From Bosea sp. 124 (GTDB lineage: Bacteria; Pseudomonadota; Alphaproteobacteria; Rhizobiales; Beijerinckiaceae): 64,000 nucleotides of DNA. The notes under the pieces were generated by a model. The model was given only the letters and a program-made list of their open reading frames with translations. It had not been told where the DNA came from and made no database searches. Within the stretch, counting starts at the first letter, position 1, and every line of letters starts with the position of its first letter. Location: positions 2,807,001 through 2,871,000 of the forward strand of contig NZ_PZZM01000001.1 of NCBI RefSeq assembly GCF_003046175.1, in the 5' to 3' direction. Of this stretch, positions 1 to 64,000 are shown piece after piece. Both the position numbers and the translations under genes were made by a program.

Positions 1-86
1 CCGGCCCCAATTCCTCGCCTAAGTCACTGGCAGACAAGCCTTTGACGGACTGCCTTCGGGCGACGCGAGAAGACCACGGACCCGCC

Positions 87-1676
87 ATGACCATCACAGA
101 TCGCCGCCGTGTCCTGGCGGGGCTTTCAGCCGCCCTCAGCCTCTCGACGGCTCCGTCCGTCCTGCTGGCGCAACAGCCCGAGACGCGGCCCGAACCCGCG
201 CCCGAGCCGCCGCAGCCGCGCTTCGGCTTCGAGGAGGTCGTCCGCCGTGCCCGCGAGATCGCCGCCGTGCCCTATGATCCCGGCCCGAACCTGCCCGAGC
301 CGCTGTCGCGGCTCGACTTCGATTCCTGGCGCGATATCCGTTTTCGCTCCGAGCGGGCACTGCTGGCCCAGAACGGCGCGCCGTTCCGGATGCAGATGTT
401 CCATCCGGGCTTCCTGTTCACGCGTCCGGTCGTGGTCAATGTCGTGCGCGACGGCGTGCCGACGCCGGTGCCCTATGCTGCGAACCTGTTCGACTATGGC
501 CGGGTCAAGTTCGAGAAGCCGCTCCCGGTCAATCTCGGCTTCGCCGGCTTCCGGCTGCACTATCCGCTCAACGATCCGCGCATCTATGACGAGCTGATCT
601 CCTTCATCGGCGCGAGCTATTTCCGCGTGCTCGGTCGCGACCAGCGCTACGGCCTGTCGGCGCGCGGGCTCGCGATCGGGGCCGGCGTGCCGGGCGGCGA
701 GGAATTCCCGATGTTCCGGGAGTTCTGGGTCGAGGCACCGGCGGCCAATGCCGAGCGCGTCACGGTCTATGCCCTGCTCGATTCGGCCTCGGTGACGGGG
801 GCCTATCGCTTCCACATCTATCCGGATGTCGATGCGGTGGTGGATGTCGGGGCGACGCTGTTCCCGCGCAAGACGATCGAGAAGCTCGGCCTGGCGCCGT
901 TGACCTCGATGTTCTTCACCGGCGAGAACGATAGGCGCTTCCATGACGATTTCCGCACCGAGCTGCATGATTCAGATGGGCTGATGATCCATTCGGGCAC
1001 CGGCGAATGGATCTGGCGGCCGCTGCGCAACCCGCGCCTGCCGGCGGTGTCCTCCTTCGTCGAGCGCAATGTCCGCGGCTTCGGGCTGATGCAGCGCGAC
1101 CGTGTCTTCGAGCACTATCAGGATCTCGACCTGACCTATGAACTGCGACCGTCCTACTGGATCGAGCCGCAGGGCGACTGGGGCGAGGGCTCGGTCGAGC
1201 TGATCGAGATTCCGACCACCGACGAGACCAACGACAACATCGTCGCGCTCTGGGCACCGAAGACGCCGCTGGAGCCCGGGCGCGAATTCTCGTTCGGCTA
1301 CAAGCTGACGGCGATGATGGATTCGAGCGACCTGCATCCGGGCGGGCGCATCATCAACACCTATCAGGCGCGGCCGAAGGCGCTGGGCTCAGGCGAGCCG
1401 GTGCCTGCGGGGGCGCGGCGCTTCATCGTCGATTTCGCAGGGGGCGACCTCGACTATCATCTGCGCCAGCCGGAGAAGGTCGAGATCGTGCCGTCGATCG
1501 CCTATGGCCGGATTGACCGCGCCTTCATCGTGCCGAACCCGAAGACGCAAGGCTTCCGCGCCTTCATCGACATCGTCGTCGAGCCTGGCCAGCTCGCCGA
1601 GATGCGCGCCTTCCTCAAGAGCGGCGACAAGACCCTGACGGAGACCTGGAGCTATCCCTGGCGGGCGGAAGCCTGA
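87..1676 (+). CDS. opgG: Periplasmic glucan biosynthesis protein, OpgG/OpgD (MdoG) family
   Basis: A 529-residue periplasmic protein of the OpgG/OpgD family, which acts in building osmoregulated periplasmic glucans (beta-glucan backbone processing). The N-terminus has a twin-arginine signal: DRRRVLAG, a hydrophobic stretch and a cleavage-like ALA-QQ region near residue 30, so export by Tat is likely. In E. coli the Tat-exported paralogue is OpgD, so the OpgG-versus-OpgD assignment is open. The mature part (about residues 50-525) matches the family in length and has characteristic stretches such as FWVEAP and GEWIWRPL. An in-frame ATG at 42 exists, but the start at 87 puts the Tat motif at the very N-terminus. 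No glucosyltransferase partner (opgH) lies in the window. Confidence 0.88.
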   Translation: MTITDRRRVLAGLSAALSLSTAPSVLLAQQPETRPEPAPEPPQPRFGFEEVVRRAREIAAVPYDPGPNLPEPLSRLDFDSWRDIRFRSERALLAQNGAPFRMQMFHPGFLFTRPVVVNVVRDGVPTPVPYAANLFDYGRVKFEKPLPVNLGFAGFRLHYPLNDPRIYDELISFIGASYFRVLGRDQRYGLSARGLAIGAGVPGGEEFPMFREFWVEAPAANAERVTVYALLDSASVTGAYRFHIYPDVDAVVDVGATLFPRKTIEKLGLAPLTSMFFTGENDRRFHDDFRTELHDSDGLMIHSGTGEWIWRPLRNPRLPAVSSFVERNVRGFGLMQRDRVFEHYQDLDLTYELRPSYWIEPQGDWGEGSVELIEIPTTDETNDNIVALWAPKTPLEPGREFSFGYKLTAMMDSSDLHPGGRIINTYQARPKALGSGEPVPAGARRFIVDFAGGDLDYHLRQPEKVEIVPSIAYGRIDRAFIVPNPKTQGFRAFIDIVVEPGQLAEMRAFLKSGDKTLTETWSYPWRAEA

Positions 1677-1781
1677 GCCCGGATATGGCTGCGCATGTTA
1701 CGACGCCGTGCATCCCTTGAAAGCATCTCGGAACGTCTCGGCTTGACCGGGATTGTATCCGGCGAGCCTTGGAGGAGAGCC

Positions 1782-2057
1782 ATGGACCAGGTCATCGACA
1801 ATCCCGAACAGAGCCGGTTCGAGCTCGCCCTTCCCGCGGGGACGGCGATCATCGCCTATCGGGTCGAGGGGGAGCGCATCGTCTTGATCCATACCGAGGT
1901 GCCGCAGGCGCTGTCGGGGCAGGGTGTCGGCTCAAGGCTCGCCAAGGGCGCCTTCGAGCTGATCCGGACGAGCGGGCGCAAGGTGGTGGCGCGTTGCGAG
2001 TTCATCCGCGGCTGGCTCGTCAAGCATCCGGAATATAACGACATCATCGACGGCTGA
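1782..2057 (+). CDS. Small GNAT-fold N-acetyltransferase (YidJ/NATD1 type)
   Basis: A 91-residue protein matching the short GNAT family that includes bacterial YidJ and animal NATD1. The acetyl-CoA loop is visible as LSGQGVGSRLAKGA, followed by KVVARCEF with a conserved Cys and the terminal KHPEYNDII. The start at 1782 is chosen because GGAGGAGAG lies directly upstream; the longer ATG at 1695 has no ribosome-binding site. The substrate is unknown for the family. It ends 16 bases before the next gene and may be co-transcribed with it. Confidence 0.85.
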   Translation: MDQVIDNPEQSRFELALPAGTAIIAYRVEGERIVLIHTEVPQALSGQGVGSRLAKGAFELIRTSGRKVVARCEFIRGWLVKHPEYNDIIDG

Positions 2058-2073
2058 CGATCGCGAAGGAGAT

Positions 2074-3039
2074 ATGATGGGCCTGCTCGTCGACGGTCAG
2101 TGGCGCGATCAATGGTACGACACCGCCAGGAGCGGCGGACGTTTCCAGCGCCAGGACAGTGCTTTCCGCAACTGGGTGACGCCGTCCGGCGAGCCGGGCC
2201 CGAGCGGCAAGGGCGGTTTCGCGGCCGAGGCCGGGCGCTATCATCTCTATGTTTCGCTCGCCTGCCCCTGGGCGCATCGCACGCTGATCTTTCGCGCGCT
2301 GAAGGGCCTCGAGGCGATGATCGACGTCTCGGTCGTCCATTGGCTGATGCTCGACCGGGGCTGGACCTTCACGGAGGGCGAGGGTGTCGTGCCCGATCCG
2401 GTCGGCGGGGCGGCATATCTGCACGAGGTCTATACGCGGGCCGATCCGCATTACACCGGCCGCGTGACGGTGCCGGTGCTGTGGGACAAGGCGACCGGCA
2501 GCATCGTCAGCAACGAATCCTCCGAGATCATCCGGATGTTCAATGCGGCGTTCGACGGTGTCGGCGCGAAGCCCGGCGATTTCTACCCTGCGGCTCTGCG
2601 CACGGACATCGATGCGCTGAACGAGCGCATCTACGGAAGCGTCAACAACGGTGTCTACAAGGCCGGCTTCGCGACGACGCAGGCAGCCTATGAGGAGGCG
2701 GTCACCCCGCTTTTCGAGACGCTGGACTGGCTGGAGGAACGGCTGGAGACCCGGCGCTTCCTCACCGGGGACACCATCACCGAGGCCGACTGGCGGCTCT
2801 TCACCACCTTGATCCGGTTCGATGCGGTCTATGTCGGCCACTTCAAGTGCAACATCCGTCGCATCGCGGACTATCCCCGCCTGGTCGCCTATCTGCGGGC
2901 GCTGCTGGCCATCGAGGGCGTCGCGGCGACCGTCGATCTCGGGCACATCAAGCGGCATTATTACGAGAGCCACCGCACCATCAATCCGAGCGGCATCGTG
3001 CCTGCAGGGCCGGATCTTGCCGGGTTGCTCGGCGGCTGA
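2074..3039 (+). CDS. yqjG: Glutathionyl-hydroquinone reductase (Omega/Xi-class GST)
   Basis: A 321-residue glutathione S-transferase family protein. These cytosolic enzymes reduce glutathionyl-hydroquinones using glutathione. The signature CPWAHR (Cys near residue 64) is the catalytic motif, and the C-terminal helical domain has the GDTITEADWRLF motif typical of YqjG/ECM4 proteins. Length agrees with the family (about 320). AAGGAGAT just upstream of 2074 supports the start; the second ATG at 2077 is equally possible. The physiological quinone substrate cannot be read from sequence. Confidence 0.9.
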   Translation: MMGLLVDGQWRDQWYDTARSGGRFQRQDSAFRNWVTPSGEPGPSGKGGFAAEAGRYHLYVSLACPWAHRTLIFRALKGLEAMIDVSVVHWLMLDRGWTFTEGEGVVPDPVGGAAYLHEVYTRADPHYTGRVTVPVLWDKATGSIVSNESSEIIRMFNAAFDGVGAKPGDFYPAALRTDIDALNERIYGSVNNGVYKAGFATTQAAYEEAVTPLFETLDWLEERLETRRFLTGDTITEADWRLFTTLIRFDAVYVGHFKCNIRRIADYPRLVAYLRALLAIEGVAATVDLGHIKRHYYESHRTINPSGIVPAGPDLAGLLGG

Positions 3040-3047
3040 ATGAAGAA

Positions 3048-3124
3048 CGTCATTCTCGGGCGGAGCGTAGCGCAGACCCGAGAATCTCCTGCAAGAGATG
3101 CTCGAGGCAAGTCCGAGCATGACG
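3048..3124. repeat. Intergenic palindromic repeat, type CGTCAT...ATGACG (copy A)
   Basis: The outer arms are CGTCAT (3048) and ATGACG (ending 3124). Inside are two hairpins: ATTCTCGGG (3052-3060) with CCCGAGAAT (3077-3085), and ATGCTCG (3098-3104) with CGAGCAT (3114-3120). It fills the gap between two convergent genes. A related element with the same outer arms lies at 18432-18513. Such REP-like elements are common between rhizobial genes and may also terminate transcription. Confidence 0.7.
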
Positions 3125-3128
3125 TCAT

Positions 3129-3578
3129 CTACGCCTTTTTCCGCCGCGCGGCGGGGCGTTTCTTGCGGCCGTAGAGTTCGAGCCGGTGGCGGACGAGTTC
3201 GTAGCCGAGCTCAGCGGCGATGCGGCGCTGCAATTCCTCGATCGCGTCCGATGAGAACTCGATCACCTGACCGCTCTCGATATCGATCAGATGGTCGTGA
3301 TGCTCCTGGTCGGCATGCTCGTAACGCGAGACACCATCCTCGAAGGCATGGCGTTCGATCGCGCCTTGCGTCTCCAGCACCTTCATGGTGCGATAGACCG
3401 TGGAGAGCGAGAGCGTCGGATCATGCGCGAAGGCGCGGGTGAAGATCCCCTTGGCGTCGGGATGGTCGTCGGCTTCCGCCAGCACGCGCAGGATCAGCCG
3501 GCGCTGCTGCGTCATCCGCAACCCGGCACCCCTGAGCTGGCCCTCGAAATCGGCCACGCGGCGTTCGACTCCCGTCAT
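3129..3578 (-). CDS. mur: Fur-family metalloregulator, probable Mur (manganese-responsive)
   Basis: A 149-residue Fur-superfamily repressor. The N-terminal winged helix includes RMTQQRRLILRVL and STVYRTMKVLE. The dimerization part has the His-rich metal site EHHDHLIDIESG and ends LVRHRLELYGRKK, closely resembling rhizobial Mur/Fur as I recall those sequences. It contains no cysteine, so the CxxC structural zinc site of Zur/PerR types is absent. It is transcribed divergently from sitABCD with two Fur-type palindromes between, which supports Mn(II)-dependent repression of the transporter. A lysine/arginine-rich tail (KKRPAARRKKA) is present. Zur is a less likely alternative. Confidence 0.87.
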   Translation of the reverse strand: MTGVERRVADFEGQLRGAGLRMTQQRRLILRVLAEADDHPDAKGIFTRAFAHDPTLSLSTVYRTMKVLETQGAIERHAFEDGVSRYEHADQEHHDHLIDIESGQVIEFSSDAIEELQRRIAAELGYELVRHRLELYGRKKRPAARRKKA

Positions 3579-3622
3579 GACGCCGGCATAGCAACTCTGC
3601 GTCGCATGCGCAAAAATCCTTA

Positions 3623-3667
3623 TTGCAAATCACTCGCAACTGCATTGACAGATGCAAGTGCGTTGCA
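3623..3667. promoter_or_regulatory. Two Fur/Mur-type palindromes in the mur-sitA intergenic region
   Basis: Two imperfect TTGCAA-type dyads lie between the divergent mur and sitA genes: TTGCAAATCACTCGCAA at 3623-3639 and TGCAAGTGCGTTGCA at 3653-3667. They flank TTGACA (3645-3650), a consensus -35 element reading toward sitA. A repressor bound to both would block that promoter. The pattern resembles alphaproteobacterial Fur/Mur operators. Binding is inferred, not shown. Confidence 0.65.
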
Positions 3668-3707
3668 ATAGCGTGATGGCATGGTTGGACATCCGACAGG
3701 AGACGGC

Positions 3708-4619
3708 ATGCGTTCGCGTCGATCTTTCATGGCTCTGGGGGCCGTCGTGCTGCTGGGCGGCGGATTTGCACTCGGCTCCGGGGCCGTGCAGGCACAGGAG
3801 AAGAAGCTGCGCGTCGTCACGACATTCACGGTGATCCAAGATATCGCGCAGAATGTCGCGGGAGACGCTGCCGTGGTCGAATCGATCACCAAGCCCGGCG
3901 CTGAAATCCATGATTACCAGCCGACGCCGCTCGACGTGGTGAAGGCGCAGTCGGCCGATCTGGTGCTCTGGAACGGCATGAACCTCGAACGCTGGTTCGA
4001 GCGCTTCTTCGAGAATGTGAAGAGCGTGAAGAGCACGGTCGTGACCGAGGGCATCGAGCCGATGGGGATCAAGGAGGGCCCCTATGAGGGCAAGCCCAAC
4101 CCGCATGCCTGGATGTCGACCAAGAACGCGTTGATCTATGTCGAAAACATCCGCAAGGCGATGGCTGAGGCCGATCCGGCCAAGGCGGAGATCTATGCCC
4201 GCAATGCGCAGGCGTATTCCGACAGGATCAAGGCGGTCGATGCGCCCCTGCGCGCGCGGCTCGACAAGGTGCCGGCCGACAAGCGCTGGCTGGTTTCGAG
4301 CGAAGGCGCGTTCAGCTATCTCGCCCGCGACTATGGCTGGCGCGAGGCCTATCTCTGGCCGATCAATGCCGACCAGCAGGGCACGCCGCAGCAGGTGCGG
4401 CGGCTGATCGACCTCGTCCGCAAGAACAAGATCCCGGCCCTGTTCAGCGAAAGCACGATCTCGGACAAGGCGGCCAAACAGGTCGCGCGCGAGACCGGCG
4501 CCCGCTATGGCGGCGTGCTCTATGTCGATTCGCTCTCGGCCGGGGACGGGCCGGTGCCGACCTATCTGAAGCTGCTCGAAGTCACCGTCGACACCATCGC
4601 CAAGGGTTTCGGCCAGTGA
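3708..4619 (+). CDS. sitA: Mn/Fe ABC transporter substrate-binding protein SitA
   Basis: A 303-residue cluster A-I metal-binding protein, exported ([15 protein letters not shown] and AQAQE-like cleavage region near residue 28; the RR pair allows Tat or Sec). Four expected metal ligands are visible: His in EIHDYQ, His in NPHAWM, Glu in SSEGAFSY and Asp in YVDSLS. A Glu in third position rather than His favours manganese/iron over zinc. The start at 3708 follows CAGGAGA; the ATG at 3681 lacks a site. It is the first gene of sitABCD and overlaps sitB by 4 bases. Confidence 0.92.
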
Positions 4620-5557
4620 ATGCTCCTGCGACCGGCCTTCCCGACGTGACGCCCTCGATTGCGGTCGAGAGCGTCACGGTGCGCTACGGCAACGGCGTGA
4701 CGGCGGTGAACGATGCCTCCTTCGCGCTTGGCGCCGGCACGATCTGCGCGCTCGTCGGCATCAACGGCTCCGGCAAGTCGACACTGTTCAAGACGCTGAT
4801 GGGCTTTCTGAAGCCGGCGCGGGGTTCGGTCTCGATCGCCGGCCTGCCGGTGCGCCAGGCCCTGAAGCGCGGGCTCGTCGCCTATGTGCCGCAGGCCGAG
4901 GAGGTCGACTGGACCTTTCCGGTCCTGGTCGAGGACGTCGTGATGATGGGCCGCTATGGCCATATGGGCTTCCTGCGCATCGCGGGCCAGGCGGATCGCG
5001 CTGCCGTCGACCAGGCGCTGGGCCGCGTCAACATGCTGGAGTTCCGCAAGCGCCAGATCGGCGAATTGTCGGGCGGGCAGCGCAAGCGTGTCTTCCTGGC
5101 GCGGGCGCTGGCGCAGGGCGGGCAGGTCATCCTGCTCGACGAGCCCTTCACCGGCGTCGACGTCAAGACCGAGGACGCGATCGTCGCGCTGATGCGCGAG
5201 CTCAGGGCCGAGGGGCGGCTGATGCTGGTCTCGACGCATAATCTCGGTTCGATCCCTGATTTCTGCGACCAGGTCGTGATCATCAACCGCACCGTGCTGG
5301 CGGCGGGGCCGACCGCAACCACCTTCACCCATGACAATCTGCAGCGCGCCTTCGGTGGTGCGCTCCGGCATTTCCGCCTGGGCGGCGCCGATCTGCACGA
5401 CGACGCGGATGAGCGCCGCGTCACCGTCATCACCGATGACGAGCGCCCGCTCGTGCTCTACGGCAAGCACGACAGCGAGACGCTGGCCGGCAGCAAGGCG
5501 AATGGCGGGGCGGTGGATAGCGGGAAACCGGATCGCGCGAAGGACCCCGCGCCATGA
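4616..5557 (+). CDS. sitB: Mn/Fe ABC transporter ATP-binding protein SitB
   Basis: A 313-residue ABC ATPase. The Walker A motif is GINGSGKST, the signature is LSGGQRKR and Walker B is VILLDEPF, followed by the switch His in STHNLG. It powers the SitC/SitD permease pair at the inner membrane. Translation starts with GTG inside the sitA stop (GTGA overlap), so translation is coupled. The C-terminal 50 residues or so past the ABC domain are charged and variable. It overlaps sitC by ATGA. Confidence 0.93.
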
Positions 5558-6414
5558 TGGAATTGCTGCTGGAACCGTTCGGCTATCAATACATGGTCCG
5601 GGCGATCTGGGTCTCGGCGCTGGTCGGCGGGGTCTGCGCCTTCCTGTCCTGCTTCCTGATGCTGAAGGGCTGGTCGCTGATGGGCGATGCGCTGGCGCAT
5701 GCGATCGTGCCCGGCGTCGCGCTGGCCTATCTGCTCAAGGTGCCCTATGCGGCCGGCGCCTTCTTCTCCGGGCTTTTGGCGGCGCTCGCCATGGCGCTGG
5801 TCAGGGTGCGCACGCAGCTGCGCGAGGACGCGGTCATCGGCATCGTCTTCACCACCTTCTTCGCAACCGGGCTGCTGATCGTCTCGATCAACCCGACCTC
5901 GGTCAACGTCCAGTCGATCGTGCTCGGCAATATCCTCGGCATCTCCGACGAGGACGTCGTCCAGGTCGCGATCATCGCCGCGGTCTCGCTCGTCGTGCTG
6001 GTGGCGCGCTGGCGCGACCTGATGCTGGTCTTCTTCGACGAGAACCAGGCGCGGGCCGTCGGCCTCTCGCCGACCTGCATGAAAGCCCTGTTCTTCGCCC
6101 TGCTCAGCGCCTGTACGGTCGCGGCATTGCAGACGGTCGGGGCCGTGCTGGTGATTGCCATGGTGATCACGCCCGGTGCCACCGCCTATCTGCTCAGCGA
6201 CCGTTTCGGCCGGCTGATCTGGATCGCGGTATTGCTCGGGGTCATCACCAGCGCGGCCGGCGCCTATGCCAGCTATTTCCTCGACGGCTCGACCGGCGGG
6301 CTGATCGTGGTGTTCCAGACCATCCTGTTCCTGCTCGCCTTCGTCTTCGCGCCCAAGCATGGCCGGTTGGCGGCCGCGCGCGCGGCACGGGCCGTGTCGG
6401 AGACGGCCCCATGA
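5554..6414 (+). CDS. sitC: Mn/Fe ABC transporter permease SitC
   Basis: A 286-residue integral membrane permease of the ABC-3 family with about eight or nine hydrophobic segments. The family motifs [21 protein letters not shown] and [11 protein letters not shown] are visible. The start ATG overlaps the sitB stop (ATGA). SitC and SitD are paralogues: both contain the [10 protein letters not shown] block, which suggests an old duplication giving a heterodimeric channel. Confidence 0.92.
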
Positions 6415-7253
6415 GCCTCGTCGAAACCTGGCTCATTGCCCCGCTGGCGCATGAATTCATGCAGCGCGGGCTGGTCGTTGCCGTGCTGGTCGGCATCGTC
6501 TGCGCGGTCCTGTCCTGCTTCCTGATCCTCAAGGGCTGGTCGCTGATGGGGGACGCCGTCTCGCATGCGGTGCTGCCGGGCATCGTGCTGGCGCAGGTCG
6601 CGGGGCTGCCGCTGGCGGCCGGCGCCTTCGTCGCGGGCCTCGGCTGCGCGCTCGGCATCGGCTACCTCAAGGAGAACAGCCGGGTGAAGGAGGACACGGT
6701 GATGGGCATCGTCTTCTCCGGCATGTTCGCGCTCGGCCTCGTCATGTTCGTCAAGGTCGACAGCGACCAGCATCTGCTGCACGTCCTGTTCGGCAACATG
6801 CTCGGCGTGCGCTGGGAGGACATCGCCGAGACGGCGGCGATCGCGGTACCGACGATCGCGATCATGCTGGCGAAGCGGCGCGACTTCCTGCTGCTCGCCT
6901 TCGACCCGGCCCATGCGCGGGCGATCGGGCTGCCGGTGCGTTTGCTGAACTTTGGCCTGCTGATGCTGCTGGCTTTGACCATCGTGGCGGCACTGAAGGC
7001 GGTGGGCATTATCCTCGTCGTCGCCATGTTGATCGCGCCCGGCGCCATCGGTTTCCTGACGACGCGGCGTTTTGATGCGATGCTCGCGGTCGCGGTTGGC
7101 GTGGCGACGCTGTCGAGCGTGCTGGGCACGATCCTGAGCTTCCATCTCGACGGGGCGACCGGGCCCTGCATCGTCGTGGTCCAGGCGGTGTTCTTCCTTG
7201 CGGCGCTGGGGTTCAACCTGCGCCGTTCCGCCCGGCGGGCGGCGGCTGCCTGA
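6411..7253 (+). CDS. sitD: Mn/Fe ABC transporter permease SitD
   Basis: A 280-residue ABC-3 family permease, paralogous to SitC, with [19 protein letters not shown] near residue 40 and LFGNMLGVRWED mid-protein. The reading frame is open far upstream, but the ATG at 6411 overlaps the sitC stop as ATGA and begins the conserved homology. It ends the operon: its TGA abuts the stop codon of the convergent transglutaminase gene with no spacer, the two stops forming TGATCA. No terminator fits between them. Confidence 0.92.
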   Translation: MSLVETWLIAPLAHEFMQRGLVVAVLVGIVCAVLSCFLILKGWSLMGDAVSHAVLPGIVLAQVAGLPLAAGAFVAGLGCALGIGYLKENSRVKEDTVMGIVFSGMFALGLVMFVKVDSDQHLLHVLFGNMLGVRWEDIAETAAIAVPTIAIMLAKRRDFLLLAFDPAHARAIGLPVRLLNFGLLMLLALTIVAALKAVGIILVVAMLIAPGAIGFLTTRRFDAMLAVAVGVATLSSVLGTILSFHLDGATGPCIVVVQAVFFLAALGFNLRRSARRAAAA

Positions 7254-8075
7254 TCAGGCAGCCTCCAGGTCGGCCCCGTCGCTGTTCGTATCGTCCTGCG
7301 CTCGCGTGACGGTGACAGTCTGCGCCAGGCACTGGCAGTTGAACTGGCTGGTGAGGAAGGCGATGTCGGCGGCGTCACGGCCGCTGGCGATCCGGACCAT
7401 GCCCTCGATGGGGGCCAGCCGCGTCGGATCGACGAGCCACCAGCGCCCATCGAGATAGACCTCGAAGATGGCGTGGAAATCCGGCGGGTCGAGATCGAGC
7501 GCATAGGCGCTGACGGCCCGCGCCGGGATGTTGAGCGCCCGCGTCAGCGCGATGCCGAGATGGCTGAAGTCACGGCAGACGCCGGCGCGGTCGATGAAGG
7601 TCTGCTCGGCCGTGGTCTGGGCGTGGCTGACGCCGTGGACATAGTCGAGATGCTCATGGAGCCAGTCGAGGACGGCGAGAATGCGCGCTCCGCCGCCCTC
7701 GATCGCGCGGAATTCACGCTGGGCAAAGCGCATGAACTCGTCCGAGGGCGAGAACCGGCTCGGCAGCAGATAGGGCAGCACGTCCTGCGGCAGCTCCGAC
7801 CAGTCGTGCTGGCGCGCCTGCGGCCCGAGCGGGACGCGCTCGCCATTGTCGACGAGCGCCCGGTAGCTGATCTCGACCTGGCCCGAGAGAGCGGTCCGGA
7901 AACGGCGCTCGCCGGTGACGGGGTCCTGGTCGCGGACGAGGACGGCGTCGGGCGAGATCACCAGGCTTTCCGAGATGATCGTCTGATCGGCCGAGCGCGC
8001 CGCCTCGATCGCGGCGATGACCTGCGTCGCGCTGTCGAAGCCATAGGTCAGCGTCGCCGACAGGTTGAGTTTCAT
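7254..8075 (-). CDS. Transglutaminase-like cysteine peptidase-fold protein
   Basis: A 273-residue protein with a C-terminal transglutaminase-like core. The probable catalytic triad is Cys in GVCRDFSHL, His in PDFHAIFEV and Asp in LVDPTRLAP. The N-terminal 120 residues are the beta-rich region usually found before this core. There is no signal peptide, so it is probably cytosolic. In other bacteria such proteins act as peptidases or amidases, but the substrate is not known. The start at 8075 (MKLNLSATL) is preferred over an ATG six codons upstream because it begins the conserved region. It converges head-on with sitD. Confidence 0.82.
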   Translation of the reverse strand: MKLNLSATLTYGFDSATQVIAAIEAARSADQTIISESLVISPDAVLVRDQDPVTGERRFRTALSGQVEISYRALVDNGERVPLGPQARQHDWSELPQDVLPYLLPSRFSPSDEFMRFAQREFRAIEGGGARILAVLDWLHEHLDYVHGVSHAQTTAEQTFIDRAGVCRDFSHLGIALTRALNIPARAVSAYALDLDPPDFHAIFEVYLDGRWWLVDPTRLAPIEGMVRIASGRDAADIAFLTSQFNCQCLAQTVTVTRAQDDTNSDGADLEAA

Positions 8076-8147
8076 GGTCGCCCCCGGGTGCATCGCAACA
8101 TGGAAGTCCGGGCAACGCCATTGCGGTGCGGAAGTTCCGGCTGCGAG

Positions 8148-9155
8148 CTATGCCGCCTGTGCGGCGATCCCGATCTCCGGCGCGATACCGGCGAGGATGT
8201 CGAACGACCGTTTCCGCGCCTCATGGTCGAAGATCGGCGCGGTCGCCATGATCTCGTCGGCTTGTGTCGCGGCGATGAACGCGCCCAGATTGCGCTTCAG
8301 CGTCTCCGGCGAGCCGATGAAGGCGTAGCGCAGCATCGAGGAGACATGGGCCTTCTCGGCCGGCGACCAGTAGGTCTCGATGTCGTCGAGCGGCGGCTGC
8401 AGCTTGCCGCGCGCACCGCGCACCATGCCGACGAAGCGCTGCTGCAGCGAGGTCGCGAGATGGCGCGCCTCGGCGTCGGTCTCGGCTGCGATGACGTTGA
8501 TGCCGGGCATGGCATAGGGCCTGTCGAGCTGCTCCGAGGGCTTGAAGCGCTCGCGATAGACCGACAGCGCCTGCATCAGCGCATCGGGCGCGAAATGCGA
8601 GGCGAAGGCATAGGGCAGCCCGAGTTCGGCGGCGAGCTGCGCGCCGAACAGGCTGGAGCCGAGAATCCAGAGCGGCACGTTCAGCCCGGCGCCGGGCACG
8701 GCCTGGATCGCCTGGTTCGGCCCGGCCGGAGCGAAGAAGGCCTGCACCTCGAGGACATCCTGCGGGAAGGAATCCGCCGACATCGGGTTGCGCCTGAGTG
8801 CGCGCATGGTGAGCTGGTCGGTTCCCGGCGCGCGACCGAGGCCGAGATCGATGCGGCCGGGGAACAGGGCTTCGAGCGTGCCGAACTGCTCGGCGATGAC
8901 CAGCGGGGCGTGGTTCGGCAGCATGATCCCGCCGGCGCCGATCCGCATCGTCTTCGTCGCGGCGGCGAGCTGGCCGATCACCACGGCGGTCGCGGCGCTG
9001 GCGATGCCAGTCATGTTGTGATGCTCGGCCACCCAATAGCGCTTGTAGCCGAGAGCCTCGGCGTGGCGGGCGAGATCGATCGAGGCGCGGAGCGCATCGC
9101 CCGGCTCCTGTCCTTCACGGACGGGGACGAGGTCGAGAACGGAGATGGCGACCAT
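8148..9155 (-). CDS. LLM-class flavin-dependent oxidoreductase (YhbW type)
   Basis: A 335-residue luciferase-like monooxygenase. Conserved blocks are [44 protein letters not shown] and a C-terminal FIGSPET motif. These enzymes use reduced FMN and oxygen on varied organic substrates; the substrate here cannot be told. It stands alone between a transglutaminase-like gene and an SGNH hydrolase gene on the same strand. Confidence 0.88.
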
Positions 9156-9248
9156 GGGGGCCTCTGCTTGGGCCCGTTGGCGGAGCCGGTGGAGTCTGCC
9201 TCTAGATGGGGAGGCGGGCGCCGCCGGTCCAGAGGCGGCGCCGGCCCG

Positions 9249-10031
9249 TCATGGCGCGTCTGCGCCGGCGTTCTGGCCGGGCGGCGAGGAGGCTGGTCGT
9301 TCGCCGGCCAGCGCGGCGCAGAGCGTCGGTGCGATCCGGCGATAGGCGCGCTCGTAATCGGCGAGATGCAGGCCATCGATCAGGGCATCGTCGTCAGCAA
9401 AGGTGCCGGCGACACGGCAGGAGGCGTTGCTAAGGCAGGAGGTTTCGGCTGCTGACCCGATGCCGGCGATGGCTTCCGCCGAGAAGTCGACGACCTGCCG
9501 GGTGTCCATGCGCGGCAGGCCGGTCACGATGACGAGGTCCGTCCTGTGCGACAGCCGCTTCAAAAGCGAGCGGAAGGTGTGGCGGAAGCGGGCTGAGGCC
9601 TCGGGCGGATCGCGGAAACGCTTGCGATTGGCGTCATTGGTGCCGACCGTCAGGATGATCGCGCGGGGAGGGCGCGGCAAGGCGAGCTCGGCCAGGATGT
9701 CGTCGGTGTCGCGCGTGGTCGCGCCATGGATGCCGGCATTGACCAGCGGCAGGCCGCAGAGTTCGCGGGCGCGCCAGCGTGCGACATGGGAATCGCCCGC
9801 CGCCAGCAAATAGTCGCCCTCGACCCGTCGAAGGTCGGTCGTGATCTGCGCGAGGCGCTGGTCGCGATAAGAGGATGGCGGAGCCGAGACGCGGCCGATC
9901 GCGAAGCCAGCCAGCGAGCCGAAGATCAGGGCGAGCGGAAGGATCACGATGATCGTCGCCAGCAGGCGAGGCGCGAAGACGGCTGTGGCTGGCGGCGGGG
10001 CGAGCGGGGGCGCGGGGAACCGTCCCGTCAT
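9249..10031 (-). CDS. Membrane-anchored SGNH/GDSL hydrolase
   Basis: A 260-residue protein with one N-terminal membrane segment (ATIIVILPLALIFGSLAG, about residues 25-45) and an SGNH hydrolase domain. Block I is AAGDSHVARW, block III is TVGTNDANR and the catalytic Asp/His are in DGLHLADYE. The active site should face the periplasm, so it may deacylate an envelope polysaccharide or lipid. The start at 10031 is preceded by GGAGG at proper spacing and overlaps the stop of the small upstream gene as ATGA. Open frame continues upstream to 10541 but with no support for an earlier start. Confidence 0.83.
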   Translation of the reverse strand: MTGRFPAPPLAPPPATAVFAPRLLATIIVILPLALIFGSLAGFAIGRVSAPPSSYRDQRLAQITTDLRRVEGDYLLAAGDSHVARWRARELCGLPLVNAGIHGATTRDTDDILAELALPRPPRAIILTVGTNDANRKRFRDPPEASARFRHTFRSLLKRLSHRTDLVIVTGLPRMDTRQVVDFSAEAIAGIGSAAETSCLSNASCRVAGTFADDDALIDGLHLADYERAYRRIAPTLCAALAGERPASSPPGQNAGADAP

Positions 10032-10294
10032 GGCCGGCCTCCAGGAACGGCCGCCGGGCAAGCGGTCCTGGCGGAGGAGGGCGGCAGCGGCCGGCCGGTG
10101 ACGGGATCGCGATAGCCGCCATGCCGGCAGATCGCGCCGTCGCGCGGTGTGAGGCCGTCCTGCCTCAGCAAAGCGGGGAGGGCCCAGAGCCAGAGACCGA
10201 CCGCGCCGAGCAGGGCGATGCCGGCGCAGACCCGCATGAGTGTGCAGCGAAGGCGCGATGCGGCCGGGGCCGCAGGGAGGGAAAGCTCGATCAT
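10028..10294 (-). CDS. Small single-pass membrane protein, unknown
   Basis: A candidate 88-residue gene. It has one hydrophobic segment (CAGIALLGAVGLWLWALPAL, about residues 23-42) and a periplasmic-looking tail with two Cys and CRHGGYRDPVTGRPLPP. Support comes from its ATGA overlap with the SGNH hydrolase gene, which implies coupled translation. The ribosome-binding site at 10294 is weak. I recognise no family. A helper or partner of the hydrolase is possible, but that is guesswork. Confidence 0.5.
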   Translation of the reverse strand: MIELSLPAAPAASRLRCTLMRVCAGIALLGAVGLWLWALPALLRQDGLTPRDGAICRHGGYRDPVTGRPLPPSSARTACPAAVPGGRP

Positions 10295-10372
10295 GACGAC
10301 AACGAGGCGCGGCGGTCCGGCTGGTTCTGTGGCCGTCTCTTTTCCGGATGACGTCTGGCGGCGCGCTTCTGG

Positions 10373-10449
10373 TATCGTTGCTTTTCCGCACCCGGTGCGG
10401 GAAACGATTGGAAACATTTCCGGCCACGACCTTGCCGCGGGTCGTGGCT
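10373..10449. promoter_or_regulatory. Inverted repeats upstream of the two-component operon
   Basis: Three dyads lie in the non-coding gap ahead of the response-regulator gene: CCGCAC/GTGCGG around 10386-10400, GGAAACATTTCC (10410-10421) and CCACGACC/GGTCGTGG with an 8-base loop (10424-10447). GGAAACATTTCC is AT-containing and palindromic, so it is the best candidate for an autoregulatory site. No promoter could be fixed with confidence. Confidence 0.35.
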
Positions 10450-10534
10450 AGAGCATGCTCCAACGATGTGATGGAGCGCAAATTCCGTCCGTTCGGCCGG
10501 TTGCGGTCGAAGGGGCGGGCGCCAGAGCCAGCCG

Positions 10535-11269
10535 ATGACAAGAACCCCGCATATCCTCATCGTCGAGGACGATCGCGAGATCGCGACGCTGGTGTCGCGC
10601 TTCCTGCGCAACAATGATTTTCGCGTCAGAGCGGTCGCGAACGGGCGCGAGATGGATGTCGCACTCCGGGACGGACGCTTCGACCTGATCGTGCTCGACC
10701 TGATGCTGCCGGGCGAGGATGGGCTGAGCCTGTGCCGCAGGCTGCGCAATGACGGCGCGATGCCGATCATCATGCTCACCGCCAAGGGCGAGGAGATCGA
10801 CCGCATCCTCGGGCTGGAGATGGGAGCCGACGACTATCTGGTGAAGCCCTTCAACCCGCGCGAGCTGCTCGCGCGCATCCGCGCCGTGCTGCGGCGGGCC
10901 GGCGGCACGCCTGCGCCGGAGGTCGGCGAAAGCTCGATGCTCGCCTTCGCCGGCTGGCAGCTCGACAAGGCCGTGCGCCGGCTCCTCAACCCGGCCGGGG
11001 AACGCGTCGCACTGACCGGGGCCGAGCTCGATCTCCTGCTCGCCTTCTGCGAGCGTCCGCGCCGCGTCCTGTCGCGGGACCAGCTCCTCGACCTGACGCA
11101 GGGCCGGGCAGCGGCGCCGTTCGAGCGCTCGATCGACGTGCTCGTCAGCCGCCTGCGCCAGAAGATGGAGCGCAATCCGCGCGAGCCCGAGCTGATCCAG
11201 ACCATCCGCTCCGGCGGCTACATGTTCTCGCCGGAGATTCAGTCCTCGCCGGAGAATCCGGGCGGATGA
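10535..11269 (+). CDS. OmpR/PhoB-family response regulator
   Basis: A 244-residue two-domain regulator. The receiver has the acidic pair EDD (residues 11-13), the phospho-acceptor Asp in IVLDLMLPG, Thr in MLTAKG and Lys in YLVKPFN. The C-terminal winged helix (about residues 135-235) ends RSGGYMF. It overlaps the downstream histidine kinase gene by ATGA. Relatives are annotated OmpR-like, but the signal and regulon cannot be told from sequence. Confidence 0.9.
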   Translation: MTRTPHILIVEDDREIATLVSRFLRNNDFRVRAVANGREMDVALRDGRFDLIVLDLMLPGEDGLSLCRRLRNDGAMPIIMLTAKGEEIDRILGLEMGADDYLVKPFNPRELLARIRAVLRRAGGTPAPEVGESSMLAFAGWQLDKAVRRLLNPAGERVALTGAELDLLLAFCERPRRVLSRDQLLDLTQGRAAAPFERSIDVLVSRLRQKMERNPREPELIQTIRSGGYMFSPEIQSSPENPGG

Positions 11270-12609
11270 AACGGCTCCTGCTGCGCCTGCTGCCCGCGCG
11301 GGCCGCCGCGCAGATCACGGTCATCGCCATCGGCTCGCTGGTGCTTGCCAATCTGGTGACGATCGCGGCGCTGGTGGTGCTGCTGCCGCCGGAACTCAAG
11401 CGCATTCCGAACCTGCCCTATGTGACACAGCTCGTTTCGATCGGTCAGATGGTCGTGGCTGCGCCGACACCGGAAGCCAAGGCCGCGATCATCGAGACGG
11501 CGCTGGTGGCACATCCGAAGTTGGCGCCTCTGCCTGCCGGTGCCAGGGCGACCACGGGCAGGCTGCCTCCGCCGGATGAACAGATGCTCGACAGCGTCAC
11601 GGAGATGCTGGGCGGCGCGGCCGAGGTGCTGGTGCTCGACAAGCCCGAGGGCCAGCGCGGACCGGCACCCGTCGGTCTGCGCTTCCGCGACGGGACCGGC
11701 CTGGTGATGTCGCCCGATCCGATGATGCGGCCACCGCGTGCCTCCGCCTTCATCGGCTATCTCGTGGTGATGCTTGCCTTGCTGGCTTTTCTCGTCGGGC
11801 TGCTGTCGCTCTGGGCGGCGCGCGCGGTGGCCTCGCCGCTGTCGCGCCTGGCTGCGGCGGTCGACCGCTTCGACCCCGACCGCGACGACATCGCCGCCGC
11901 CGAACAGGGGCCGAGCGAGGTCAAGCGGCTCGCCCGCGCCTTCGGGGGGATGGCTGCACGCATCCGGCGGCTGGTCGACGACCGCACCCGGATGCTGGCA
12001 GCCGTCAGCCATGACCTGCGCACGCCGATCACCCGGCTGCGGCTGCGGGCCGACGAGATCGCCGACGACAAGCAGCGCCGTGCGATCCTCGCCGATCTCG
12101 CCCTGATGGAGCGGATGGTCGGTGGAGCCCTGTCCTATCTGCGCGAGGGGCGTGCGTCGGGCAGCATGGCGGCGACCGACATTCCGGCGCTGCTCCAGAC
12201 GATCTGCGACGATTTCGCCGATCTCGGCCACATCGTCGTCTTCGAGGGACCGATGCGGGCCTCGGCGCTGTGCGATTCCGACCAGATGACGCGCGCCGTC
12301 ACCAACCTCGTCGATAATGCGATCAAGTTCGGCGGCAAGGTCGTGGTCAGGCTCGACGACAGCGAGCCGGATGCGGTCATCGTCCTCGTCGAGGATGATG
12401 GGCCGGGTATCGCGCCAGACGAGCGCGAGAAGGTGTTCGAGCCGTTCTACCGCAGCGATCTGGCGCGGACACTGAAGCAGGGCAGCGGCTTCGGGCTGGG
12501 GCTGGCGATCGTGCGCGCCATCGCCGAGGCGCATCGCGGCGAGCTGACCCTGGCCGAGCGGCAAGGGGGCGGCCTGTCGGCGCGGATCGCCTGGCCGCGC
12601 CGTCTCTAA
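11266..12609 (+). CDS. EnvZ-like sensor histidine kinase
   Basis: A 447-residue inner-membrane kinase. Two membrane segments (about residues 14-38 and 160-185) bracket a periplasmic domain of about 120 residues. A HAMP linker follows, then the H-box AAVSHDLRTPITRLRLR and an HATPase domain with N (NLVDNAIKFG), G1 (DDGPGI), F (EPFYR) and G2 (GFGLGLAIV) boxes. It is translationally coupled to its partner response regulator. The periplasmic domain gives no clue to the stimulus. Confidence 0.9.
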   Translation: MKRLLLRLLPARAAAQITVIAIGSLVLANLVTIAALVVLLPPELKRIPNLPYVTQLVSIGQMVVAAPTPEAKAAIIETALVAHPKLAPLPAGARATTGRLPPPDEQMLDSVTEMLGGAAEVLVLDKPEGQRGPAPVGLRFRDGTGLVMSPDPMMRPPRASAFIGYLVVMLALLAFLVGLLSLWAARAVASPLSRLAAAVDRFDPDRDDIAAAEQGPSEVKRLARAFGGMAARIRRLVDDRTRMLAAVSHDLRTPITRLRLRADEIADDKQRRAILADLALMERMVGGALSYLREGRASGSMAATDIPALLQTICDDFADLGHIVVFEGPMRASALCDSDQMTRAVTNLVDNAIKFGGKVVVRLDDSEPDAVIVLVEDDGPGIAPDEREKVFEPFYRSDLARTLKQGSGFGLGLAIVRAIAEAHRGELTLAERQGGGLSARIAWPRRL

Positions 12610-12685
12610 CGGAACGCGACCGACGCTCACGCGTTGCTTTCGCAGGGCCAAGCCAATGGGCTGGGCCATTCGCAAGGGGGTCGCC

Positions 12686-12871
12686 ATGACGACGAGCACA
12701 AATCCAGCCAAGGAAAGCCTGCGCAAGGAACAGCAGCAACAGCGTCAGGCCAGCCGCAGGCAAGGCAAGGACGCCGAGCTGACCCGGGCGCTGGAGGATA
12801 CCTTCCCGGCGAGCGACCCGGTCGCGGCCGAAGCGCCGATCAAATCGGGCTCCAGTCGCAAGCGCCATTGA
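12686..12871 (+). CDS. Small conserved hydrophilic protein, unknown function
   Basis: A 61-residue, highly charged and Gln-rich protein (KEQQQQRQASRRQGKDAEL) with the C-terminal motif LEDTFPASDPVA, which recurs in small hypothetical proteins of rhizobia. AAGGGGG precedes the ATG at 12686. It is probably disordered. No catalytic motif and no membrane segment are present. It follows the kinase gene by 76 bases and may or may not belong to that transcript. Confidence 0.65.
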   Translation: MTTSTNPAKESLRKEQQQQRQASRRQGKDAELTRALEDTFPASDPVAAEAPIKSGSSRKRH

Positions 12872-12907
12872 GGAACGCGTTTGGGCGAACGCCGGTGTGG
12901 TCTGGCG

Positions 12908-14164
12908 TCAGGCGCGCTGGTAGAGCAGTCGCGCCCTGATCGTGCCTTCGAGCGCGGCGATTTCGCGCAGGATATCGCGGGCATCGGCGCCGATGCTGTC
13001 CGCTTCCATCACGACATAGCCGACCTCGCCGTCGGTCTGGTAGTTCTGCGCGGCGATGTTGACGTCGCGGTTGGCGAAGACGTCGTTCAGGCGCCGCAGC
13101 ATGCCCGGCACATTGCGCTGGACATGGATGAAGCGCGTGCCGACGGCGCGCGGGGCGAGCTGCACCTGCGGGAAATTGACCGCGCCGACCGTCGATCCGA
13201 CATCGGAATAGTCGATCAGCTTGCGCGCGACCTCGGCACCGATGCGCTCCTGCGCCTCTTCGGTCGAGCCGCCGATATGCGGGGTCAGGATGACGTTCTG
13301 GAGCCCCTGCAGCGGCGAGACGAAACGGTCGGCGTTGGAGGCCGGCTCGACCGGGAAGACATCGACGGCCGCTCCGGCGAGATGTCCGCTGCGCAGCGCC
13401 GCGGCCAGCGCATTGAGATCGACCACCGTGCCGCGCGAATTGTTGATCAGATAGGCGCCGGACTTCATCTTCGCGATCTGTTCGGCGCCGATCATGCCGG
13501 CCGTCTGCGGCGTCTCGGGCACATGCAGCGAGACGATATCGGCAAAGCCGAGCAGATCGTCGAGGCTCGGCACCGAATCGGTGTTGCCGTGGCGCAGGCG
13601 GTCGGTCTGGTCGAAATAGACGACGCGCATGCCCATCGCCTCGGCCAGCGTCGAGAGCTGGCTGCCGATATTGCCGTAGCCGACGATGCCGAGGATCTTG
13701 CCGCGGACCTCGAAGGCGCCGTTGGCGGATTTGTCCCAGCCGCCGTCATGGGCGGAGCGCGAGCGGTCCGGAATCCGGCGCAGCAGCATGACGATTTCGC
13801 CGATCGTCAGTTCGGCGACGCTGCGGGTGTTGGAGAAGGGGGCGTTGAAGATGGGCACGCCGCGATTGCGCGCGGCCTGCAGATCGACCTGGTTCGTCCC
13901 GACCGAGAAGCAGCCGACCGCAAAAAGCCGGCTGGCCTGGGCGAAGATCTCTTCGGTCAATTGCGTGCGCGAGCGGATGCCGAGCACATGCACGCCCTCG
14001 ATGGCCTTGAGCAGGGCGTCGCGGTCGAGCGCCTTGGGCAGGCGCGTCATGTTGGTGTAGCCGGCATTCAGCAGCAGATCTGCGGCGGAATCGTTGATGC
14101 CTTCCAGCAGCAGGACCTTGATGCGGTCCTTGGACAGGGACAGGCGTTCGCGGGGCATGGTCAT
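12908..14164 (-). CDS. serA: D-3-phosphoglycerate dehydrogenase
   Basis: A 418-residue enzyme catalysing the first step of serine synthesis, oxidation of 3-phosphoglycerate with NAD. The Rossmann motif is GIVGYGNIGSQL. Catalytic residues appear as Arg in NNSRGTVVD, Glu in FPVEP and His in LTPHIGGST. The last 70 residues or so form an ACT domain, the site of serine feedback in the E. coli-type (about 410-residue) enzyme, which this resembles rather than the 530-residue type. Starts at 14164 or 14158 fit the family length; neither has a strong ribosome-binding site. Confidence 0.92.
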   Translation of the reverse strand: MTMPRERLSLSKDRIKVLLLEGINDSAADLLLNAGYTNMTRLPKALDRDALLKAIEGVHVLGIRSRTQLTEEIFAQASRLFAVGCFSVGTNQVDLQAARNRGVPIFNAPFSNTRSVAELTIGEIVMLLRRIPDRSRSAHDGGWDKSANGAFEVRGKILGIVGYGNIGSQLSTLAEAMGMRVVYFDQTDRLRHGNTDSVPSLDDLLGFADIVSLHVPETPQTAGMIGAEQIAKMKSGAYLINNSRGTVVDLNALAAALRSGHLAGAAVDVFPVEPASNADRFVSPLQGLQNVILTPHIGGSTEEAQERIGAEVARKLIDYSDVGSTVGAVNFPQVQLAPRAVGTRFIHVQRNVPGMLRRLNDVFANRDVNIAAQNYQTDGEVGYVVMEADSIGADARDILREIAALEGTIRARLLYQRA

Positions 14165-14322
14165 CGGGGAACGATCGGTCTTGGCGCAAAGGGGGACTGG
14201 CGCAAGGAAGAACAGGCGCAAGTGAAGTCTTGGCGCAAGTGAGTCTCGGGGGCGGAGCGCCCGCTATAGACCCGCTGCGGCGCGACACAACCTGATTTTG
14301 CGATCTGCCGCCGGCAAGGCAG

Positions 14323-14769
14323 TCACGCCTTCTCGACCACAAGTGTCGCACCCTCGACGCGCACGACGCGAATCTCGCTGCCGGCCAGCAATTCGGGGCC
14401 GGTGACGCGCCAGGATGAATCGCCGACGCGGATGCGGCCCTCGCCGCCGGCCATCGTGGCTTCGAGCCGGAAGACCTTGCCGATGAGCTGGCGGCCACGG
14501 TCGTTGAGGCCGGTGGCGGCATCGGGCTCCTCGCCCTTGCGGCGCGTCAGCAGGCGCCCGACCACCACGCTGACGAGGCTGAAGCCGGCGAAGACCAGTG
14601 CCGCCGCCTCCCAACCGATATTGACGAGTCCGACGACCGCGCCCGTCAGCAGCGCCGCAAGCCCGAGCCAGAGCAGGAAGATGCCCGGCGCGAAGACCTC
14701 GCCGCCGATCAGGACGAGGCCGAGGATGACCCAGCCCCAGGCCCCCAGCCACAGGATCGAGGACGCCAT
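14323..14769 (-). CDS. NfeD-family membrane protein
   Basis: A 148-residue protein with two or three hydrophobic segments in the first 80 residues, including GEVFAPGIFLLWLGLAALL, and a C-terminal OB-fold-like domain (GKVFRLEATMAGGEGRIRVG onward). This short NfeD form is typically paired with an SPFH protein, as here, where it follows the SPFH gene by 10 bases on the same strand. Together they are thought to organise or protect the inner membrane. The exact role is not known. Confidence 0.88.
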   Translation of the reverse strand: MASSILWLGAWGWVILGLVLIGGEVFAPGIFLLWLGLAALLTGAVVGLVNIGWEAAALVFAGFSLVSVVVGRLLTRRKGEEPDAATGLNDRGRQLIGKVFRLEATMAGGEGRIRVGDSSWRVTGPELLAGSEIRVVRVEGATLVVEKA

Positions 14770-14779
14770 CGCTCGCTCC

Positions 14780-15757
14780 TCAGGCGCTGCGGCCGGCGGG
14801 AGGCACGGAGCCGCCGCGCCGGGTTTCGGCCGCGTCGTCGCCGAAGACGGCGCGGGTGAGCTGCGCGATGCCGCCGACCGTGCCGGCGAGCGCGGCGGCC
14901 TCGATCGGCACGATCACGACCTTGCTGTTGGGGGCGGTGGCAATGGCTTTCAGCGCGTCGGTGTAGCGCTCTGCGACCAGGAAGTTCGCGGCCTGGATGT
15001 CGCCCTTGCCGATTGCCTCCGAGATCATGGCGGTCGCGGCAGCCTCGGCCTGGGCCGAGCGCTCGCGCGCCTCGGCATCGCGGAAAGCGGCTTCCTTGCG
15101 GCCTTCGGCGGCAAGGATCTGCGCCTGCTTCATGCCCTCGGCCTTGAGAATTTCGGCCTGGCGCATGCCGTCGGCCTCGAGCACGGCGGCGCGCTTCTCG
15201 CGCTCGGCCTTCATCTGGCGGTTCATCGCGCCGACGATGTCGGCCGGCGGCAGGATGTCGCGGATCTCGATGCGGGTGACCTTGACGCCCCAAGGCGAGG
15301 CGGCGGCGTCCATGACGCGCAGCAACCGCTCGTTGATCTCGTCGCGATGCGAGAGGAGCTGGTCGAGGTCCATCGAGCCGACGACGGTGCGGATATTGGT
15401 CATGGTCAGCGTGATCAGCGCGTCGTCGAGCGCGGAAACCTCGTAGCGGGCCTTGGCGGCGTCGAGGATCTGGTAGAAGGCGGCGGCGTCGATGCGGACG
15501 CCGGCATTGTCCTTGGTGATGGCCTCCTGCGAGGGAATGTCGAGCACCTGCTCCATGACATTCACCTTGTGGCCGATGCGATCGATATAGGGCACGATCA
15601 GGTTGAGGCCGGCGCTGAGCGTGCGCGAGTAACGGCCGAAACGCTCTACCGTATAATTATAGCCCTGCGGCACCGTCTTCACCAGGAAGGCGATGGTGAT
15701 GACGACGAGCAGGACGAGCACGATGACGAAGATGCTGAAACCCGGCAAGGTGTCCAT
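14780..15757 (-). CDS. qmcA: SPFH/Band 7 (stomatin-like, QmcA-type) membrane protein
   Basis: A 325-residue protein with one N-terminal membrane anchor (residues 8-27), then the SPFH domain (VPQGYNYTVERFGRYSRTL to about residue 180) and an Ala/Glu-rich coiled coil with repeated AEGxKQA units (about residues 195-265). Members form large oligomers in the inner membrane and associate with FtsH or NfeD partners. The start at 15757 is preceded by GGGGAAG; upstream codons in the same frame lack homology. It is operonic with the nfeD-like gene. Confidence 0.9.
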   Translation of the reverse strand: MDTLPGFSIFVIVLVLLVVITIAFLVKTVPQGYNYTVERFGRYSRTLSAGLNLIVPYIDRIGHKVNVMEQVLDIPSQEAITKDNAGVRIDAAAFYQILDAAKARYEVSALDDALITLTMTNIRTVVGSMDLDQLLSHRDEINERLLRVMDAAASPWGVKVTRIEIRDILPPADIVGAMNRQMKAEREKRAAVLEADGMRQAEILKAEGMKQAQILAAEGRKEAAFRDAEARERSAQAEAAATAMISEAIGKGDIQAANFLVAERYTDALKAIATAPNSKVVIVPIEAAALAGTVGGIAQLTRAVFGDDAAETRRGGSVPPAGRSA

Positions 15758-16028
15758 CCAACGCTTCCCCTGATCCGATCCGGCCGCTGCGGTGTTCCGC
15801 GAAGCCAATGCAACCTGACGATTGCGACAGCCCAATGCAAGTTTGGCGGCGCGCGTCCGGCCGACCGAGACCGATCAATCCGATGCATGCGCGTGATTTT
15901 GGCCGTTTCCGCTAACGCAACGGCAGTGGTGGCAGAAAGTGCTATTTCACCTGTCGTTTCCCGGTTGATTGCGGTTCACACCACCTGCGTATTTCGTGCA
16001 TGATCGGCGTCTTGCTGGAGTGCCGACC

Positions 16029-18422
16029 ATGTCCGATCCGCGCCTGCCATTCCTGGCCGAGCTCGAAAAGAAAATCCTCTGGCTCGCCTCGTGGACGATC
16101 CACAACGCCAACCATCTGCGCGAGAGCGCCGATGGCATGAAGGTGGGCGGGCACCAGGCCTCCTCGGCCTCGCTCTGCACGATCATGACGGCGCTCTATA
16201 TGGCGGCGCTCCGGCCGCAGGACCGCGTCGCGGTGAAGCCGCACGCTTCGCCGATCTTCCACGCCATCAACTACCTGATGGGCCTGCAGACGCGCGAAAA
16301 GCTCGAGAATTTCCGCGCCTACAAGGGCGCGCAGAGCTATCCGTCGCGGACCAAGGACATCGACGATGTCGATTTCTCGACCGGCTCGGTCGGCCTGGGC
16401 GTGGCGCAGACCTTGTTCTCGTCGCTGACGCAGGATTACGTGAAGGCGCATGGCTGGGCGAAGGACCGGCCCGAAGGCCGCATGGTCTCGCTGATCGGCG
16501 ATGCCGAGCTCGACGAGGGCAACATCTTCGAGGCGCTGATGGAGGGCTGGAAGCACGGCCTGCGCAACACCTGGTGGGTGATCGACTACAACCGCCAATC
16601 GCTCGATGCCGTTATCCGCGAGGGGCTCTACGACCGCTTCGAGACGATGTTCCGCAATTTCGGCTGGGATGTCGTCACGCTGAAATACGGCTCGATCCAG
16701 CAGGCGGCCTTCAAGGAAAAGGGCGGCGAGCGGTTGAAGGCCTGGATCGATTCCTGCCCGAACCAGCTCTATTCCGCACTGACCTTCCAGGGCGGCGCGG
16801 CCTGGCGCAAGCGCCTGATGGACGATCTCGGCGATCAGGGCCCGGTGACGAAACTGATCGAGAGTCGCACCGACGCGGAACTCTCGAAGCTGATGTGCAA
16901 TCTCGGCGGGCACGACCTGCCCTCGATCCTCGAAGCTTTCGAGGCGGTCGACCATGACCGGCCGGTCTGCTTCCTCGCTTATACCGTGAAGGGCTTCGGC
17001 CTGCCGCTCGCCGGCCACAAGGACAATCATGCCGGGCTGATGACCAAGGAGCAGATGGAGGGCTTCAAGGCCGCCAATGCCGTCCGCCCGGGCCATGAAT
17101 GGGATCTGTTCGAAGGGCTCGGCCTGCCCGAGAGCGAGGTTCGGACCTTTCTCGACACGGTGCCGTTCTTCGCGCAAGGCCGCCGCCGGCTGAGCGCTCC
17201 GGTGCTGCCGGTCCCGGCGAAGCTGGAGGCCGGCATCCAGCCGGTGATGTCGACGCAGATGGGCTTCGGCAAGATTCTGGACGAGCTCGCGAAGCGTGGC
17301 GGGCCGCTCGCCGACCGCATCGTCACGACGGCGCCGGACGTCACGGTCTCGACCAATCTCGGCCCCTGGGTGAACCGGCGCGGCCTCTTCGCCAAGGCCT
17401 CGATGGCCGACACCTTCAAGGACGAGCGCATCCCGTCGATGCAGAAATGGGAGTTCTCTCCCAAGGGCCAACATGTCGAGCTCGGCATCGCCGAGATGAA
17501 CCTGTTCATCAACCTCTCGGCGCTCGGCCTCTCACACGCGACCTTCGGCGAGCGGCTGATCCCGATCGGCACGCTCTACGATCCGTTCATCTCGCGCGGG
17601 CTCGATGCGCTGAACTATGCCTGCTATCAGGACGCCCGCTTCATGGTGGTGGCGACGCCGTCAGGCGTGACGCTGGCGCCGGAGGGCGGCGCGCATCAGT
17701 CGATCGCCACCCCTCTGATCGGCATGAGCCAGGACGGCTTGTGTGCCTTCGAGCCGGCTTTCGTCGACGAGTTGGCCGTGATGATGCGCTGGTCCTTCGA
17801 ATATTTGCAAAAGGATGGCGAGGGTGACCCCGACGAGCGCACCTGGCTGCGCGACGAGACCGGCGGTTCGGTCTATCTGCGTCTCTCGACGCTGCAGCTC
17901 GAACAGCCGCAACGGGTGATGACGCCCGAACTCGAAGGCGAGATCATCGATGGCGCCTACTGGCTGCGCAAGCCCGGGCCGAACGCCTCCGTGGTCATCG
18001 CCTATACCGGCGCGGTCGCGGCCGAGGCGATCAAGGCTGTGGGATTGCTGGGCGAGGACCGGCGCGATGTCGGCCTGCTCGCCATCACGTCGGCCGACCG
18101 GCTCAATGCCGGCTGGCAGGCGGCCGAGCGGGCGCGCCAGCGCGGCAACCACCGCGCGACCAGCCATGTCGAGCGTTTGCTCGGCGACCTCTCGCGCGAT
18201 TGCGGCATCGTTTCGGTGCTGGACGGGCATCCGGCGACGCTGGCCTGGCTCGGCAGCGTGCATGGCCACAAACAGAAGGCGCTCGGCGTCGAGCATTTTG
18301 GCCAGACCGGCACGGTCGCGGATCTCTATCGGCATTTCGGCATCGACGCGAACGCGATCGTCCATGCCGCGCAGGCGGCTGCTCCGGGGCGGCCGGTGCG
18401 CTATCTGAAGGCGCTGCCGTAA
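16029..18422 (+). CDS. AceE/transketolase-like thiamin-diphosphate enzyme (single-chain E1-like)
   Basis: A 797-residue cytosolic ThDP enzyme often annotated as transketolase. The cofactor motif is GDAELDEGN (residues 157-165) followed by VIDYNRQS. The N-terminal GGHQASSAS and the DFSTGSVGLG block resemble the homodimeric pyruvate dehydrogenase E1 (AceE) more than sugar transketolases. A pyrimidine-binding domain (about 400-600, with GIAEMNLF) and a C-terminal domain follow. CTGGAG precedes the ATG at 16029. No lipoyl E2, E3 or other dehydrogenase subunit lies nearby, so its acceptor and substrate are uncertain (pyruvate or another 2-oxoacid). Confidence 0.8.
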   Translation: MSDPRLPFLAELEKKILWLASWTIHNANHLRESADGMKVGGHQASSASLCTIMTALYMAALRPQDRVAVKPHASPIFHAINYLMGLQTREKLENFRAYKGAQSYPSRTKDIDDVDFSTGSVGLGVAQTLFSSLTQDYVKAHGWAKDRPEGRMVSLIGDAELDEGNIFEALMEGWKHGLRNTWWVIDYNRQSLDAVIREGLYDRFETMFRNFGWDVVTLKYGSIQQAAFKEKGGERLKAWIDSCPNQLYSALTFQGGAAWRKRLMDDLGDQGPVTKLIESRTDAELSKLMCNLGGHDLPSILEAFEAVDHDRPVCFLAYTVKGFGLPLAGHKDNHAGLMTKEQMEGFKAANAVRPGHEWDLFEGLGLPESEVRTFLDTVPFFAQGRRRLSAPVLPVPAKLEAGIQPVMSTQMGFGKILDELAKRGGPLADRIVTTAPDVTVSTNLGPWVNRRGLFAKASMADTFKDERIPSMQKWEFSPKGQHVELGIAEMNLFINLSALGLSHATFGERLIPIGTLYDPFISRGLDALNYACYQDARFMVVATPSGVTLAPEGGAHQSIATPLIGMSQDGLCAFEPAFVDELAVMMRWSFEYLQKDGEGDPDERTWLRDETGGSVYLRLSTLQLEQPQRVMTPELEGEIIDGAYWLRKPGPNASVVIAYTGAVAAEAIKAVGLLGEDRRDVGLLAITSADRLNAGWQAAERARQRGNHRATSHVERLLGDLSRDCGIVSVLDGHPATLAWLGSVHGHKQKALGVEHFGQTGTVADLYRHFGIDANAIVHAAQAAAPGRPVRYLKALP

Positions 18423-18431
18423 GCGCCAAAC

Positions 18432-18513
18432 GTCATTCCCGGGCGCCGCCCGGGAATCTTATGACAAAGCCATGCTGGTTTTCGAGATGGCCGGGTCGAA
18501 CCCGACCATGACG
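18432..18513. repeat. Intergenic palindromic repeat, type CGTCAT...ATGACG (copy B)
   Basis: The outer arms CGTCAT and ATGACG match copy A at 3048. The left hairpin is a perfect 11-base stem, ATTCCCGGGCG (18436-18446) with CGCCCGGGAAT (18448-18458), separated by one base. A second dyad GGGTCG/CGACCC-like lies near 18493-18506. It sits between two convergent genes. Confidence 0.7.
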
Positions 18514-18521
18514 CCGTCCGC

Positions 18522-18827
18522 TCAGAAGCGCGGCGTCTCGAAGGTGTTGGCGAACGGATTTGCGCCGGCGCCGATGCGGCCGGGCAGGGTCTCCTCGCCA
18601 TAGAAGCTGCCGGTGTTGGAATAGGCCGGGGCCGAGGCGAAATGCTGGCTGGCATAGCGGTTCATCGAGCCGACAGGGACGACGTTGCCGAGGTCGAAAT
18701 AGCTGCGCTTCTGGACGGTGATGCGCAGCGGGCCGCGGCGGCTCTGCGCCTCCGCGATCGTGGCCAGAACGGTCGACGCCGCGATGGAGATGGCAAAAAC
18801 GGCGGCAAGACGCTTGAGCGAAGCCAT
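18522..18827 (-). CDS. Small secreted protein, unknown function
   Basis: A 101-residue protein with a clear Sec signal peptide (LAAVFAISIAASTVLATIAEA, cleavage after AEA near residue 27). The mature part of about 74 residues is polar, with RSYFDLGNVVPVGSMNRYAS as its most distinctive stretch. It has no cysteine and no known motif. The lack of a lipobox suggests a soluble periplasmic or secreted protein. I recognise no named family. Confidence 0.72.
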   Translation of the reverse strand: MASLKRLAAVFAISIAASTVLATIAEAQSRRGPLRITVQKRSYFDLGNVVPVGSMNRYASQHFASAPAYSNTGSFYGEETLPGRIGAGANPFANTFETPRF

Positions 18828-18979
18828 GGCGACGAGATCTCCGGAACAGCGGCAACCCGCTTGATGTGGGGACGAAAACTTCACGGTGAAGAGTAGACTA
18901 CCGTAGTTAACGATTTTGTCAGCGCGACCAAAGCGACAAGCGCTTCGGAAGGCCCTCGCGCCCCGGCAAAGTGACGCGA

Positions 18980-20137
18980 TCAGCGCTTCGGCTGCGGCTG
19001 CGGCTTCGCGGGGCTGGCCGCTGCGCTCTTGGTGCGCAGCGCCGGCGTTGAGCCGTCGGCGTCGAGCCAGGAGACCTTGCGGCCGGAGGCGGAGAGGCGC
19101 GGGGGTGCACAGCCGGGCTGCCGGCTCAGCTCCGTGCGGGCGAAGGCGGTGCGCAGGGTGCGATCGTCGCCGGCATTGAGCAGGTCGATGCGGTCGATCA
19201 GGCAGACCAGTTGCTGCCGGTCGGCGGGCTTGCCGTCGCCGCCGCACCACCAGCCGGCCAGCGAGAGCGGCAGGGCGCCGCTATCCATCCGGAACGCGAT
19301 GCAGGGCCTGCTGGCCTCGCCGTCGTTCAGCGTCGCGTCGGCGGTCTCGACCGGGCCGAAGCGCGTCTGGATCGCCGTCGGCGTGCCACTGCGCTGCACC
19401 GACATCGCGCGCGAGGCGGCCTCGCGCACCAATGCGATGATGAAGGGCTGGGAGAGATCGCCGCGGCCATGCTCCACGGTCAGGCGCAGCAGCAGATGCG
19501 GCTTCGGCTCGGCGAAGCCGCCGAAACCCAGAATGTCCTCGCGCTGCGAGCCGTCCGCGCTGCGGCGCGCCTCAAGGGTAGCGGAGGAGCGGTCGAGCTC
19601 GGGCGATTCCAGACCGAACATCGGAATCGGTCTGGTGATGGCGATCCAGTTCTCCCGGCCGCTGAGGTTCTGCCGCGGCTCCTGCCAGACGTTGCGGACA
19701 GGACGGGTTTCCGGCGCCGCCGGCAGGGTCAGGCTGGCGATCGTCGCCTCGCTCTTGGACGACAGGGCGGTGACGAGCGTGGCGGTCAGCCCGATGCCGG
19801 TCGCGGCGGCGATGCTGCGCCAGACCAGCCCGCTGGTGAGGCGCAGGCTTGGCACGCGCAGCAGGACGCGCAGATGCCGCAGGCCGGCAAGACTGCGCCA
19901 CAGGCCGGCGAGGCCGCGCCAAAGATAGCCGAAGCCGGTCTCGATGCCATCGGCAAGGTGGATCAGGGCGGCGGCAAGGTCGATCGTCGCGAGGCGCGGC
20001 CATATGCCGGCCAACCGGTCGCCGAGCGGCCAACGGCCGTTCAACCAGCCACCGTCCAGCCCTGGCCGGAGATGCGGAATGACTGGCCAGGAGAGCCTGA
20101 GCCGGTCGCGCAGAAGCGATGCGATATGACCTGACAA
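18980..20137 (-). CDS. Hypothetical envelope protein with one membrane segment
   Basis: A 385-residue protein. The first 100 residues are rich in Trp, Leu and Arg (GYLWRGLAGLWRSLAGLRHL). One hydrophobic segment (about residues 106-125, IAAATGIGLTATLVTAL) precedes a soluble domain of about 260 residues with two or three cysteines (GWWCGGDG, QLVCLIDR, QPGCAPP). The C-terminus is low-complexity, Pro/Lys/Gln. Topology suggests a cytosolic N-terminus and periplasmic C-terminal domain. I recognise no family. Start choice among upstream ATGs is uncertain. Confidence 0.6.
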   Translation of the reverse strand: MSGHIASLLRDRLRLSWPVIPHLRPGLDGGWLNGRWPLGDRLAGIWPRLATIDLAAALIHLADGIETGFGYLWRGLAGLWRSLAGLRHLRVLLRVPSLRLTSGLVWRSIAAATGIGLTATLVTALSSKSEATIASLTLPAAPETRPVRNVWQEPRQNLSGRENWIAITRPIPMFGLESPELDRSSATLEARRSADGSQREDILGFGGFAEPKPHLLLRLTVEHGRGDLSQPFIIALVREAASRAMSVQRSGTPTAIQTRFGPVETADATLNDGEASRPCIAFRMDSGALPLSLAGWWCGGDGKPADRQQLVCLIDRIDLLNAGDDRTLRTAFARTELSRQPGCAPPRLSASGRKVSWLDADGSTPALRTKSAAASPAKPQPQPKR

Positions 20138-20622
20138 GACGCCGAACCCGCGTTTCCGCGTTGCTCCCCAGCAGCGCGGTCGTCCTCACCGGCGCCGAGG
20201 GTGAGGGCAGGCGGGTCAGCGGGCGGTTACCGCGGCGGGGGAATCGCCGCTTAGCGTGAACGGGCGGTCAACAGGCAGGGTTAATGCGAGCCGGAGCTGG
20301 TCCGGGGCCGACAGGCCCGGTCACGGCCAGATTGACTTTTGACCGTCTACGGTGTTCTCACATCGTCGTGGCATGCGGGGCGAGCGCCCTGGATGGCACT
20401 GCGAAGCTTCAGCCTTGCGGAATTGGCCCTGTGACTGTCCGTCTTACGACGAAACGCACGACCAAACCGGCGACCGGGACCACCGGGACGCCACGCTGAA
20501 TTTCGCCTCGGTTCCGGGACCCTCCCCCCCGGCGGGGGCATGATGCCGAACCCGCCTCGATCCCGAGACGGACGGCGCCCAGGGGGAGACCAAAACCGGT
20601 TTCATCCAAAAGGATCATCACC
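20138..20622. other. 485-base non-coding gap upstream of asd
   Basis: No gene is supported here; the short open frames lack ribosome-binding sites and homology. TTGACT at 20333 could be a -35 element for asd, but no good -10 follows. A C-run/G-run hairpin (around 20522-20537) lies ahead of the asd ribosome-binding site AAAAGGA. I see no riboswitch fold I recognise. Confidence 0.5.
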
Positions 20623-21657
20623 ATGAGCTTCAAGGTCGCGATCGTCGGCGCTACCGGCAATGTGGGCCACGAGATGCTGGACATCCTGGCCGAGCGCGCC
20701 TTCCCGGTCAGCGAGGTCGTGGCGCTCGCCTCCTCGCGGTCGATCGGCACCGAGGTTTCGTTCGGCGACCGGACGCTGAAGGTCAAGGCGCTGGAGCATT
20801 ACGACTTCTCCGACACGGACATCTGCCTGATGTCGGCTGGTGGCGAAGTCTCGAAGGAATGGTCGCCCAAGATCGGCGCGCAGGGCTGCGTCGTGATCGA
20901 CAACTCCTCGGCCTGGCGCATGCATCCGGATGTTCCGCTGATCGTGCCGGAGGTGAACGCCGCCGCCGCGGCCGGCTTCACCAAGATGAACATCATCGCC
21001 AACCCGAACTGCTCGACTGCGCAGCTCGTCGTCGCGCTGAAGCCGCTGCACGACCGCTACGTCATCAAGCGCGTCGTGGTCTCGACCTACCAATCGGTCT
21101 CTGGCGCCGGCAAGGAGGCGATGGACGAGCTCTTCAACCAGACGCGCTCGATCTTCGCCGCAGGCGAGATGGTCACCAAGAAGTTCCCCAAGCGCATCGC
21201 CTTCAACCTTATTCCGCAGATCGACGTCTTCATGGAGGACGGCTTCACCAAGGAAGAGTGGAAGATGATGGCGGAGACCAAGAAGATCCTCGACAAGAGC
21301 ATCAAGCTGACCGCGACTTGCGTGCGCGTGCCGGTCTTCATCAGCCATTCCGAAAGCGTCAACATCGAGTGCGAGAAGCCGGTGACGGCCGACGAGGCAC
21401 GCGAGGTCCTGCGCGCGGCGCCCGGCATCCTCGTCATCGACAAGCACGAGCCCGGTGGCTACATCACCCCGCACGAGGCGGCCGGCGAGGACGCGACCTA
21501 TATCTCGCGCATCCGCGAGGACAATACGGTCGAGAACGGCCTCGCCTTCTGGTGCGTCTCCGACAACCTCCGCAAGGGCGCGGCGCTGAACGCGGTGCAG
21601 ATCGCCGAAGTGCTGGTCAATCGCAAGCTGATCCAGCCGCGGCAGAAGGCGGCCTGA
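20623..21657 (+). CDS. asd: Aspartate-semialdehyde dehydrogenase
   Basis: A 344-residue NADPH enzyme that reduces aspartyl phosphate to aspartate semialdehyde, the branch point to lysine/diaminopimelate, threonine and methionine. The N-terminal nucleotide motif is VGATGNVG. The active-site Cys is in ANPNCSTAQL, with the conserved GKEAMDEL stretch after it. Length matches the Gram-negative/fungal-independent class of about 340. The start at 20623 follows AAAAGGATCATCACC. It is followed by a strong terminator and stands alone. Confidence 0.95.
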   Translation: MSFKVAIVGATGNVGHEMLDILAERAFPVSEVVALASSRSIGTEVSFGDRTLKVKALEHYDFSDTDICLMSAGGEVSKEWSPKIGAQGCVVIDNSSAWRMHPDVPLIVPEVNAAAAAGFTKMNIIANPNCSTAQLVVALKPLHDRYVIKRVVVSTYQSVSGAGKEAMDELFNQTRSIFAAGEMVTKKFPKRIAFNLIPQIDVFMEDGFTKEEWKMMAETKKILDKSIKLTATCVRVPVFISHSESVNIECEKPVTADEAREVLRAAPGILVIDKHEPGGYITPHEAAGEDATYISRIREDNTVENGLAFWCVSDNLRKGAALNAVQIAEVLVNRKLIQPRQKAA

Positions 21658-21686
21658 GGCGGCCCGCTCCGGCATCCCTTGAACGA

Positions 21687-21711
21687 GGCGGGCTTTGCGG
21701 CCCGCCTTTTT
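21687..21711 (+). terminator. Rho-independent terminator of asd
   Basis: A seven-base GC stem, GGCGGGC (21687-21693) with GCCCGCC (21700-21706) around a 6-base loop, is followed by TTTTT. It lies 30 bases past the asd stop. Confidence 0.88.
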
Positions 21712-21921
21712 CGTTTCCGGAGGCGAGTGTCACGATGGCGTGAGCCGCGGCGGTGAGGCCCGGCCTGCGGTGCGTTGCTGCATGCAGGTCGTTCGATCTT
21801 TGCGCAACCGTCGCCGAGCAAATCGACTAGTGTCGCGGCTCCCTTGCGACACGACGTTGACTTGCCAAACGCTCCCCATCCCGAACCGCCGCCGCTGCCC
21901 AGGGCCGAGCCGACGCCGCCC

Positions 21922-22794
21922 ATGCGTCATGATGCGCCGTTTCGCGGCATCGCGCTCGTCCTGCTCGCGAGCATCTTCCTGACCTCGGCCGACATGGTCT
22001 CGAAGCTCCTGACGCTCGAGATCCCGCCGCTGCAGGTGGCATGGCTGCGCTATGGCACCTTCAGCGTGATCATGCTGGCGATCGTCTGGCGCCGCGGCGG
22101 CATCGAACGGCTCCGGACGCAGCGGCCGATGCTGCAGTTCCTGCGCGGCATCGGCGTGCTGGCCTCCTCGATCTTCTTTGTGACGGCGCTGCGCTATATG
22201 CCGCTCGCGGATGCGACGGCGACCGGCTTCGTCGCCCCGCTTTTCGTCACCGCGCTGTCGATCCCGATTCTCGGGGAGACGATCGGCTGGCGGCGCTGGA
22301 CGGCGACGCTGATCGGCTTCGTCGGGGTCGTCATAGTGGTGCGGCCCGGTGGGGCAGGCTTCCACATCGCTTCGCTGCTGGCGGTGATTTCCGCGTTCGC
22401 CTGGGCTTTCGCGATGATCATGACGCGGATGATGAGCAGGACGGAGAGCCCGCTCGCGACGCTGACCTATTCGGCGACGATCGGGTTCGGCCTGACCAGC
22501 CTAGCGATGCCGTTCCTGTGGGGACCGGTGACGCCGGTGATTCTGCTGATGGGAATCTTCGTCGGCGCCTCGTCGACTGTTGGGCACTGGCTGATCGTCC
22601 TGGCCTATCGCCACGCCGACGCTTCGCTGCTCGCGCCCTTCTCCTACATACAGCTGCTCTGGGCTTCGCTCTTCGGCTTCCTGATCTTCACCGTGCTGCC
22701 GGATGTCTGGACGCTGGTCGGCGCCGTCATCATCGCTGGCTCGGGCCTTTATACCGCGCATCGCGAACGGATCCGGGCGAAGTTTCCGGGCTGA
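21922..22794 (+). CDS. DMT-superfamily (EamA) transporter
   Basis: A 290-residue inner-membrane protein with ten hydrophobic segments in two EamA repeats. The first repeat includes PPLQVAWLRYGTF and LRYMPLADATAT; the second includes AYRHADASLLAPFSYIQLLW, both typical of the drug/metabolite transporter superfamily. The ATG at 21922 gives the standard length; the open frame upstream adds a proline-rich stretch and is probably not translated. The substrate is unknown. It converges with the TetR gene. Confidence 0.85.
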   Translation: MRHDAPFRGIALVLLASIFLTSADMVSKLLTLEIPPLQVAWLRYGTFSVIMLAIVWRRGGIERLRTQRPMLQFLRGIGVLASSIFFVTALRYMPLADATATGFVAPLFVTALSIPILGETIGWRRWTATLIGFVGVVIVVRPGGAGFHIASLLAVISAFAWAFAMIMTRMMSRTESPLATLTYSATIGFGLTSLAMPFLWGPVTPVILLMGIFVGASSTVGHWLIVLAYRHADASLLAPFSYIQLLWASLFGFLIFTVLPDVWTLVGAVIIAGSGLYTAHRERIRAKFPG

Positions 22795-22862
22795 GCCACG
22801 GATCTCCCGTTCCGTCGCGCCGGCTTTTCTCAAAAGCACGCCCCACGCCCCGGACGGATGAC

Positions 22863-23528
22863 TTATCGTCTCGGCGTGCCGTAGCGCGCGAGGAACATCT
22901 CGACCGCGGAGGCGACGACGCGCGCAATCTCCGCCTGCGACGGCGGCTCGCGATGGGCGTTGAACAGGCGCGGCCGCAGCATCGTCGACTGGCAGAGATC
23001 GATGAACTGCACGGCGGCGAGATAGGTGTCGTCGATCGACAGCAGGCCTCGCTCGACTTTGTCGGCGAGGAACTGCGACAGGCGATGGGCGCCCTGCTTG
23101 GGGCCTCGCTCGTAGAACTCGCGGCCAAGATCCGGCATCCGCTCGGCGACGCCGATCACGATGCGATGCGCGCTGACCGCGAAATCGCCGCAGAGGAGTT
23201 GCACGAGCCCCTCGCCGAAGCTGGCGAGGGCATGGCCGAGATCGGGATCGTCGCTCAAGGCTGCATAGACGCCCTGCTTCTGCATCTCGCGCTCGCGCTC
23301 GATCAAGGCGACGAAGAGATGCTCCTTGTCGGCGAAATAGACATAGAGCGTGCCCTTCGAGACTCCGGCCGCCGCCGCGATCTCGTTCATGCTTGCCGCG
23401 TCGAAGCCCTGCGCTGTGAAGACAGCATGCGCGCCGTCGAGAATCTGGCGGCGTTTGTCGGGGTCCATGCCCGCGACGCGGCGATTGCGCGCGGCGGGTT
23501 TAACGATCAGCTTAGCAGTTTGGTTCAT
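22863..23528 (-). CDS. TetR/AcrR-family repressor, probable regulator of the adjacent efflux pump
   Basis: A 221-residue regulator. The N-terminal helix-turn-helix (about residues 25-70) contains ILDGAHAVFTAQGFDAASM, AAAAGVSKGTLYVYFADKEHLF. The C-terminal helical ligand domain is of the AcrR-like length. It is divergent from an EmrAB-type efflux operon, with two identical palindromes between, so it very likely represses the pump and itself until a ligand binds. The inducer cannot be read from sequence. Confidence 0.9.
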   Translation of the reverse strand: MNQTAKLIVKPAARNRRVAGMDPDKRRQILDGAHAVFTAQGFDAASMNEIAAAAGVSKGTLYVYFADKEHLFVALIEREREMQKQGVYAALSDDPDLGHALASFGEGLVQLLCGDFAVSAHRIVIGVAERMPDLGREFYERGPKQGAHRLSQFLADKVERGLLSIDDTYLAAVQFIDLCQSTMLRPRLFNAHREPPSQAEIARVVASAVEMFLARYGTPRR

Positions 23529-23568
23529 TGTCTCATCCGGCAGCCAGACGGCGTGCTTGAAAAAAGAA

Positions 23569-23647
23569 TCGAACCAAACGGTTCGATGCGGCTTGATATG
23601 CGCGAAGCGCCGCGCTATTTCAAGTTCAATCGAACCGACTGGTTCGA
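23569..23647. promoter_or_regulatory. Tandem TetR operators between regulator and efflux genes
   Basis: Two copies of a perfect 7-base dyad with a 4-base spacer: TCGAACC/GGTTCGA at 23569-23586 (spacer AAAC) and at 23630-23647 (spacer GACT). Centres are 61 bases apart, close to six helical turns. The distal copy is near the TetR start and the proximal copy is 24 bases before the pump start, so each promoter has its own operator. Confidence 0.85.
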
Positions 23648-23670
23648 ATTGTTTTGATCAGGACCAGGCC

Positions 23671-24864
23671 ATGGTTGCCGATATCATTACCCGCCTGCGC
23701 AGCGACCGACTCCAACTCGTCGATCCGGCGCTCGAGACCACGCAGCCGCCGGCAGAGTTGCGGCGCAGCGCGGAGGAAGCGCCCACGCGAACCACGACAC
23801 CGGCTGCCCCGTTGCCGAAGGCCATGACGCTGCGACGCGCCGGGTTGATGCTGCTCGGCACGGCGGCAGTGGGTGCCGGCCTCTGGTTCGGCGGTGGCTG
23901 GTGGCTCAATGGTCGCTTCATCGTCTCGACCGACGATGCCTATGTCGGCGCCGAGATGGCGACGATCTCGGCCAAGCTCGCGGCCAATATCGCGTCCGTC
24001 TCCGTGACCCAGAACCAGGAGGTCAAGGCCGGCCAGCCGCTAGTCGCGCTCGACGACGGCGATTGGCGCCTGGCGCTGGAGAGCGCCCGTGCCAAGAGCG
24101 CGACGGCCACCGCGACGCTCGCGCGCATCGACAGCCAGATCGAGGCCGGCCGCGCCAGCCTGCTGCAGGCGCTGGCGCAGCAGACCTCGGCCCAGGCGGG
24201 GGTCACGCGCACCGTCGCGGATTTCGCGCGCGCCAGCAGCCTCGCGGCCAAGTCCTTCGGCTCGCAGGCGACACTCGACGCAGCGACGGCCGCGCGCGAT
24301 CAGGCGAGGGCCTCGTTAGGCAGCGCCCAGGCCGGCGTCTCGGCGGCCCAGGCGAATATCGAGGTGCTGAAGGCGCAGCGCATCGAGGGCGCGCGGCAGG
24401 TGGACGAACTCAGGGTGGCGGAACAGAAGGCCGAGCGCGATCTGAGCTTCACCAAGGTCAACGCGCCGATCGACGGGCTCGTCGCCAACACCAATGTCCA
24501 GATCGGCGATCTCGTCAGCGCCGGCAAGCGGCTGATGTCGATCGTCCCGCTAGACCAGGTTTATGTCGACGCCAATTTCAAGGAGACGCAGGTCGGCCCG
24601 CTGAAGATCGGCGACCGCGCGACGATCACCGTCGATGCGCTGCCAGGCCAGGTCTTCCAGGGCAAGGTCAGCGGCATCGCCGGTGGCACCGGCTCTGTCT
24701 TCACGCTGTTGCCGCCGGACAACGCGACCGGCAACTTCACCAAGATCGTCCAGCGCGTGCCGGTGCGCATTGCGCTGGCGCCGGAAGCGGCCGGGCGCCA
24801 TGTGCTGCGGCCGGGCATGTCGGTGGTGGTGAAGATCGATCCGCGGCCCGCGAGCGAGCGCTGA
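23671..24864 (+). CDS. emrA: EmrA-like membrane fusion protein (HlyD family)
   Basis: A 397-residue periplasmic adaptor. One membrane anchor lies near residues 55-77 (AGLMLLGTAAVGAGLWFGGG). The biotinyl-lipoyl-like domain shows STDDAYVGAEMATISAKLA, typical of EmrA, then a long Ala-rich alpha-hairpin (about residues 140-265) and a barrel domain with VDANFKETQVG. It links the EmrB-type transporter to an outer-membrane channel (not in the window). The ATG at 23671 begins just after the second TetR operator. Confidence 0.9.
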   Translation: MVADIITRLRSDRLQLVDPALETTQPPAELRRSAEEAPTRTTTPAAPLPKAMTLRRAGLMLLGTAAVGAGLWFGGGWWLNGRFIVSTDDAYVGAEMATISAKLAANIASVSVTQNQEVKAGQPLVALDDGDWRLALESARAKSATATATLARIDSQIEAGRASLLQALAQQTSAQAGVTRTVADFARASSLAAKSFGSQATLDAATAARDQARASLGSAQAGVSAAQANIEVLKAQRIEGARQVDELRVAEQKAERDLSFTKVNAPIDGLVANTNVQIGDLVSAGKRLMSIVPLDQVYVDANFKETQVGPLKIGDRATITVDALPGQVFQGKVSGIAGGTGSVFTLLPPDNATGNFTKIVQRVPVRIALAPEAAGRHVLRPGMSVVVKIDPRPASER

Positions 24865-24881
24865 CAGAAAGATCCCTTCAC

Positions 24882-24941
24882 CCCAGCCCTCATCCTTCGA
24901 GACGCATTCCTTGCGGAGGCGCTCCTCGGTTGAGGGCTGGG
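24882..24941. repeat. Inverted repeat in the emrA-emrB gap
   Basis: Arms CCCAGCCCTCA (24882-24892) and TGAGGGCTGGG (24931-24941) form an 11-base perfect stem with a 38-base loop. It lies between the two pump genes on one transcript, so it may stabilise or attenuate the message. It looks like a mobile-type intergenic repeat. Confidence 0.7.
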
Positions 24942-24972
24942 TTACTCATGACCGAGGCAATGGGAGGCCATC

Positions 24973-26559
24973 ATGGCCACCGCGACCCTAACCAGCGCAG
25001 CCGGCGTCCCGCCGGCCGAGGATGCCATCCCGTTGCGCCGGATCTTCGCCTTCGTGGCGATGATCTTCGGCATGTTCATGGCGATCCTCGATATCCAGAT
25101 CGTCTCGGCCTCGCTGGCCGAGATCCAGGCGGGGCTGTCGGCGTCCGCGGACGAGATCGCCTGGGTGCAGACGGCCTATCTGATCGCGGAAGTGATCATG
25201 ATTCCGCTATCGGGCTATCTCAGCCGGGCGTTGTCGACGCGCGTGTTCTTCACCATTGCGGCTGCGGGCTTCACCATCGCCAGCGTGCTGTGTGCTACAT
25301 CGTCCTCGATCAACGAGATGATCCTGTGGCGCGCCGTGCAGGGCTTCATCGGCGGCGGCATGATTCCCGGTGTCTTCGCCGCTGCCTTCACGATCTTTCC
25401 GGCCTCGAAGCGCCCGATCGTCTCGCCGCTGATCGGGCTCGTGGCGACGCTCGCGCCGACCATCGGCCCGACGGTCGGCGGCTATCTCAGCAGCGCCTTC
25501 TCCTGGCACTGGCTCTTCCTCGTCAATGTCGTGCCCGGCATCTGCGTCTCGATCGCCGCCTGGACACTGATCGATTTCGACAAGCCGCAGAAGGGGCTGC
25601 TGAAGCGCTTCGACTGGCTCGGCCTGCTCGGCATGGCCGGTTTCCTCGGCAGCCTCGAATATGTGCTGGAGGAGGGGACGCGGCTCGACTGGTTCGAGAG
25701 CCCCGAGATCGTGTTCTTCACGGTCCTGATGCTGGCTGGAGCGGTGCTGTTCTTCTGGCGCGCGCTGACCCGGGACGATCCGCTGGTCGATCTCTACGCC
25801 TTCACCAACCGCAACTTCGCCTTCGGCTCGCTGTTCTCATTCTGCATGGGCATCGGACTCTACGGGCTGACCTATCTCTACCCGGTCTATCTCGGGCGCA
25901 TCCGAGGCTATGACGCGCTGCAGATCGGCGAGACCATGTTCGTCACGGGGCTCTTCATGTTCCTGACGGCGCCGATTGCCGGCAAGCTCTCGCAGAAGAT
26001 CGACCCGCGCGTGCAGATGATGATCGGCTTCGCCGGCTTCGCACTGGGGACGTATATCGCGAGCGGCATCACCTCCGACTGGGATTTCCACGAGTTGCTG
26101 ATCCCCCAGATCCTGCGCGGCGTCTCGCTGATGCTGTGCATGGTGCCGATCAACAATCTCGCGCTCGGCACGCTGCCGCCGGCGCAGCTCAAGAACGCGT
26201 CGGGCCTCTACAACCTCACGCGGAATCTGGGCGGCGCGGTCGGGCTGGCCGTGATCAACACGATGCTCAACAGCCGCACTGACCTGCACATCACCCGGCT
26301 GCACGAGAGCGTCGCCGCCGGCCGGCAGGTGGCGGAGGAGGCCATCGCCCAGACGATGCAGCGCTTCCTCGACTATGGCGATGCCGCCGAACAGATGGCG
26401 CTCGCCCTGATCAACCAGCGCGCCCACAAGCAGGCGCTGATCATGGCCTTCGGCGATGTCTTCCTCGCCCTGACCTTCATCTTCGGCAGCCTCGTGCTGC
26501 TGGCGCTGTTCATGCGCAAGCCTCCGGCCGCGGCGCCGGGCGGCGGCGGAGGACACTGA
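24973..26559 (+). CDS. emrB: EmrB/QacA-type DHA2 multidrug MFS transporter
   Basis: A 528-residue inner-membrane proton-coupled exporter with about 14 hydrophobic segments. Motif DIQIVSASLAEIQAGL (segment 1) and WVQTAYLIAEVIMIPLSGYLS are hallmarks of the DHA2 family, with GPTVGGYLSSAFSWHWLF carrying motif C. A Gly-rich tail ends the protein. GGGAGG precedes the ATG at 24973. With the upstream adaptor it forms a tripartite pump under TetR control. Confidence 0.92.
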   Translation: MATATLTSAAGVPPAEDAIPLRRIFAFVAMIFGMFMAILDIQIVSASLAEIQAGLSASADEIAWVQTAYLIAEVIMIPLSGYLSRALSTRVFFTIAAAGFTIASVLCATSSSINEMILWRAVQGFIGGGMIPGVFAAAFTIFPASKRPIVSPLIGLVATLAPTIGPTVGGYLSSAFSWHWLFLVNVVPGICVSIAAWTLIDFDKPQKGLLKRFDWLGLLGMAGFLGSLEYVLEEGTRLDWFESPEIVFFTVLMLAGAVLFFWRALTRDDPLVDLYAFTNRNFAFGSLFSFCMGIGLYGLTYLYPVYLGRIRGYDALQIGETMFVTGLFMFLTAPIAGKLSQKIDPRVQMMIGFAGFALGTYIASGITSDWDFHELLIPQILRGVSLMLCMVPINNLALGTLPPAQLKNASGLYNLTRNLGGAVGLAVINTMLNSRTDLHITRLHESVAAGRQVAEEAIAQTMQRFLDYGDAAEQMALALINQRAHKQALIMAFGDVFLALTFIFGSLVLLALFMRKPPAAAPGGGGGH

Positions 26560-26567
26560 GCAGCCGG

Positions 26568-26646
26568 TCGTCATCGCGAGCGCGGCGCGGCCATTCAGAC
26601 GGAGACGCGATCCCGCTAGGGATGGCTTCGCTGCGCTCGCGACGAC
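26568..26646. repeat. Intergenic inverted repeat downstream of emrB
   Basis: The left arm GTCGTCATCGCGAGCG (26568-26583) pairs with the right arm CGCTCGCGACGAC (26634-26646), leaving a 3-base bulge. The interior includes GCGATCCCGCTAGGGATGGC, with a smaller ATCCC/GGGAT dyad. It resembles interspersed repeats of Rhizobiales genomes. Confidence 0.7.
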
Positions 26647-26710
26647 ACCGTGCCGCACCCGCGAAGATTGACACGGGAACGTCTTTGCGACAAATATAAC
26701 AATGATATCA

Positions 26711-26735
26711 GTAGTTTAGATGATTTCTAAACTAC
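26711..26735. promoter_or_regulatory. Iron control element (Irr box) upstream of irr
   Basis: A perfect 10-base dyad: GTAGTTTAGA (26711-26720) and TCTAAACTAC (26726-26735) around TGATT. The core TTTAGA...TCTAAA matches the iron control element bound by Irr in rhizobia as I know it. It is about 35 bases upstream of the irr start, consistent with autoregulation. Confidence 0.8.
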
Positions 26736-26769
26736 GACCGGTCAGCCGGCATAGTGGAAGGCGTTTTCG

Positions 26770-27318
26770 ATGAGCGTTTCGTCCCTGAAGGATCAGGACC
26801 AGCAGCGGGTCATGGCGGATCATATTCCGTGGCCGCAGAAAAGCCCTGCCTCCTGCCCGATCAGCGCCGTGAAAGCACGGCTGCGCACTGCCGGCCTGCG
26901 GCCGACGCGGCAGCGCATGGCGCTGGGCTGGCTGCTCTTCGCCAAGGGCGACCGGCATGTCAGCGCCGAGATGCTTTATGAAGAGGCGCTGCGCGCCCGC
27001 GAGCCGCTTTCGCTGGCCACCGTCTACAACACGCTGCGCCAGTTCTCGGAAGCCGGCCTGCTGCGCCAGGTCTCGGTTTCGGGTCCGAAGACCTTCTTCG
27101 ACACCAATGTCTCCGAGCATCATCATTTCTACAATGAGGACGACGAGACGGTCGTCGACATCCCGGGGTCGACCATCCAGGTGGCCGGCCTGCCCGACGC
27201 GCCGGACGGCATGATGATCTCCTCGGTCGAGGTCATCGTGCGCCTGCGCCGCGCCGATGGCCAGGAGATCGAGAGCCGCACGATCGAGAGCCGCATGCCG
27301 GTGGGCCATCACGCGTGA
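26770..27318 (+). CDS. irr: Iron response regulator Irr (Fur superfamily)
   Basis: A 182-residue Fur-superfamily regulator. The DNA-binding region reads GLRPTRQRMALGWLLFAKGDRHVSAEMLYEEA, and the heme-related triple histidine is in VSEHHHFYNEDDE, both diagnostic of Irr. Near residue 30 the stretch SCPISAV aligns with the heme regulatory motif GCPWHD of Bradyrhizobium Irr: the Cys-Pro pair remains but the Trp-His-Asp is lost. The C-terminal tail is longer than in B. japonicum. Irr senses iron through heme status. It leads an irr-bfd-bfr cluster. Confidence 0.93.
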   Translation: MSVSSLKDQDQQRVMADHIPWPQKSPASCPISAVKARLRTAGLRPTRQRMALGWLLFAKGDRHVSAEMLYEEALRAREPLSLATVYNTLRQFSEAGLLRQVSVSGPKTFFDTNVSEHHHFYNEDDETVVDIPGSTIQVAGLPDAPDGMMISSVEVIVRLRRADGQEIESRTIESRMPVGHHA

Positions 27319-27328
27319 TCGTCTGCTC

Positions 27329-27616
27329 ATGATCGTCTGTTCCTGCAACGTCCTGTCCTGCCGGCAGATCAAGGGCACCATCGCCCCTGATGGGTCCGGG
27401 CCGCGTACGGCCGGCGAGGCCTATGATTGCCTGGGTTGCAGCCCGGATTGCGGGCGCTGCGCGCGCGAGGTTCGCGCCATCCTGGCCGAGGCACGCGCCG
27501 CCTGCGCGACGCAGTGCGGCTCATGCGCTGCGCGCGACATCGAATGCTCGGTTCATATCTCTGTCGGGCAGATGATGGACGGCCTTGTCATGGACAATGA
27601 CCGCGCCGCTGCCTGA
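27329..27616 (+). CDS. bfd: Bacterioferritin-associated ferredoxin (Bfd-like), Cys-rich
   Basis: A 95-residue [2Fe-2S] protein of the BFD-like family. Canonical cluster ligands are CSC (residues 4 and 6) and CGRC (41 and 44). It is longer than E. coli Bfd (64 residues) and has seven further cysteines: 11, 34, 37 and, in a C-terminal extension, 59, 63, 66 and 73. Bfd normally delivers electrons to bacterioferritin to release stored iron, and bfr lies just downstream. It starts 11 bases after the irr stop with a weak ribosome-binding site. Confidence 0.85.
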   Translation: MIVCSCNVLSCRQIKGTIAPDGSGPRTAGEAYDCLGCSPDCGRCAREVRAILAEARAACATQCGSCAARDIECSVHISVGQMMDGLVMDNDRAAA

Positions 27617-27677
27617 GAGCGCACGGATATCCACATAGGTCCGGCTTTTTCGCTTCCCTTCCGGAGACACTCGTCCT

Positions 27678-27698
27678 ACATTAGTATCATTCTAATGT
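27678..27698. promoter_or_regulatory. Iron-control-element-like palindrome upstream of bfr
   Basis: ACATTAG (27678-27684) and CTAATGT (27692-27698) form a perfect 7-base dyad around TATCATT. The right half TTCTAAT resembles the iron control element half-site TTCTAAA. It lies 19 bases before the bfr start, a position where bound Irr would block transcription, as it is known to do at rhizobial bfr genes under low iron. Confidence 0.6.
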
Positions 27699-27716
27699 GA
27701 ATTGGGGAGTGAAGCC

Positions 27717-28202
27717 ATGAAGGGTGACAAGAAGGTCATCGAGTATCTCAACAAGGGGCTTCGCTCGGAGCTCACGGCCATCAACCAGTACTGGCTGCAT
27801 TACCGCATGCTGGACAACTGGGGCCTGAAGGAGATGGCCAAGACCTGGAAGAAGGAATCGATCGAGGAGATGGTCCATGCCGACCGCTTCGTCGACCGCA
27901 TCCTCTTCCTCGAAGGCTTCCCGAACCTGCAGACGCTCGACGCCCTGCGCATCGGCGAGAACGTCAAGGAGGTCATCGAATGCGACCTCAAGGCGGAGAT
28001 CGAGGCGCGCGCACTCTATCAGGAGGCGGCTGGCTACGCCCGCGAGGTCGGCGATTATCCGTCCGAGCAGCTCTTCAAGGACCTGATGGCGGATGAGGAA
28101 GGGCATATCGACTTCCTCGAGACGCAGCTCGAACTGATCGCGCGCATCGGCCTCGAACTCTACACCCAGAAGCATGTGGGCTCGCTCGACGAGGGCCATT
28201 GA
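27717..28202 (+). CDS. bfr: Bacterioferritin
   Basis: A 161-residue four-helix iron-storage subunit, the usual length. Ferroxidase ligands are visible: Glu in [20 protein letters not shown] (Glu and His), Glu in [10 protein letters not shown], and EEGHIDFLE (Glu and His). The Met of EEMVHAD is the heme axial ligand position, so heme binding at the subunit interface is expected. The ATG at 27717 is 5 codons into the open frame and has GGGGAG upstream. Its own palindrome and the Bfd gene suggest Irr-controlled iron storage and release. Confidence 0.94.
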
Positions 28203-28226
28203 GCCCCAACCTCGCGCGATCAGAAG

Positions 28227-28258
28227 AGCCGGCCCCGTCACGTGGGAGCCGGCTTTTT
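28227..28258 (+). terminator. Rho-independent terminator of bfr
   Basis: A stem of AGCCGGC (28227-28233) and GCCGGCT (28248-28254) with an internal CCC/GGG extension is followed by TTTTT. It lies 25 bases after the bfr stop. Confidence 0.85.
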
Positions 28259-28330
28259 CGTTTCTGTCCGGCTCGCCAGCGCATTGTGTTCGTGCCAGAA
28301 ACCGCGCGCGCGGAATAATCGGGGGATGGC

Positions 28331-28873
28331 ATGGCGGCGAGCGTGATCACGTTGAGCGGGGCTCCGGGGCATCGCTTCAACAAGCCCTTGCAGGGTTCGA
28401 TCCGCCTGCTGACGGGGCTCGGCGTCGAGGGGGACGCTCATTGCGGCGAGACGGTGAAACATCGCTCGCGCGTCGCGGTCGATCCGACGCAACCGAATCT
28501 GCGTCAGGTCCATCTGCTGCACGCCGAGCTGCTCGACGAGCTGAACGCTGCCGGTTTCGACGTCGCGCCAGGGCAGATGGGAGAGAACGTGCTGACGCGC
28601 GGGCTCGATCTGCTGGCGCTGCCGGTCGGCGCGCGGTTGCGGCTGGGAGCTGATGCGCTGGTCGAGATCACCGGGCTGCGCAATCCTTGCGCCCAGATCG
28701 AGGCGTTCCGCCCGGGTTTGCTCGCCGCTGTGCTCGGGCGCGATGCACAGGGGCGGATTGTCCGGAAGGCGGGCATCATGGGCATCGTTCTGGAAGCCGG
28801 CGAGATTTGCCCGAAAGACGCCATCGACGTCACGCTGCCGGCGCTGCCGCACCGGGCGCTGGAGCGGGTCTGA
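28331..28873 (+). CDS. MOSC-domain protein
   Basis: A 180-residue stand-alone MOSC (molybdenum cofactor sulfurase C-terminal) domain. Typical features are GLGVEGDAHCGETVKH near residue 35, GQMGENVLTRGLDLLALPVG, and the Cys motif TGLRNPCAQIEAF. Members such as YiiM act with molybdenum cofactor to reduce N-hydroxylated compounds, but a role here is inferred only from the domain. It faces the cold-shock gene tail-to-tail. Confidence 0.88.
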   Translation: MAASVITLSGAPGHRFNKPLQGSIRLLTGLGVEGDAHCGETVKHRSRVAVDPTQPNLRQVHLLHAELLDELNAAGFDVAPGQMGENVLTRGLDLLALPVGARLRLGADALVEITGLRNPCAQIEAFRPGLLAAVLGRDAQGRIVRKAGIMGIVLEAGEICPKDAIDVTLPALPHRALERV

Positions 28874-28880
28874 GCAGCAA

Positions 28881-28908
28881 GAAAAAACCCGCCGGTTGAG
28901 CCGGCGGG
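28881..28908 (-). terminator. Rho-independent terminator of the cold-shock gene
   Basis: Reading on the minus strand, CCCGCCGG and CCGGCGGG pair around a 5-base loop (28888-28908) and are followed by six T (28887-28882). It lies 25 bases past the stop of the double cold-shock gene and may also stop the convergent MOSC transcript. Confidence 0.85.
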
Positions 28909-28932
28909 CCTGATCTCTATCGCGCCACGACT

Positions 28933-29628
28933 TCAGATGAAGCTGACGTTCGCCGCTTCCGGGCCCTTCTTGCCGGCGCGGATCGAGAAGCGCACGCGCT
29001 GCCCGTCCATCGGCGGCTGCAGGCCGCTGCGGCCGAGAGAGGAGACGTGCAGGAACACGTCCGGCCCGCCCTGGTCGGGCGCGATGAAGCCGAAGCCGCG
29101 CTCCGAGTTGAAGAACTTCACGGCGCCGTCGAAGGGGCCTTCCATCGGGCCGCTGTCGCGGTTGCCGAAGCCGCCACGATCGCCGCGGTCGGCATACCCG
29201 CCGCCGCCACCGCCGTATCCACCACCGCCACCATAGCTGCCGCGATCGCCACGGTCGGAATAACCGCCGCCGCCATAGCCACCGCGATCGCCGCGGTCGG
29301 CATAGCCGCCACCGCCGAAATCATCGCGGGGCGCGCGGGGAGCGCGGGGCGCGGCCGGCGTCGCAGTCGAGGCGTCGATCTCGTGGACAGCGACGACCTG
29401 CAGGCCGCGGCGGCCCTCGCCGAGATCGGCGATAATGGTCGCGCCCGGCTGGAGATCCTGCTGATCGAGCGGGCCGATCGCGGAGATGTGGAGAAAGACA
29501 TCGCCCGAGCCATCGGCCGGCGATGCGAAACCGAACCCCTTCTCGGGGTCGAACCATTTGACCTTGGCTTCGATATTTTCGTGCGTGACGAAGGGCTGAG
29601 CGGCAGGAGGTTTGCGACGATCGAACAT
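28933..29628 (-). CDS. Double cold-shock-domain protein with glycine-rich linker
   Basis: A 231-residue RNA/DNA-binding protein. Cold-shock domain 1 covers about residues 20-86 (RNP1 KGFGFA, RNP2 DVFLHIS). Domain 2 covers about 165-231 (RGFGFIAP, DVFLHVS). Between them is a 78-residue linker rich in Gly, Asp, Arg and Tyr, with three copies of a DRGDRG unit. Two-domain cold-shock proteins are common in Alphaproteobacteria; this long RGG-like linker is less usual. The first domain lacks the normal aromatic pattern only slightly. It is likely an RNA chaperone. Confidence 0.9.
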   Translation of the reverse strand: MFDRRKPPAAQPFVTHENIEAKVKWFDPEKGFGFASPADGSGDVFLHISAIGPLDQQDLQPGATIIADLGEGRRGLQVVAVHEIDASTATPAAPRAPRAPRDDFGGGGYADRGDRGGYGGGGYSDRGDRGSYGGGGGYGGGGGGYADRGDRGGFGNRDSGPMEGPFDGAVKFFNSERGFGFIAPDQGGPDVFLHVSSLGRSGLQPPMDGQRVRFSIRAGKKGPEAANVSFI

Positions 29629-29777
29629 GGAGCTTCAAGGATGAGTGACCGGGAGTGCGCAATCTAGCGCAAGCAAAGCGTGCCGTCATGGGGGGCGGAA
29701 CGGTAAATTATCGGCAGCCGAAGACACCGCGCCGGGGCTGCCCAAGCGGCGCGAAGGCACTTCGGCGGATCGTTAGC

Positions 29778-31043
29778 CTAGCCCGGGCGATCGGCCCGCG
29801 CGAGCACCGCCCGCAGCAGGACGTCGAGGCCGGGTTCGAGGTCGTCGCGCGTGCAGAGCTCGCCGTTGTTGTGGGTGATGCCACCCTTGCAGGGCGTGAA
29901 GATCATCGTCGTCGGCGCATGCCGGGCGATGAAATAGGCGTCGTGGCCGGCCTGGCTGAGGATGTCCATGTGCCGGTAGTCGCGGGCGGTCGCGATGGCG
30001 CGGACCTGTTCGATCAGCTCGGGGGCGAAGATGCGTCCGCCCCAGGTCCAGACGTCGAGGATCTCGACGCCGCAATCGGCCTTGGCTGCGGCCTCGAAGG
30101 CGGCGCGGCGCATCGCCTCGGCCATGACGGCGGAGGTCGTCGGATCGGGGTGGCGGACATCGCCGACGGCCTGCGACCAGTCGGACAGGATGCCGGGCTT
30201 GTTGGGCCAGGCAACGAGGCGGGCGGCGGTCGCCTTGCCGCCGGTGCCGGCATGGGTCCAGCCGAGGTCGTCGACCGCGACGAGGAAACGCGCGCCGGCG
30301 ATCAGCGCATTCTTGCGGCGCTCCATCGGCCATGGCCCGGTATGGGCAGTCTCGCCCTTGAATTCGATCAGCATGCCGGTGGAGGGGAAGCCGCCGGTGA
30401 CGACGCCGACCTGCATGCCTTCGCGGTCGAGGATCGGCCCCTGCTCGATATGCAGCTCGAAATAGGCGTCGAAGGCGTGGGGCTTGTCCTCCATCTCGCC
30501 GAGATAGCCGATGCGGGCGAGTTCCTCGCCGATCGACTTGCCGTCCCCGTCGCGGCGTCCCTGCGCCCAGTCGAGCGCATAGGCGCCGGTGAAGGCGCCG
30601 GAGCCGACCATCGGCGGCGAGAAGCGCGCGCCTTCCTCATTGGTCCAGTTGACCACCTCGAGCGGCCGGCGGGTGCGGTGGCCCAGCGTGTCGAGCGCGC
30701 GGCAGACCTCGAGCCCGCCGAGGACGCCGAGGATGCCGTCGAAGCGGCCGCCGTTGAACTGGGTGTCGAGATGGCTGCCCATCACCACCGGCGGCAGGCT
30801 GTTATCCGTGCCGGCGCGCCTGGCGAAGATATTGCCCATGCCGTCGACCCGGACGGCGAGCCCGGCCTCGCGGCACCAGGCGACGAACTGATCGCGGACC
30901 TCCCGGTCGGCGTCGGAGGCCGCGAGGCGCGACAGTCCGCCCGGCCGGCCGGGGCCGATCTCAGCCGAGCGCTCGATCGTCGCCCAGAAGCGATCCATGT
31001 CGATGCGGGCCTTGTCGCCCGCGGATTGGACTGGCTGTTCCAT
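29778..31043 (-). CDS. M20-family Zn-dependent hydrolase (N-carbamoyl-L-amino acid hydrolase/allantoate amidohydrolase type)
   Basis: A 421-residue peptidase M20-fold amidohydrolase. Metal ligands appear as His and Asp in VVMGSHLDTQFNGG(R)FDG, Glu pair in NEEGARF, His in FELHIEQGP and a C-terminal His in SQAGHDAYF. The FDGILGVLGGLEV stretch and HTGPWPMERRKNAL are typical of the AmaB/HyuC group that hydrolyses N-carbamoyl amino acids or ureidoglycine-type substrates. The neighbouring gene on the other strand is unrelated, so substrate cannot be deduced. It is cytosolic. Confidence 0.87.
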   Translation of the reverse strand: MEQPVQSAGDKARIDMDRFWATIERSAEIGPGRPGGLSRLAASDADREVRDQFVAWCREAGLAVRVDGMGNIFARRAGTDNSLPPVVMGSHLDTQFNGGRFDGILGVLGGLEVCRALDTLGHRTRRPLEVVNWTNEEGARFSPPMVGSGAFTGAYALDWAQGRRDGDGKSIGEELARIGYLGEMEDKPHAFDAYFELHIEQGPILDREGMQVGVVTGGFPSTGMLIEFKGETAHTGPWPMERRKNALIAGARFLVAVDDLGWTHAGTGGKATAARLVAWPNKPGILSDWSQAVGDVRHPDPTTSAVMAEAMRRAAFEAAAKADCGVEILDVWTWGGRIFAPELIEQVRAIATARDYRHMDILSQAGHDAYFIARHAPTTMIFTPCKGGITHNNGELCTRDDLEPGLDVLLRAVLARADRPG

Positions 31044-31249
31044 CGCTCTCGTCTTCGGTGCGCAAGAAGGGCCGAACCGCCGCTGCCGCCCAGGGCGTCG
31101 CCGCGATCGCCGATGGGGCGACTATCCGGCCCGTGCGGGGACGGGGGCAAATAGATATTGGCGATGCCTGACATTGTCGTAGCCGAAGGAGCGGCCGTTG
31201 CCGCGCGACACACCGGCCGGCACAGTGGCGCCATTCGGACAGGCGGGCC

Positions 31250-32854
31250 ATGGCAACCAGCGAAACGGACATCGTCATTCTCGGGGCCGGCCATAACGGG
31301 CTCGTCTGCGCCTTCCATCTGGCGCGCGCCGGCCTGAAGGTCACCGTGCTGGAGCGGCGAGGCATCGTCGGCGGCGCGGCGGTGACGGAGGAATTCCATC
31401 CGGGCTTCCGGAATTCGACGGCGAGCTACACCGTCAGCCTGCTCAGGCCGGAGATCATCCGGGAGATGGAGCTCGCGCGTCATGGTCTGCGCATCGTCGA
31501 ACGCCGGCTGGCGAATTTCCTGCCGCTGCCGGACGGGCAATATCTGGCGGCCGGTCCGGGACGCACGGCGACCGAGGTGGCGAAGTTCTCGCCCCGCGAT
31601 GCCGGACGGCTCGCCGCCTATGAGGAGCGGCTCGAGACCGTCGCCGCCGTGCTGCGCGACCTCGTGCTGCGCGCGCCGCCCAATGTCACTGAGGCCGGCT
31701 GGCTCGCGGTATTGCCGGAACTGGTCGAAGCCGGGCGGTTGGGCCGGCGCCTCGGCCGGCTCGCCACGACCGCCCGGCGCGACGTCATGGACCTTTTCAC
31801 CAAATCGGCCGGCGACTGGCTCGACGGCTGGTTCGAGAGCGACCCGATCAAGGCGCTGCTCGGCTTCGATTCCGTCGTCGGCAACTATGCCAGCCCGTAT
31901 ACACCGGGCTCGGCCTATGTGCTGCTGCATCATGTCTTCGGCGAGGTGAACGGCCGGAAGGGGGCCTGGGGCCACGCCATCGGCGGCATGGGCGCGATCA
32001 CCCAGGCGATGGCGAAGGCCTGCGCCGAGGTCGGCGTCACGATTCGCCTCGACGCTGCCGTCGCCGAGGTACTGACCGTGCAGGGCAGGGCGGCCGGCGC
32101 GGTGACGGAGGCCGGCGACGTCGTCCGGGCGCGGGCCGTCGTCTCGAACCTGCATCCGCGCCTGCTCTTCTCCAAGGTCGATCCCGCGGCGCTGCCGCCG
32201 GATTTCGCTGAGCGCATCGGCCGCTACACCTCGGGTTCGGGCACGTTCCGGATGAACCTCGCGCTGTCGGAGCTGCCGCGCTTTTCCAGCCTGCCCGAAC
32301 CGGGCGACCATCTCACCGCCGGCATCATCATCGCGCCCAGCCTCGGCTACATGGATCGCGCCCATGCGCAGGCGCGGCTCGATGGCTGGTCGCGCGAGCC
32401 GATCGTCGAGATGCTGATTCCGTCGACGCTGGACGACACCCTCGCCCCGCCCGGCCGCCATGTCGCGAGCCTGTTCTGCCAGCATGTCGCGCCGGTGCTG
32501 CCGAACGGCCTCGCATGGGAGGACTGCCGCGAGACCGTCGCCGATCTGATGATCGAGACGGTCGACCGCCACGCGCCCGGCTTCAAGGCATCCGTCATCG
32601 GGCGGCTCGCGCTCGGGCCTGCCGATCTCGAGACGCGCTTCGGGCTCGTCGGCGGCGACATCTTTCATGGCCGGCTCACGCTCGACCAGCTCTTCTCGGC
32701 GCGACCGGTGCTCGGCCATGGCGACTACCGCATGCCGGTCCCGGGGCTCTATCTCTGCGGCTCGGGCGCCCACCCCGGAGGGGGCGTCACCGGAGCGCCG
32801 GGCCGCAACGCCGCCATGGCCGTGCTGGCCGATCGCCACCGCCGGCGCTTCTAG
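31250..32854 (+). CDS. FAD-dependent oxidoreductase, phytoene-desaturase-like (PYROXD2 type)
   Basis: A 534-residue flavoprotein. The N-terminal dinucleotide motif is VILGAGHNGLVCA, followed by TVLERRGIVGGAAVTEEFHPGF, the hallmark of the CrtI/PYROXD2-like amine-oxidase-fold group. The C-terminal FAD motif is PGLYLCGSGAHPGGGVTGAPG. No carotenoid gene is near, so carotenoid synthesis is not implied. The function of the PYROXD2-like bacterial branch is unknown. Confidence 0.86.
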   Translation: MATSETDIVILGAGHNGLVCAFHLARAGLKVTVLERRGIVGGAAVTEEFHPGFRNSTASYTVSLLRPEIIREMELARHGLRIVERRLANFLPLPDGQYLAAGPGRTATEVAKFSPRDAGRLAAYEERLETVAAVLRDLVLRAPPNVTEAGWLAVLPELVEAGRLGRRLGRLATTARRDVMDLFTKSAGDWLDGWFESDPIKALLGFDSVVGNYASPYTPGSAYVLLHHVFGEVNGRKGAWGHAIGGMGAITQAMAKACAEVGVTIRLDAAVAEVLTVQGRAAGAVTEAGDVVRARAVVSNLHPRLLFSKVDPAALPPDFAERIGRYTSGSGTFRMNLALSELPRFSSLPEPGDHLTAGIIIAPSLGYMDRAHAQARLDGWSREPIVEMLIPSTLDDTLAPPGRHVASLFCQHVAPVLPNGLAWEDCRETVADLMIETVDRHAPGFKASVIGRLALGPADLETRFGLVGGDIFHGRLTLDQLFSARPVLGHGDYRMPVPGLYLCGSGAHPGGGVTGAPGRNAAMAVLADRHRRRF

Positions 32855-32882
32855 TTGCGTCGGGTCCGCTCCGCCCCAAGCA

Positions 32883-32909
32883 AAAAGGCCACCCGAGGGG
32901 TGGCCTTTT
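32883..32909. terminator. Bidirectional terminator between oxidoreductase and tRNA-Val
   Basis: A 12-base perfect stem, AAAAGGCCACCC (32883-32894) and GGGTGGCCTTTT (32898-32909), with a 3-base loop. A-run and T-run flank it, so it can end transcription from both sides: the FAD oxidoreductase on + and tRNA-Val on -. Confidence 0.88.
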
Positions 32910-32933
32910 GTCCCTGTATTTCAAGGGCTTGTA

Positions 32934-33008
<75 letters not shown>

Positions 33009-33138
33009 GTCTGCCGCGTCGGGGTATCGTCGCGGCGGCCGGAACAGGGTTTCGCCGTTGCCGGCTGACCATGTTGCGAGGTGTGCGGCTATAGCCGCTC
33101 GTTTCGTGGCTTGCAAGGCGCTTTGTGGAGAAAGCACC

Positions 33139-33160
33139 CGCCCGGCACAGGAGCCGGGCG
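33139..33160 (-). terminator. Hairpin downstream of cpdR
   Basis: CGCCCGGC and GCCGGGCG pair around a 6-base loop just 6 bases past the cpdR stop. On the minus strand only a broken T stretch (GCTTTC) follows, so it is a weak or Rho-assisted terminator. Confidence 0.55.
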
Positions 33161-33166
33161 AAACCC

Positions 33167-33526
33167 TCAGGCCGCGAGCAGCTTTTCGACCTCGTTCACC
33201 AACTCGCGCAAGTGGAAAGGCTTGGAAAGCACCTTCGCATCCTTGGGCGTCTGCGAATCGGGGTTCAGCGCCACAGCGGCGAAGCCGGTGATGAACATCA
33301 CCTTGATGTCGGGGTCGAGCTCGGTGGCGCGGCGCGCCAGCTCGATACCGTCCATCTCCGGCATGACGATGTCGGTCAGCAGCAGTTCGAAGGGCTCTTC
33401 GCGCAGGCGGTTGTAAGCCGAAAGCCCGTTGTCGAAGGAGGCCACGTCGTAGCCCGCATTCTGCAGGGCCTTGACCAGGAAACGGCGCATGTCGTTGTCG
33501 TCTTCGGCAAGAAGTATCTTGGTCAT
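33167..33526 (-). CDS. cpdR: Single-domain response regulator CpdR
   Basis: A 119-residue lone receiver domain. It has the acidic pair EDD (residues 8-10), phospho-acceptor Asp in LLTDIVMPEMDG, Thr in ITGFAAVAL and Lys in LSKPFHLREL. The sequence is nearly identical in pattern to Caulobacter CpdR, which in its unphosphorylated form primes ClpXP for proteolysis of cell-cycle proteins and is controlled by the CckA-ChpT relay. Neither partner lies in this window. It is divergent from the N-formylglutamate amidohydrolase gene. Confidence 0.94.
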   Translation of the reverse strand: MTKILLAEDDNDMRRFLVKALQNAGYDVASFDNGLSAYNRLREEPFELLLTDIVMPEMDGIELARRATELDPDIKVMFITGFAAVALNPDSQTPKDAKVLSKPFHLRELVNEVEKLLAA

Positions 33527-33788
33527 GGGCCTGATGTGTCCGTCCCGTAAGGCCTGTCTTCAAGGTTCGAGGCTGCCGGCCTGGCGACCCTCTTCCCAAT
33601 TCTCGTTCCCGGCGCGAGCGCCGTTTCCGGCGCCAGCGCCGGCAGGGTTATCGACCCATCCCCGTGCGTGGAACCCTACGTTTCTATAAGGCACCACTAT
33701 GGTAAACAACGGGTGAATCCCTCGCCGATGCCCGTTGCGCGCCCATGGCGCTTCAACCCCGCCGCTTTGTGTGCTTGTGTTCAGGGAG

Positions 33789-34709
33789 ATGAGCGCCCTG
33801 TCCGCCCCCTTTCCGCCCGGTCCCGAGGATGTCGTCGCCGAGATCGAGCGGCCGTTCACGCTGCACCAGCCGGCGCTCCATATCGTGCCGGTGGTCGTCG
33901 ACGTGCCCCATGCCGGCCGGCGTTACCCGCGCGCCTTCGTCGAACGGGCGAGGTTGCCGCTGCGCTCGCTGCGCCGCTCGGAGGATGCCTATGTCGACCG
34001 GCTCTTCGCGCGCAGCGTCGCGCTGGGGGCGCCGCTGCTCGTCGCCGAATTCCCGCGCGCCTATCTCGACGTCAACCGCGAGCCCTATGAGCTCGATCCG
34101 CGCATGTTCGACGGCAGGCTGCCGCCCTTCGCCAATACGCGCTCGATGCGGGTCGCAGGCGGGCTGGGGACGATTCCGCGCATCGTCGGCGACGCGCAGG
34201 AGATCTATTTCGGGCGGATTCCGGTGGAGGAGGCGCTCGCACGCATCGACGGGCTGTATAGGCCCTATCATGCCGGCCTGCGCGATCTGGTGCAGCGCAC
34301 GCAGCGCTCCTTCGGCACCTGCATCCTGGTCGACGCGCATTCGATGCCGTCGAGCGGGCTCGACCGCGACGGGCTGGCCAAGCCCGACATCATCCTGGGC
34401 GACCGTTTCGGAACCAGCGCGGCGGGTTACGTCACCGACATCGCCGAGGCGGCGTTCGCGAAGCTCGGCCTCACCGTCACGCGCAACCGGCCCTATGCCG
34501 GCGGCTTCATCACCGAGCATTACGGCGCGCCGAGCACCGGCGTGCACACGCTGCAGATCGAGATCAACCGCGCGCTCTACATGAACGAGGCGACGCTGAT
34601 GCCCCATGCCGGCTTTTCCGCGCTGGAACAGGCGATTTCCTCGGCGATGGCGGATTGTTTCGCGCGCTGGAGCGGCTGGCTCGACGAGTTCAGGCAGGCG
34701 GCGGAATAG
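33789..34709 (+). CDS. N-formylglutamate amidohydrolase family protein
   Basis: A 306-residue zinc-dependent hydrolase of the N-formylglutamate deformylase family (HutG-like). The N-terminal VVVDVPHAGRRYPRAF carries the first His. SEDAYVDRLF and DAHSMPSSG follow, and the C-terminal LQIEINRALYMNE closes the domain. No other histidine-degradation genes are near, so the natural substrate may not be N-formylglutamate. The ATG at 33789 has AGGGAG immediately before it, which is unusually close; the TTG start at 33735 is an alternative. Confidence 0.85.
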   Translation: MSALSAPFPPGPEDVVAEIERPFTLHQPALHIVPVVVDVPHAGRRYPRAFVERARLPLRSLRRSEDAYVDRLFARSVALGAPLLVAEFPRAYLDVNREPYELDPRMFDGRLPPFANTRSMRVAGGLGTIPRIVGDAQEIYFGRIPVEEALARIDGLYRPYHAGLRDLVQRTQRSFGTCILVDAHSMPSSGLDRDGLAKPDIILGDRFGTSAAGYVTDIAEAAFAKLGLTVTRNRPYAGGFITEHYGAPSTGVHTLQIEINRALYMNEATLMPHAGFSALEQAISSAMADCFARWSGWLDEFRQAAE

Positions 34710-34742
34710 GCGCCTCGCGCGACCGTTGCCGCCGCAACCCAG

Positions 34743-34868
34743 AAAAAAGGGCCGCACACTTGCGTGGCGGCCCAAGTCTAGGGAGGAAACGCCCAAGGAG
34801 GGCAACGAAGGCTTGAAGTGATCGCCCCTTCGCAGTGCACAATATGACAGTGCAGTGCGAAAAAGCAA
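34743..34868 (-). ncRNA. Probable trans-acting sRNA, MmgR/alpha-r8-like, with promoter
   Basis: A complete small transcription unit sits between two + strand genes. On the minus strand: -35 TTGCTT (34868-34863), 16-base spacer, -10 CATATT (34846-34841), start expected near 34836. The about 94-nt RNA has a 5' hairpin CGAAGG/CCTTCG (34832-34806), a small GCCC/GGGC hairpin (34803-34791), an unpaired TTTCCTCCCT (34789-34780) and a terminator GGGCCGC/GCGGCCC with six T (34773-34743). As I recall, the unpaired 10-mer is the conserved core of the MmgR (alpha-r8) sRNA family, an Hfq-dependent regulator of polyhydroxybutyrate. Family assignment rests on memory. Confidence 0.75.
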
Positions 34869-35040
34869 GTGGCCTGACCAAAATTCCGGACGAGCGAGCG
34901 GCGTATGGGGCATGCGCCCAGCGCAGGACAGAATATGATGCAGGCCGATCGCCTTGCCTTTCGCGGGCCGGCCGCCCATCAGGGTCATGACGAGAGAGCG
35001 GCGGCGCGACAGACCGTTGCGCAAGGATGCGGGGGCTTTG

Positions 35041-35823
35041 ATGAGCGCGGTCGATTTCGGGGCTTTCGTCGCGGAGCTGGCGACGCAGTCCGGCCAGGCA
35101 ATCCTGCCGTTCTTCCGGGCGCATCACGCGATGGAGGACAAGTCGGCGGGAGGCGTGTTCGACCCCGTCACCGAGGCCGACCGTGCCGGTGAGACCATCA
35201 TGCGCCATCTGATCAAGCGCAGCTTCCCCGCCCATGGCGTACTTGGCGAGGAGTTCGGCAACGAGAACACGGACGCAGAATACGTCTGGGTGCTCGATCC
35301 GATCGACGGCACCCGCGCCTTCATCTCCGGCATTCCGGTCTGGGGTACGCTGATCGGGCTCGCGCGCGACGGCACGCCCGTCTACGGCATGATGCACCAG
35401 CCCTTCACCGGCGAGCGCTATTCCGGCGACGGGCGCGAGGCGCGTTATGAAGGGCCGGGCGGTGCGCGGACGCTGCGGACCCGCCAGGTCGCCGGCCTAT
35501 CCAGCGCGACGCTGATGACGACATCGCCCGGGCTGTTCCGGAACGACGAGGCGCTGGCCTATCAACGGGTCGAGAGCCAGGTCCGTCTCGCCCGGTATGG
35601 CTGCGACTGCTACGCCTATTGCATGCTGGCCTCGGGCCATGTCGATCTCGTCATCGAGAGCGGGCTCAAGCCCTACGATATCGTGGCGCTGATCCCGATC
35701 ATCGAGGGCGCCGGCGGCATCGTCACCTCATGGGACGGCGGCAGCGCCGCCGGGGGCGGGCGCATCCTCGCCGCCGCCAGCAAGCCGTTGCACGAGGCCG
35801 CGCTCGCTTTGCTCGCCGGCTGA
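35041..35823 (+). CDS. hisN: Histidinol-phosphatase (inositol monophosphatase family)
   Basis: A 260-residue Mg-dependent phosphatase of the IMPase fold. Metal-site motifs are LGEEFG and WVLDPIDGTRAFISG, with PYDIVALIPIIEGAGG at the C-terminal site. The AFISGIPVWG stretch is characteristic of HisN histidinol-phosphatases rather than inositol phosphatases, so it likely performs the penultimate step of histidine synthesis. Upstream in-frame ATGs at 34954 and 34987 add a basic, unconserved stretch; 35041 fits the family. Its last 96 bases overlap the 3' end of the gene on the other strand. Confidence 0.88.
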   Translation: MSAVDFGAFVAELATQSGQAILPFFRAHHAMEDKSAGGVFDPVTEADRAGETIMRHLIKRSFPAHGVLGEEFGNENTDAEYVWVLDPIDGTRAFISGIPVWGTLIGLARDGTPVYGMMHQPFTGERYSGDGREARYEGPGGARTLRTRQVAGLSSATLMTTSPGLFRNDEALAYQRVESQVRLARYGCDCYAYCMLASGHVDLVIESGLKPYDIVALIPIIEGAGGIVTSWDGGSAAGGGRILAAASKPLHEAALALLAG

Positions 35824-36810
35824 AACGGCAGGCACCGTGTCGGCAACCCCGGCGTCGATCGCGCCATCCTCGCCGGGGATGAAGGCGTCGAAGGCCCCCC
35901 AGAACTGCGCCCGGATGTCGTCGCTCTCCATCAGGATCTCGTGGCGCGATGTCGGCAGGATCAGCGCCTGCCCGGTTTTCAGGCGGGCGGCGAAGCGCTC
36001 GATCGCGGGCGTCGAGACTACGCGATCGCGGCCGGCGGCGATGACCAGCGTCGGCACCCGCACCTCGCGCGCCACCTGCGGCGCATTGAGCCGCGCCATC
36101 AACTGAAAGGCCGTGCGGACCCAGGCGATGGTCGGATCGCCGATGCTGAGCTCGCGGGCGGAGGCGGAGAGCGCGCTGTTGCGGGCATAGCGGGCGGGGT
36201 CGCTGGTCAGGCGGTTGCCGTCGAAGGGCTTGGTCGCGATCGCGGTGTCGCCGCCGCCGGGGATGAAGGCCCGTCCGAGGCCGAGCCAGAACAGCAGGCT
36301 GGCCAACCGGCTCGCCGCCTTCGGATTCTCGGTGATGGTCAGGTCCAGCATCGGCGCCAGGGCCACCAGGCGCGAGACCGGCAAGGCGCCATGGCGGGCG
36401 GCGTCGAGGCAGAGCGCGGCGCCCATCGAATGGGCCAGCACGAAATAGGGGCCGGGCAGCTTCTCGCGCATCTGCACCAAGGCGAGCGCGAGATCGGCCT
36501 CGTAGTGGCGCAGCCAGCCGACATGGCCCTTGCGTCCCCGCGCGACGACGCGCTGCGAGCCGCCCTGGCCACGCCAGTCGAAGGCGAGGACATGGAAGCC
36601 GCGCCGCCGCAGCTCGGCGATCGTCTCGCTGTAGCGCTCGATGAATTCGGCGCGGCCCTGGACCAGGACGACGCTGCCGCGCACGGGCCGGACCGTCGGC
36701 CGCCAGCTCGCAAAGCGCAGTTGCGCGCGATCGCGCGTCGCCGCGAACCAGACCTTGCCGTGGCCCGGCACCGGATAGTCGGGGTGAGCGAAGAGCTCAG
36801 CTTCTGTCAT
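35728..36810 (-). CDS. Alpha/beta hydrolase (lysophospholipase/monoacylglycerol lipase type)
   Basis: A 360-residue serine hydrolase. The nucleophile elbow is AHSMGAAL, the oxyanion region DWRGQGGSQR, the acid AAGRDRVV and the His in TSRHEILME. These match PldB-like lipases. The C-terminal 55 residues (DAFIPGEDGAIDAG to GGAAAVP) are low complexity and extend across the end of hisN on the opposite strand. The start at 36810 is chosen to begin at the conserved domain; the frame is open to 36930. Confidence 0.83.
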   Translation of the reverse strand: MTEAELFAHPDYPVPGHGKVWFAATRDRAQLRFASWRPTVRPVRGSVVLVQGRAEFIERYSETIAELRRRGFHVLAFDWRGQGGSQRVVARGRKGHVGWLRHYEADLALALVQMREKLPGPYFVLAHSMGAALCLDAARHGALPVSRLVALAPMLDLTITENPKAASRLASLLFWLGLGRAFIPGGGDTAIATKPFDGNRLTSDPARYARNSALSASARELSIGDPTIAWVRTAFQLMARLNAPQVAREVRVPTLVIAAGRDRVVSTPAIERFAARLKTGQALILPTSRHEILMESDDIRAQFWGAFDAFIPGEDGAIDAGVADTVPAVSAGEQSERGLVQRLAGGGEDAPAPGGAAAVP

Positions 36811-36911
36811 GCCGGGCCTTCCTGTCGGCGGGCCGGCCGCCTCGCCGCCCGTGCGAATCGAGGCCGCTGCCGCCGGGTGAGCGACAATCCTTATGCCTGC
36901 CGCAGCGGGCT

Positions 36912-36940
36912 CTTGAAAAGCCGAAAACACCTTCCCAATT
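36912..36940 (+). promoter_or_regulatory. RpoH (sigma-32)-type promoter of hsp20
   Basis: CTTGAAA (36912-36918), a 15-base spacer and CCCAATT (36934-36940) match the heat-shock sigma consensus (CTTGAAA, CCCCATNT-like). It is about 95 bases before the small heat-shock gene start. Confidence 0.65.
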
Positions 36941-36947
36941 CAGTGTG

Positions 36948-37042
36948 GCGCAGGCCGGAACCGGCTGCGCAGCACCGAACCGGGCCCGCGCTCATGACGA
37001 GGCGGGCTGGACCAAACGTCGCTTCCTCTGGAGGACATCATG
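36948..37042 (+). promoter_or_regulatory. ROSE-like RNA thermometer in the hsp20 leader
   Basis: The 5' leader can fold into three hairpins. The first pairs GCGCAG/CTGCGC and CCGG/CCGG (36948-36970) with one bulged G. The second pairs GCCCGC (36984) and GCGGGC (37002). The third sequesters the ribosome-binding site: TCGCT (37019-37023) and TCCTC (37024-37028) lie just before GGAGGA (37030-37035). The UCGCU...CCU...GGAGGA order is the conserved core of ROSE thermometers found before rhizobial small heat-shock genes. Confidence 0.65.
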
Positions 37043-37513
37043 CGTCATTTCGATCTTTCCCCGCTCTATCGCTCGACCGTCGGCTTCGACCGCCTGTTCT
37101 CGCTGCTCGACCAGGCCGGCAGCACCGAGGCTGCGCCGAGTTACCCCCCTTACAACATCGAACGTACCGCTGAGAACGCCTACCGCATCACCATCGCGGT
37201 CGCGGGCTTCGGCGAGGGTGACCTTGCCATCGAGAGCAAGGAGAACGCGCTTACCGTTCGCGGCGAGAAGCAGGCCAACGACAATGGCGAGAAGCGCGAG
37301 ATCTTGCATCAGGGTATCGCCGCACGCGCCTTCGAGCGTCGCTTCCAGCTCGCCGACTATGTTCAGGTGACCGGCGCCAGCCTCGAGAACGGGCTGCTCC
37401 ACATCGATCTCGTGCGCGAGATTCCGGAGGCCAAGAAGCCGCGCCAGATCGTGATCGGTGGCAGCAAGGCCAAGGTGCTCGAAGCCAAGGTCGAGACCGC
37501 GAAGGCGGCGTAA
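37040..37513 (+). CDS. hsp20: Small heat-shock protein, Hsp20/IbpA family
   Basis: A 157-residue alpha-crystallin-domain chaperone of the IbpA class that holds unfolded proteins in the cytosol. The N-terminal arm contains SPLYRSTVGFDRLFSLLD, as in rhizobial class A small Hsps. The alpha-crystallin domain spans about residues 40-130 (NAYRITIAVAGFGEGDLAIE). The C-terminal anchor is near PEAKKPRQIVIGG. GGAGGA before the ATG is apparently masked by the leader. A heat-shock promoter and terminator make it a single-gene unit. Confidence 0.92.
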   Translation: MRHFDLSPLYRSTVGFDRLFSLLDQAGSTEAAPSYPPYNIERTAENAYRITIAVAGFGEGDLAIESKENALTVRGEKQANDNGEKREILHQGIAARAFERRFQLADYVQVTGASLENGLLHIDLVREIPEAKKPRQIVIGGSKAKVLEAKVETAKAA

Positions 37514-37537
37514 CGCGCCATCCTGACCGCAAAGAGA

Positions 37538-37570
37538 GGGCGCTTCCGGGAAACCGGAAGCGCCCTTTTT
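37538..37570 (+). terminator. Rho-independent terminator of hsp20
   Basis: A perfect 12-base stem, GGGCGCTTCCGG (37538-37549) and CCGGAAGCGCCC (37554-37565), with a GAAA tetraloop and a TTTTT run. It is very stable and lies 25 bases after the stop. Confidence 0.92.
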
Positions 37571-37602
37571 CGTGCCTGCCGCAATGCCTGCGCCAAGACC
37601 CT

Positions 37603-38532
37603 TCAATCCAGCGGTGTCACCGGAACGGCCGGGGTTTCGGGCCTGGGCGTCGAGGGCGTGGCGTCCTGCGTCTGGACCGGCGGGAGCTGAGACGGGATGC
37701 CGGGCTGTTCGCTGCGGGCGAGCGGCGGCTCGCGCTCGCCGGTTTCCGTGCCACGCACATCGCTCGGATTGACGAGCCGGGGCTTCTCGGCGCCCGTCGC
37801 GGGGGCGCTCGGGCCGGGCGTCGGCGCGGCCGGCGTCGCGGGAGACGGCAGGACCTCGGTCGGCGGTGCGCTGGCAGAGGCCGGAGGCTTCTCGGCTGGC
37901 GGGGCCGGTTGGGCGTGCGGCGGAGCGGCTGGCGAGGGTGGTGTCGCCGTGGCCGGTGCGCTGGCTGAAGCGGGCGGCTTGTCGGCGGCAGGTGCGGGTT
38001 CGATGCGTGGCGGGGCCGCCGGTGACGGTGGAATCACGGTCGCCGGCGCAGTGGCCTGGCCCGGGGGCTTCAGCGAGGGCGGCCGCTCCGGCGGGCGCGG
38101 CACGGGGCGTGGCTGCGGCGGCCTGGCCTCGTCGCGCGGATCGACGCGGGCGACGCGCGGGGCGCCGCGTGCCGGACCCTGCAGGACGATTTCGTCGAGC
38201 ACCTCGCCGCTATAGGAGTCGAGGATCAGCCGAACCCGCGCGCCGGTCCGGGTCCGGCCATCGACGACATAGGTGGAGCCGCTGCGGACGGTGCGATCGA
38301 CCTGATCGAGCCCGAAATCGCGGGCCGCAATGCGACCGATGGCGCGCGCCGGGATCTGCGCGGGCGGGCGCGGCGCGGCATAGCGATAGCCGTAGCGCTG
38401 TTCGAGATAGGGGGCATCTTCTTCGTAGAGATAATACTGCGCCGATGCGGCGCCGGCGGTGCCGGTCAATGCACCGGCGACGGCCAGGCCCATCAGCACG
38501 GTGCGCCCCGGCGCGGTCGAACGAATTACCAT
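37603..38532 (-). CDS. Exported proline/alanine-rich protein of unknown function
   Basis: A 309-residue protein. A signal peptide (VLMGLAVAGALTGTAGAASAQ, cleavage near residue 31) is followed by a short folded segment with ARVRLILDSYSGEVLDEIV (about residues 98-118), similar to a PepSY-like fold. The rest (about 125-309) is a Pro/Ala/Ser-rich low-complexity region with two tandem copies of a roughly 32-residue unit (PPSPAAPP...EKPPASASAP). It could span or brace the periplasm. No family is recognised. Confidence 0.7.
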   Translation of the reverse strand: MVIRSTAPGRTVLMGLAVAGALTGTAGAASAQYYLYEEDAPYLEQRYGYRYAAPRPPAQIPARAIGRIAARDFGLDQVDRTVRSGSTYVVDGRTRTGARVRLILDSYSGEVLDEIVLQGPARGAPRVARVDPRDEARPPQPRPVPRPPERPPSLKPPGQATAPATVIPPSPAAPPRIEPAPAADKPPASASAPATATPPSPAAPPHAQPAPPAEKPPASASAPPTEVLPSPATPAAPTPGPSAPATGAEKPRLVNPSDVRGTETGEREPPLARSEQPGIPSQLPPVQTQDATPSTPRPETPAVPVTPLD

Positions 38533-38618
38533 AGGTCATCCCTTCCAAGGACCGAAATTCAGGATTTCAGTCTTCGTTAGGGATTGCGGCCAGCTTGGGG
38601 CTGGAATCGGGAGGGAAT

Positions 38619-39683
38619 TCAGCCTTCCTCGCTGCCGATGATCGCGATCAGCCGTTCGACCTGCGCTTCCGGCGTGGCGAAGGACATTACGAAGCGGCCG
38701 ACGATTTCGCCGTCCGCGAGCGTCTCGCCCGCGGGCAGAGCCCGATCGGACCATGTCAGGAAGCCGACGCCGGCTGCCTGCAGCCGGGCCTGCAACGCCA
38801 CCGACAAGATCGGAAACACTTCATTGGCCTGGCAGGGCCAGGCCAGACGCGCCTCGCCGCTCCTGTCGATCGCCGTCGCCAGCTTCATGGCCATGGCGTT
38901 GGCGTGACGCGCGAGGGCGAGCCAGTGCCCGTCCGCCAACAGCCCCTCGAACTGCGCGCCGATGAGGCGGCCTTTCGACAGGGTCTGTCCGGCGCGCTTG
39001 CGGCGCCATTTCATCTCGGCGGCTGCTGCGGGATCGAAGAAGATCACGGCTTCGGCCGCCCAGGCGCCGTTCTTGGTGCCGCCGAAGGAGAGCACGTCGA
39101 TCCCGGCTTTCCAGGTCATCTCCGCCGGGCTGCAGCCGAGCGTCACCAGCGCATTGGCGAAGCGTGCGCCGTCCATGTGCAGGGTGAGGCGGCGCGCGGC
39201 GGCGGCCTGCTTGAGGGCGCGGATTTCGTCGAGGCTGTAGATCGTGCCGCACTCGGTCGCCTGGGTGATCGAGAGGGCCTGCGGCTGGACCTGGTGCAGC
39301 GCGCCTTCGCGGAAGCGCGTCAGGGTCTGCGTGACCAGATCAGGCGAGAGCTTGTTGCCGGCGCCGGGCAGGCCGATCAGCTTGGCGCCGTCGCTGAAGA
39401 ATTCCGGCGCGCCGCATTCGTCGTCGGCGACATGGCTTTCCTCATGCGTCAGCACGGCGCCCCAGGGCCGCGTGATGCTGGCGAGCGCCAGCGCATTCGC
39501 CGCCGTACCTGATGTCACCAGGAAGACCGCGACCTCATGCTCGAAGATCTCGGCGAAGCGCCGCTCGGCACCTTGCGTCCAGGTGTCGGTGCCATAGGCG
39601 GAGGCTGCGCCGTCATTGGCGGCGGCGATGGCTGCCATGACGTTGGGGCTGGCGCCGGCGGTGTTGTCGCTGATGAAGTTCAT
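38619..39683 (-). CDS. ltaE: Low-specificity L-threonine aldolase family
   Basis: A 354-residue PLP enzyme of the beta-eliminating lyase/threonine aldolase fold, splitting threonine or allo-threonine to glycine and acetaldehyde. Features: SDNTAGASP at the N-terminus, TSGTAANALAL (cofactor phosphate cup), HMDGARFANAL (Asp of the PLP ring) and the Schiff-base Lys in FGGTKNGAW. The start at 39683 begins at the conserved NFISDNT; the open frame continues upstream without homology. The alternative of a related lyase is unlikely. Confidence 0.9.
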   Translation of the reverse strand: MNFISDNTAGASPNVMAAIAAANDGAASAYGTDTWTQGAERRFAEIFEHEVAVFLVTSGTAANALALASITRPWGAVLTHEESHVADDECGAPEFFSDGAKLIGLPGAGNKLSPDLVTQTLTRFREGALHQVQPQALSITQATECGTIYSLDEIRALKQAAAARRLTLHMDGARFANALVTLGCSPAEMTWKAGIDVLSFGGTKNGAWAAEAVIFFDPAAAAEMKWRRKRAGQTLSKGRLIGAQFEGLLADGHWLALARHANAMAMKLATAIDRSGEARLAWPCQANEVFPILSVALQARLQAAGVGFLTWSDRALPAGETLADGEIVGRFVMSFATPEAQVERLIAIIGSEEG

Positions 39684-40311
39684 GCCGTTTGCGATAGAGG
39701 CGTGCTGCCTGCCTGCCAAGCGCGTGCGGGCGGGGCGGCTCTGCACGGCATGCCGGGCTGCCGGAGGCGGAGACCTGCAGGGCCCTCACAGAACAAGAAC
39801 CGTGCGGGGCGACTCCGGCTTCCGTACCGGATATGTCTCGTCTTTTCGCCCTATCGCAATAAAATGTCGTCTTGGCGTAAAATCGGCTCTTGTGCAGATA
39901 TTAGAATTCTGGCAAGTTCGTCTCGATAGGACAGTGTTGCTGTCCCATTTTTCACTGCGACGATCGCGACCCGCAAGGGTGGCGGTCACGCCAGCGCAAC
40001 GGAGCGGATCGATGACGAAGGGCACGGCAAAACACGCCAAAGCCATCCGTACGCGCGCCGCCCGCAAAGCGGCGGCCTGACAGGCGCGACAGGGCGAGAG
40101 CCCGAGCGCCTGCGGAGGACGCGGGCGCCCGAGAACAGCGCAAGCAAACCTCCGACAGAACGAACGGTCCGGCCATGTTGGCCCCATCCTTGCTGCCGGC
40201 TCTCAGGGGCCTGAGCGGCAGCGATGCGGCCCGGCACGGCGGAAGGATTATATGGACTCAAAGGTGCCTCCCGACGGAAGCTGTCGGGGCATTGGCAAGC
40301 GGGGTTTGACG
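39684..40311. other. 628-base gap upstream of gltB with two hairpins
   Basis: No gene of ordinary size is supported. GGACAG/CTGTCC (39929-39945, 5-base loop) followed by CATTTTT could be a weak terminator or an operator. CAGGCGC/GCGCCTG encloses GGGC/GCCC (about 40080-40112), a strong hairpin. Between them an ATG at 40012 opens a 22-codon basic peptide (MTKGTAKHAKAIRT...) with GGAG upstream; I cannot tell whether it is real. The promoter of gltB must lie here. Confidence 0.5.
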
Positions 40312-45015
<4,704 letters not shown>

Positions 45016-45137
45016 CCGGGACGGCGAGCCGGGCGGACATAGGCGTTCGCCCGGGCCACATGGATCAAGACAGGCTCCCATCGGCAAGGGATGCCTGGGC
45101 TCAAGCCCCGGGCAGCACGACGAGAGAAACGAAAAGT

Positions 45138-46562
<1,425 letters not shown>

Positions 46563-46569
46563 GCTTCTT

Positions 46570-46694
46570 CCCTCTCCCCTCGGGGGAGAGGGTGGCTCGG
46601 CGTAGCCGAGACGGGTGAGGGAAGTCCTGTACGGCCCTGCAATCCTTCCCTCATCCGACCGCTCCGCGGCCACCTTCTCCCCCGCGGGGGAAAG
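46570..46694. repeat. Large composite inverted repeat after gltD
   Basis: The left block has a perfect hairpin CCCTCTCCCC/GGGGAGAGGG (46570-46592) and CTCGGC/GCCGAG (46596-46610). The right block (46669-46694) is an inverted copy of the left, sharing GCCACC-TCTCCCCC-GGGG. GGGTGAGGG and CCCTCATCC also pair across the middle. It ends 4 bases before the next gene's stop and looks like an interspersed repeat family. Confidence 0.75.
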
Positions 46695-46697
46695 GAA

Positions 46698-47909
46698 TCA
46701 TCGCGGCCAGCGGTAATCGTCGATCCGGCCGGGCTTGGGCTCGGGCAGGACGCCTTCGCCGAAGATGCGGTCGAGCTGGCTTGCGATCTCGCCGCGGCCG
46801 CGGGCCTCGGGGATCGAGACCAGCAGCGCCTGTTCGCCCTGGCCGGCACTGCCGGTGAGCGGCAGGATCGGCCCCGCCAGCGGCTTGGCCTGGAGCGCGG
46901 CCGGCAGGCTGATCGTGGGCAGGCCGCTGACCATCTGGTCGATCAGGCGTTCGATGCCGCCGGGTTGCAGCTCGGGGTTGGTCGGTGCGCCGGTGTCGGG
47001 TGAGACCGGCAGTGCGATGACGTTGCCCTGCGCGCCGGGTTCGAACATGCGGCGGACCAGGACATCGACGAAATGGGCTGCCTTGCGGGCTCCCGCCGCA
47101 GTGAAGTGGATGCCGTCACCAAGGCGCAGCCGCATGGTCTGGCCGGAGACGTCAGGGCCCATCGCGGCATAGCGGTTCTCGGAATCGACGAAGGCGCCCC
47201 AGAGATCGACATATTGCCCGCCAGCGCGCTCGACCTGCTGGCGGTACTGCTCGTTGAAGGTGACGAAATCGGCCGAGAGTCGGGGATTCTGCACGGGCGG
47301 CGCACCGACCCAGATCAGCGGGATGCGCCTGGCGGCGAAGACCTGCGTCACGGCACTGATACGGTCGCGGTAGAGTTCGAGCCAGCGTGGGCTCAACGGT
47401 TCATGGACCGTGTCGCCCTCGCGCAGCGCCTGCCTGTCGTTCAGCCCGATCATCATGACGCCGAGGCTGATCTTCTGGTCGCTTGCCAGCAGATCGGCCG
47501 CGACCTTGGGCCAGTCGTGGAAGTCGCTGCGGACGAGGCCGGAATCGGGCTTCGCCTTCTGCAGCACGGCGACGTCCGGCCGGTCCTCCAATGCCTCCTC
47601 GAGCCCGTCGGCGAGGAGATGAGCGAGCGAATCGCCCATGACCAGGATGTGATGGGCGATGTCGACCTTGGGGATGACGGGATCGTCCCTGACCACGACA
47701 GGAGCAGCCGGACGGCGGCGCACGACCGGCGCGACACGCTGGCGCTGCGGCTGGGCGGCCGGCTGCTGCGGCTGCTGCCAGAACAGCTGGAACAGGCTGC
47801 GCTGCTGCGGGGCGCGCTGCTGGGGCGCCTGCGCGAGCGAGGACGGCCCGCCGGTCAGGAGGAGCAGGCCGGCCGCCGTCAGAAGCATGAGGAGGGAGCG
47901 CAAACGCAT
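46698..47909 (-). CDS. Exported DUF459 SGNH-hydrolase-family protein
   Basis: A 403-residue envelope protein with a signal peptide (LLMLLTAAGLLLLTGGPSSLAQA), a Gln/Pro/Arg-rich stretch (about residues 28-75) and a DUF459/SGNH domain. Block I is VMGDSLAHLL, block III is MIGLNDRQ and the catalytic Asp/His are in GDGIHFTAAG. Such proteins may remove acyl groups from periplasmic or surface glycans. It is the second SGNH-type hydrolase in the window (the other is at 9.2-10.0 kb). The C-terminus is an extension beyond the domain. Confidence 0.83.
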   Translation of the reverse strand: MRLRSLLMLLTAAGLLLLTGGPSSLAQAPQQRAPQQRSLFQLFWQQPQQPAAQPQRQRVAPVVRRRPAAPVVVRDDPVIPKVDIAHHILVMGDSLAHLLADGLEEALEDRPDVAVLQKAKPDSGLVRSDFHDWPKVAADLLASDQKISLGVMMIGLNDRQALREGDTVHEPLSPRWLELYRDRISAVTQVFAARRIPLIWVGAPPVQNPRLSADFVTFNEQYRQQVERAGGQYVDLWGAFVDSENRYAAMGPDVSGQTMRLRLGDGIHFTAAGARKAAHFVDVLVRRMFEPGAQGNVIALPVSPDTGAPTNPELQPGGIERLIDQMVSGLPTISLPAALQAKPLAGPILPLTGSAGQGEQALLVSIPEARGRGEIASQLDRIFGEGVLPEPKPGRIDDYRWPR

Positions 47910-47972
47910 CGGGCTCTCGATCCCGCGCCGGAGTCCGGCATGCCGACCATATAGTGCAAAACGGCCCGAACG

Positions 47973-49235
47973 TCAGCGCCCGGCGCGCATCTTCGCGAGC
48001 AAGGCGGGTGTCGGCCAGCCATCGGCGATCTCGCCGTTGCGGAGCTGGTATTGCCGCACCGCCTCGCGCGTGCCAGTGCCGATGCGGCCGTCGGCGTCAT
48101 GGTTGTAGAGGCCCTGTGCCTTCAGCCGGCGCTGGACGTCCTGCATGCCCGCCTTGTCGAGGCGCGGTGCCTGGATCGGCCAGTCGGCCTGGATCGCGGG
48201 GCGGCCCATGATCCGGTCGCCGAGATGGCCGACGGCCAGCGCATAGGCGTCGGAGGAGTTGTATTTCTTGATGACGTCGAAATTCTCGGTCAGCAGCATC
48301 ACCGGGCCGCGATGGCCGGCGGGGTAGAACAGCCTTGCCTCTCCCGAGGAGGGCAGGCTGCGGCCGTCAGCGCGGCGGACACCGGCCGAGGCGAAGGCGG
48401 AGAAGCTCGCCTTGTGGAACTTGTGGTCGAAGCCTTCGGGCAAGGTCACTTCGAGACCCCAGGGCAGGCCCTGCACCCAGCCATAGCCCTTGAGGTAATT
48501 GGCTGTGGAGGCGAGCGCGTCGGCGGTCGAGCTCCAGATGTCTGCATGACCGTCGCCGGTGAAGTCGACAGCGTATTTCTTGTAGCTCGACGGCATGAAC
48601 TGGGTGTGGCCCATGGCACCGGCCCAGGAGCCGCGCAGCTCGCGGCGCTCGACATGGCCTTCCTCGATCAGTTCGAGGGCGGTCAGCAATTCGTCGCGGA
48701 AGAAGTCGCCGCGATAGTGCAGATGGGCGAGCGTCGCGAGCGAGCGGATCGTATCCTTGTCGCCCTTGAACGAGCCGTAATTGGTCTCCATCCCCCAGAC
48801 GCCGAGCACGATCTCGCGCGGCACGCCGTAGCGCGCCTCGACCTGCGCCAGAATGGCGGCATTGTCCGAAGCCGCGTCACGCCCGCGCGGGATGCGCGTG
48901 CCGCCGACGGCGCTGTTGAGATAGCCCCAGATCGGCGCGGTGAACTCGGACTGCTTGCGTGTCAGCGCGGCGATCTGGGGATCCGGCGTCACGCCGCGCA
49001 GCGCGGCGTCGAAGGTCGCGCGAGATACCCCGCGCGCCTGGGCCAGCGGCCAGAGCCGCTGCAGGAATGCGTCGAAGGAGGCATTGGCAGGTGTCGCGAC
49101 ATTGGCAGGGCGCGCGATGGGGGCCGGCTTGGCTTCCCTGGCGCGGGCGGCCGAACTGCTGATCGAGCCCGTGGTCTGCGCCAGCGCCGGCGCGAGGCTG
49201 ATCAGGGCCGTGGCGGCGATGACGGACAGGCGCAT
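47973..49235 (-). CDS. mltB: Membrane-bound or periplasmic lytic murein transglycosylase (MltB family) with PG-binding domain
   Basis: A 420-residue exported peptidoglycan lyase. A signal peptide (residues 1-19) is followed by the MltB-type catalytic domain (about 50-340): catalytic Glu in VWGMETNYGSFKG, GAMGHTQFMPSSYKKYAVDF and ALASTANYLKGYGW. A C-terminal peptidoglycan-binding domain (about 355-418, DVQRRLKAQGLYNHDADG) anchors it to the wall. There is no lipobox cysteine. A CtrA-type box lies 53 bases upstream of the start, hinting at cell-cycle control. Confidence 0.9.
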   Translation of the reverse strand: MRLSVIAATALISLAPALAQTTGSISSSAARAREAKPAPIARPANVATPANASFDAFLQRLWPLAQARGVSRATFDAALRGVTPDPQIAALTRKQSEFTAPIWGYLNSAVGGTRIPRGRDAASDNAAILAQVEARYGVPREIVLGVWGMETNYGSFKGDKDTIRSLATLAHLHYRGDFFRDELLTALELIEEGHVERRELRGSWAGAMGHTQFMPSSYKKYAVDFTGDGHADIWSSTADALASTANYLKGYGWVQGLPWGLEVTLPEGFDHKFHKASFSAFASAGVRRADGRSLPSSGEARLFYPAGHRGPVMLLTENFDVIKKYNSSDAYALAVGHLGDRIMGRPAIQADWPIQAPRLDKAGMQDVQRRLKAQGLYNHDADGRIGTGTREAVRQYQLRNGEIADGWPTPALLAKMRAGR

Positions 49236-49287
49236 GGGACACTCTGACAAGGCTGGAGAGAGGTCGCACCAGAGCGCCTGAACAAGA

Positions 49288-49302
49288 TTAACCAAAGGTT
49301 AA
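49288..49302. promoter_or_regulatory. CtrA-type box upstream of the lytic transglycosylase
   Basis: TTAA, seven bases and TTAA (49288-49302) fit the full CtrA consensus TTAA-N7-TTAA; the spacer CCAAAGG makes the whole a 15-base palindrome. It is 53 bases upstream of the mltB ATG. Confidence 0.5.
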
Positions 49303-49608
49303 GCGCGGCGGCAATGCCGACGACGCACCGGGCGCGCGAGCTGTCCGATTTGACAAAGCGGAGCGCTTGGCCGAGCCTTGCGGCCATGGACAGCCATCTC
49401 CGTTTCTGCCGCGGTCTGCACCGCTCGGGCAATCTCATCGCGGGCCACTAGCCCCGCGCCCGTCGCATCGCGCGCTCCGGGCTCGGGGCAGGCGCTTCGC
49501 GCTTTCGGCCGCTCAGCCTTTGTTACCCCCTAATCTCTTCGGACAGTCGCGCGACGCAGCGGTCGATGGACCCTGCCGCCGGCTGCCGTCTGCTTTTCAG
49601 GATATGTC
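49303..49608. other. 306-base gap between the lytic transglycosylase and rnk-like genes
   Basis: No gene of usual size is supported. A 21-codon frame (MDSHLRFCRGLHRSGNLIAGH) starts at 49387 and could be a leader peptide, but has no clear ribosome-binding site. The gap must hold the divergent promoters for the two flanking genes. Confidence 0.4.
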
Positions 49609-50034
49609 ATGACCCAGTCTTCGAAGCGCATGTCGCGCCCGGCCATCGTGCTCACGGCCGAGGATCACCTTCTGCTGAGCCGCACCGTCTCGGGTGCCGG
49701 CGACGGGCTGGCCGATCTCGCGGCCGAACTCGCCCGCGAACTCGACCGCGCCCGGATCCTGCCGGAGGGGCGCAGTTCGGCGGATCACGTCCGCATCGGG
49801 AGCCGCGTGAGCTTCCGGGACGAGGCGACCGGCAAGGCTTCCACGATCACGCTGGTCCGGCCGGAGGAGGCCGATGTCGATGCCGGCCGGATCTCGGTGA
49901 TGACGCCGATCGGCGTGGCGCTGATCGGCATGGCGGCCCAGAAGTCGATCAACTGGGCGACACGCTCGGGCGAAATCCGCCGCCTGACGGTGACGGAGGT
50001 CACCGATCCGGCCAATCTCGTGCTGGCGGACTGA
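49609..50034 (+). CDS. rnk: Rnk/GreA-C-terminal-like regulator of nucleoside diphosphate kinase
   Basis: A 141-residue small protein. The N-terminal helix pair (about residues 15-50, LTAEDHLLLSRTVSG and LAAELARELDRAR) and the C-terminal FK506-like GreA/GreB domain (VRIGSRVSFRD, ISVMTPIGVALIG) are those of the Rnk family. Members bind RNA polymerase secondary-channel-like or influence nucleotide pools. It is transcribed away from the lytic transglycosylase. Alternative names as transcription elongation factor GreA-like are possible. Confidence 0.83.
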   Translation: MTQSSKRMSRPAIVLTAEDHLLLSRTVSGAGDGLADLAAELARELDRARILPEGRSSADHVRIGSRVSFRDEATGKASTITLVRPEEADVDAGRISVMTPIGVALIGMAAQKSINWATRSGEIRRLTVTEVTDPANLVLAD

Positions 50035-50047
50035 GGCGAGACCGCGA

Positions 50048-51037
50048 TCAGACGGCGTTGCGCGTCCTGAGCTTGTCCTCCCAGTCGAGGGCCTGCTGGA
50101 CGATCTGTTCGAGGTCGTCATGCTGGGGCTGCCAGGCGAGTTCGGCGCGGATGCGGTCTGCCCTGGCGACGAGGGCGGCCGGGTCTCCGGCGCGGCGACC
50201 GGAATAGACCACCGGGAAGTCGACGCCGGAGACCTTCTTCACCATGGCGACGACCTCGTTGACGGAATAGCCGCGGCCATAGCCGCAGTTCAGGGTCAGG
50301 CTGGCGCCGTCGGCGCGGAGATGGTCGAGGGCGGCCAGATGGGCGCGGGCGAGGTCGGTGACGTGGATGTAGTCGCGGATGCCGGTGCCGTCGGGCGTCG
50401 GATAGTCGGTGCCGAAGACCTCCAGCGCGGCGCGCTGGCCGAGCGCGGCCTGGCCGGCGACCTTGATCAGATGGGTGGCGTGGGGCGAGGACTGGCCGGA
50501 GCGGCCCTTGGGATCGGCGCCGGCGACGTTGAAGTAGCGCAGCACGACGAAGTTCAGGCCATGGGCGCGGGCGACGTCGGAGAGCATCCACTCGCTCATC
50601 AGCTTGGAGCGGCCATAGGGGTTGATCGGCTCGAGCGCGATCTCCTCCGGCACCGGGCTGACCGCGGGCTCGCCATAGACCGCCGCGGTCGAGGAGAAGA
50701 TGATGCGCTTGACGCCGCCGCGCACGGCGCTCTCCAGCAGGCTGCGGGTCTTGACCGTGTTGTTGAGATAATAGCCGAGCGGGTCGGCAACCGATTCCGG
50801 AACCACGATCCGGGCGGCGAAATGCGCGATCTCGGTGATGGCGTGCTCGGCGATGATGCGTTCGACCAGCGCCTGGTCGCCGATGTCGCCCTGGATCAGA
50901 ACCGCCTCCTTCGGAACAGCCCACCAGAACCCGGTCGAAAGATTGTCCAGAACCACCACGCTCTCGCCACGGTCCAGAAGTTCAAGCACCATGTGGCTGC
51001 CGATGTAACCCGCGCCACCCGAAACAAGTACAGCCAT
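50048..51037 (-). CDS. galE: UDP-glucose 4-epimerase
   Basis: A 329-residue short-chain dehydrogenase-fold epimerase. The NAD motif is SGGAGYIGSHM, the catalytic Ser in STAAVYGEP and Tyr/Lys in YGRSKLMSEW. RRAGDPAALVA near the C-terminus is characteristic of GalE. It makes UDP-galactose for surface glycans. The neighbour galU is divergent, giving a UDP-sugar locus. Assignment to UDP-GlcNAc epimerase cannot be ruled out by sequence alone. Confidence 0.92.
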   Translation of the reverse strand: MAVLVSGGAGYIGSHMVLELLDRGESVVVLDNLSTGFWWAVPKEAVLIQGDIGDQALVERIIAEHAITEIAHFAARIVVPESVADPLGYYLNNTVKTRSLLESAVRGGVKRIIFSSTAAVYGEPAVSPVPEEIALEPINPYGRSKLMSEWMLSDVARAHGLNFVVLRYFNVAGADPKGRSGQSSPHATHLIKVAGQAALGQRAALEVFGTDYPTPDGTGIRDYIHVTDLARAHLAALDHLRADGASLTLNCGYGRGYSVNEVVAMVKKVSGVDFPVVYSGRRAGDPAALVARADRIRAELAWQPQHDDLEQIVQQALDWEDKLRTRNAV

Positions 51038-51213
51038 GGTCGAATATCCACTCCCGTCACCTGGAACTGCCGTTACGCAAAATGCGTTGACGGGTTCTCA
51101 AGGTCGTCCTGCTATTAGTACGTCGTGACCGGCTCCAGACAAGCCGCGAGCCGGCCGCTTTTCCACCCGCTCCGCCACAGGCATGCAAGGCCGAGGCGCC
51201 AATTGGACCTTCC

Positions 51214-52095
51214 ATGACGAAACGTATCCGCAAGGCCGTCTTCCCCGTCGCCGGTCTCGGCACCCGCTTCCTGCCCGCGACCAAAGCGATTCCGAAGGAG
51301 ATGCTGACCATCGTCGACCGCCCGGTCGTCCAGCATGTCGTCGATGAGGCGCGCGCCGCCGGGATCGAGCATTTCGTCTTCATCACCGGGCGCAACAAGA
51401 CCGTGATCGAGGACCATTTCGACCTCGCCTACGAGCTCGACGACACGCTGCGCAAGCGCAACAAGACCAGGGAGCTCGAAGCGCTCCTGGCCGATCTGCC
51501 GGCCGCTGGTGCGACCAGCTTCACACGCCAGCAGGCTCCGCTCGGGCTTGGCCATGCGGTTTGGTGCGCGCGCGACATCATCGGCGACGACGAGCCCTTC
51601 GCGCTGCTGCTGCCCGACATGCTGCACCACACTCATGGCAGGGGCTGCCTCGCCGAGATGATGGACGCCTACAACAAGCATGGCGGCAACCATATCGCGG
51701 TCGCGCCGGTGCCTGAGGACCAGACACATCAATACGGCATCGTCGGCGTCGAGAACCGCGACGCCAAGGTCTCGAAGGTGACCAAGATGGTCGAGAAGCC
51801 GGCCAAGGGCACGGCGCCTTCGAACCTGCACATCACCGGCCGCTACATCCTGCAGCCGACGATCTTCAACCTGCTCGCCAACCAGGAGCCCGGCGCCGGC
51901 GGCGAGATCCAGCTGACGGATTCGATGATCGCGCTGTCGCGGCTCGAGCCGTTCCATGCCGTGCGCTTCGATGGCGACATCTACGACACCGGCTCAAAGA
52001 TCGGCTTCCTGACAGCGAACATCGCCTATGCGCTCGATCGCAGCGATCTCGGTCCGCAGATTCGCCAGGAGATCGAGCGGCTGCTGGAACGCTGA
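51214..52095 (+). CDS. galU: UTP-glucose-1-phosphate uridylyltransferase
   Basis: A 293-residue enzyme making UDP-glucose. The nucleotide motif [24 protein letters not shown] is present. Further GalU stretches are [22 protein letters not shown] and [12 protein letters not shown]. Length fits bacterial GalU (about 300). It is divergent from galE across a 176-base intergenic region and followed by the methyltransferase-like gene after 28 bases. Confidence 0.95.
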
Positions 52096-52123
52096 TGGGC
52101 TGCGCCGTGCGGGAGCCGCGCGG

Positions 52124-53005
52124 GTGAGCGAGGGCAGCATCGTCTTCGACCGCGCGCTCGGCCGACAGCGCCTGACGCGGGCGCTGGCGGCCGGCTATCC
52201 GGATTTCCTGCTCGAACGCGCGACGCAGGATCTGGATGAGCGGCTGTCGGCGGTGCTGCGGCAGTTCGGGGTGGCGGCCGATCTCGGCACGCCGCTGCCG
52301 CTGGCGGCGCCCGTGCTGCGCGCCAGGGCCGGCACCGCGCTGCGCATGGCCGAGACGGCGGGCGCGGCGGCCGATCTCGTCGGCGATCTCGAACGCCTGC
52401 CGCTGGGACCGGAAAGCCTCGACCTCGCAGCCTCGCTGCTCGCCTTGCAAGGCGTCAACGACCTGCCGGGCGCACTGATCCAGATCCGCCGGGCCTTGCG
52501 GCCAGACGGGCTCTTCATCGGCTGCCTGCTCGGCGGCCGAACGTTGCAGGAACTGAGGCAGGTTCTGCTCGAGGCGGAGGCCGAGACCGCGGGCGGCGCC
52601 AGTCCGCGCATCGCGCCCTTCGCCGATCTGCGCGACCTCGGCAGCCTCCTGCAGCGAGCGGGCTTCGCGCTGCCGGTCGTCGACAGCGAGGTCGTGATCG
52701 TGCGCTATCGCGACCTGTTCGGATTGCTGCGCGATCTGCGCGCTATGGGCTGGGGCAATGCGCTCACTGCCCGCCGCAGAGCCGGCATGAGGCGCGACAC
52801 GCTGATGCGGGCGGCGGCGCTTTATGTCGAGCGCTTCGCCGACGCGGACGGGCGGCTGCGGGCGACTTTCGAGATCGTCTGGCTCTCGGGCTGGGCGCCG
52901 CATGAAAGCCAGCAGAAGCCGCTGAGGCCGGGCTCGGCCAAGGCCAGGCTGGCGGATGCGCTCGGCGTGGCGGAGCATGGCACGGGCGACAAGGCGGGCG
53001 GTTAG
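52124..53005 (+). CDS. NDUFAF5-like methyltransferase-fold protein
   Basis: A 293-residue class I methyltransferase-fold protein of the group related to BioC and the mitochondrial complex I assembly factor NDUFAF5. It keeps IVFDRALGRQRLTRA, IQIRRALRPDGLFIGCLLGG and the C-terminal WLSGWAPHESQQKPLRPGSA, but the region of SAM motif I reads VAADLGTPLPLAA without the usual DxGxGxG. NDUFAF5 hydroxylates an arginine of a complex I subunit; whether the bacterial member does so is unknown. GTG start at 52124, shortly after galU. Confidence 0.78.
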   Translation: MSEGSIVFDRALGRQRLTRALAAGYPDFLLERATQDLDERLSAVLRQFGVAADLGTPLPLAAPVLRARAGTALRMAETAGAAADLVGDLERLPLGPESLDLAASLLALQGVNDLPGALIQIRRALRPDGLFIGCLLGGRTLQELRQVLLEAEAETAGGASPRIAPFADLRDLGSLLQRAGFALPVVDSEVVIVRYRDLFGLLRDLRAMGWGNALTARRRAGMRRDTLMRAAALYVERFADADGRLRATFEIVWLSGWAPHESQQKPLRPGSAKARLADALGVAEHGTGDKAGG

Positions 53006-53062
53006 CGGGGGGACGGGTTGGTCTGCAACCCTGATCTTGATGGTCGAAACAGGGGACGGTTC

Positions 53063-53515
53063 GTGAGTGAGCGCAAGGAGCGGCTGGGCCGCGATGCCTT
53101 CGGCCTGTTCCGCACGGTGCCGACACGCTGGGCCGACAACGACGTCTACGGCCACGTCAACAATGTCGTCTATTATGCTTGGTTCGACACGGTGGTGAAT
53201 GCTTGGCTGGTCGAACGCGGCTTTCTCGACATCGCGGGAAGCGCGATCGTCGGCCTCGTCGTCGAGACGACCTGCAGCTATTTCGAGAGCCTCGCCTTTC
53301 CCGAGCCCGTCGAGGTCGGGCTCGGTGTCGAGCGGCTGGGCAACAGCTCGGTGACCTACCGGATCGGCGTCTTCCGCGCGGGCGGCGAACGGGCGGCCGC
53401 ACAGGGCCGCTTCACCCATGTCTATGTCGACCGCGCCACGCAGCGACCCGTGCCGATTCCAGCCGAGCTGCGCGCGGCGCTTCAGGCCCTCACATCGTCA
53501 GGCGGATCTGGCTGA
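53063..53515 (+). CDS. Acyl-CoA thioesterase, 4HBT (YbgC-like) fold
   Basis: A 150-residue hotdog-fold thioesterase. The active-site Asp is in [19 protein letters not shown], the hallmark of 4-hydroxybenzoyl-CoA thioesterase-like proteins. It hydrolyses acyl-CoA; chain preference is unknown. The GTG start at 53063 has AGGGGAC 6 bases upstream; the longer frame to 53018 is less likely. Its last 26 bases overlap the convergent VWA-protein gene. Confidence 0.85.
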
Positions 53516-54719
53516 TCTCGCGGGCGATCTGCTGGAAGATCGGTGCGAGCTGCGAGGCGTTGGAGACCTCGTAATACATGCCGGTCTCGCTGGCGCAGCC
53601 GCGCAGCAGGTTGCGGTTACCGTCGATCACGCGGATCGAAAAGATGCGGATTCCCGCTACCTTGGCGTTGCTGCAGGCGGCCTCGGTGCGAGCGTCCATG
53701 GTGCTCTGGTTGTCGCTGAAGCGGTTCTGGGTGTTGTCGCCGTCGGTGAGCAGGATCATGTATTTCGTCAGGCGTGGCGTGTTGGCAGGGGCGGCTTCCG
53801 GGAGCGGCGCGATCGGGGTCAGGCTGGCCGTGCCCCAGGCGGCACCGATGGCGACGTTGGTGTTGCCGACAGGCGTCATGGCGTTGATCGTGCTCGTCAG
53901 CGCGGTCCAGTCGCTGGTCAGCGGGCGGATCGGCGTCAAAGTCGACTGGGCGCAGAAGTCGGCCGGGTAGAGCGTGGCGTTCTGGCCCGTCACCGCGCCG
54001 GCGTCGCTGACGTCATAGGGTTTGTCACGGTCGCTGATGCAGCCTTCCCAGGTCGCCTTGGTGATCGTCTTCTTGTTCGAGCCGGTGCCCTTGGTCAGGT
54101 CGTAGCGCAGCCAGGGCGCGTCCTTGTAGGTCGTCGGCAGGCGCACCTGCGTTGCGAAGGGCACGATCGAGATCCTGATCTGGTCGGTCGCGGTCGATGC
54201 GTCCTTCATGATCTTGAGGAGGTCGAGCGAGGCCTTCTTCAGCTCGGTCAGCTTGTCGGACGATGCCATCGAGCCGGTGTTGTCGAGCACGAGCGCGAGT
54301 TCGACCGTGTTGGTGCCCCAGGCGGACTGCGCGGTGGAGGAGACAGGGATCGTGTCGACGCCGATGACCTTGGTCAGACTGGTCTCGACCGCGGTGGTGG
54401 CGGTGACATTGACGGTGCGCGCCGTCCGGTTGATCGCGACCGTGTAGGTGCCGAGCTTGGCGTCGGAGTTGCCGGCGAGATTGGCGCGGATCAGCGATTC
54501 GGCCCGAACCTTGAGTTGCGCGTCCGTCAGCTTGGTGGCGTCGCGGGCGACCATCAGCGCGGCCGAATCGACCGCGGCGTTGAGGGTCGAGCGGGCCGAG
54601 CTGGCGCGGGCATAATCGACGCAGGCGCCGGCGATGCCGATCATCGGAACGGCGAGGAAGCCGAACATGATCGCGACATTGCCGGAGGTGTCCTTCCTGA
54701 AACGGGACAAAAGCGACAT
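53490..54719 (-). CDS. TadG-like pilus-assembly/VWA-domain exported protein
   Basis: A 409-residue protein. The N-terminal TadE/G-like segment [20 protein letters not shown] (residues 12-31) anchors it in the inner membrane. A von Willebrand A domain begins [13 protein letters not shown] with a MIDAS variant and continues to [12 protein letters not shown]. The VWA domain is unusually long and Cys-containing (CISD, FCAQS, AACSN, RGCAS). No tad/cpa cluster surrounds it, so this is an orphan. The ATG at 54719 begins the signal-anchor; upstream frame is unsupported. Confidence 0.83.
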
Positions 54720-54903
54720 GGACTGTTCCTCCCTGGCACGGTCCGCCCCGTGCCGTGGAAAACAGCGCAGATCGCGTGCCAGCAGGGCGGCGTAGCACCG
54801 GAATGCGTTGTCTCGGGCGGTCAGGCGCGCTATGCCCCGCCCATCGAAGACGCGCGGCGATCGAAGATCTGCCGCGCCGCCAGAACGCCAGGGACCGTCG
54901 CCT

Positions 54904-57114
<2,211 letters not shown>

Positions 57115-57125
57115 GGAGAGATGCC

Positions 57126-57362
57126 ATGGCGATGGATGCGCACGACATCGAGGCGATGATCAAGGCGGCGTTGCCGGACGCGGTCGTCGAGATCAAGGAC
57201 CTCGCCGGTGACGGCGACCATTATGCGGCGACGGTCACCTCGGCGGCTTTCGCGGGCAAGAGCCGGGTGCAGCAGCACCAGATGGTCTATGCCGCGCTGA
57301 AAGGGAATATGGGGGGCGTGCTGCACGCCCTTGCGCTGACGACCGGGGTTCCCCAAGATTAG
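57126..57362 (+). CDS. bolA: BolA-family protein
   Basis: A 78-residue stand-alone BolA/YrbA-like protein, with the conserved core KSRVQQHQMVYAALKG and C-terminal HALALTT. BolA proteins pair with CGFS monothiol glutaredoxins to carry [2Fe-2S] clusters and control iron use, and grxD is found two genes downstream. It follows purL by 11 bases, so a shared transcript is likely. Confidence 0.9.
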   Translation: MAMDAHDIEAMIKAALPDAVVEIKDLAGDGDHYAATVTSAAFAGKSRVQQHQMVYAALKGNMGGVLHALALTTGVPQD

Positions 57363-57386
57363 GGCATCATATCCACGGAGGCTGTA

Positions 57387-57887
57387 ATGCCTGCCGACAC
57401 GCTTTATGAGGACGACATCGTCACCTGGGCCGAACAGCAGGCGCAGGCGATCCGCGATCTCGTGCGCTCACGGCCCGAATTGTCGAACACGATCGACTGG
57501 GAGAACATCGCCGAGGAGATCGAGACCTTGGGACGCAGCGAGTGGAAAGCCGTGGCGTCGAAACTTCGGGTGGCGCTGGAGCATATGCTGAAAGCCTATT
57601 GCGACCCCAATGCCTTGTCATGCCGGGTCTGGGAAGGCGAGACGAACCGCGCCCTCGTCGAGGCGCGCGAAGATTTTCGGCCATCGATGCGTCAGTATCT
57701 CGATATGCAGGCGATCTGGTCCAGTGCTTTCAGGTTTGCGACGGATTCGCTGCGGCCCTATGGAGTCCGGATTCCGCCCGGCCTTCCGAAAGAAAGTCCC
57801 TTCGGGCTCGACGAGCTTCTCAACGACAGGTTCGCGTATCAAAACGGCTTGGAAACGTTGGACCGGCTGTTTCCATCCAACCACTGA
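57387..57887 (+). CDS. DUF29-family protein
   Basis: A 166-residue protein of the DUF29 family: [51 protein letters not shown] are the family features. It is helical and probably cytosolic. DUF29 genes are common and mobile in cyanobacteria and Alphaproteobacteria; function unknown. It splits the usual bolA-grxD pair and its local base composition is lower in GC than its neighbours, suggesting a later insertion. Confidence 0.85.
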
Positions 57888-57906
57888 CATTCAAAGGACA
57901 GCCTCA

Positions 57907-58242
57907 ATGACCGACGTCAACGCCCGTATCGAGTCCGAAGTGAAGTCCGCCGACGTGGTGCTCTTCATGAAGGGCACGCCGCAATTCCCGATGTGCGGTT
58001 TCTCCGGCCAGGTCGTGCAAATCCTCAGCTACATCGGCGCGCCCTTCAAGGGCGTCAACGTGCTGGAGGACCAGGAGATCCGTGAGGGCATCAAGGCCTA
58101 TTCCAACTGGCCGACGATCCCGCAGCTCTACGTCAAGGGCGAGTTCGTCGGCGGCTGCGACATCACCCGCGAGATGTTCCAGGCCGGCGAATTGCAGGCG
58201 CTCTTCGAGGAGAAGGGCATCACCGTGAAGCAGGCGAGTTGA
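57907..58242 (+). CDS. grxD: CGFS monothiol glutaredoxin (Grx4/Grx5)
   Basis: A 111-residue iron-sulfur carrier glutaredoxin. The active-site motif is CGFS in [13 protein letters not shown], with [19 protein letters not shown] binding glutathione. It transfers [2Fe-2S] clusters and partners BolA. The ATG at 57907 is preceded by AAAGGACAG. It is followed by a terminator that lies within the end of the convergent DUF1272 gene. Confidence 0.94.
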
Positions 58243-58264
58243 GCTTCGCGCCCGCGCGGCGGGC

Positions 58265-58513
58265 TCACGCGGCCGCGCATTCCGGATGAGGTTTCAAGAC
58301 CCGCTCTTTCGAGGGCGGGTTTTTTGCGAGCTTGCCTGCGGGCCGGACCGGGCGGAGGACGAGTTCGCCGCCGCAGTTCGGGCAGGCGCCCTTGAAGCGG
58401 GTGTCCGCGCAATCGGCGCAGAAGGTGCATTCGAAGGAACAGATCAGCGCGTCGCGTGCCTCGGGCGGCAGATCGCGGTCGCAGCATTCGCAGTTCGGGC
58501 GCAGTTGCAGCAT
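58265..58513 (-). CDS. DUF1272 zinc-ribbon-like protein
   Basis: An 82-residue cysteine-rich protein of the DUF1272 family: LRPNCECCDRDLPP, ICSFECTFCADCAD and CPNCGGELVLRPVRPA. Nine cysteines probably bind two zinc ions. The function is unknown. The start at 58513 is chosen because the family begins MLxLRPNCECC; the frame extends 8 codons further. A terminator-like hairpin for the opposite grxD lies inside its 3' coding region. Confidence 0.86.
   Translation of the reverse strand: MLQLRPNCECCDRDLPPEARDALICSFECTFCADCADTRFKGACPNCGGELVLRPVRPAGKLAKNPPSKERVLKPHPECAAA
58299..58325 (+). terminator. Terminator of grxD inside the DUF1272 coding end
   Basis: ACCCGCTC (58299-58306) pairs with GAGGGCGGGT (58311-58320), allowing a 2-base bulge and a TTTC loop, then T runs on. 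It is on the + strand, 57 bases past grxD, within codons of the convergent gene. Confidence 0.75.
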
Positions 58514-58588
58514 GGCGGCTTCCTCAATGTCGGCCAAGCATGCCGCTGCGGTGGCGGCTTTGCCAATGCAAGCTGCTGATGATCGCCA

Positions 58589-60319
58589 TCACTTCACCAG
58601 CAGCCAGTCATCGACCACGAGGGCGTCGAGTCCGCTCGTATAGAACATCAGGATCGCGTCCTCGGCCGTGTGCAGGATCGGCTTGCCCATGATGTTGAAG
58701 GAGGTGTTCAGGATCACCGGCACGCCGGTCAGGGCGTGAAAGGCGCAGATCAGCGCGTGATAGCGCGGGTTGCGCTCGGGCGTGACGCTCTGCAGGCGCC
58801 CCGTGCCGTCCTCGTGGACCACGGCCGGAACGTGATGGCGCACCGCCTCCTTCCAGACCAGGGTGCGCTCCATATAGGGCGCGTCCTGGTAGGCCTCGAA
58901 CCAGGCCGGCCCATGCTCGGCCAGGATCGACGGCGCGAAGGGGCGAAAGGCCTCGCGATACTTGACCTTGGCGTTGAGGATGTCCTTGGCGTCGGCCGGG
59001 CGCGGATCGGCGAGGATCGAGCGATTGCCCAGCGCGCGGGGGCCGAATTCGGCGCGGCCCTGCACCCAGCCGATCAGCTTGCCCTCGGTCAGCAGCTTCG
59101 CCGTGACGGGGGCGATCTCGCCGGGCGCAAGCCGGCGCAGGCGCGGTTCCCAGGCCTGCATCCGTTCGAGCGCTTCGGTCGAGACGCCCGAGCCGAGATA
59201 GGGCGAGAGCGGTCCCTTGGGGGCACGCCAGTCCGGGTTGGCCTCGGCATGAGCGAGCCAGGCGGCGCCGATCGCATTGCCGTCATCGGCCGGGGCCGAG
59301 GGCACGAAAACCTCCCCGAAGCCGTGGCGGCCGGCAATTTTGCCATTGAAGGATGAGTTCAGCGCGCAGCCGCCGGCGAGGACGAGATTGGCGGACGGTA
59401 CCCGCGCAGCGGTCTCGGAGAGCAAGGCCTCCATCATCTCGGCGAAGACGTCCTGCCCGCAGCGGGCAAGGTCGGCCCAGCCCTGGTCGAGCGCCTCGGC
59501 CGGGCGCAGGCGCAGGATCTCGGCCGAGACCTCGCGCACGACATCCGTCGTGGCGAAGGAGAGCTTGTGGCCCTCGATGCGGTAGAGCCGTCGCAGCAGC
59601 GCCATCAGGCGCTCGTCGCGGCGGCCATAGGGCGCCAGCCCCATGATCTTCCATTCCTCGCCCTTGGCCTGGTCGAAGCCGGCGAGGTCGGTGACGAGGC
59701 CGAAATAGAAGCCGATCGATTCGCGGCCGCGATGGCGCTTCACTTCGCGGATGCGGCGGCCTTCCAATGCGTAGATCGCAGAGGCGCCGGTCTCGCCCAT
59801 GCCGTCGACGACGAGGCAGGCCGCATCCGTGAAGGGCGAGGACCAGCAGGCATAGGCCGCGTGGCTGAGATGGTGGCCGTAGCGCTTCAACCCCATGACG
59901 TTGGCCCGACCGAAGGCGCGGTCGAGGCCGAGCAGCGTGCCGATGCCGGCGCGCTGCTGGCCCTGATGCAAGGAAGCGATCAGCGCGCGTTCGGTGCGCT
60001 CGGGCACCAGCGAGCGGTTCAGTTCGGGCGAGAGCTTGAGCAGGGCATCGAGCGAAAAAGAGCCGGTGCGGCTCATCTGGTCGAGGAAGCCGGTGAAATC
60101 CTCGCCCCAGCTCGTCGCGATCCGGACCTCGGCCTCTCGGGGGACAAAGCGCTTCAGCAGTGCTTCCATCCGGGGCGCTGGGTCCGGTTCGCAGTTGGGC
60201 GCGCGCTTGTATTGCAGGTGCCGCTCCGTCGCCTCGGCGAAGAGCACGCCGCCATCGGGGCCGATGATCGCGACAGCAGGGTCGTGAAAGGTGGTGGCAA
60301 GGCCTATCGTATACGTCAT
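58589..60319 (-). CDS. NodU/CmcH-family carbamoyltransferase
   Basis: A 576-residue O-carbamoyltransferase of the NodU/CmcH/TobZ family. The N-terminal Kae1-like domain begins TIGLATTFHDPAVAII and has the metal pair in YGHHLSHAAYA and the phosphate loop VVDGMGETGAS. The C-terminal YrdC-like part has GWVQGRAEFGPRALGNRSIL and NTSFNIMGKPI, both hallmarks. It transfers a carbamoyl group to a sugar or secondary metabolite. No nodulation or antibiotic cluster is near, so the acceptor is unknown. An upstream frame extension to 61132 is not supported. Confidence 0.88.
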   Translation of the reverse strand: MTYTIGLATTFHDPAVAIIGPDGGVLFAEATERHLQYKRAPNCEPDPAPRMEALLKRFVPREAEVRIATSWGEDFTGFLDQMSRTGSFSLDALLKLSPELNRSLVPERTERALIASLHQGQQRAGIGTLLGLDRAFGRANVMGLKRYGHHLSHAAYACWSSPFTDAACLVVDGMGETGASAIYALEGRRIREVKRHRGRESIGFYFGLVTDLAGFDQAKGEEWKIMGLAPYGRRDERLMALLRRLYRIEGHKLSFATTDVVREVSAEILRLRPAEALDQGWADLARCGQDVFAEMMEALLSETAARVPSANLVLAGGCALNSSFNGKIAGRHGFGEVFVPSAPADDGNAIGAAWLAHAEANPDWRAPKGPLSPYLGSGVSTEALERMQAWEPRLRRLAPGEIAPVTAKLLTEGKLIGWVQGRAEFGPRALGNRSILADPRPADAKDILNAKVKYREAFRPFAPSILAEHGPAWFEAYQDAPYMERTLVWKEAVRHHVPAVVHEDGTGRLQSVTPERNPRYHALICAFHALTGVPVILNTSFNIMGKPILHTAEDAILMFYTSGLDALVVDDWLLVK

Positions 60320-60435
60320 GGCGGGCACCGTAGGGGTAGAGACCTTGCCGAGGCAACATGCCCCGCAGGGCTCCAGGGCAAACGCGCCGGCGCTGCGGAT
60401 GTTGCGGGCGTGGACAATTTCGATGGCTCGCGCCG

Positions 60436-62544
60436 TCACCCCGAAAGCTGGTCGCGGCGCAATTCCTCCAGGATCGAGAGCCTTCCAAGTGCCTGTTTGA
60501 GGTCCGCCACATGCGCCTTGCCGAGGAGCGCGGGCGCGACGCGGTTCGACGGGGCGAGGCCCGCGGCGATATCGGCGAGCTGCTGGCGCAGGATGCAGTC
60601 GAGGATCAGCGCATGGTCCCGGTCGATCGTGGCGAGGTCCTGCGTCGCCCCGCTTCCAAGGCCCGCCACCGCTTCCAGCCGCGCCTGCGTCGGACGGTGA
60701 GGCACGCCGTGGTGCAGGGCGAGAAGCCGCGCCGTGGTGACGATATCCTTCAGGCCCGTCCGCTTGAGGTCGATGCGGCCGTCCTCGTCGGTGCGAAGCC
60801 CGCCAAAGAGACCGAGCCCGGCAGCGGGCGGGCCGGCATTCTCGGCGAGCAGTTTCAGAAAGGCGGTCTGGCCGCGCGCGGCTGCCCAGGCATCGCGCCA
60901 GAGCCGTTCGGCCATGGCCCGGTCGCCATGCACGGCCTGGAAATCGAAGACGATGTCGACGCTGAGGAGGTCTTTCGGGTTCGAGCGGCCGAGCCATTGG
61001 GCAATGCGGCTGCGCCAGGTTGCGACCGAGCCGCGGAAGTCCGGCTCCGAGGCCATGACGCCGCCCTTGCACAGCGGCACGCCGATTTCGTCGAGGATCG
61101 CGGCCATGCGGCTGCCGAGGCGCGCGAACCACCTGTCCTCCTCGCCACCCGGTTCCCCGTCCGCGAAGACCAGCGCATTGTCCTGGTCCATGGCGAGCAG
61201 GCTCTCGCCCCGCCCGGCCGAGCCGAGGACCAGCACGACATAGGCGCAGGGCGGGGGGGCGGCGCCGTCGGCCCTCAGTTCTGCCTCGGCGAGGATCGCC
61301 GCCCGGCGTGTGAGGGCGCCGACCTCGCGGGCGATGACCGCCGCGATCATCCGGGCCGGCACATCCTCCGCCAGCAGGGCGCGCGCCATCAGCGGCAGCC
61401 TGGCCCAGATCTGGCCGAGGGCTGGGATGTCCGGAGCGGTGTCGATATCGTCGCCGAGAGCGACGGCCGTGCTCGCGCGCAATTGCAGTAGCTTGAGCGG
61501 CGTGACGACCCCGACGACGTGGTCGTGCTCGTCCGTCACCGCGAGGTGGCGGATGTTGCGCGAACTCATCCGCCCGATGGCGCGGTAGAGGAAGGCATCG
61601 GCTGGAACGGCGACGACGGGGCGCGAGGCGAAGCGCACCGCCGACATGGCCAGCGCCCCGGCACCATGGCGCGCCATGGCCCGGAGCACGTCGCGTTCGG
61701 TCAGGATCGCCGTTCCGCCGGGGCTGGCATCGGCGTGCCCGAGAAAGACCGAGCTGAGGCGCTCACCCGCCATGACGGTCAGGACCTCGGAGATCGGGGT
61801 CGCGTCGGGGAGGATGACGGGGTTGGCGCGCATCACGTCGCGCACGCGGTGGCGATAGGGATAGCTGTCGAGCTTCGGCAGCGGGTCGCCCTCATGTGCC
61901 GGCGCCTGCAGCTCCCAGGCGGGCGGCACCGCCCCGGCCATGGCGTCGGCGATGCGGCGGCTGGCGGAGATGGCCTCGCCGACGGTGCGGATGCCCCTGT
62001 CGCGCAGGCGCGGCGCGAGCGCGAGGAAGACGAGCCCCGCGGCCATCGCGTCACCGAGGGCGCGATGCCGCTGCTGCGGAGCGATCTCGAGCCAGGCCCC
62101 AAGCGCCTCGAGCGAATAGGAGGGAAGGCCGGGCTCCGCCAACTGGGCGAGCAGGCGGACATCGAGGGCGATGGGCCTGACGAAGCGCTGGCCCAGCCGC
62201 TCGGCCTCGCGGGCCAGCATGGCGATGTCGAATCCGACGGTATGGCCGATCAGGATGCGGCCTTCGATGAAGGCCATGAGCCCGGGATGCAACACCTCGA
62301 AGGAGGGCGCTCCGGCGAGGGCCGTGCCGTCGATGCCGTGGACAGCCCAGGCGCTGGCCGGAATCTCGGCATCGCAGGCGATCAGGCTCTGGAAGGCGTT
62401 GTGCCGGTCGAGGCGGCCGCCGTCGAGATGGATCGCCGCGATCTCGATCATCCGTGCGCGCCGGATGTCGAGGCCGGTGGTCTCGGCGTCGAGCGCGACG
62501 CCGCGGATCGCGAAAAGCGGCGTGGCCTGCAGCAGCTTCGGCAT
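60436..62544 (-). CDS. Exonuclease-CBS-DUF294 nucleotidyltransferase fusion protein
   Basis: A 702-residue three-part protein. Residues about 10-190 form a DEDDh exonuclease (DnaQ-like: ALDAETTGL, HTVGFDIAML, HRALGDAMA). Residues about 225-355 hold two CBS domains (VRDVMRANPVILPD; RNIRHLAVTDEHDHVVGVV). Residues about 375-520 are a DUF294 nucleotidyltransferase (LGSAGRGESLLAMDQDNALVF, GlnD-like GSxxRxE...DxD). A DUF294 C-terminal helical domain closes the chain. Nucleotide sensing by CBS and transfer or cleavage of nucleotides is inferred. It is upstream of the carbamoyltransferase on the same strand (gap 116 bases). Confidence 0.86.
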   Translation of the reverse strand: MPKLLQATPLFAIRGVALDAETTGLDIRRARMIEIAAIHLDGGRLDRHNAFQSLIACDAEIPASAWAVHGIDGTALAGAPSFEVLHPGLMAFIEGRILIGHTVGFDIAMLAREAERLGQRFVRPIALDVRLLAQLAEPGLPSYSLEALGAWLEIAPQQRHRALGDAMAAGLVFLALAPRLRDRGIRTVGEAISASRRIADAMAGAVPPAWELQAPAHEGDPLPKLDSYPYRHRVRDVMRANPVILPDATPISEVLTVMAGERLSSVFLGHADASPGGTAILTERDVLRAMARHGAGALAMSAVRFASRPVVAVPADAFLYRAIGRMSSRNIRHLAVTDEHDHVVGVVTPLKLLQLRASTAVALGDDIDTAPDIPALGQIWARLPLMARALLAEDVPARMIAAVIAREVGALTRRAAILAEAELRADGAAPPPCAYVVLVLGSAGRGESLLAMDQDNALVFADGEPGGEEDRWFARLGSRMAAILDEIGVPLCKGGVMASEPDFRGSVATWRSRIAQWLGRSNPKDLLSVDIVFDFQAVHGDRAMAERLWRDAWAAARGQTAFLKLLAENAGPPAAGLGLFGGLRTDEDGRIDLKRTGLKDIVTTARLLALHHGVPHRPTQARLEAVAGLGSGATQDLATIDRDHALILDCILRQQLADIAAGLAPSNRVAPALLGKAHVADLKQALGRLSILEELRRDQLSG

Positions 62545-62637
62545 GCGGTTGTCCCCGCCCTTTGCGAAGCAACCTAATGGCAGGCCCGAGGGCTGGCCAG
62601 AGACCTTTCGGCGAAGAGCCGGGCCGGCATGTTGCCG

Positions 62638-63270
62638 TTACGGGCGCTTCAGCGCTGCCCCGATCAGCGCCTTGGCGTCGTCGCTCGCCCAGTCGGCCGG
62701 GCCCTGGAGGATCGCGAGTTCGCAGCCCTCAGTATCGATGATCAGGCTGACCGGCATGCCCTCGACCTTGCGGGCGGCGCGCAGGTCCTGGAAGACCTTG
62801 GCCTGCGGGTCGGCGTAATAGGGCAGGGCAGCGATCTTGCGATCGGCCAGCCAGGCCTTCGGCTTGTCGAGGTTGCGGGTGTCGATGTTGATGGCGACCA
62901 CCGCGAAGCCGGGGCCACCGAGCGCCGCCTGCAGCGCGTCGAGTGCCGGCATCTCCTTGAGGCAGGGCGGGCACCATGTCGCCCAGAGATTGACCAGCAG
63001 CGTGCGACCCTTGAAGGCCGACAGCGAGGTCGGCGTCCCGTCGGGGCCGTGGAAGGCGAGGTCCGGCGTCGGCATCGGCGTGGTATTGACCTGCACGGCG
63101 GCGACCTCACCGCGTGCGAGCGGCGCCATCCGTGCCGCTGTCGTGCGGGCAGCACTGCAAGAACCGGAATTGCCGGCATTGCCCGCGACGGAGTAGAAGG
63201 CCGCGACGCCGGCGACAGCGACGAGGGCAAGCGCTCCGAAGGCGGCGAAGATTTTCGATCGTGACGTCAT
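62638..63270 (-). CDS. tlpA: Membrane-anchored thioredoxin-like TlpA
   Basis: A 210-residue thiol-disulfide protein. The N-terminal membrane anchor ([20 protein letters not shown]) is followed by the thioredoxin fold with active site [11 protein letters not shown]. An extra loop with cysteines near residue 38 (GSCSAAR) and later (EGCELA) matches rhizobial TlpA, which reduces cytochrome oxidase assembly partners. It is divergent from argH with only 29 bases between the start codons. Confidence 0.9.
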
Positions 63271-63299
63271 CGCGCGTCCTCAAAGCAGGAAAGACCGTC

Positions 63300-64000
63300 G
63301 TGAGCAATCGCATGTGGGGTGGACGTTTCGCCACGGGTCCCGACGCCATCATGGAGGAGATCAACGCCTCCATCGATTTCGACCAGCGCCTTTGGCGACA
63401 GGACATCCGCGGCTCGCTCGCCCATGCAGCGATGCTGGGCGAGACCGGCATCCTGACGAAGCAGGATGTGGCCGCGATCAGCGCCGGGCTCAAGCAGGTC
63501 GAGGCCGATATCGAGGCCGGCAGCTTCACGTTCTCGCGCGCGCTCGAGGACGTCCACATGAACGTCGAGAGCAGCCTGAAGGATCGGATCGGCGCTGCCG
63601 CCGGGCGTCTCCACACCGGCCGCTCGCGCAACGACCAGGTCGCGACGGACATGAAGCTGTGGGTGCGCGACACGCTCGACCAGCTCGACGAGCAGATGGC
63701 CGACCTCCAGCTCGCGCTGGCCGAAAAGGCGGAGGCCCATGCCGGCTCGGTGATGCCGGGCTTCACCCATCTCCAGTCGGCGCAGCCCGTCACCTTCGGC
63801 CATCATCTGCTGGCCTATGTCGAGATGCTCGGTCGCGACCGCGGACGTGTCCGCGACGCGCGCGCCCGGCTGAACGAAAGCCCGCTCGGGGCGGCTGCGC
63901 TCGCCGGCACCTCCTTCCCGATCGACCGCGAGATGACGGCGAAGGCGCTGGGCTTCGATCGCCCGACCGCGAACTCGCTCGATTCGGTCTCGGATCGCGA
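63300..64000 (+). CDS. argH: Argininosuccinate lyase, 5' part (runs off the window)
   Basis: The first 233 codons of argH, last step of arginine synthesis. The GTG start at 63300 gives [15 protein letters not shown], the usual ArgH N-terminus. Further ArgH landmarks are [24 protein letters not shown] and [20 protein letters not shown], plus the [19 protein letters not shown] block with an active-site region. The gene continues past the last base. The intergenic space before it is only 29 bases, so its promoter must overlap tlpA. Confidence 0.94.

Follow-up and report, generated by a model that had tools for sequence, protein, structure and literature searches.

An alpha-r8/MmgR family small RNA of Bosea with two candidate PhaR operators in its promoter

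The window (the whole stretch of DNA analysed, 64,000 nucleotides of Bosea sp. 124) contains a gap without a gene between an N-formylglutamate amidohydrolase (FGase) gene ending at position 34709 and an inositol monophosphatase family gene whose earliest reading-frame start is at 34954. The minus strand of this gap carries what appears to be a small-RNA unit, and the promoter, the body of about 94 nt, the two CCTCC stretches and the terminator with six T that a sequence-only reading had described are located as claimed, as is the gap itself. A tRNA gene is present elsewhere in the window (32937-33008, minus strand; Rfam RF00005, 68.2 bits). The features of the locus are the following:

33735..34709, plus strand: FGase gene, the convergent syntenic marker, start codon uncertain (PF05013, E 6.1e-73)
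34743..34836, minus strand: small RNA of the alpha-r8/MmgR family, about 94 nt, predicted start near 34836 (Rfam RF00519 and fold)
34743..34773, minus strand: intrinsic terminator, stem-loop and T6 (fold and sequence)
34780..34789, minus strand: unpaired seed 10-mer UUUCCUCCCU / TTTCCTCCCT (sequence and fold)
34791..34803, minus strand: hairpin 2, GCCC UCCUU GGGC (fold; corresponds to the 5' helix of the Rfam model)
34805..34833, minus strand: 5' hairpin, GCGAAGG...CCUUCGU (fold; mostly beyond the Rfam model)
34831..34839, minus strand: candidate PhaR-type operator box 2, TGCACTGCG, spanning the predicted start (matrix 12.9 bits, second-best of the window)
34841..34846, minus strand: -10 element CATATT (sequence; CATATT is recurrent in many orthologues)
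34851..34859, minus strand: candidate PhaR-type operator box 1, CGCACTGCA, in the -35/-10 spacer (matrix 15.6 bits, best of the window; conserved in Bosea)
34863..34868, minus strand: -35 element TTGCTT (CTTGCT) (sequence; CTTGAC/CTTGCx here in many orthologues of other families)
34954..35823, plus strand: inositol monophosphatase family gene (the 'suhB' neighbour), start codon uncertain (PF00459, E 4.2e-52)

The -35 and -10 elements are separated by a spacer of 16 nt on the minus strand, and the terminator consists of a stem at 34773-34749 followed by T6 at 34748-34743. One of the two CCTCC stretches is located in the stem/loop of hairpin 2 and the other is the 10-mer TTTCCTCCCT at 34789-34780, which was said to be unpaired between hairpins and indeed falls into a 17-nt open stretch between hairpin 2 and the terminator in the predicted fold, being unpaired in both the MFE and the centroid structures. 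The fold of the 94-nt RNA has a predicted energy of -39.2 kcal/mol (z -3.4), a stability that is reached by none of 200 shuffles. Generic scans for sigma-70 promoters and for terminators returned no site at this element, which by our reading is due to a -35 element that matches TTGACA at three of six positions (the scan minimum is four) and to a bulged terminator stem. The unit is nevertheless accepted as real, as its conservation across Bosea outweighs the empty scans: in 35 Bosea orthologues aligned on the 10-mer, conservation per position amounts to 0.8-2.0 bits from -80 to +50 bases relative to the start of the 10-mer and to 0.1-0.3 bits in the flanks, and this conserved block from the -35 element to the terminator is the predicted transcription unit. 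The GAAGG...CCTTY pattern of the 5' hairpin is found in 32 of the 35 FGase-linked Bosea copies (copy A); the MAFFT alignment of 25 distinct A copies disrupted this hairpin and a claim of covariation is therefore withheld.

A covariance search, the check proposed along with the sequence-only reading, assigns the element to Rfam family RF00519 ('suhB, Makes More Granules Regulator RNA (mmgR)') with 67.6 bits against a gathering score of 41 (E 8.7e-12), the match extending over 34734-34810 of the minus strand and covering the model completely (1-77). Judged by its sequence, the element is a Bosea member of alpha-r8/MmgR (RF00519), a family that was already known and that had been correctly recognised. 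Features of the alpha-r8 family include the 10-mer UUUCCUCCCU and an FGase neighbour (PMC12559287), and the Bosea locus presents UUUCCUCCCU single-stranded and 3' of a weak hairpin, a Rho-independent terminator (the stem with T6 that the generic scan missed) and linkage to a convergent FGase gene (the PF05013 neighbour). MmgR of Sinorhizobium meliloti (SmelC689, alpha-r8, RF00519) shares the family model, the unpaired anti-Shine-Dalgarno core and the terminator; it is induced in an NtrC-dependent manner, associates with Hfq and limits the synthesis of PHB and of phasin. The S. meliloti RNA is 77 nt in size, in contrast to the approximately 94 nt predicted for the Bosea RNA with its stable 5' hairpin.

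The own genome holds two alpha-r8 copies, one in the window (C1:2841734-2841810) and one at C1:4784745-4784818. Matches to RF00519 over the cut-off occur in 51 of 61 genomes searched and in 65 of 142 genomes sampled across the class, both counts including the own genome. From the 61-genome search 91 over-cut-off matches were read, all but the last 10, which score 54.5 bits or less, and 89 of these 91 loci were oriented, L163 and L171 lacking the exact core. Among 37 Bosea genomes copy A is present in 35 and an unlinked second copy (copy B) was retrieved by filter in 31, to which an additional B copy, L025, recognised by eye may be added. Copy A is convergent with FGase in all 35 cases and has the monophosphatase gene within the fetched stretch in 32 of them; it is the setting beside such a monophosphatase gene that gave the family its suhB name (PMC1273637). 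Among 80 named FGase loci, 55 contain an exact core together with a T-run and 25 do not; the cores in this set number 56, every one of them on the strand opposite to FGase. Four genomes have alpha-r8 copies in tandem, spaced by about 200-310 bases (G037:C3:285873 and 286182, i.e. L007 and L169; G059:C1448:185006 and 185228; G054:C45:12273 and 12475; G093:C7:54432, 54660 and 54948). Bosea also has extra, diverged alpha-r8 copies with the exact 10-mer (L168, L170, L172, L174, L175 and L176), four of which are not preceded by a PhaR box; L172 and L176 have one at other positions.

What the present analysis adds beyond the sequence-only reading is the operator pair in the promoter and its conservation. 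In S. meliloti the core of the PhaR/AniA site is YGCRNYGCR, and PhaR binds the mmgR promoter at such a site in vitro; PhaR shifts the mmgR promoter and loss of PhaR raises MmgR (PMC12542648). The S. meliloti promoter shares the PhaR/AniA box with Bosea, the one listed there being CAATTGTGCACCGCAGCATTA, and the operator is represented in Bosea by two motif matches, which are putative sites. S. meliloti has a sole copy of the RNA with one box, whereas Bosea has a second copy and two boxes 20 bp apart. A matrix of 21 columns, built from 25 sites of EMSA-positive S. meliloti promoters after omission of the site of mmgR, two irregular ones of exoH and two rows repeating a site on the other strand, ranks boxes 1 and 2 first and second among 63,980 positions in the window, the next-best position scoring 10.7 bits. 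All 35 Bosea A copies have at least one box and 32 of them have two or more, where 0.10 per 80 bp would be expected from the local background, and in 28 of the 35 a pair is spaced by exactly 20 bp; locus L143, with an upstream stretch too short for the regex window, was scored as zero in the Bosea box count. The longer consensus TGCRNYGCASMA, which stems from footprints in Bradyrhizobium (PMC6201568), fits only three of the 35 A copies. A conserved dyad in the mmgR promoter is already reported in a review, so that the wide conservation of the box is not claimed as new to print.

In 30 of the 31 copy B loci retrieved by filter a single box occupies a constant position, a count that is partly built in as the filter demanded GCAGCA, which overlaps the end of the box; the count becomes 30 of 32 when L025, which has no exact box, is included. 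The conservation of the B box has two possible causes, since the motif there is also part of the stem of the RNA. The Bradyrhizobium consensus TGCRNYGCASMA fits 27 of the 31 B copies, and the S. meliloti matrix gives the box of the own-genome copy no more than 4.2 bits. A conserved palindrome is located upstream of the -35 element of this copy (L001, C1:4784745-4784818, plus strand), about 75-110 bases before the 10-mer. It approximates RGGNCAGC-N3-GCTGYCC (for example AAAAAAGGGCAGCGCTGCTGCCCTTTT in L152), and a loose pattern for it finds a match in 28 of the 31 B loci of Bosea; no such block was seen in copy A of Bosea.

Boxes of the PhaR type are also found before alpha-r8 genes across the class, for which 86 loci were fetched (three of them just below the cut-off; the over-cut-off tandem copy G093:C7:54948, which has no locus of its own, was omitted) and 82 were oriented, the exceptions being L225, L273, L291 and L297. 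In genomes that encode phaR, a regex finds the box before 31 of the 41 FGase-linked copies and before 23 of the 36 that are unlinked, with a background of 0.086 per 90 bp, and does not find it before the remaining 10 FGase-linked copies. With the matrix, scores above the 99th percentile of a set of 1016 control windows are reached by 31 of 41 FGase-linked and 25 of 36 unlinked copies in phaR-encoding genomes, and likewise by 35 of 35 Bosea A copies, 27 of 31 Bosea B copies, 12 of the 14 FGase-linked copies from other families and one of nine leftover unlinked copies. Genomes devoid of phaR provide five loci only, too small a contrast to weigh the link with phaR, and the box is present there before none of three FGase-linked and one of two unlinked copies by regex (one of three and one of two by matrix). 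In the 80 named FGase loci at least one box precedes 55 of the 56 cores. Over the 142 genomes RF00519 and PhaR (PF05233) occur together in 60, the RNA occurs alone in five, PhaR alone in 20 and neither in 57, a co-occurrence with a Fisher p of 1.1e-16 that takes account of neither descent nor genome size.

The own genome encodes phaR, the PHB synthase gene phaC and hfq, and has three matches to the phasin family. About 41 kb separate the small RNA from the phaR gene (C1:2882864-2882983, L206), whose reading frame is preceded by a modest PhaR-like box (7.9-8.6 bits). At least two boxes about 30 bp apart are present in the main phasin promoter in all 30 Bosea loci read (the best 30 of 41 genomes), and a second phasin gene of the own genome likewise has two. 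The case for direct pairing with phasin mRNA is more mixed. The motif AGGGAAGAAAC just before the phasin start, one mismatch away from the complement of GUUUCCUCCCU in the RNA, is found in 15 of 30 Bosea loci (again the best 30 of 41). The phaP1 gene matches the complement of the seed at 11 of 13 positions and 48 crude window genes, each credited with the best of up to 12 starts, reach at most 10; the predicted phaP1 duplex of -14.7 kcal/mol falls inside the range of these 48 genes (median -11.6, best -18.1). The exact complement of the 10-mer occurs at five sites in the own genome, two of which are the RNA genes themselves, and by our reading of the ORF lists none of the other three exact AGGGAGGAAA sites is at a ribosome-binding site. 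One exact complement lies between apparent genes for the ribosomal proteins L18 and S5 (positions 1501-1510 of locus L114, C1:4341097-4341106). In a set of 37 genomes the complement pattern outnumbers its reversed control in the majority of rows. From the boxes, the PHB gene set and a phasin pairing that is kept in half of the loci, control of the RNA by PhaR is likely, a PHB-linked function is likely as well, and direct pairing of the RNA with phasin mRNA is only possible; the two promoter boxes hint that the RNA serves carbon storage in Bosea too.

The reading preferred here, with a probability of roughly 0.78, is that of an FGase-linked, trans-acting sRNA of the alpha-r8/MmgR type which is controlled by PhaR and damps PHB-linked genes in an incoherent feed-forward loop. 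The RNA would be transcribed alone from a housekeeping-type promoter and end at its intrinsic terminator. In the absence of PHB, PhaR, a PHB-sensing repressor, would occupy the two operators over the spacer and the start and keep the gene low, and most likely it represses the RNA until PHB accumulates. The PHB granules would then draw PhaR off the DNA and the phasin genes and the RNA would be switched on together. Together with Hfq, the unpaired UUUCCUCCCU of the RNA could cover ribosome-binding sites, and the RNA would in this way damp what the release of PhaR turns on. Transcription, PhaR binding, Hfq dependence, the targets and the sign of the effect are what we infer for this scheme, and the PHB role is assigned by analogy with S. 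meliloti and Caulobacter.

Caulobacter crescentus also provides the strongest alternative. Its alpha-r8 RNAs SisA-D share the 10-mer seed and occur as several siblings per genome, and SisA, which shares the FGase link, uses the same 10-mer to repress many transporter mRNAs (PMC12559287). The Bosea RNA could likewise mainly repress nutrient-uptake and metabolic mRNAs and possibly be sponged on starvation, with PHB as a side branch. This is compatible with PhaR control and in keeping with a strong phaP1 pairing that is retained in only half of the Bosea loci read, and it is possible, if rather unlikely. The sisA-D genes have transporter-rich targets, a sponge, CrfA, and reportedly no common upstream motif (PMC12559287), and the absence of such a motif and the many transporter targets count against the preferred reading. 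Against the SisA-like alternative stand the two PhaR-type boxes in 32 of 35 Bosea A promoters and the boxes found class-wide. The exact AGGGAGGAAA sites beyond the RNA genes, which lie away from ribosome-binding sites, also speak against it as far as exact sites are concerned.

The two readings that would deny the element its identity as an alpha-r8 RNA are both very improbable. Its position between the two genes, and the fact that the family was first noticed upstream of suhB (PMC1273637), might suggest a leader or terminator acting in cis on the inositol monophosphatase or FGase gene, but the element is on the opposite strand and has a conserved promoter and a T-run of its own, no T-run follows the stem on the plus strand, the other copy of the own genome sits among different genes, and the discoverers of the family likewise judged against a cis-element (PMC1273637). 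A mere resemblance to MmgR by another family of CCUCC-type sRNAs (NmsR/RcoF, betaproteobacterial toxic sRNA or SorY) has in its favour weak matches of RF02278, RF02877 and RF02651 on the same stretch and the hairpin, UCUCCUC-type open stretch and terminator that NmsR/RcoF and the betaproteobacterial toxic sRNA share with it, but all three models stay below their gathering scores (24.9 against 50, 19.7 against 52 and 16.7 against 111), unlike RF00519, and NmsR/RcoF (19.7 against 52) and the betaproteobacterial toxic sRNA (24.9 against 50) are rejected.

A broader proposal, with about an even chance of being right, is that the PHB sensor PhaR already controlled the ancestral alpha-r8 RNA and that this control is shared across the class and was kept through duplication. 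In Bosea, copy A would then have two PhaR operators around its -10 element and copy B one near the start, along with a distinct palindromic operator ahead of its -35 element. Two almost identical RNAs would in this way bring the storage-polymer signal and a second one to bear on a single anti-Shine-Dalgarno seed. The link between MmgR and PHB comes from one species so far, and the Caulobacter relatives of the RNA have been linked to nutrient uptake. The candidate PhaR operators on the alpha-r8 promoters of many families, together with those on the phasin promoters of Bosea, make an ancestral role in PHB sensing testable, and with it the question of why many genomes retain several alpha-r8 siblings.
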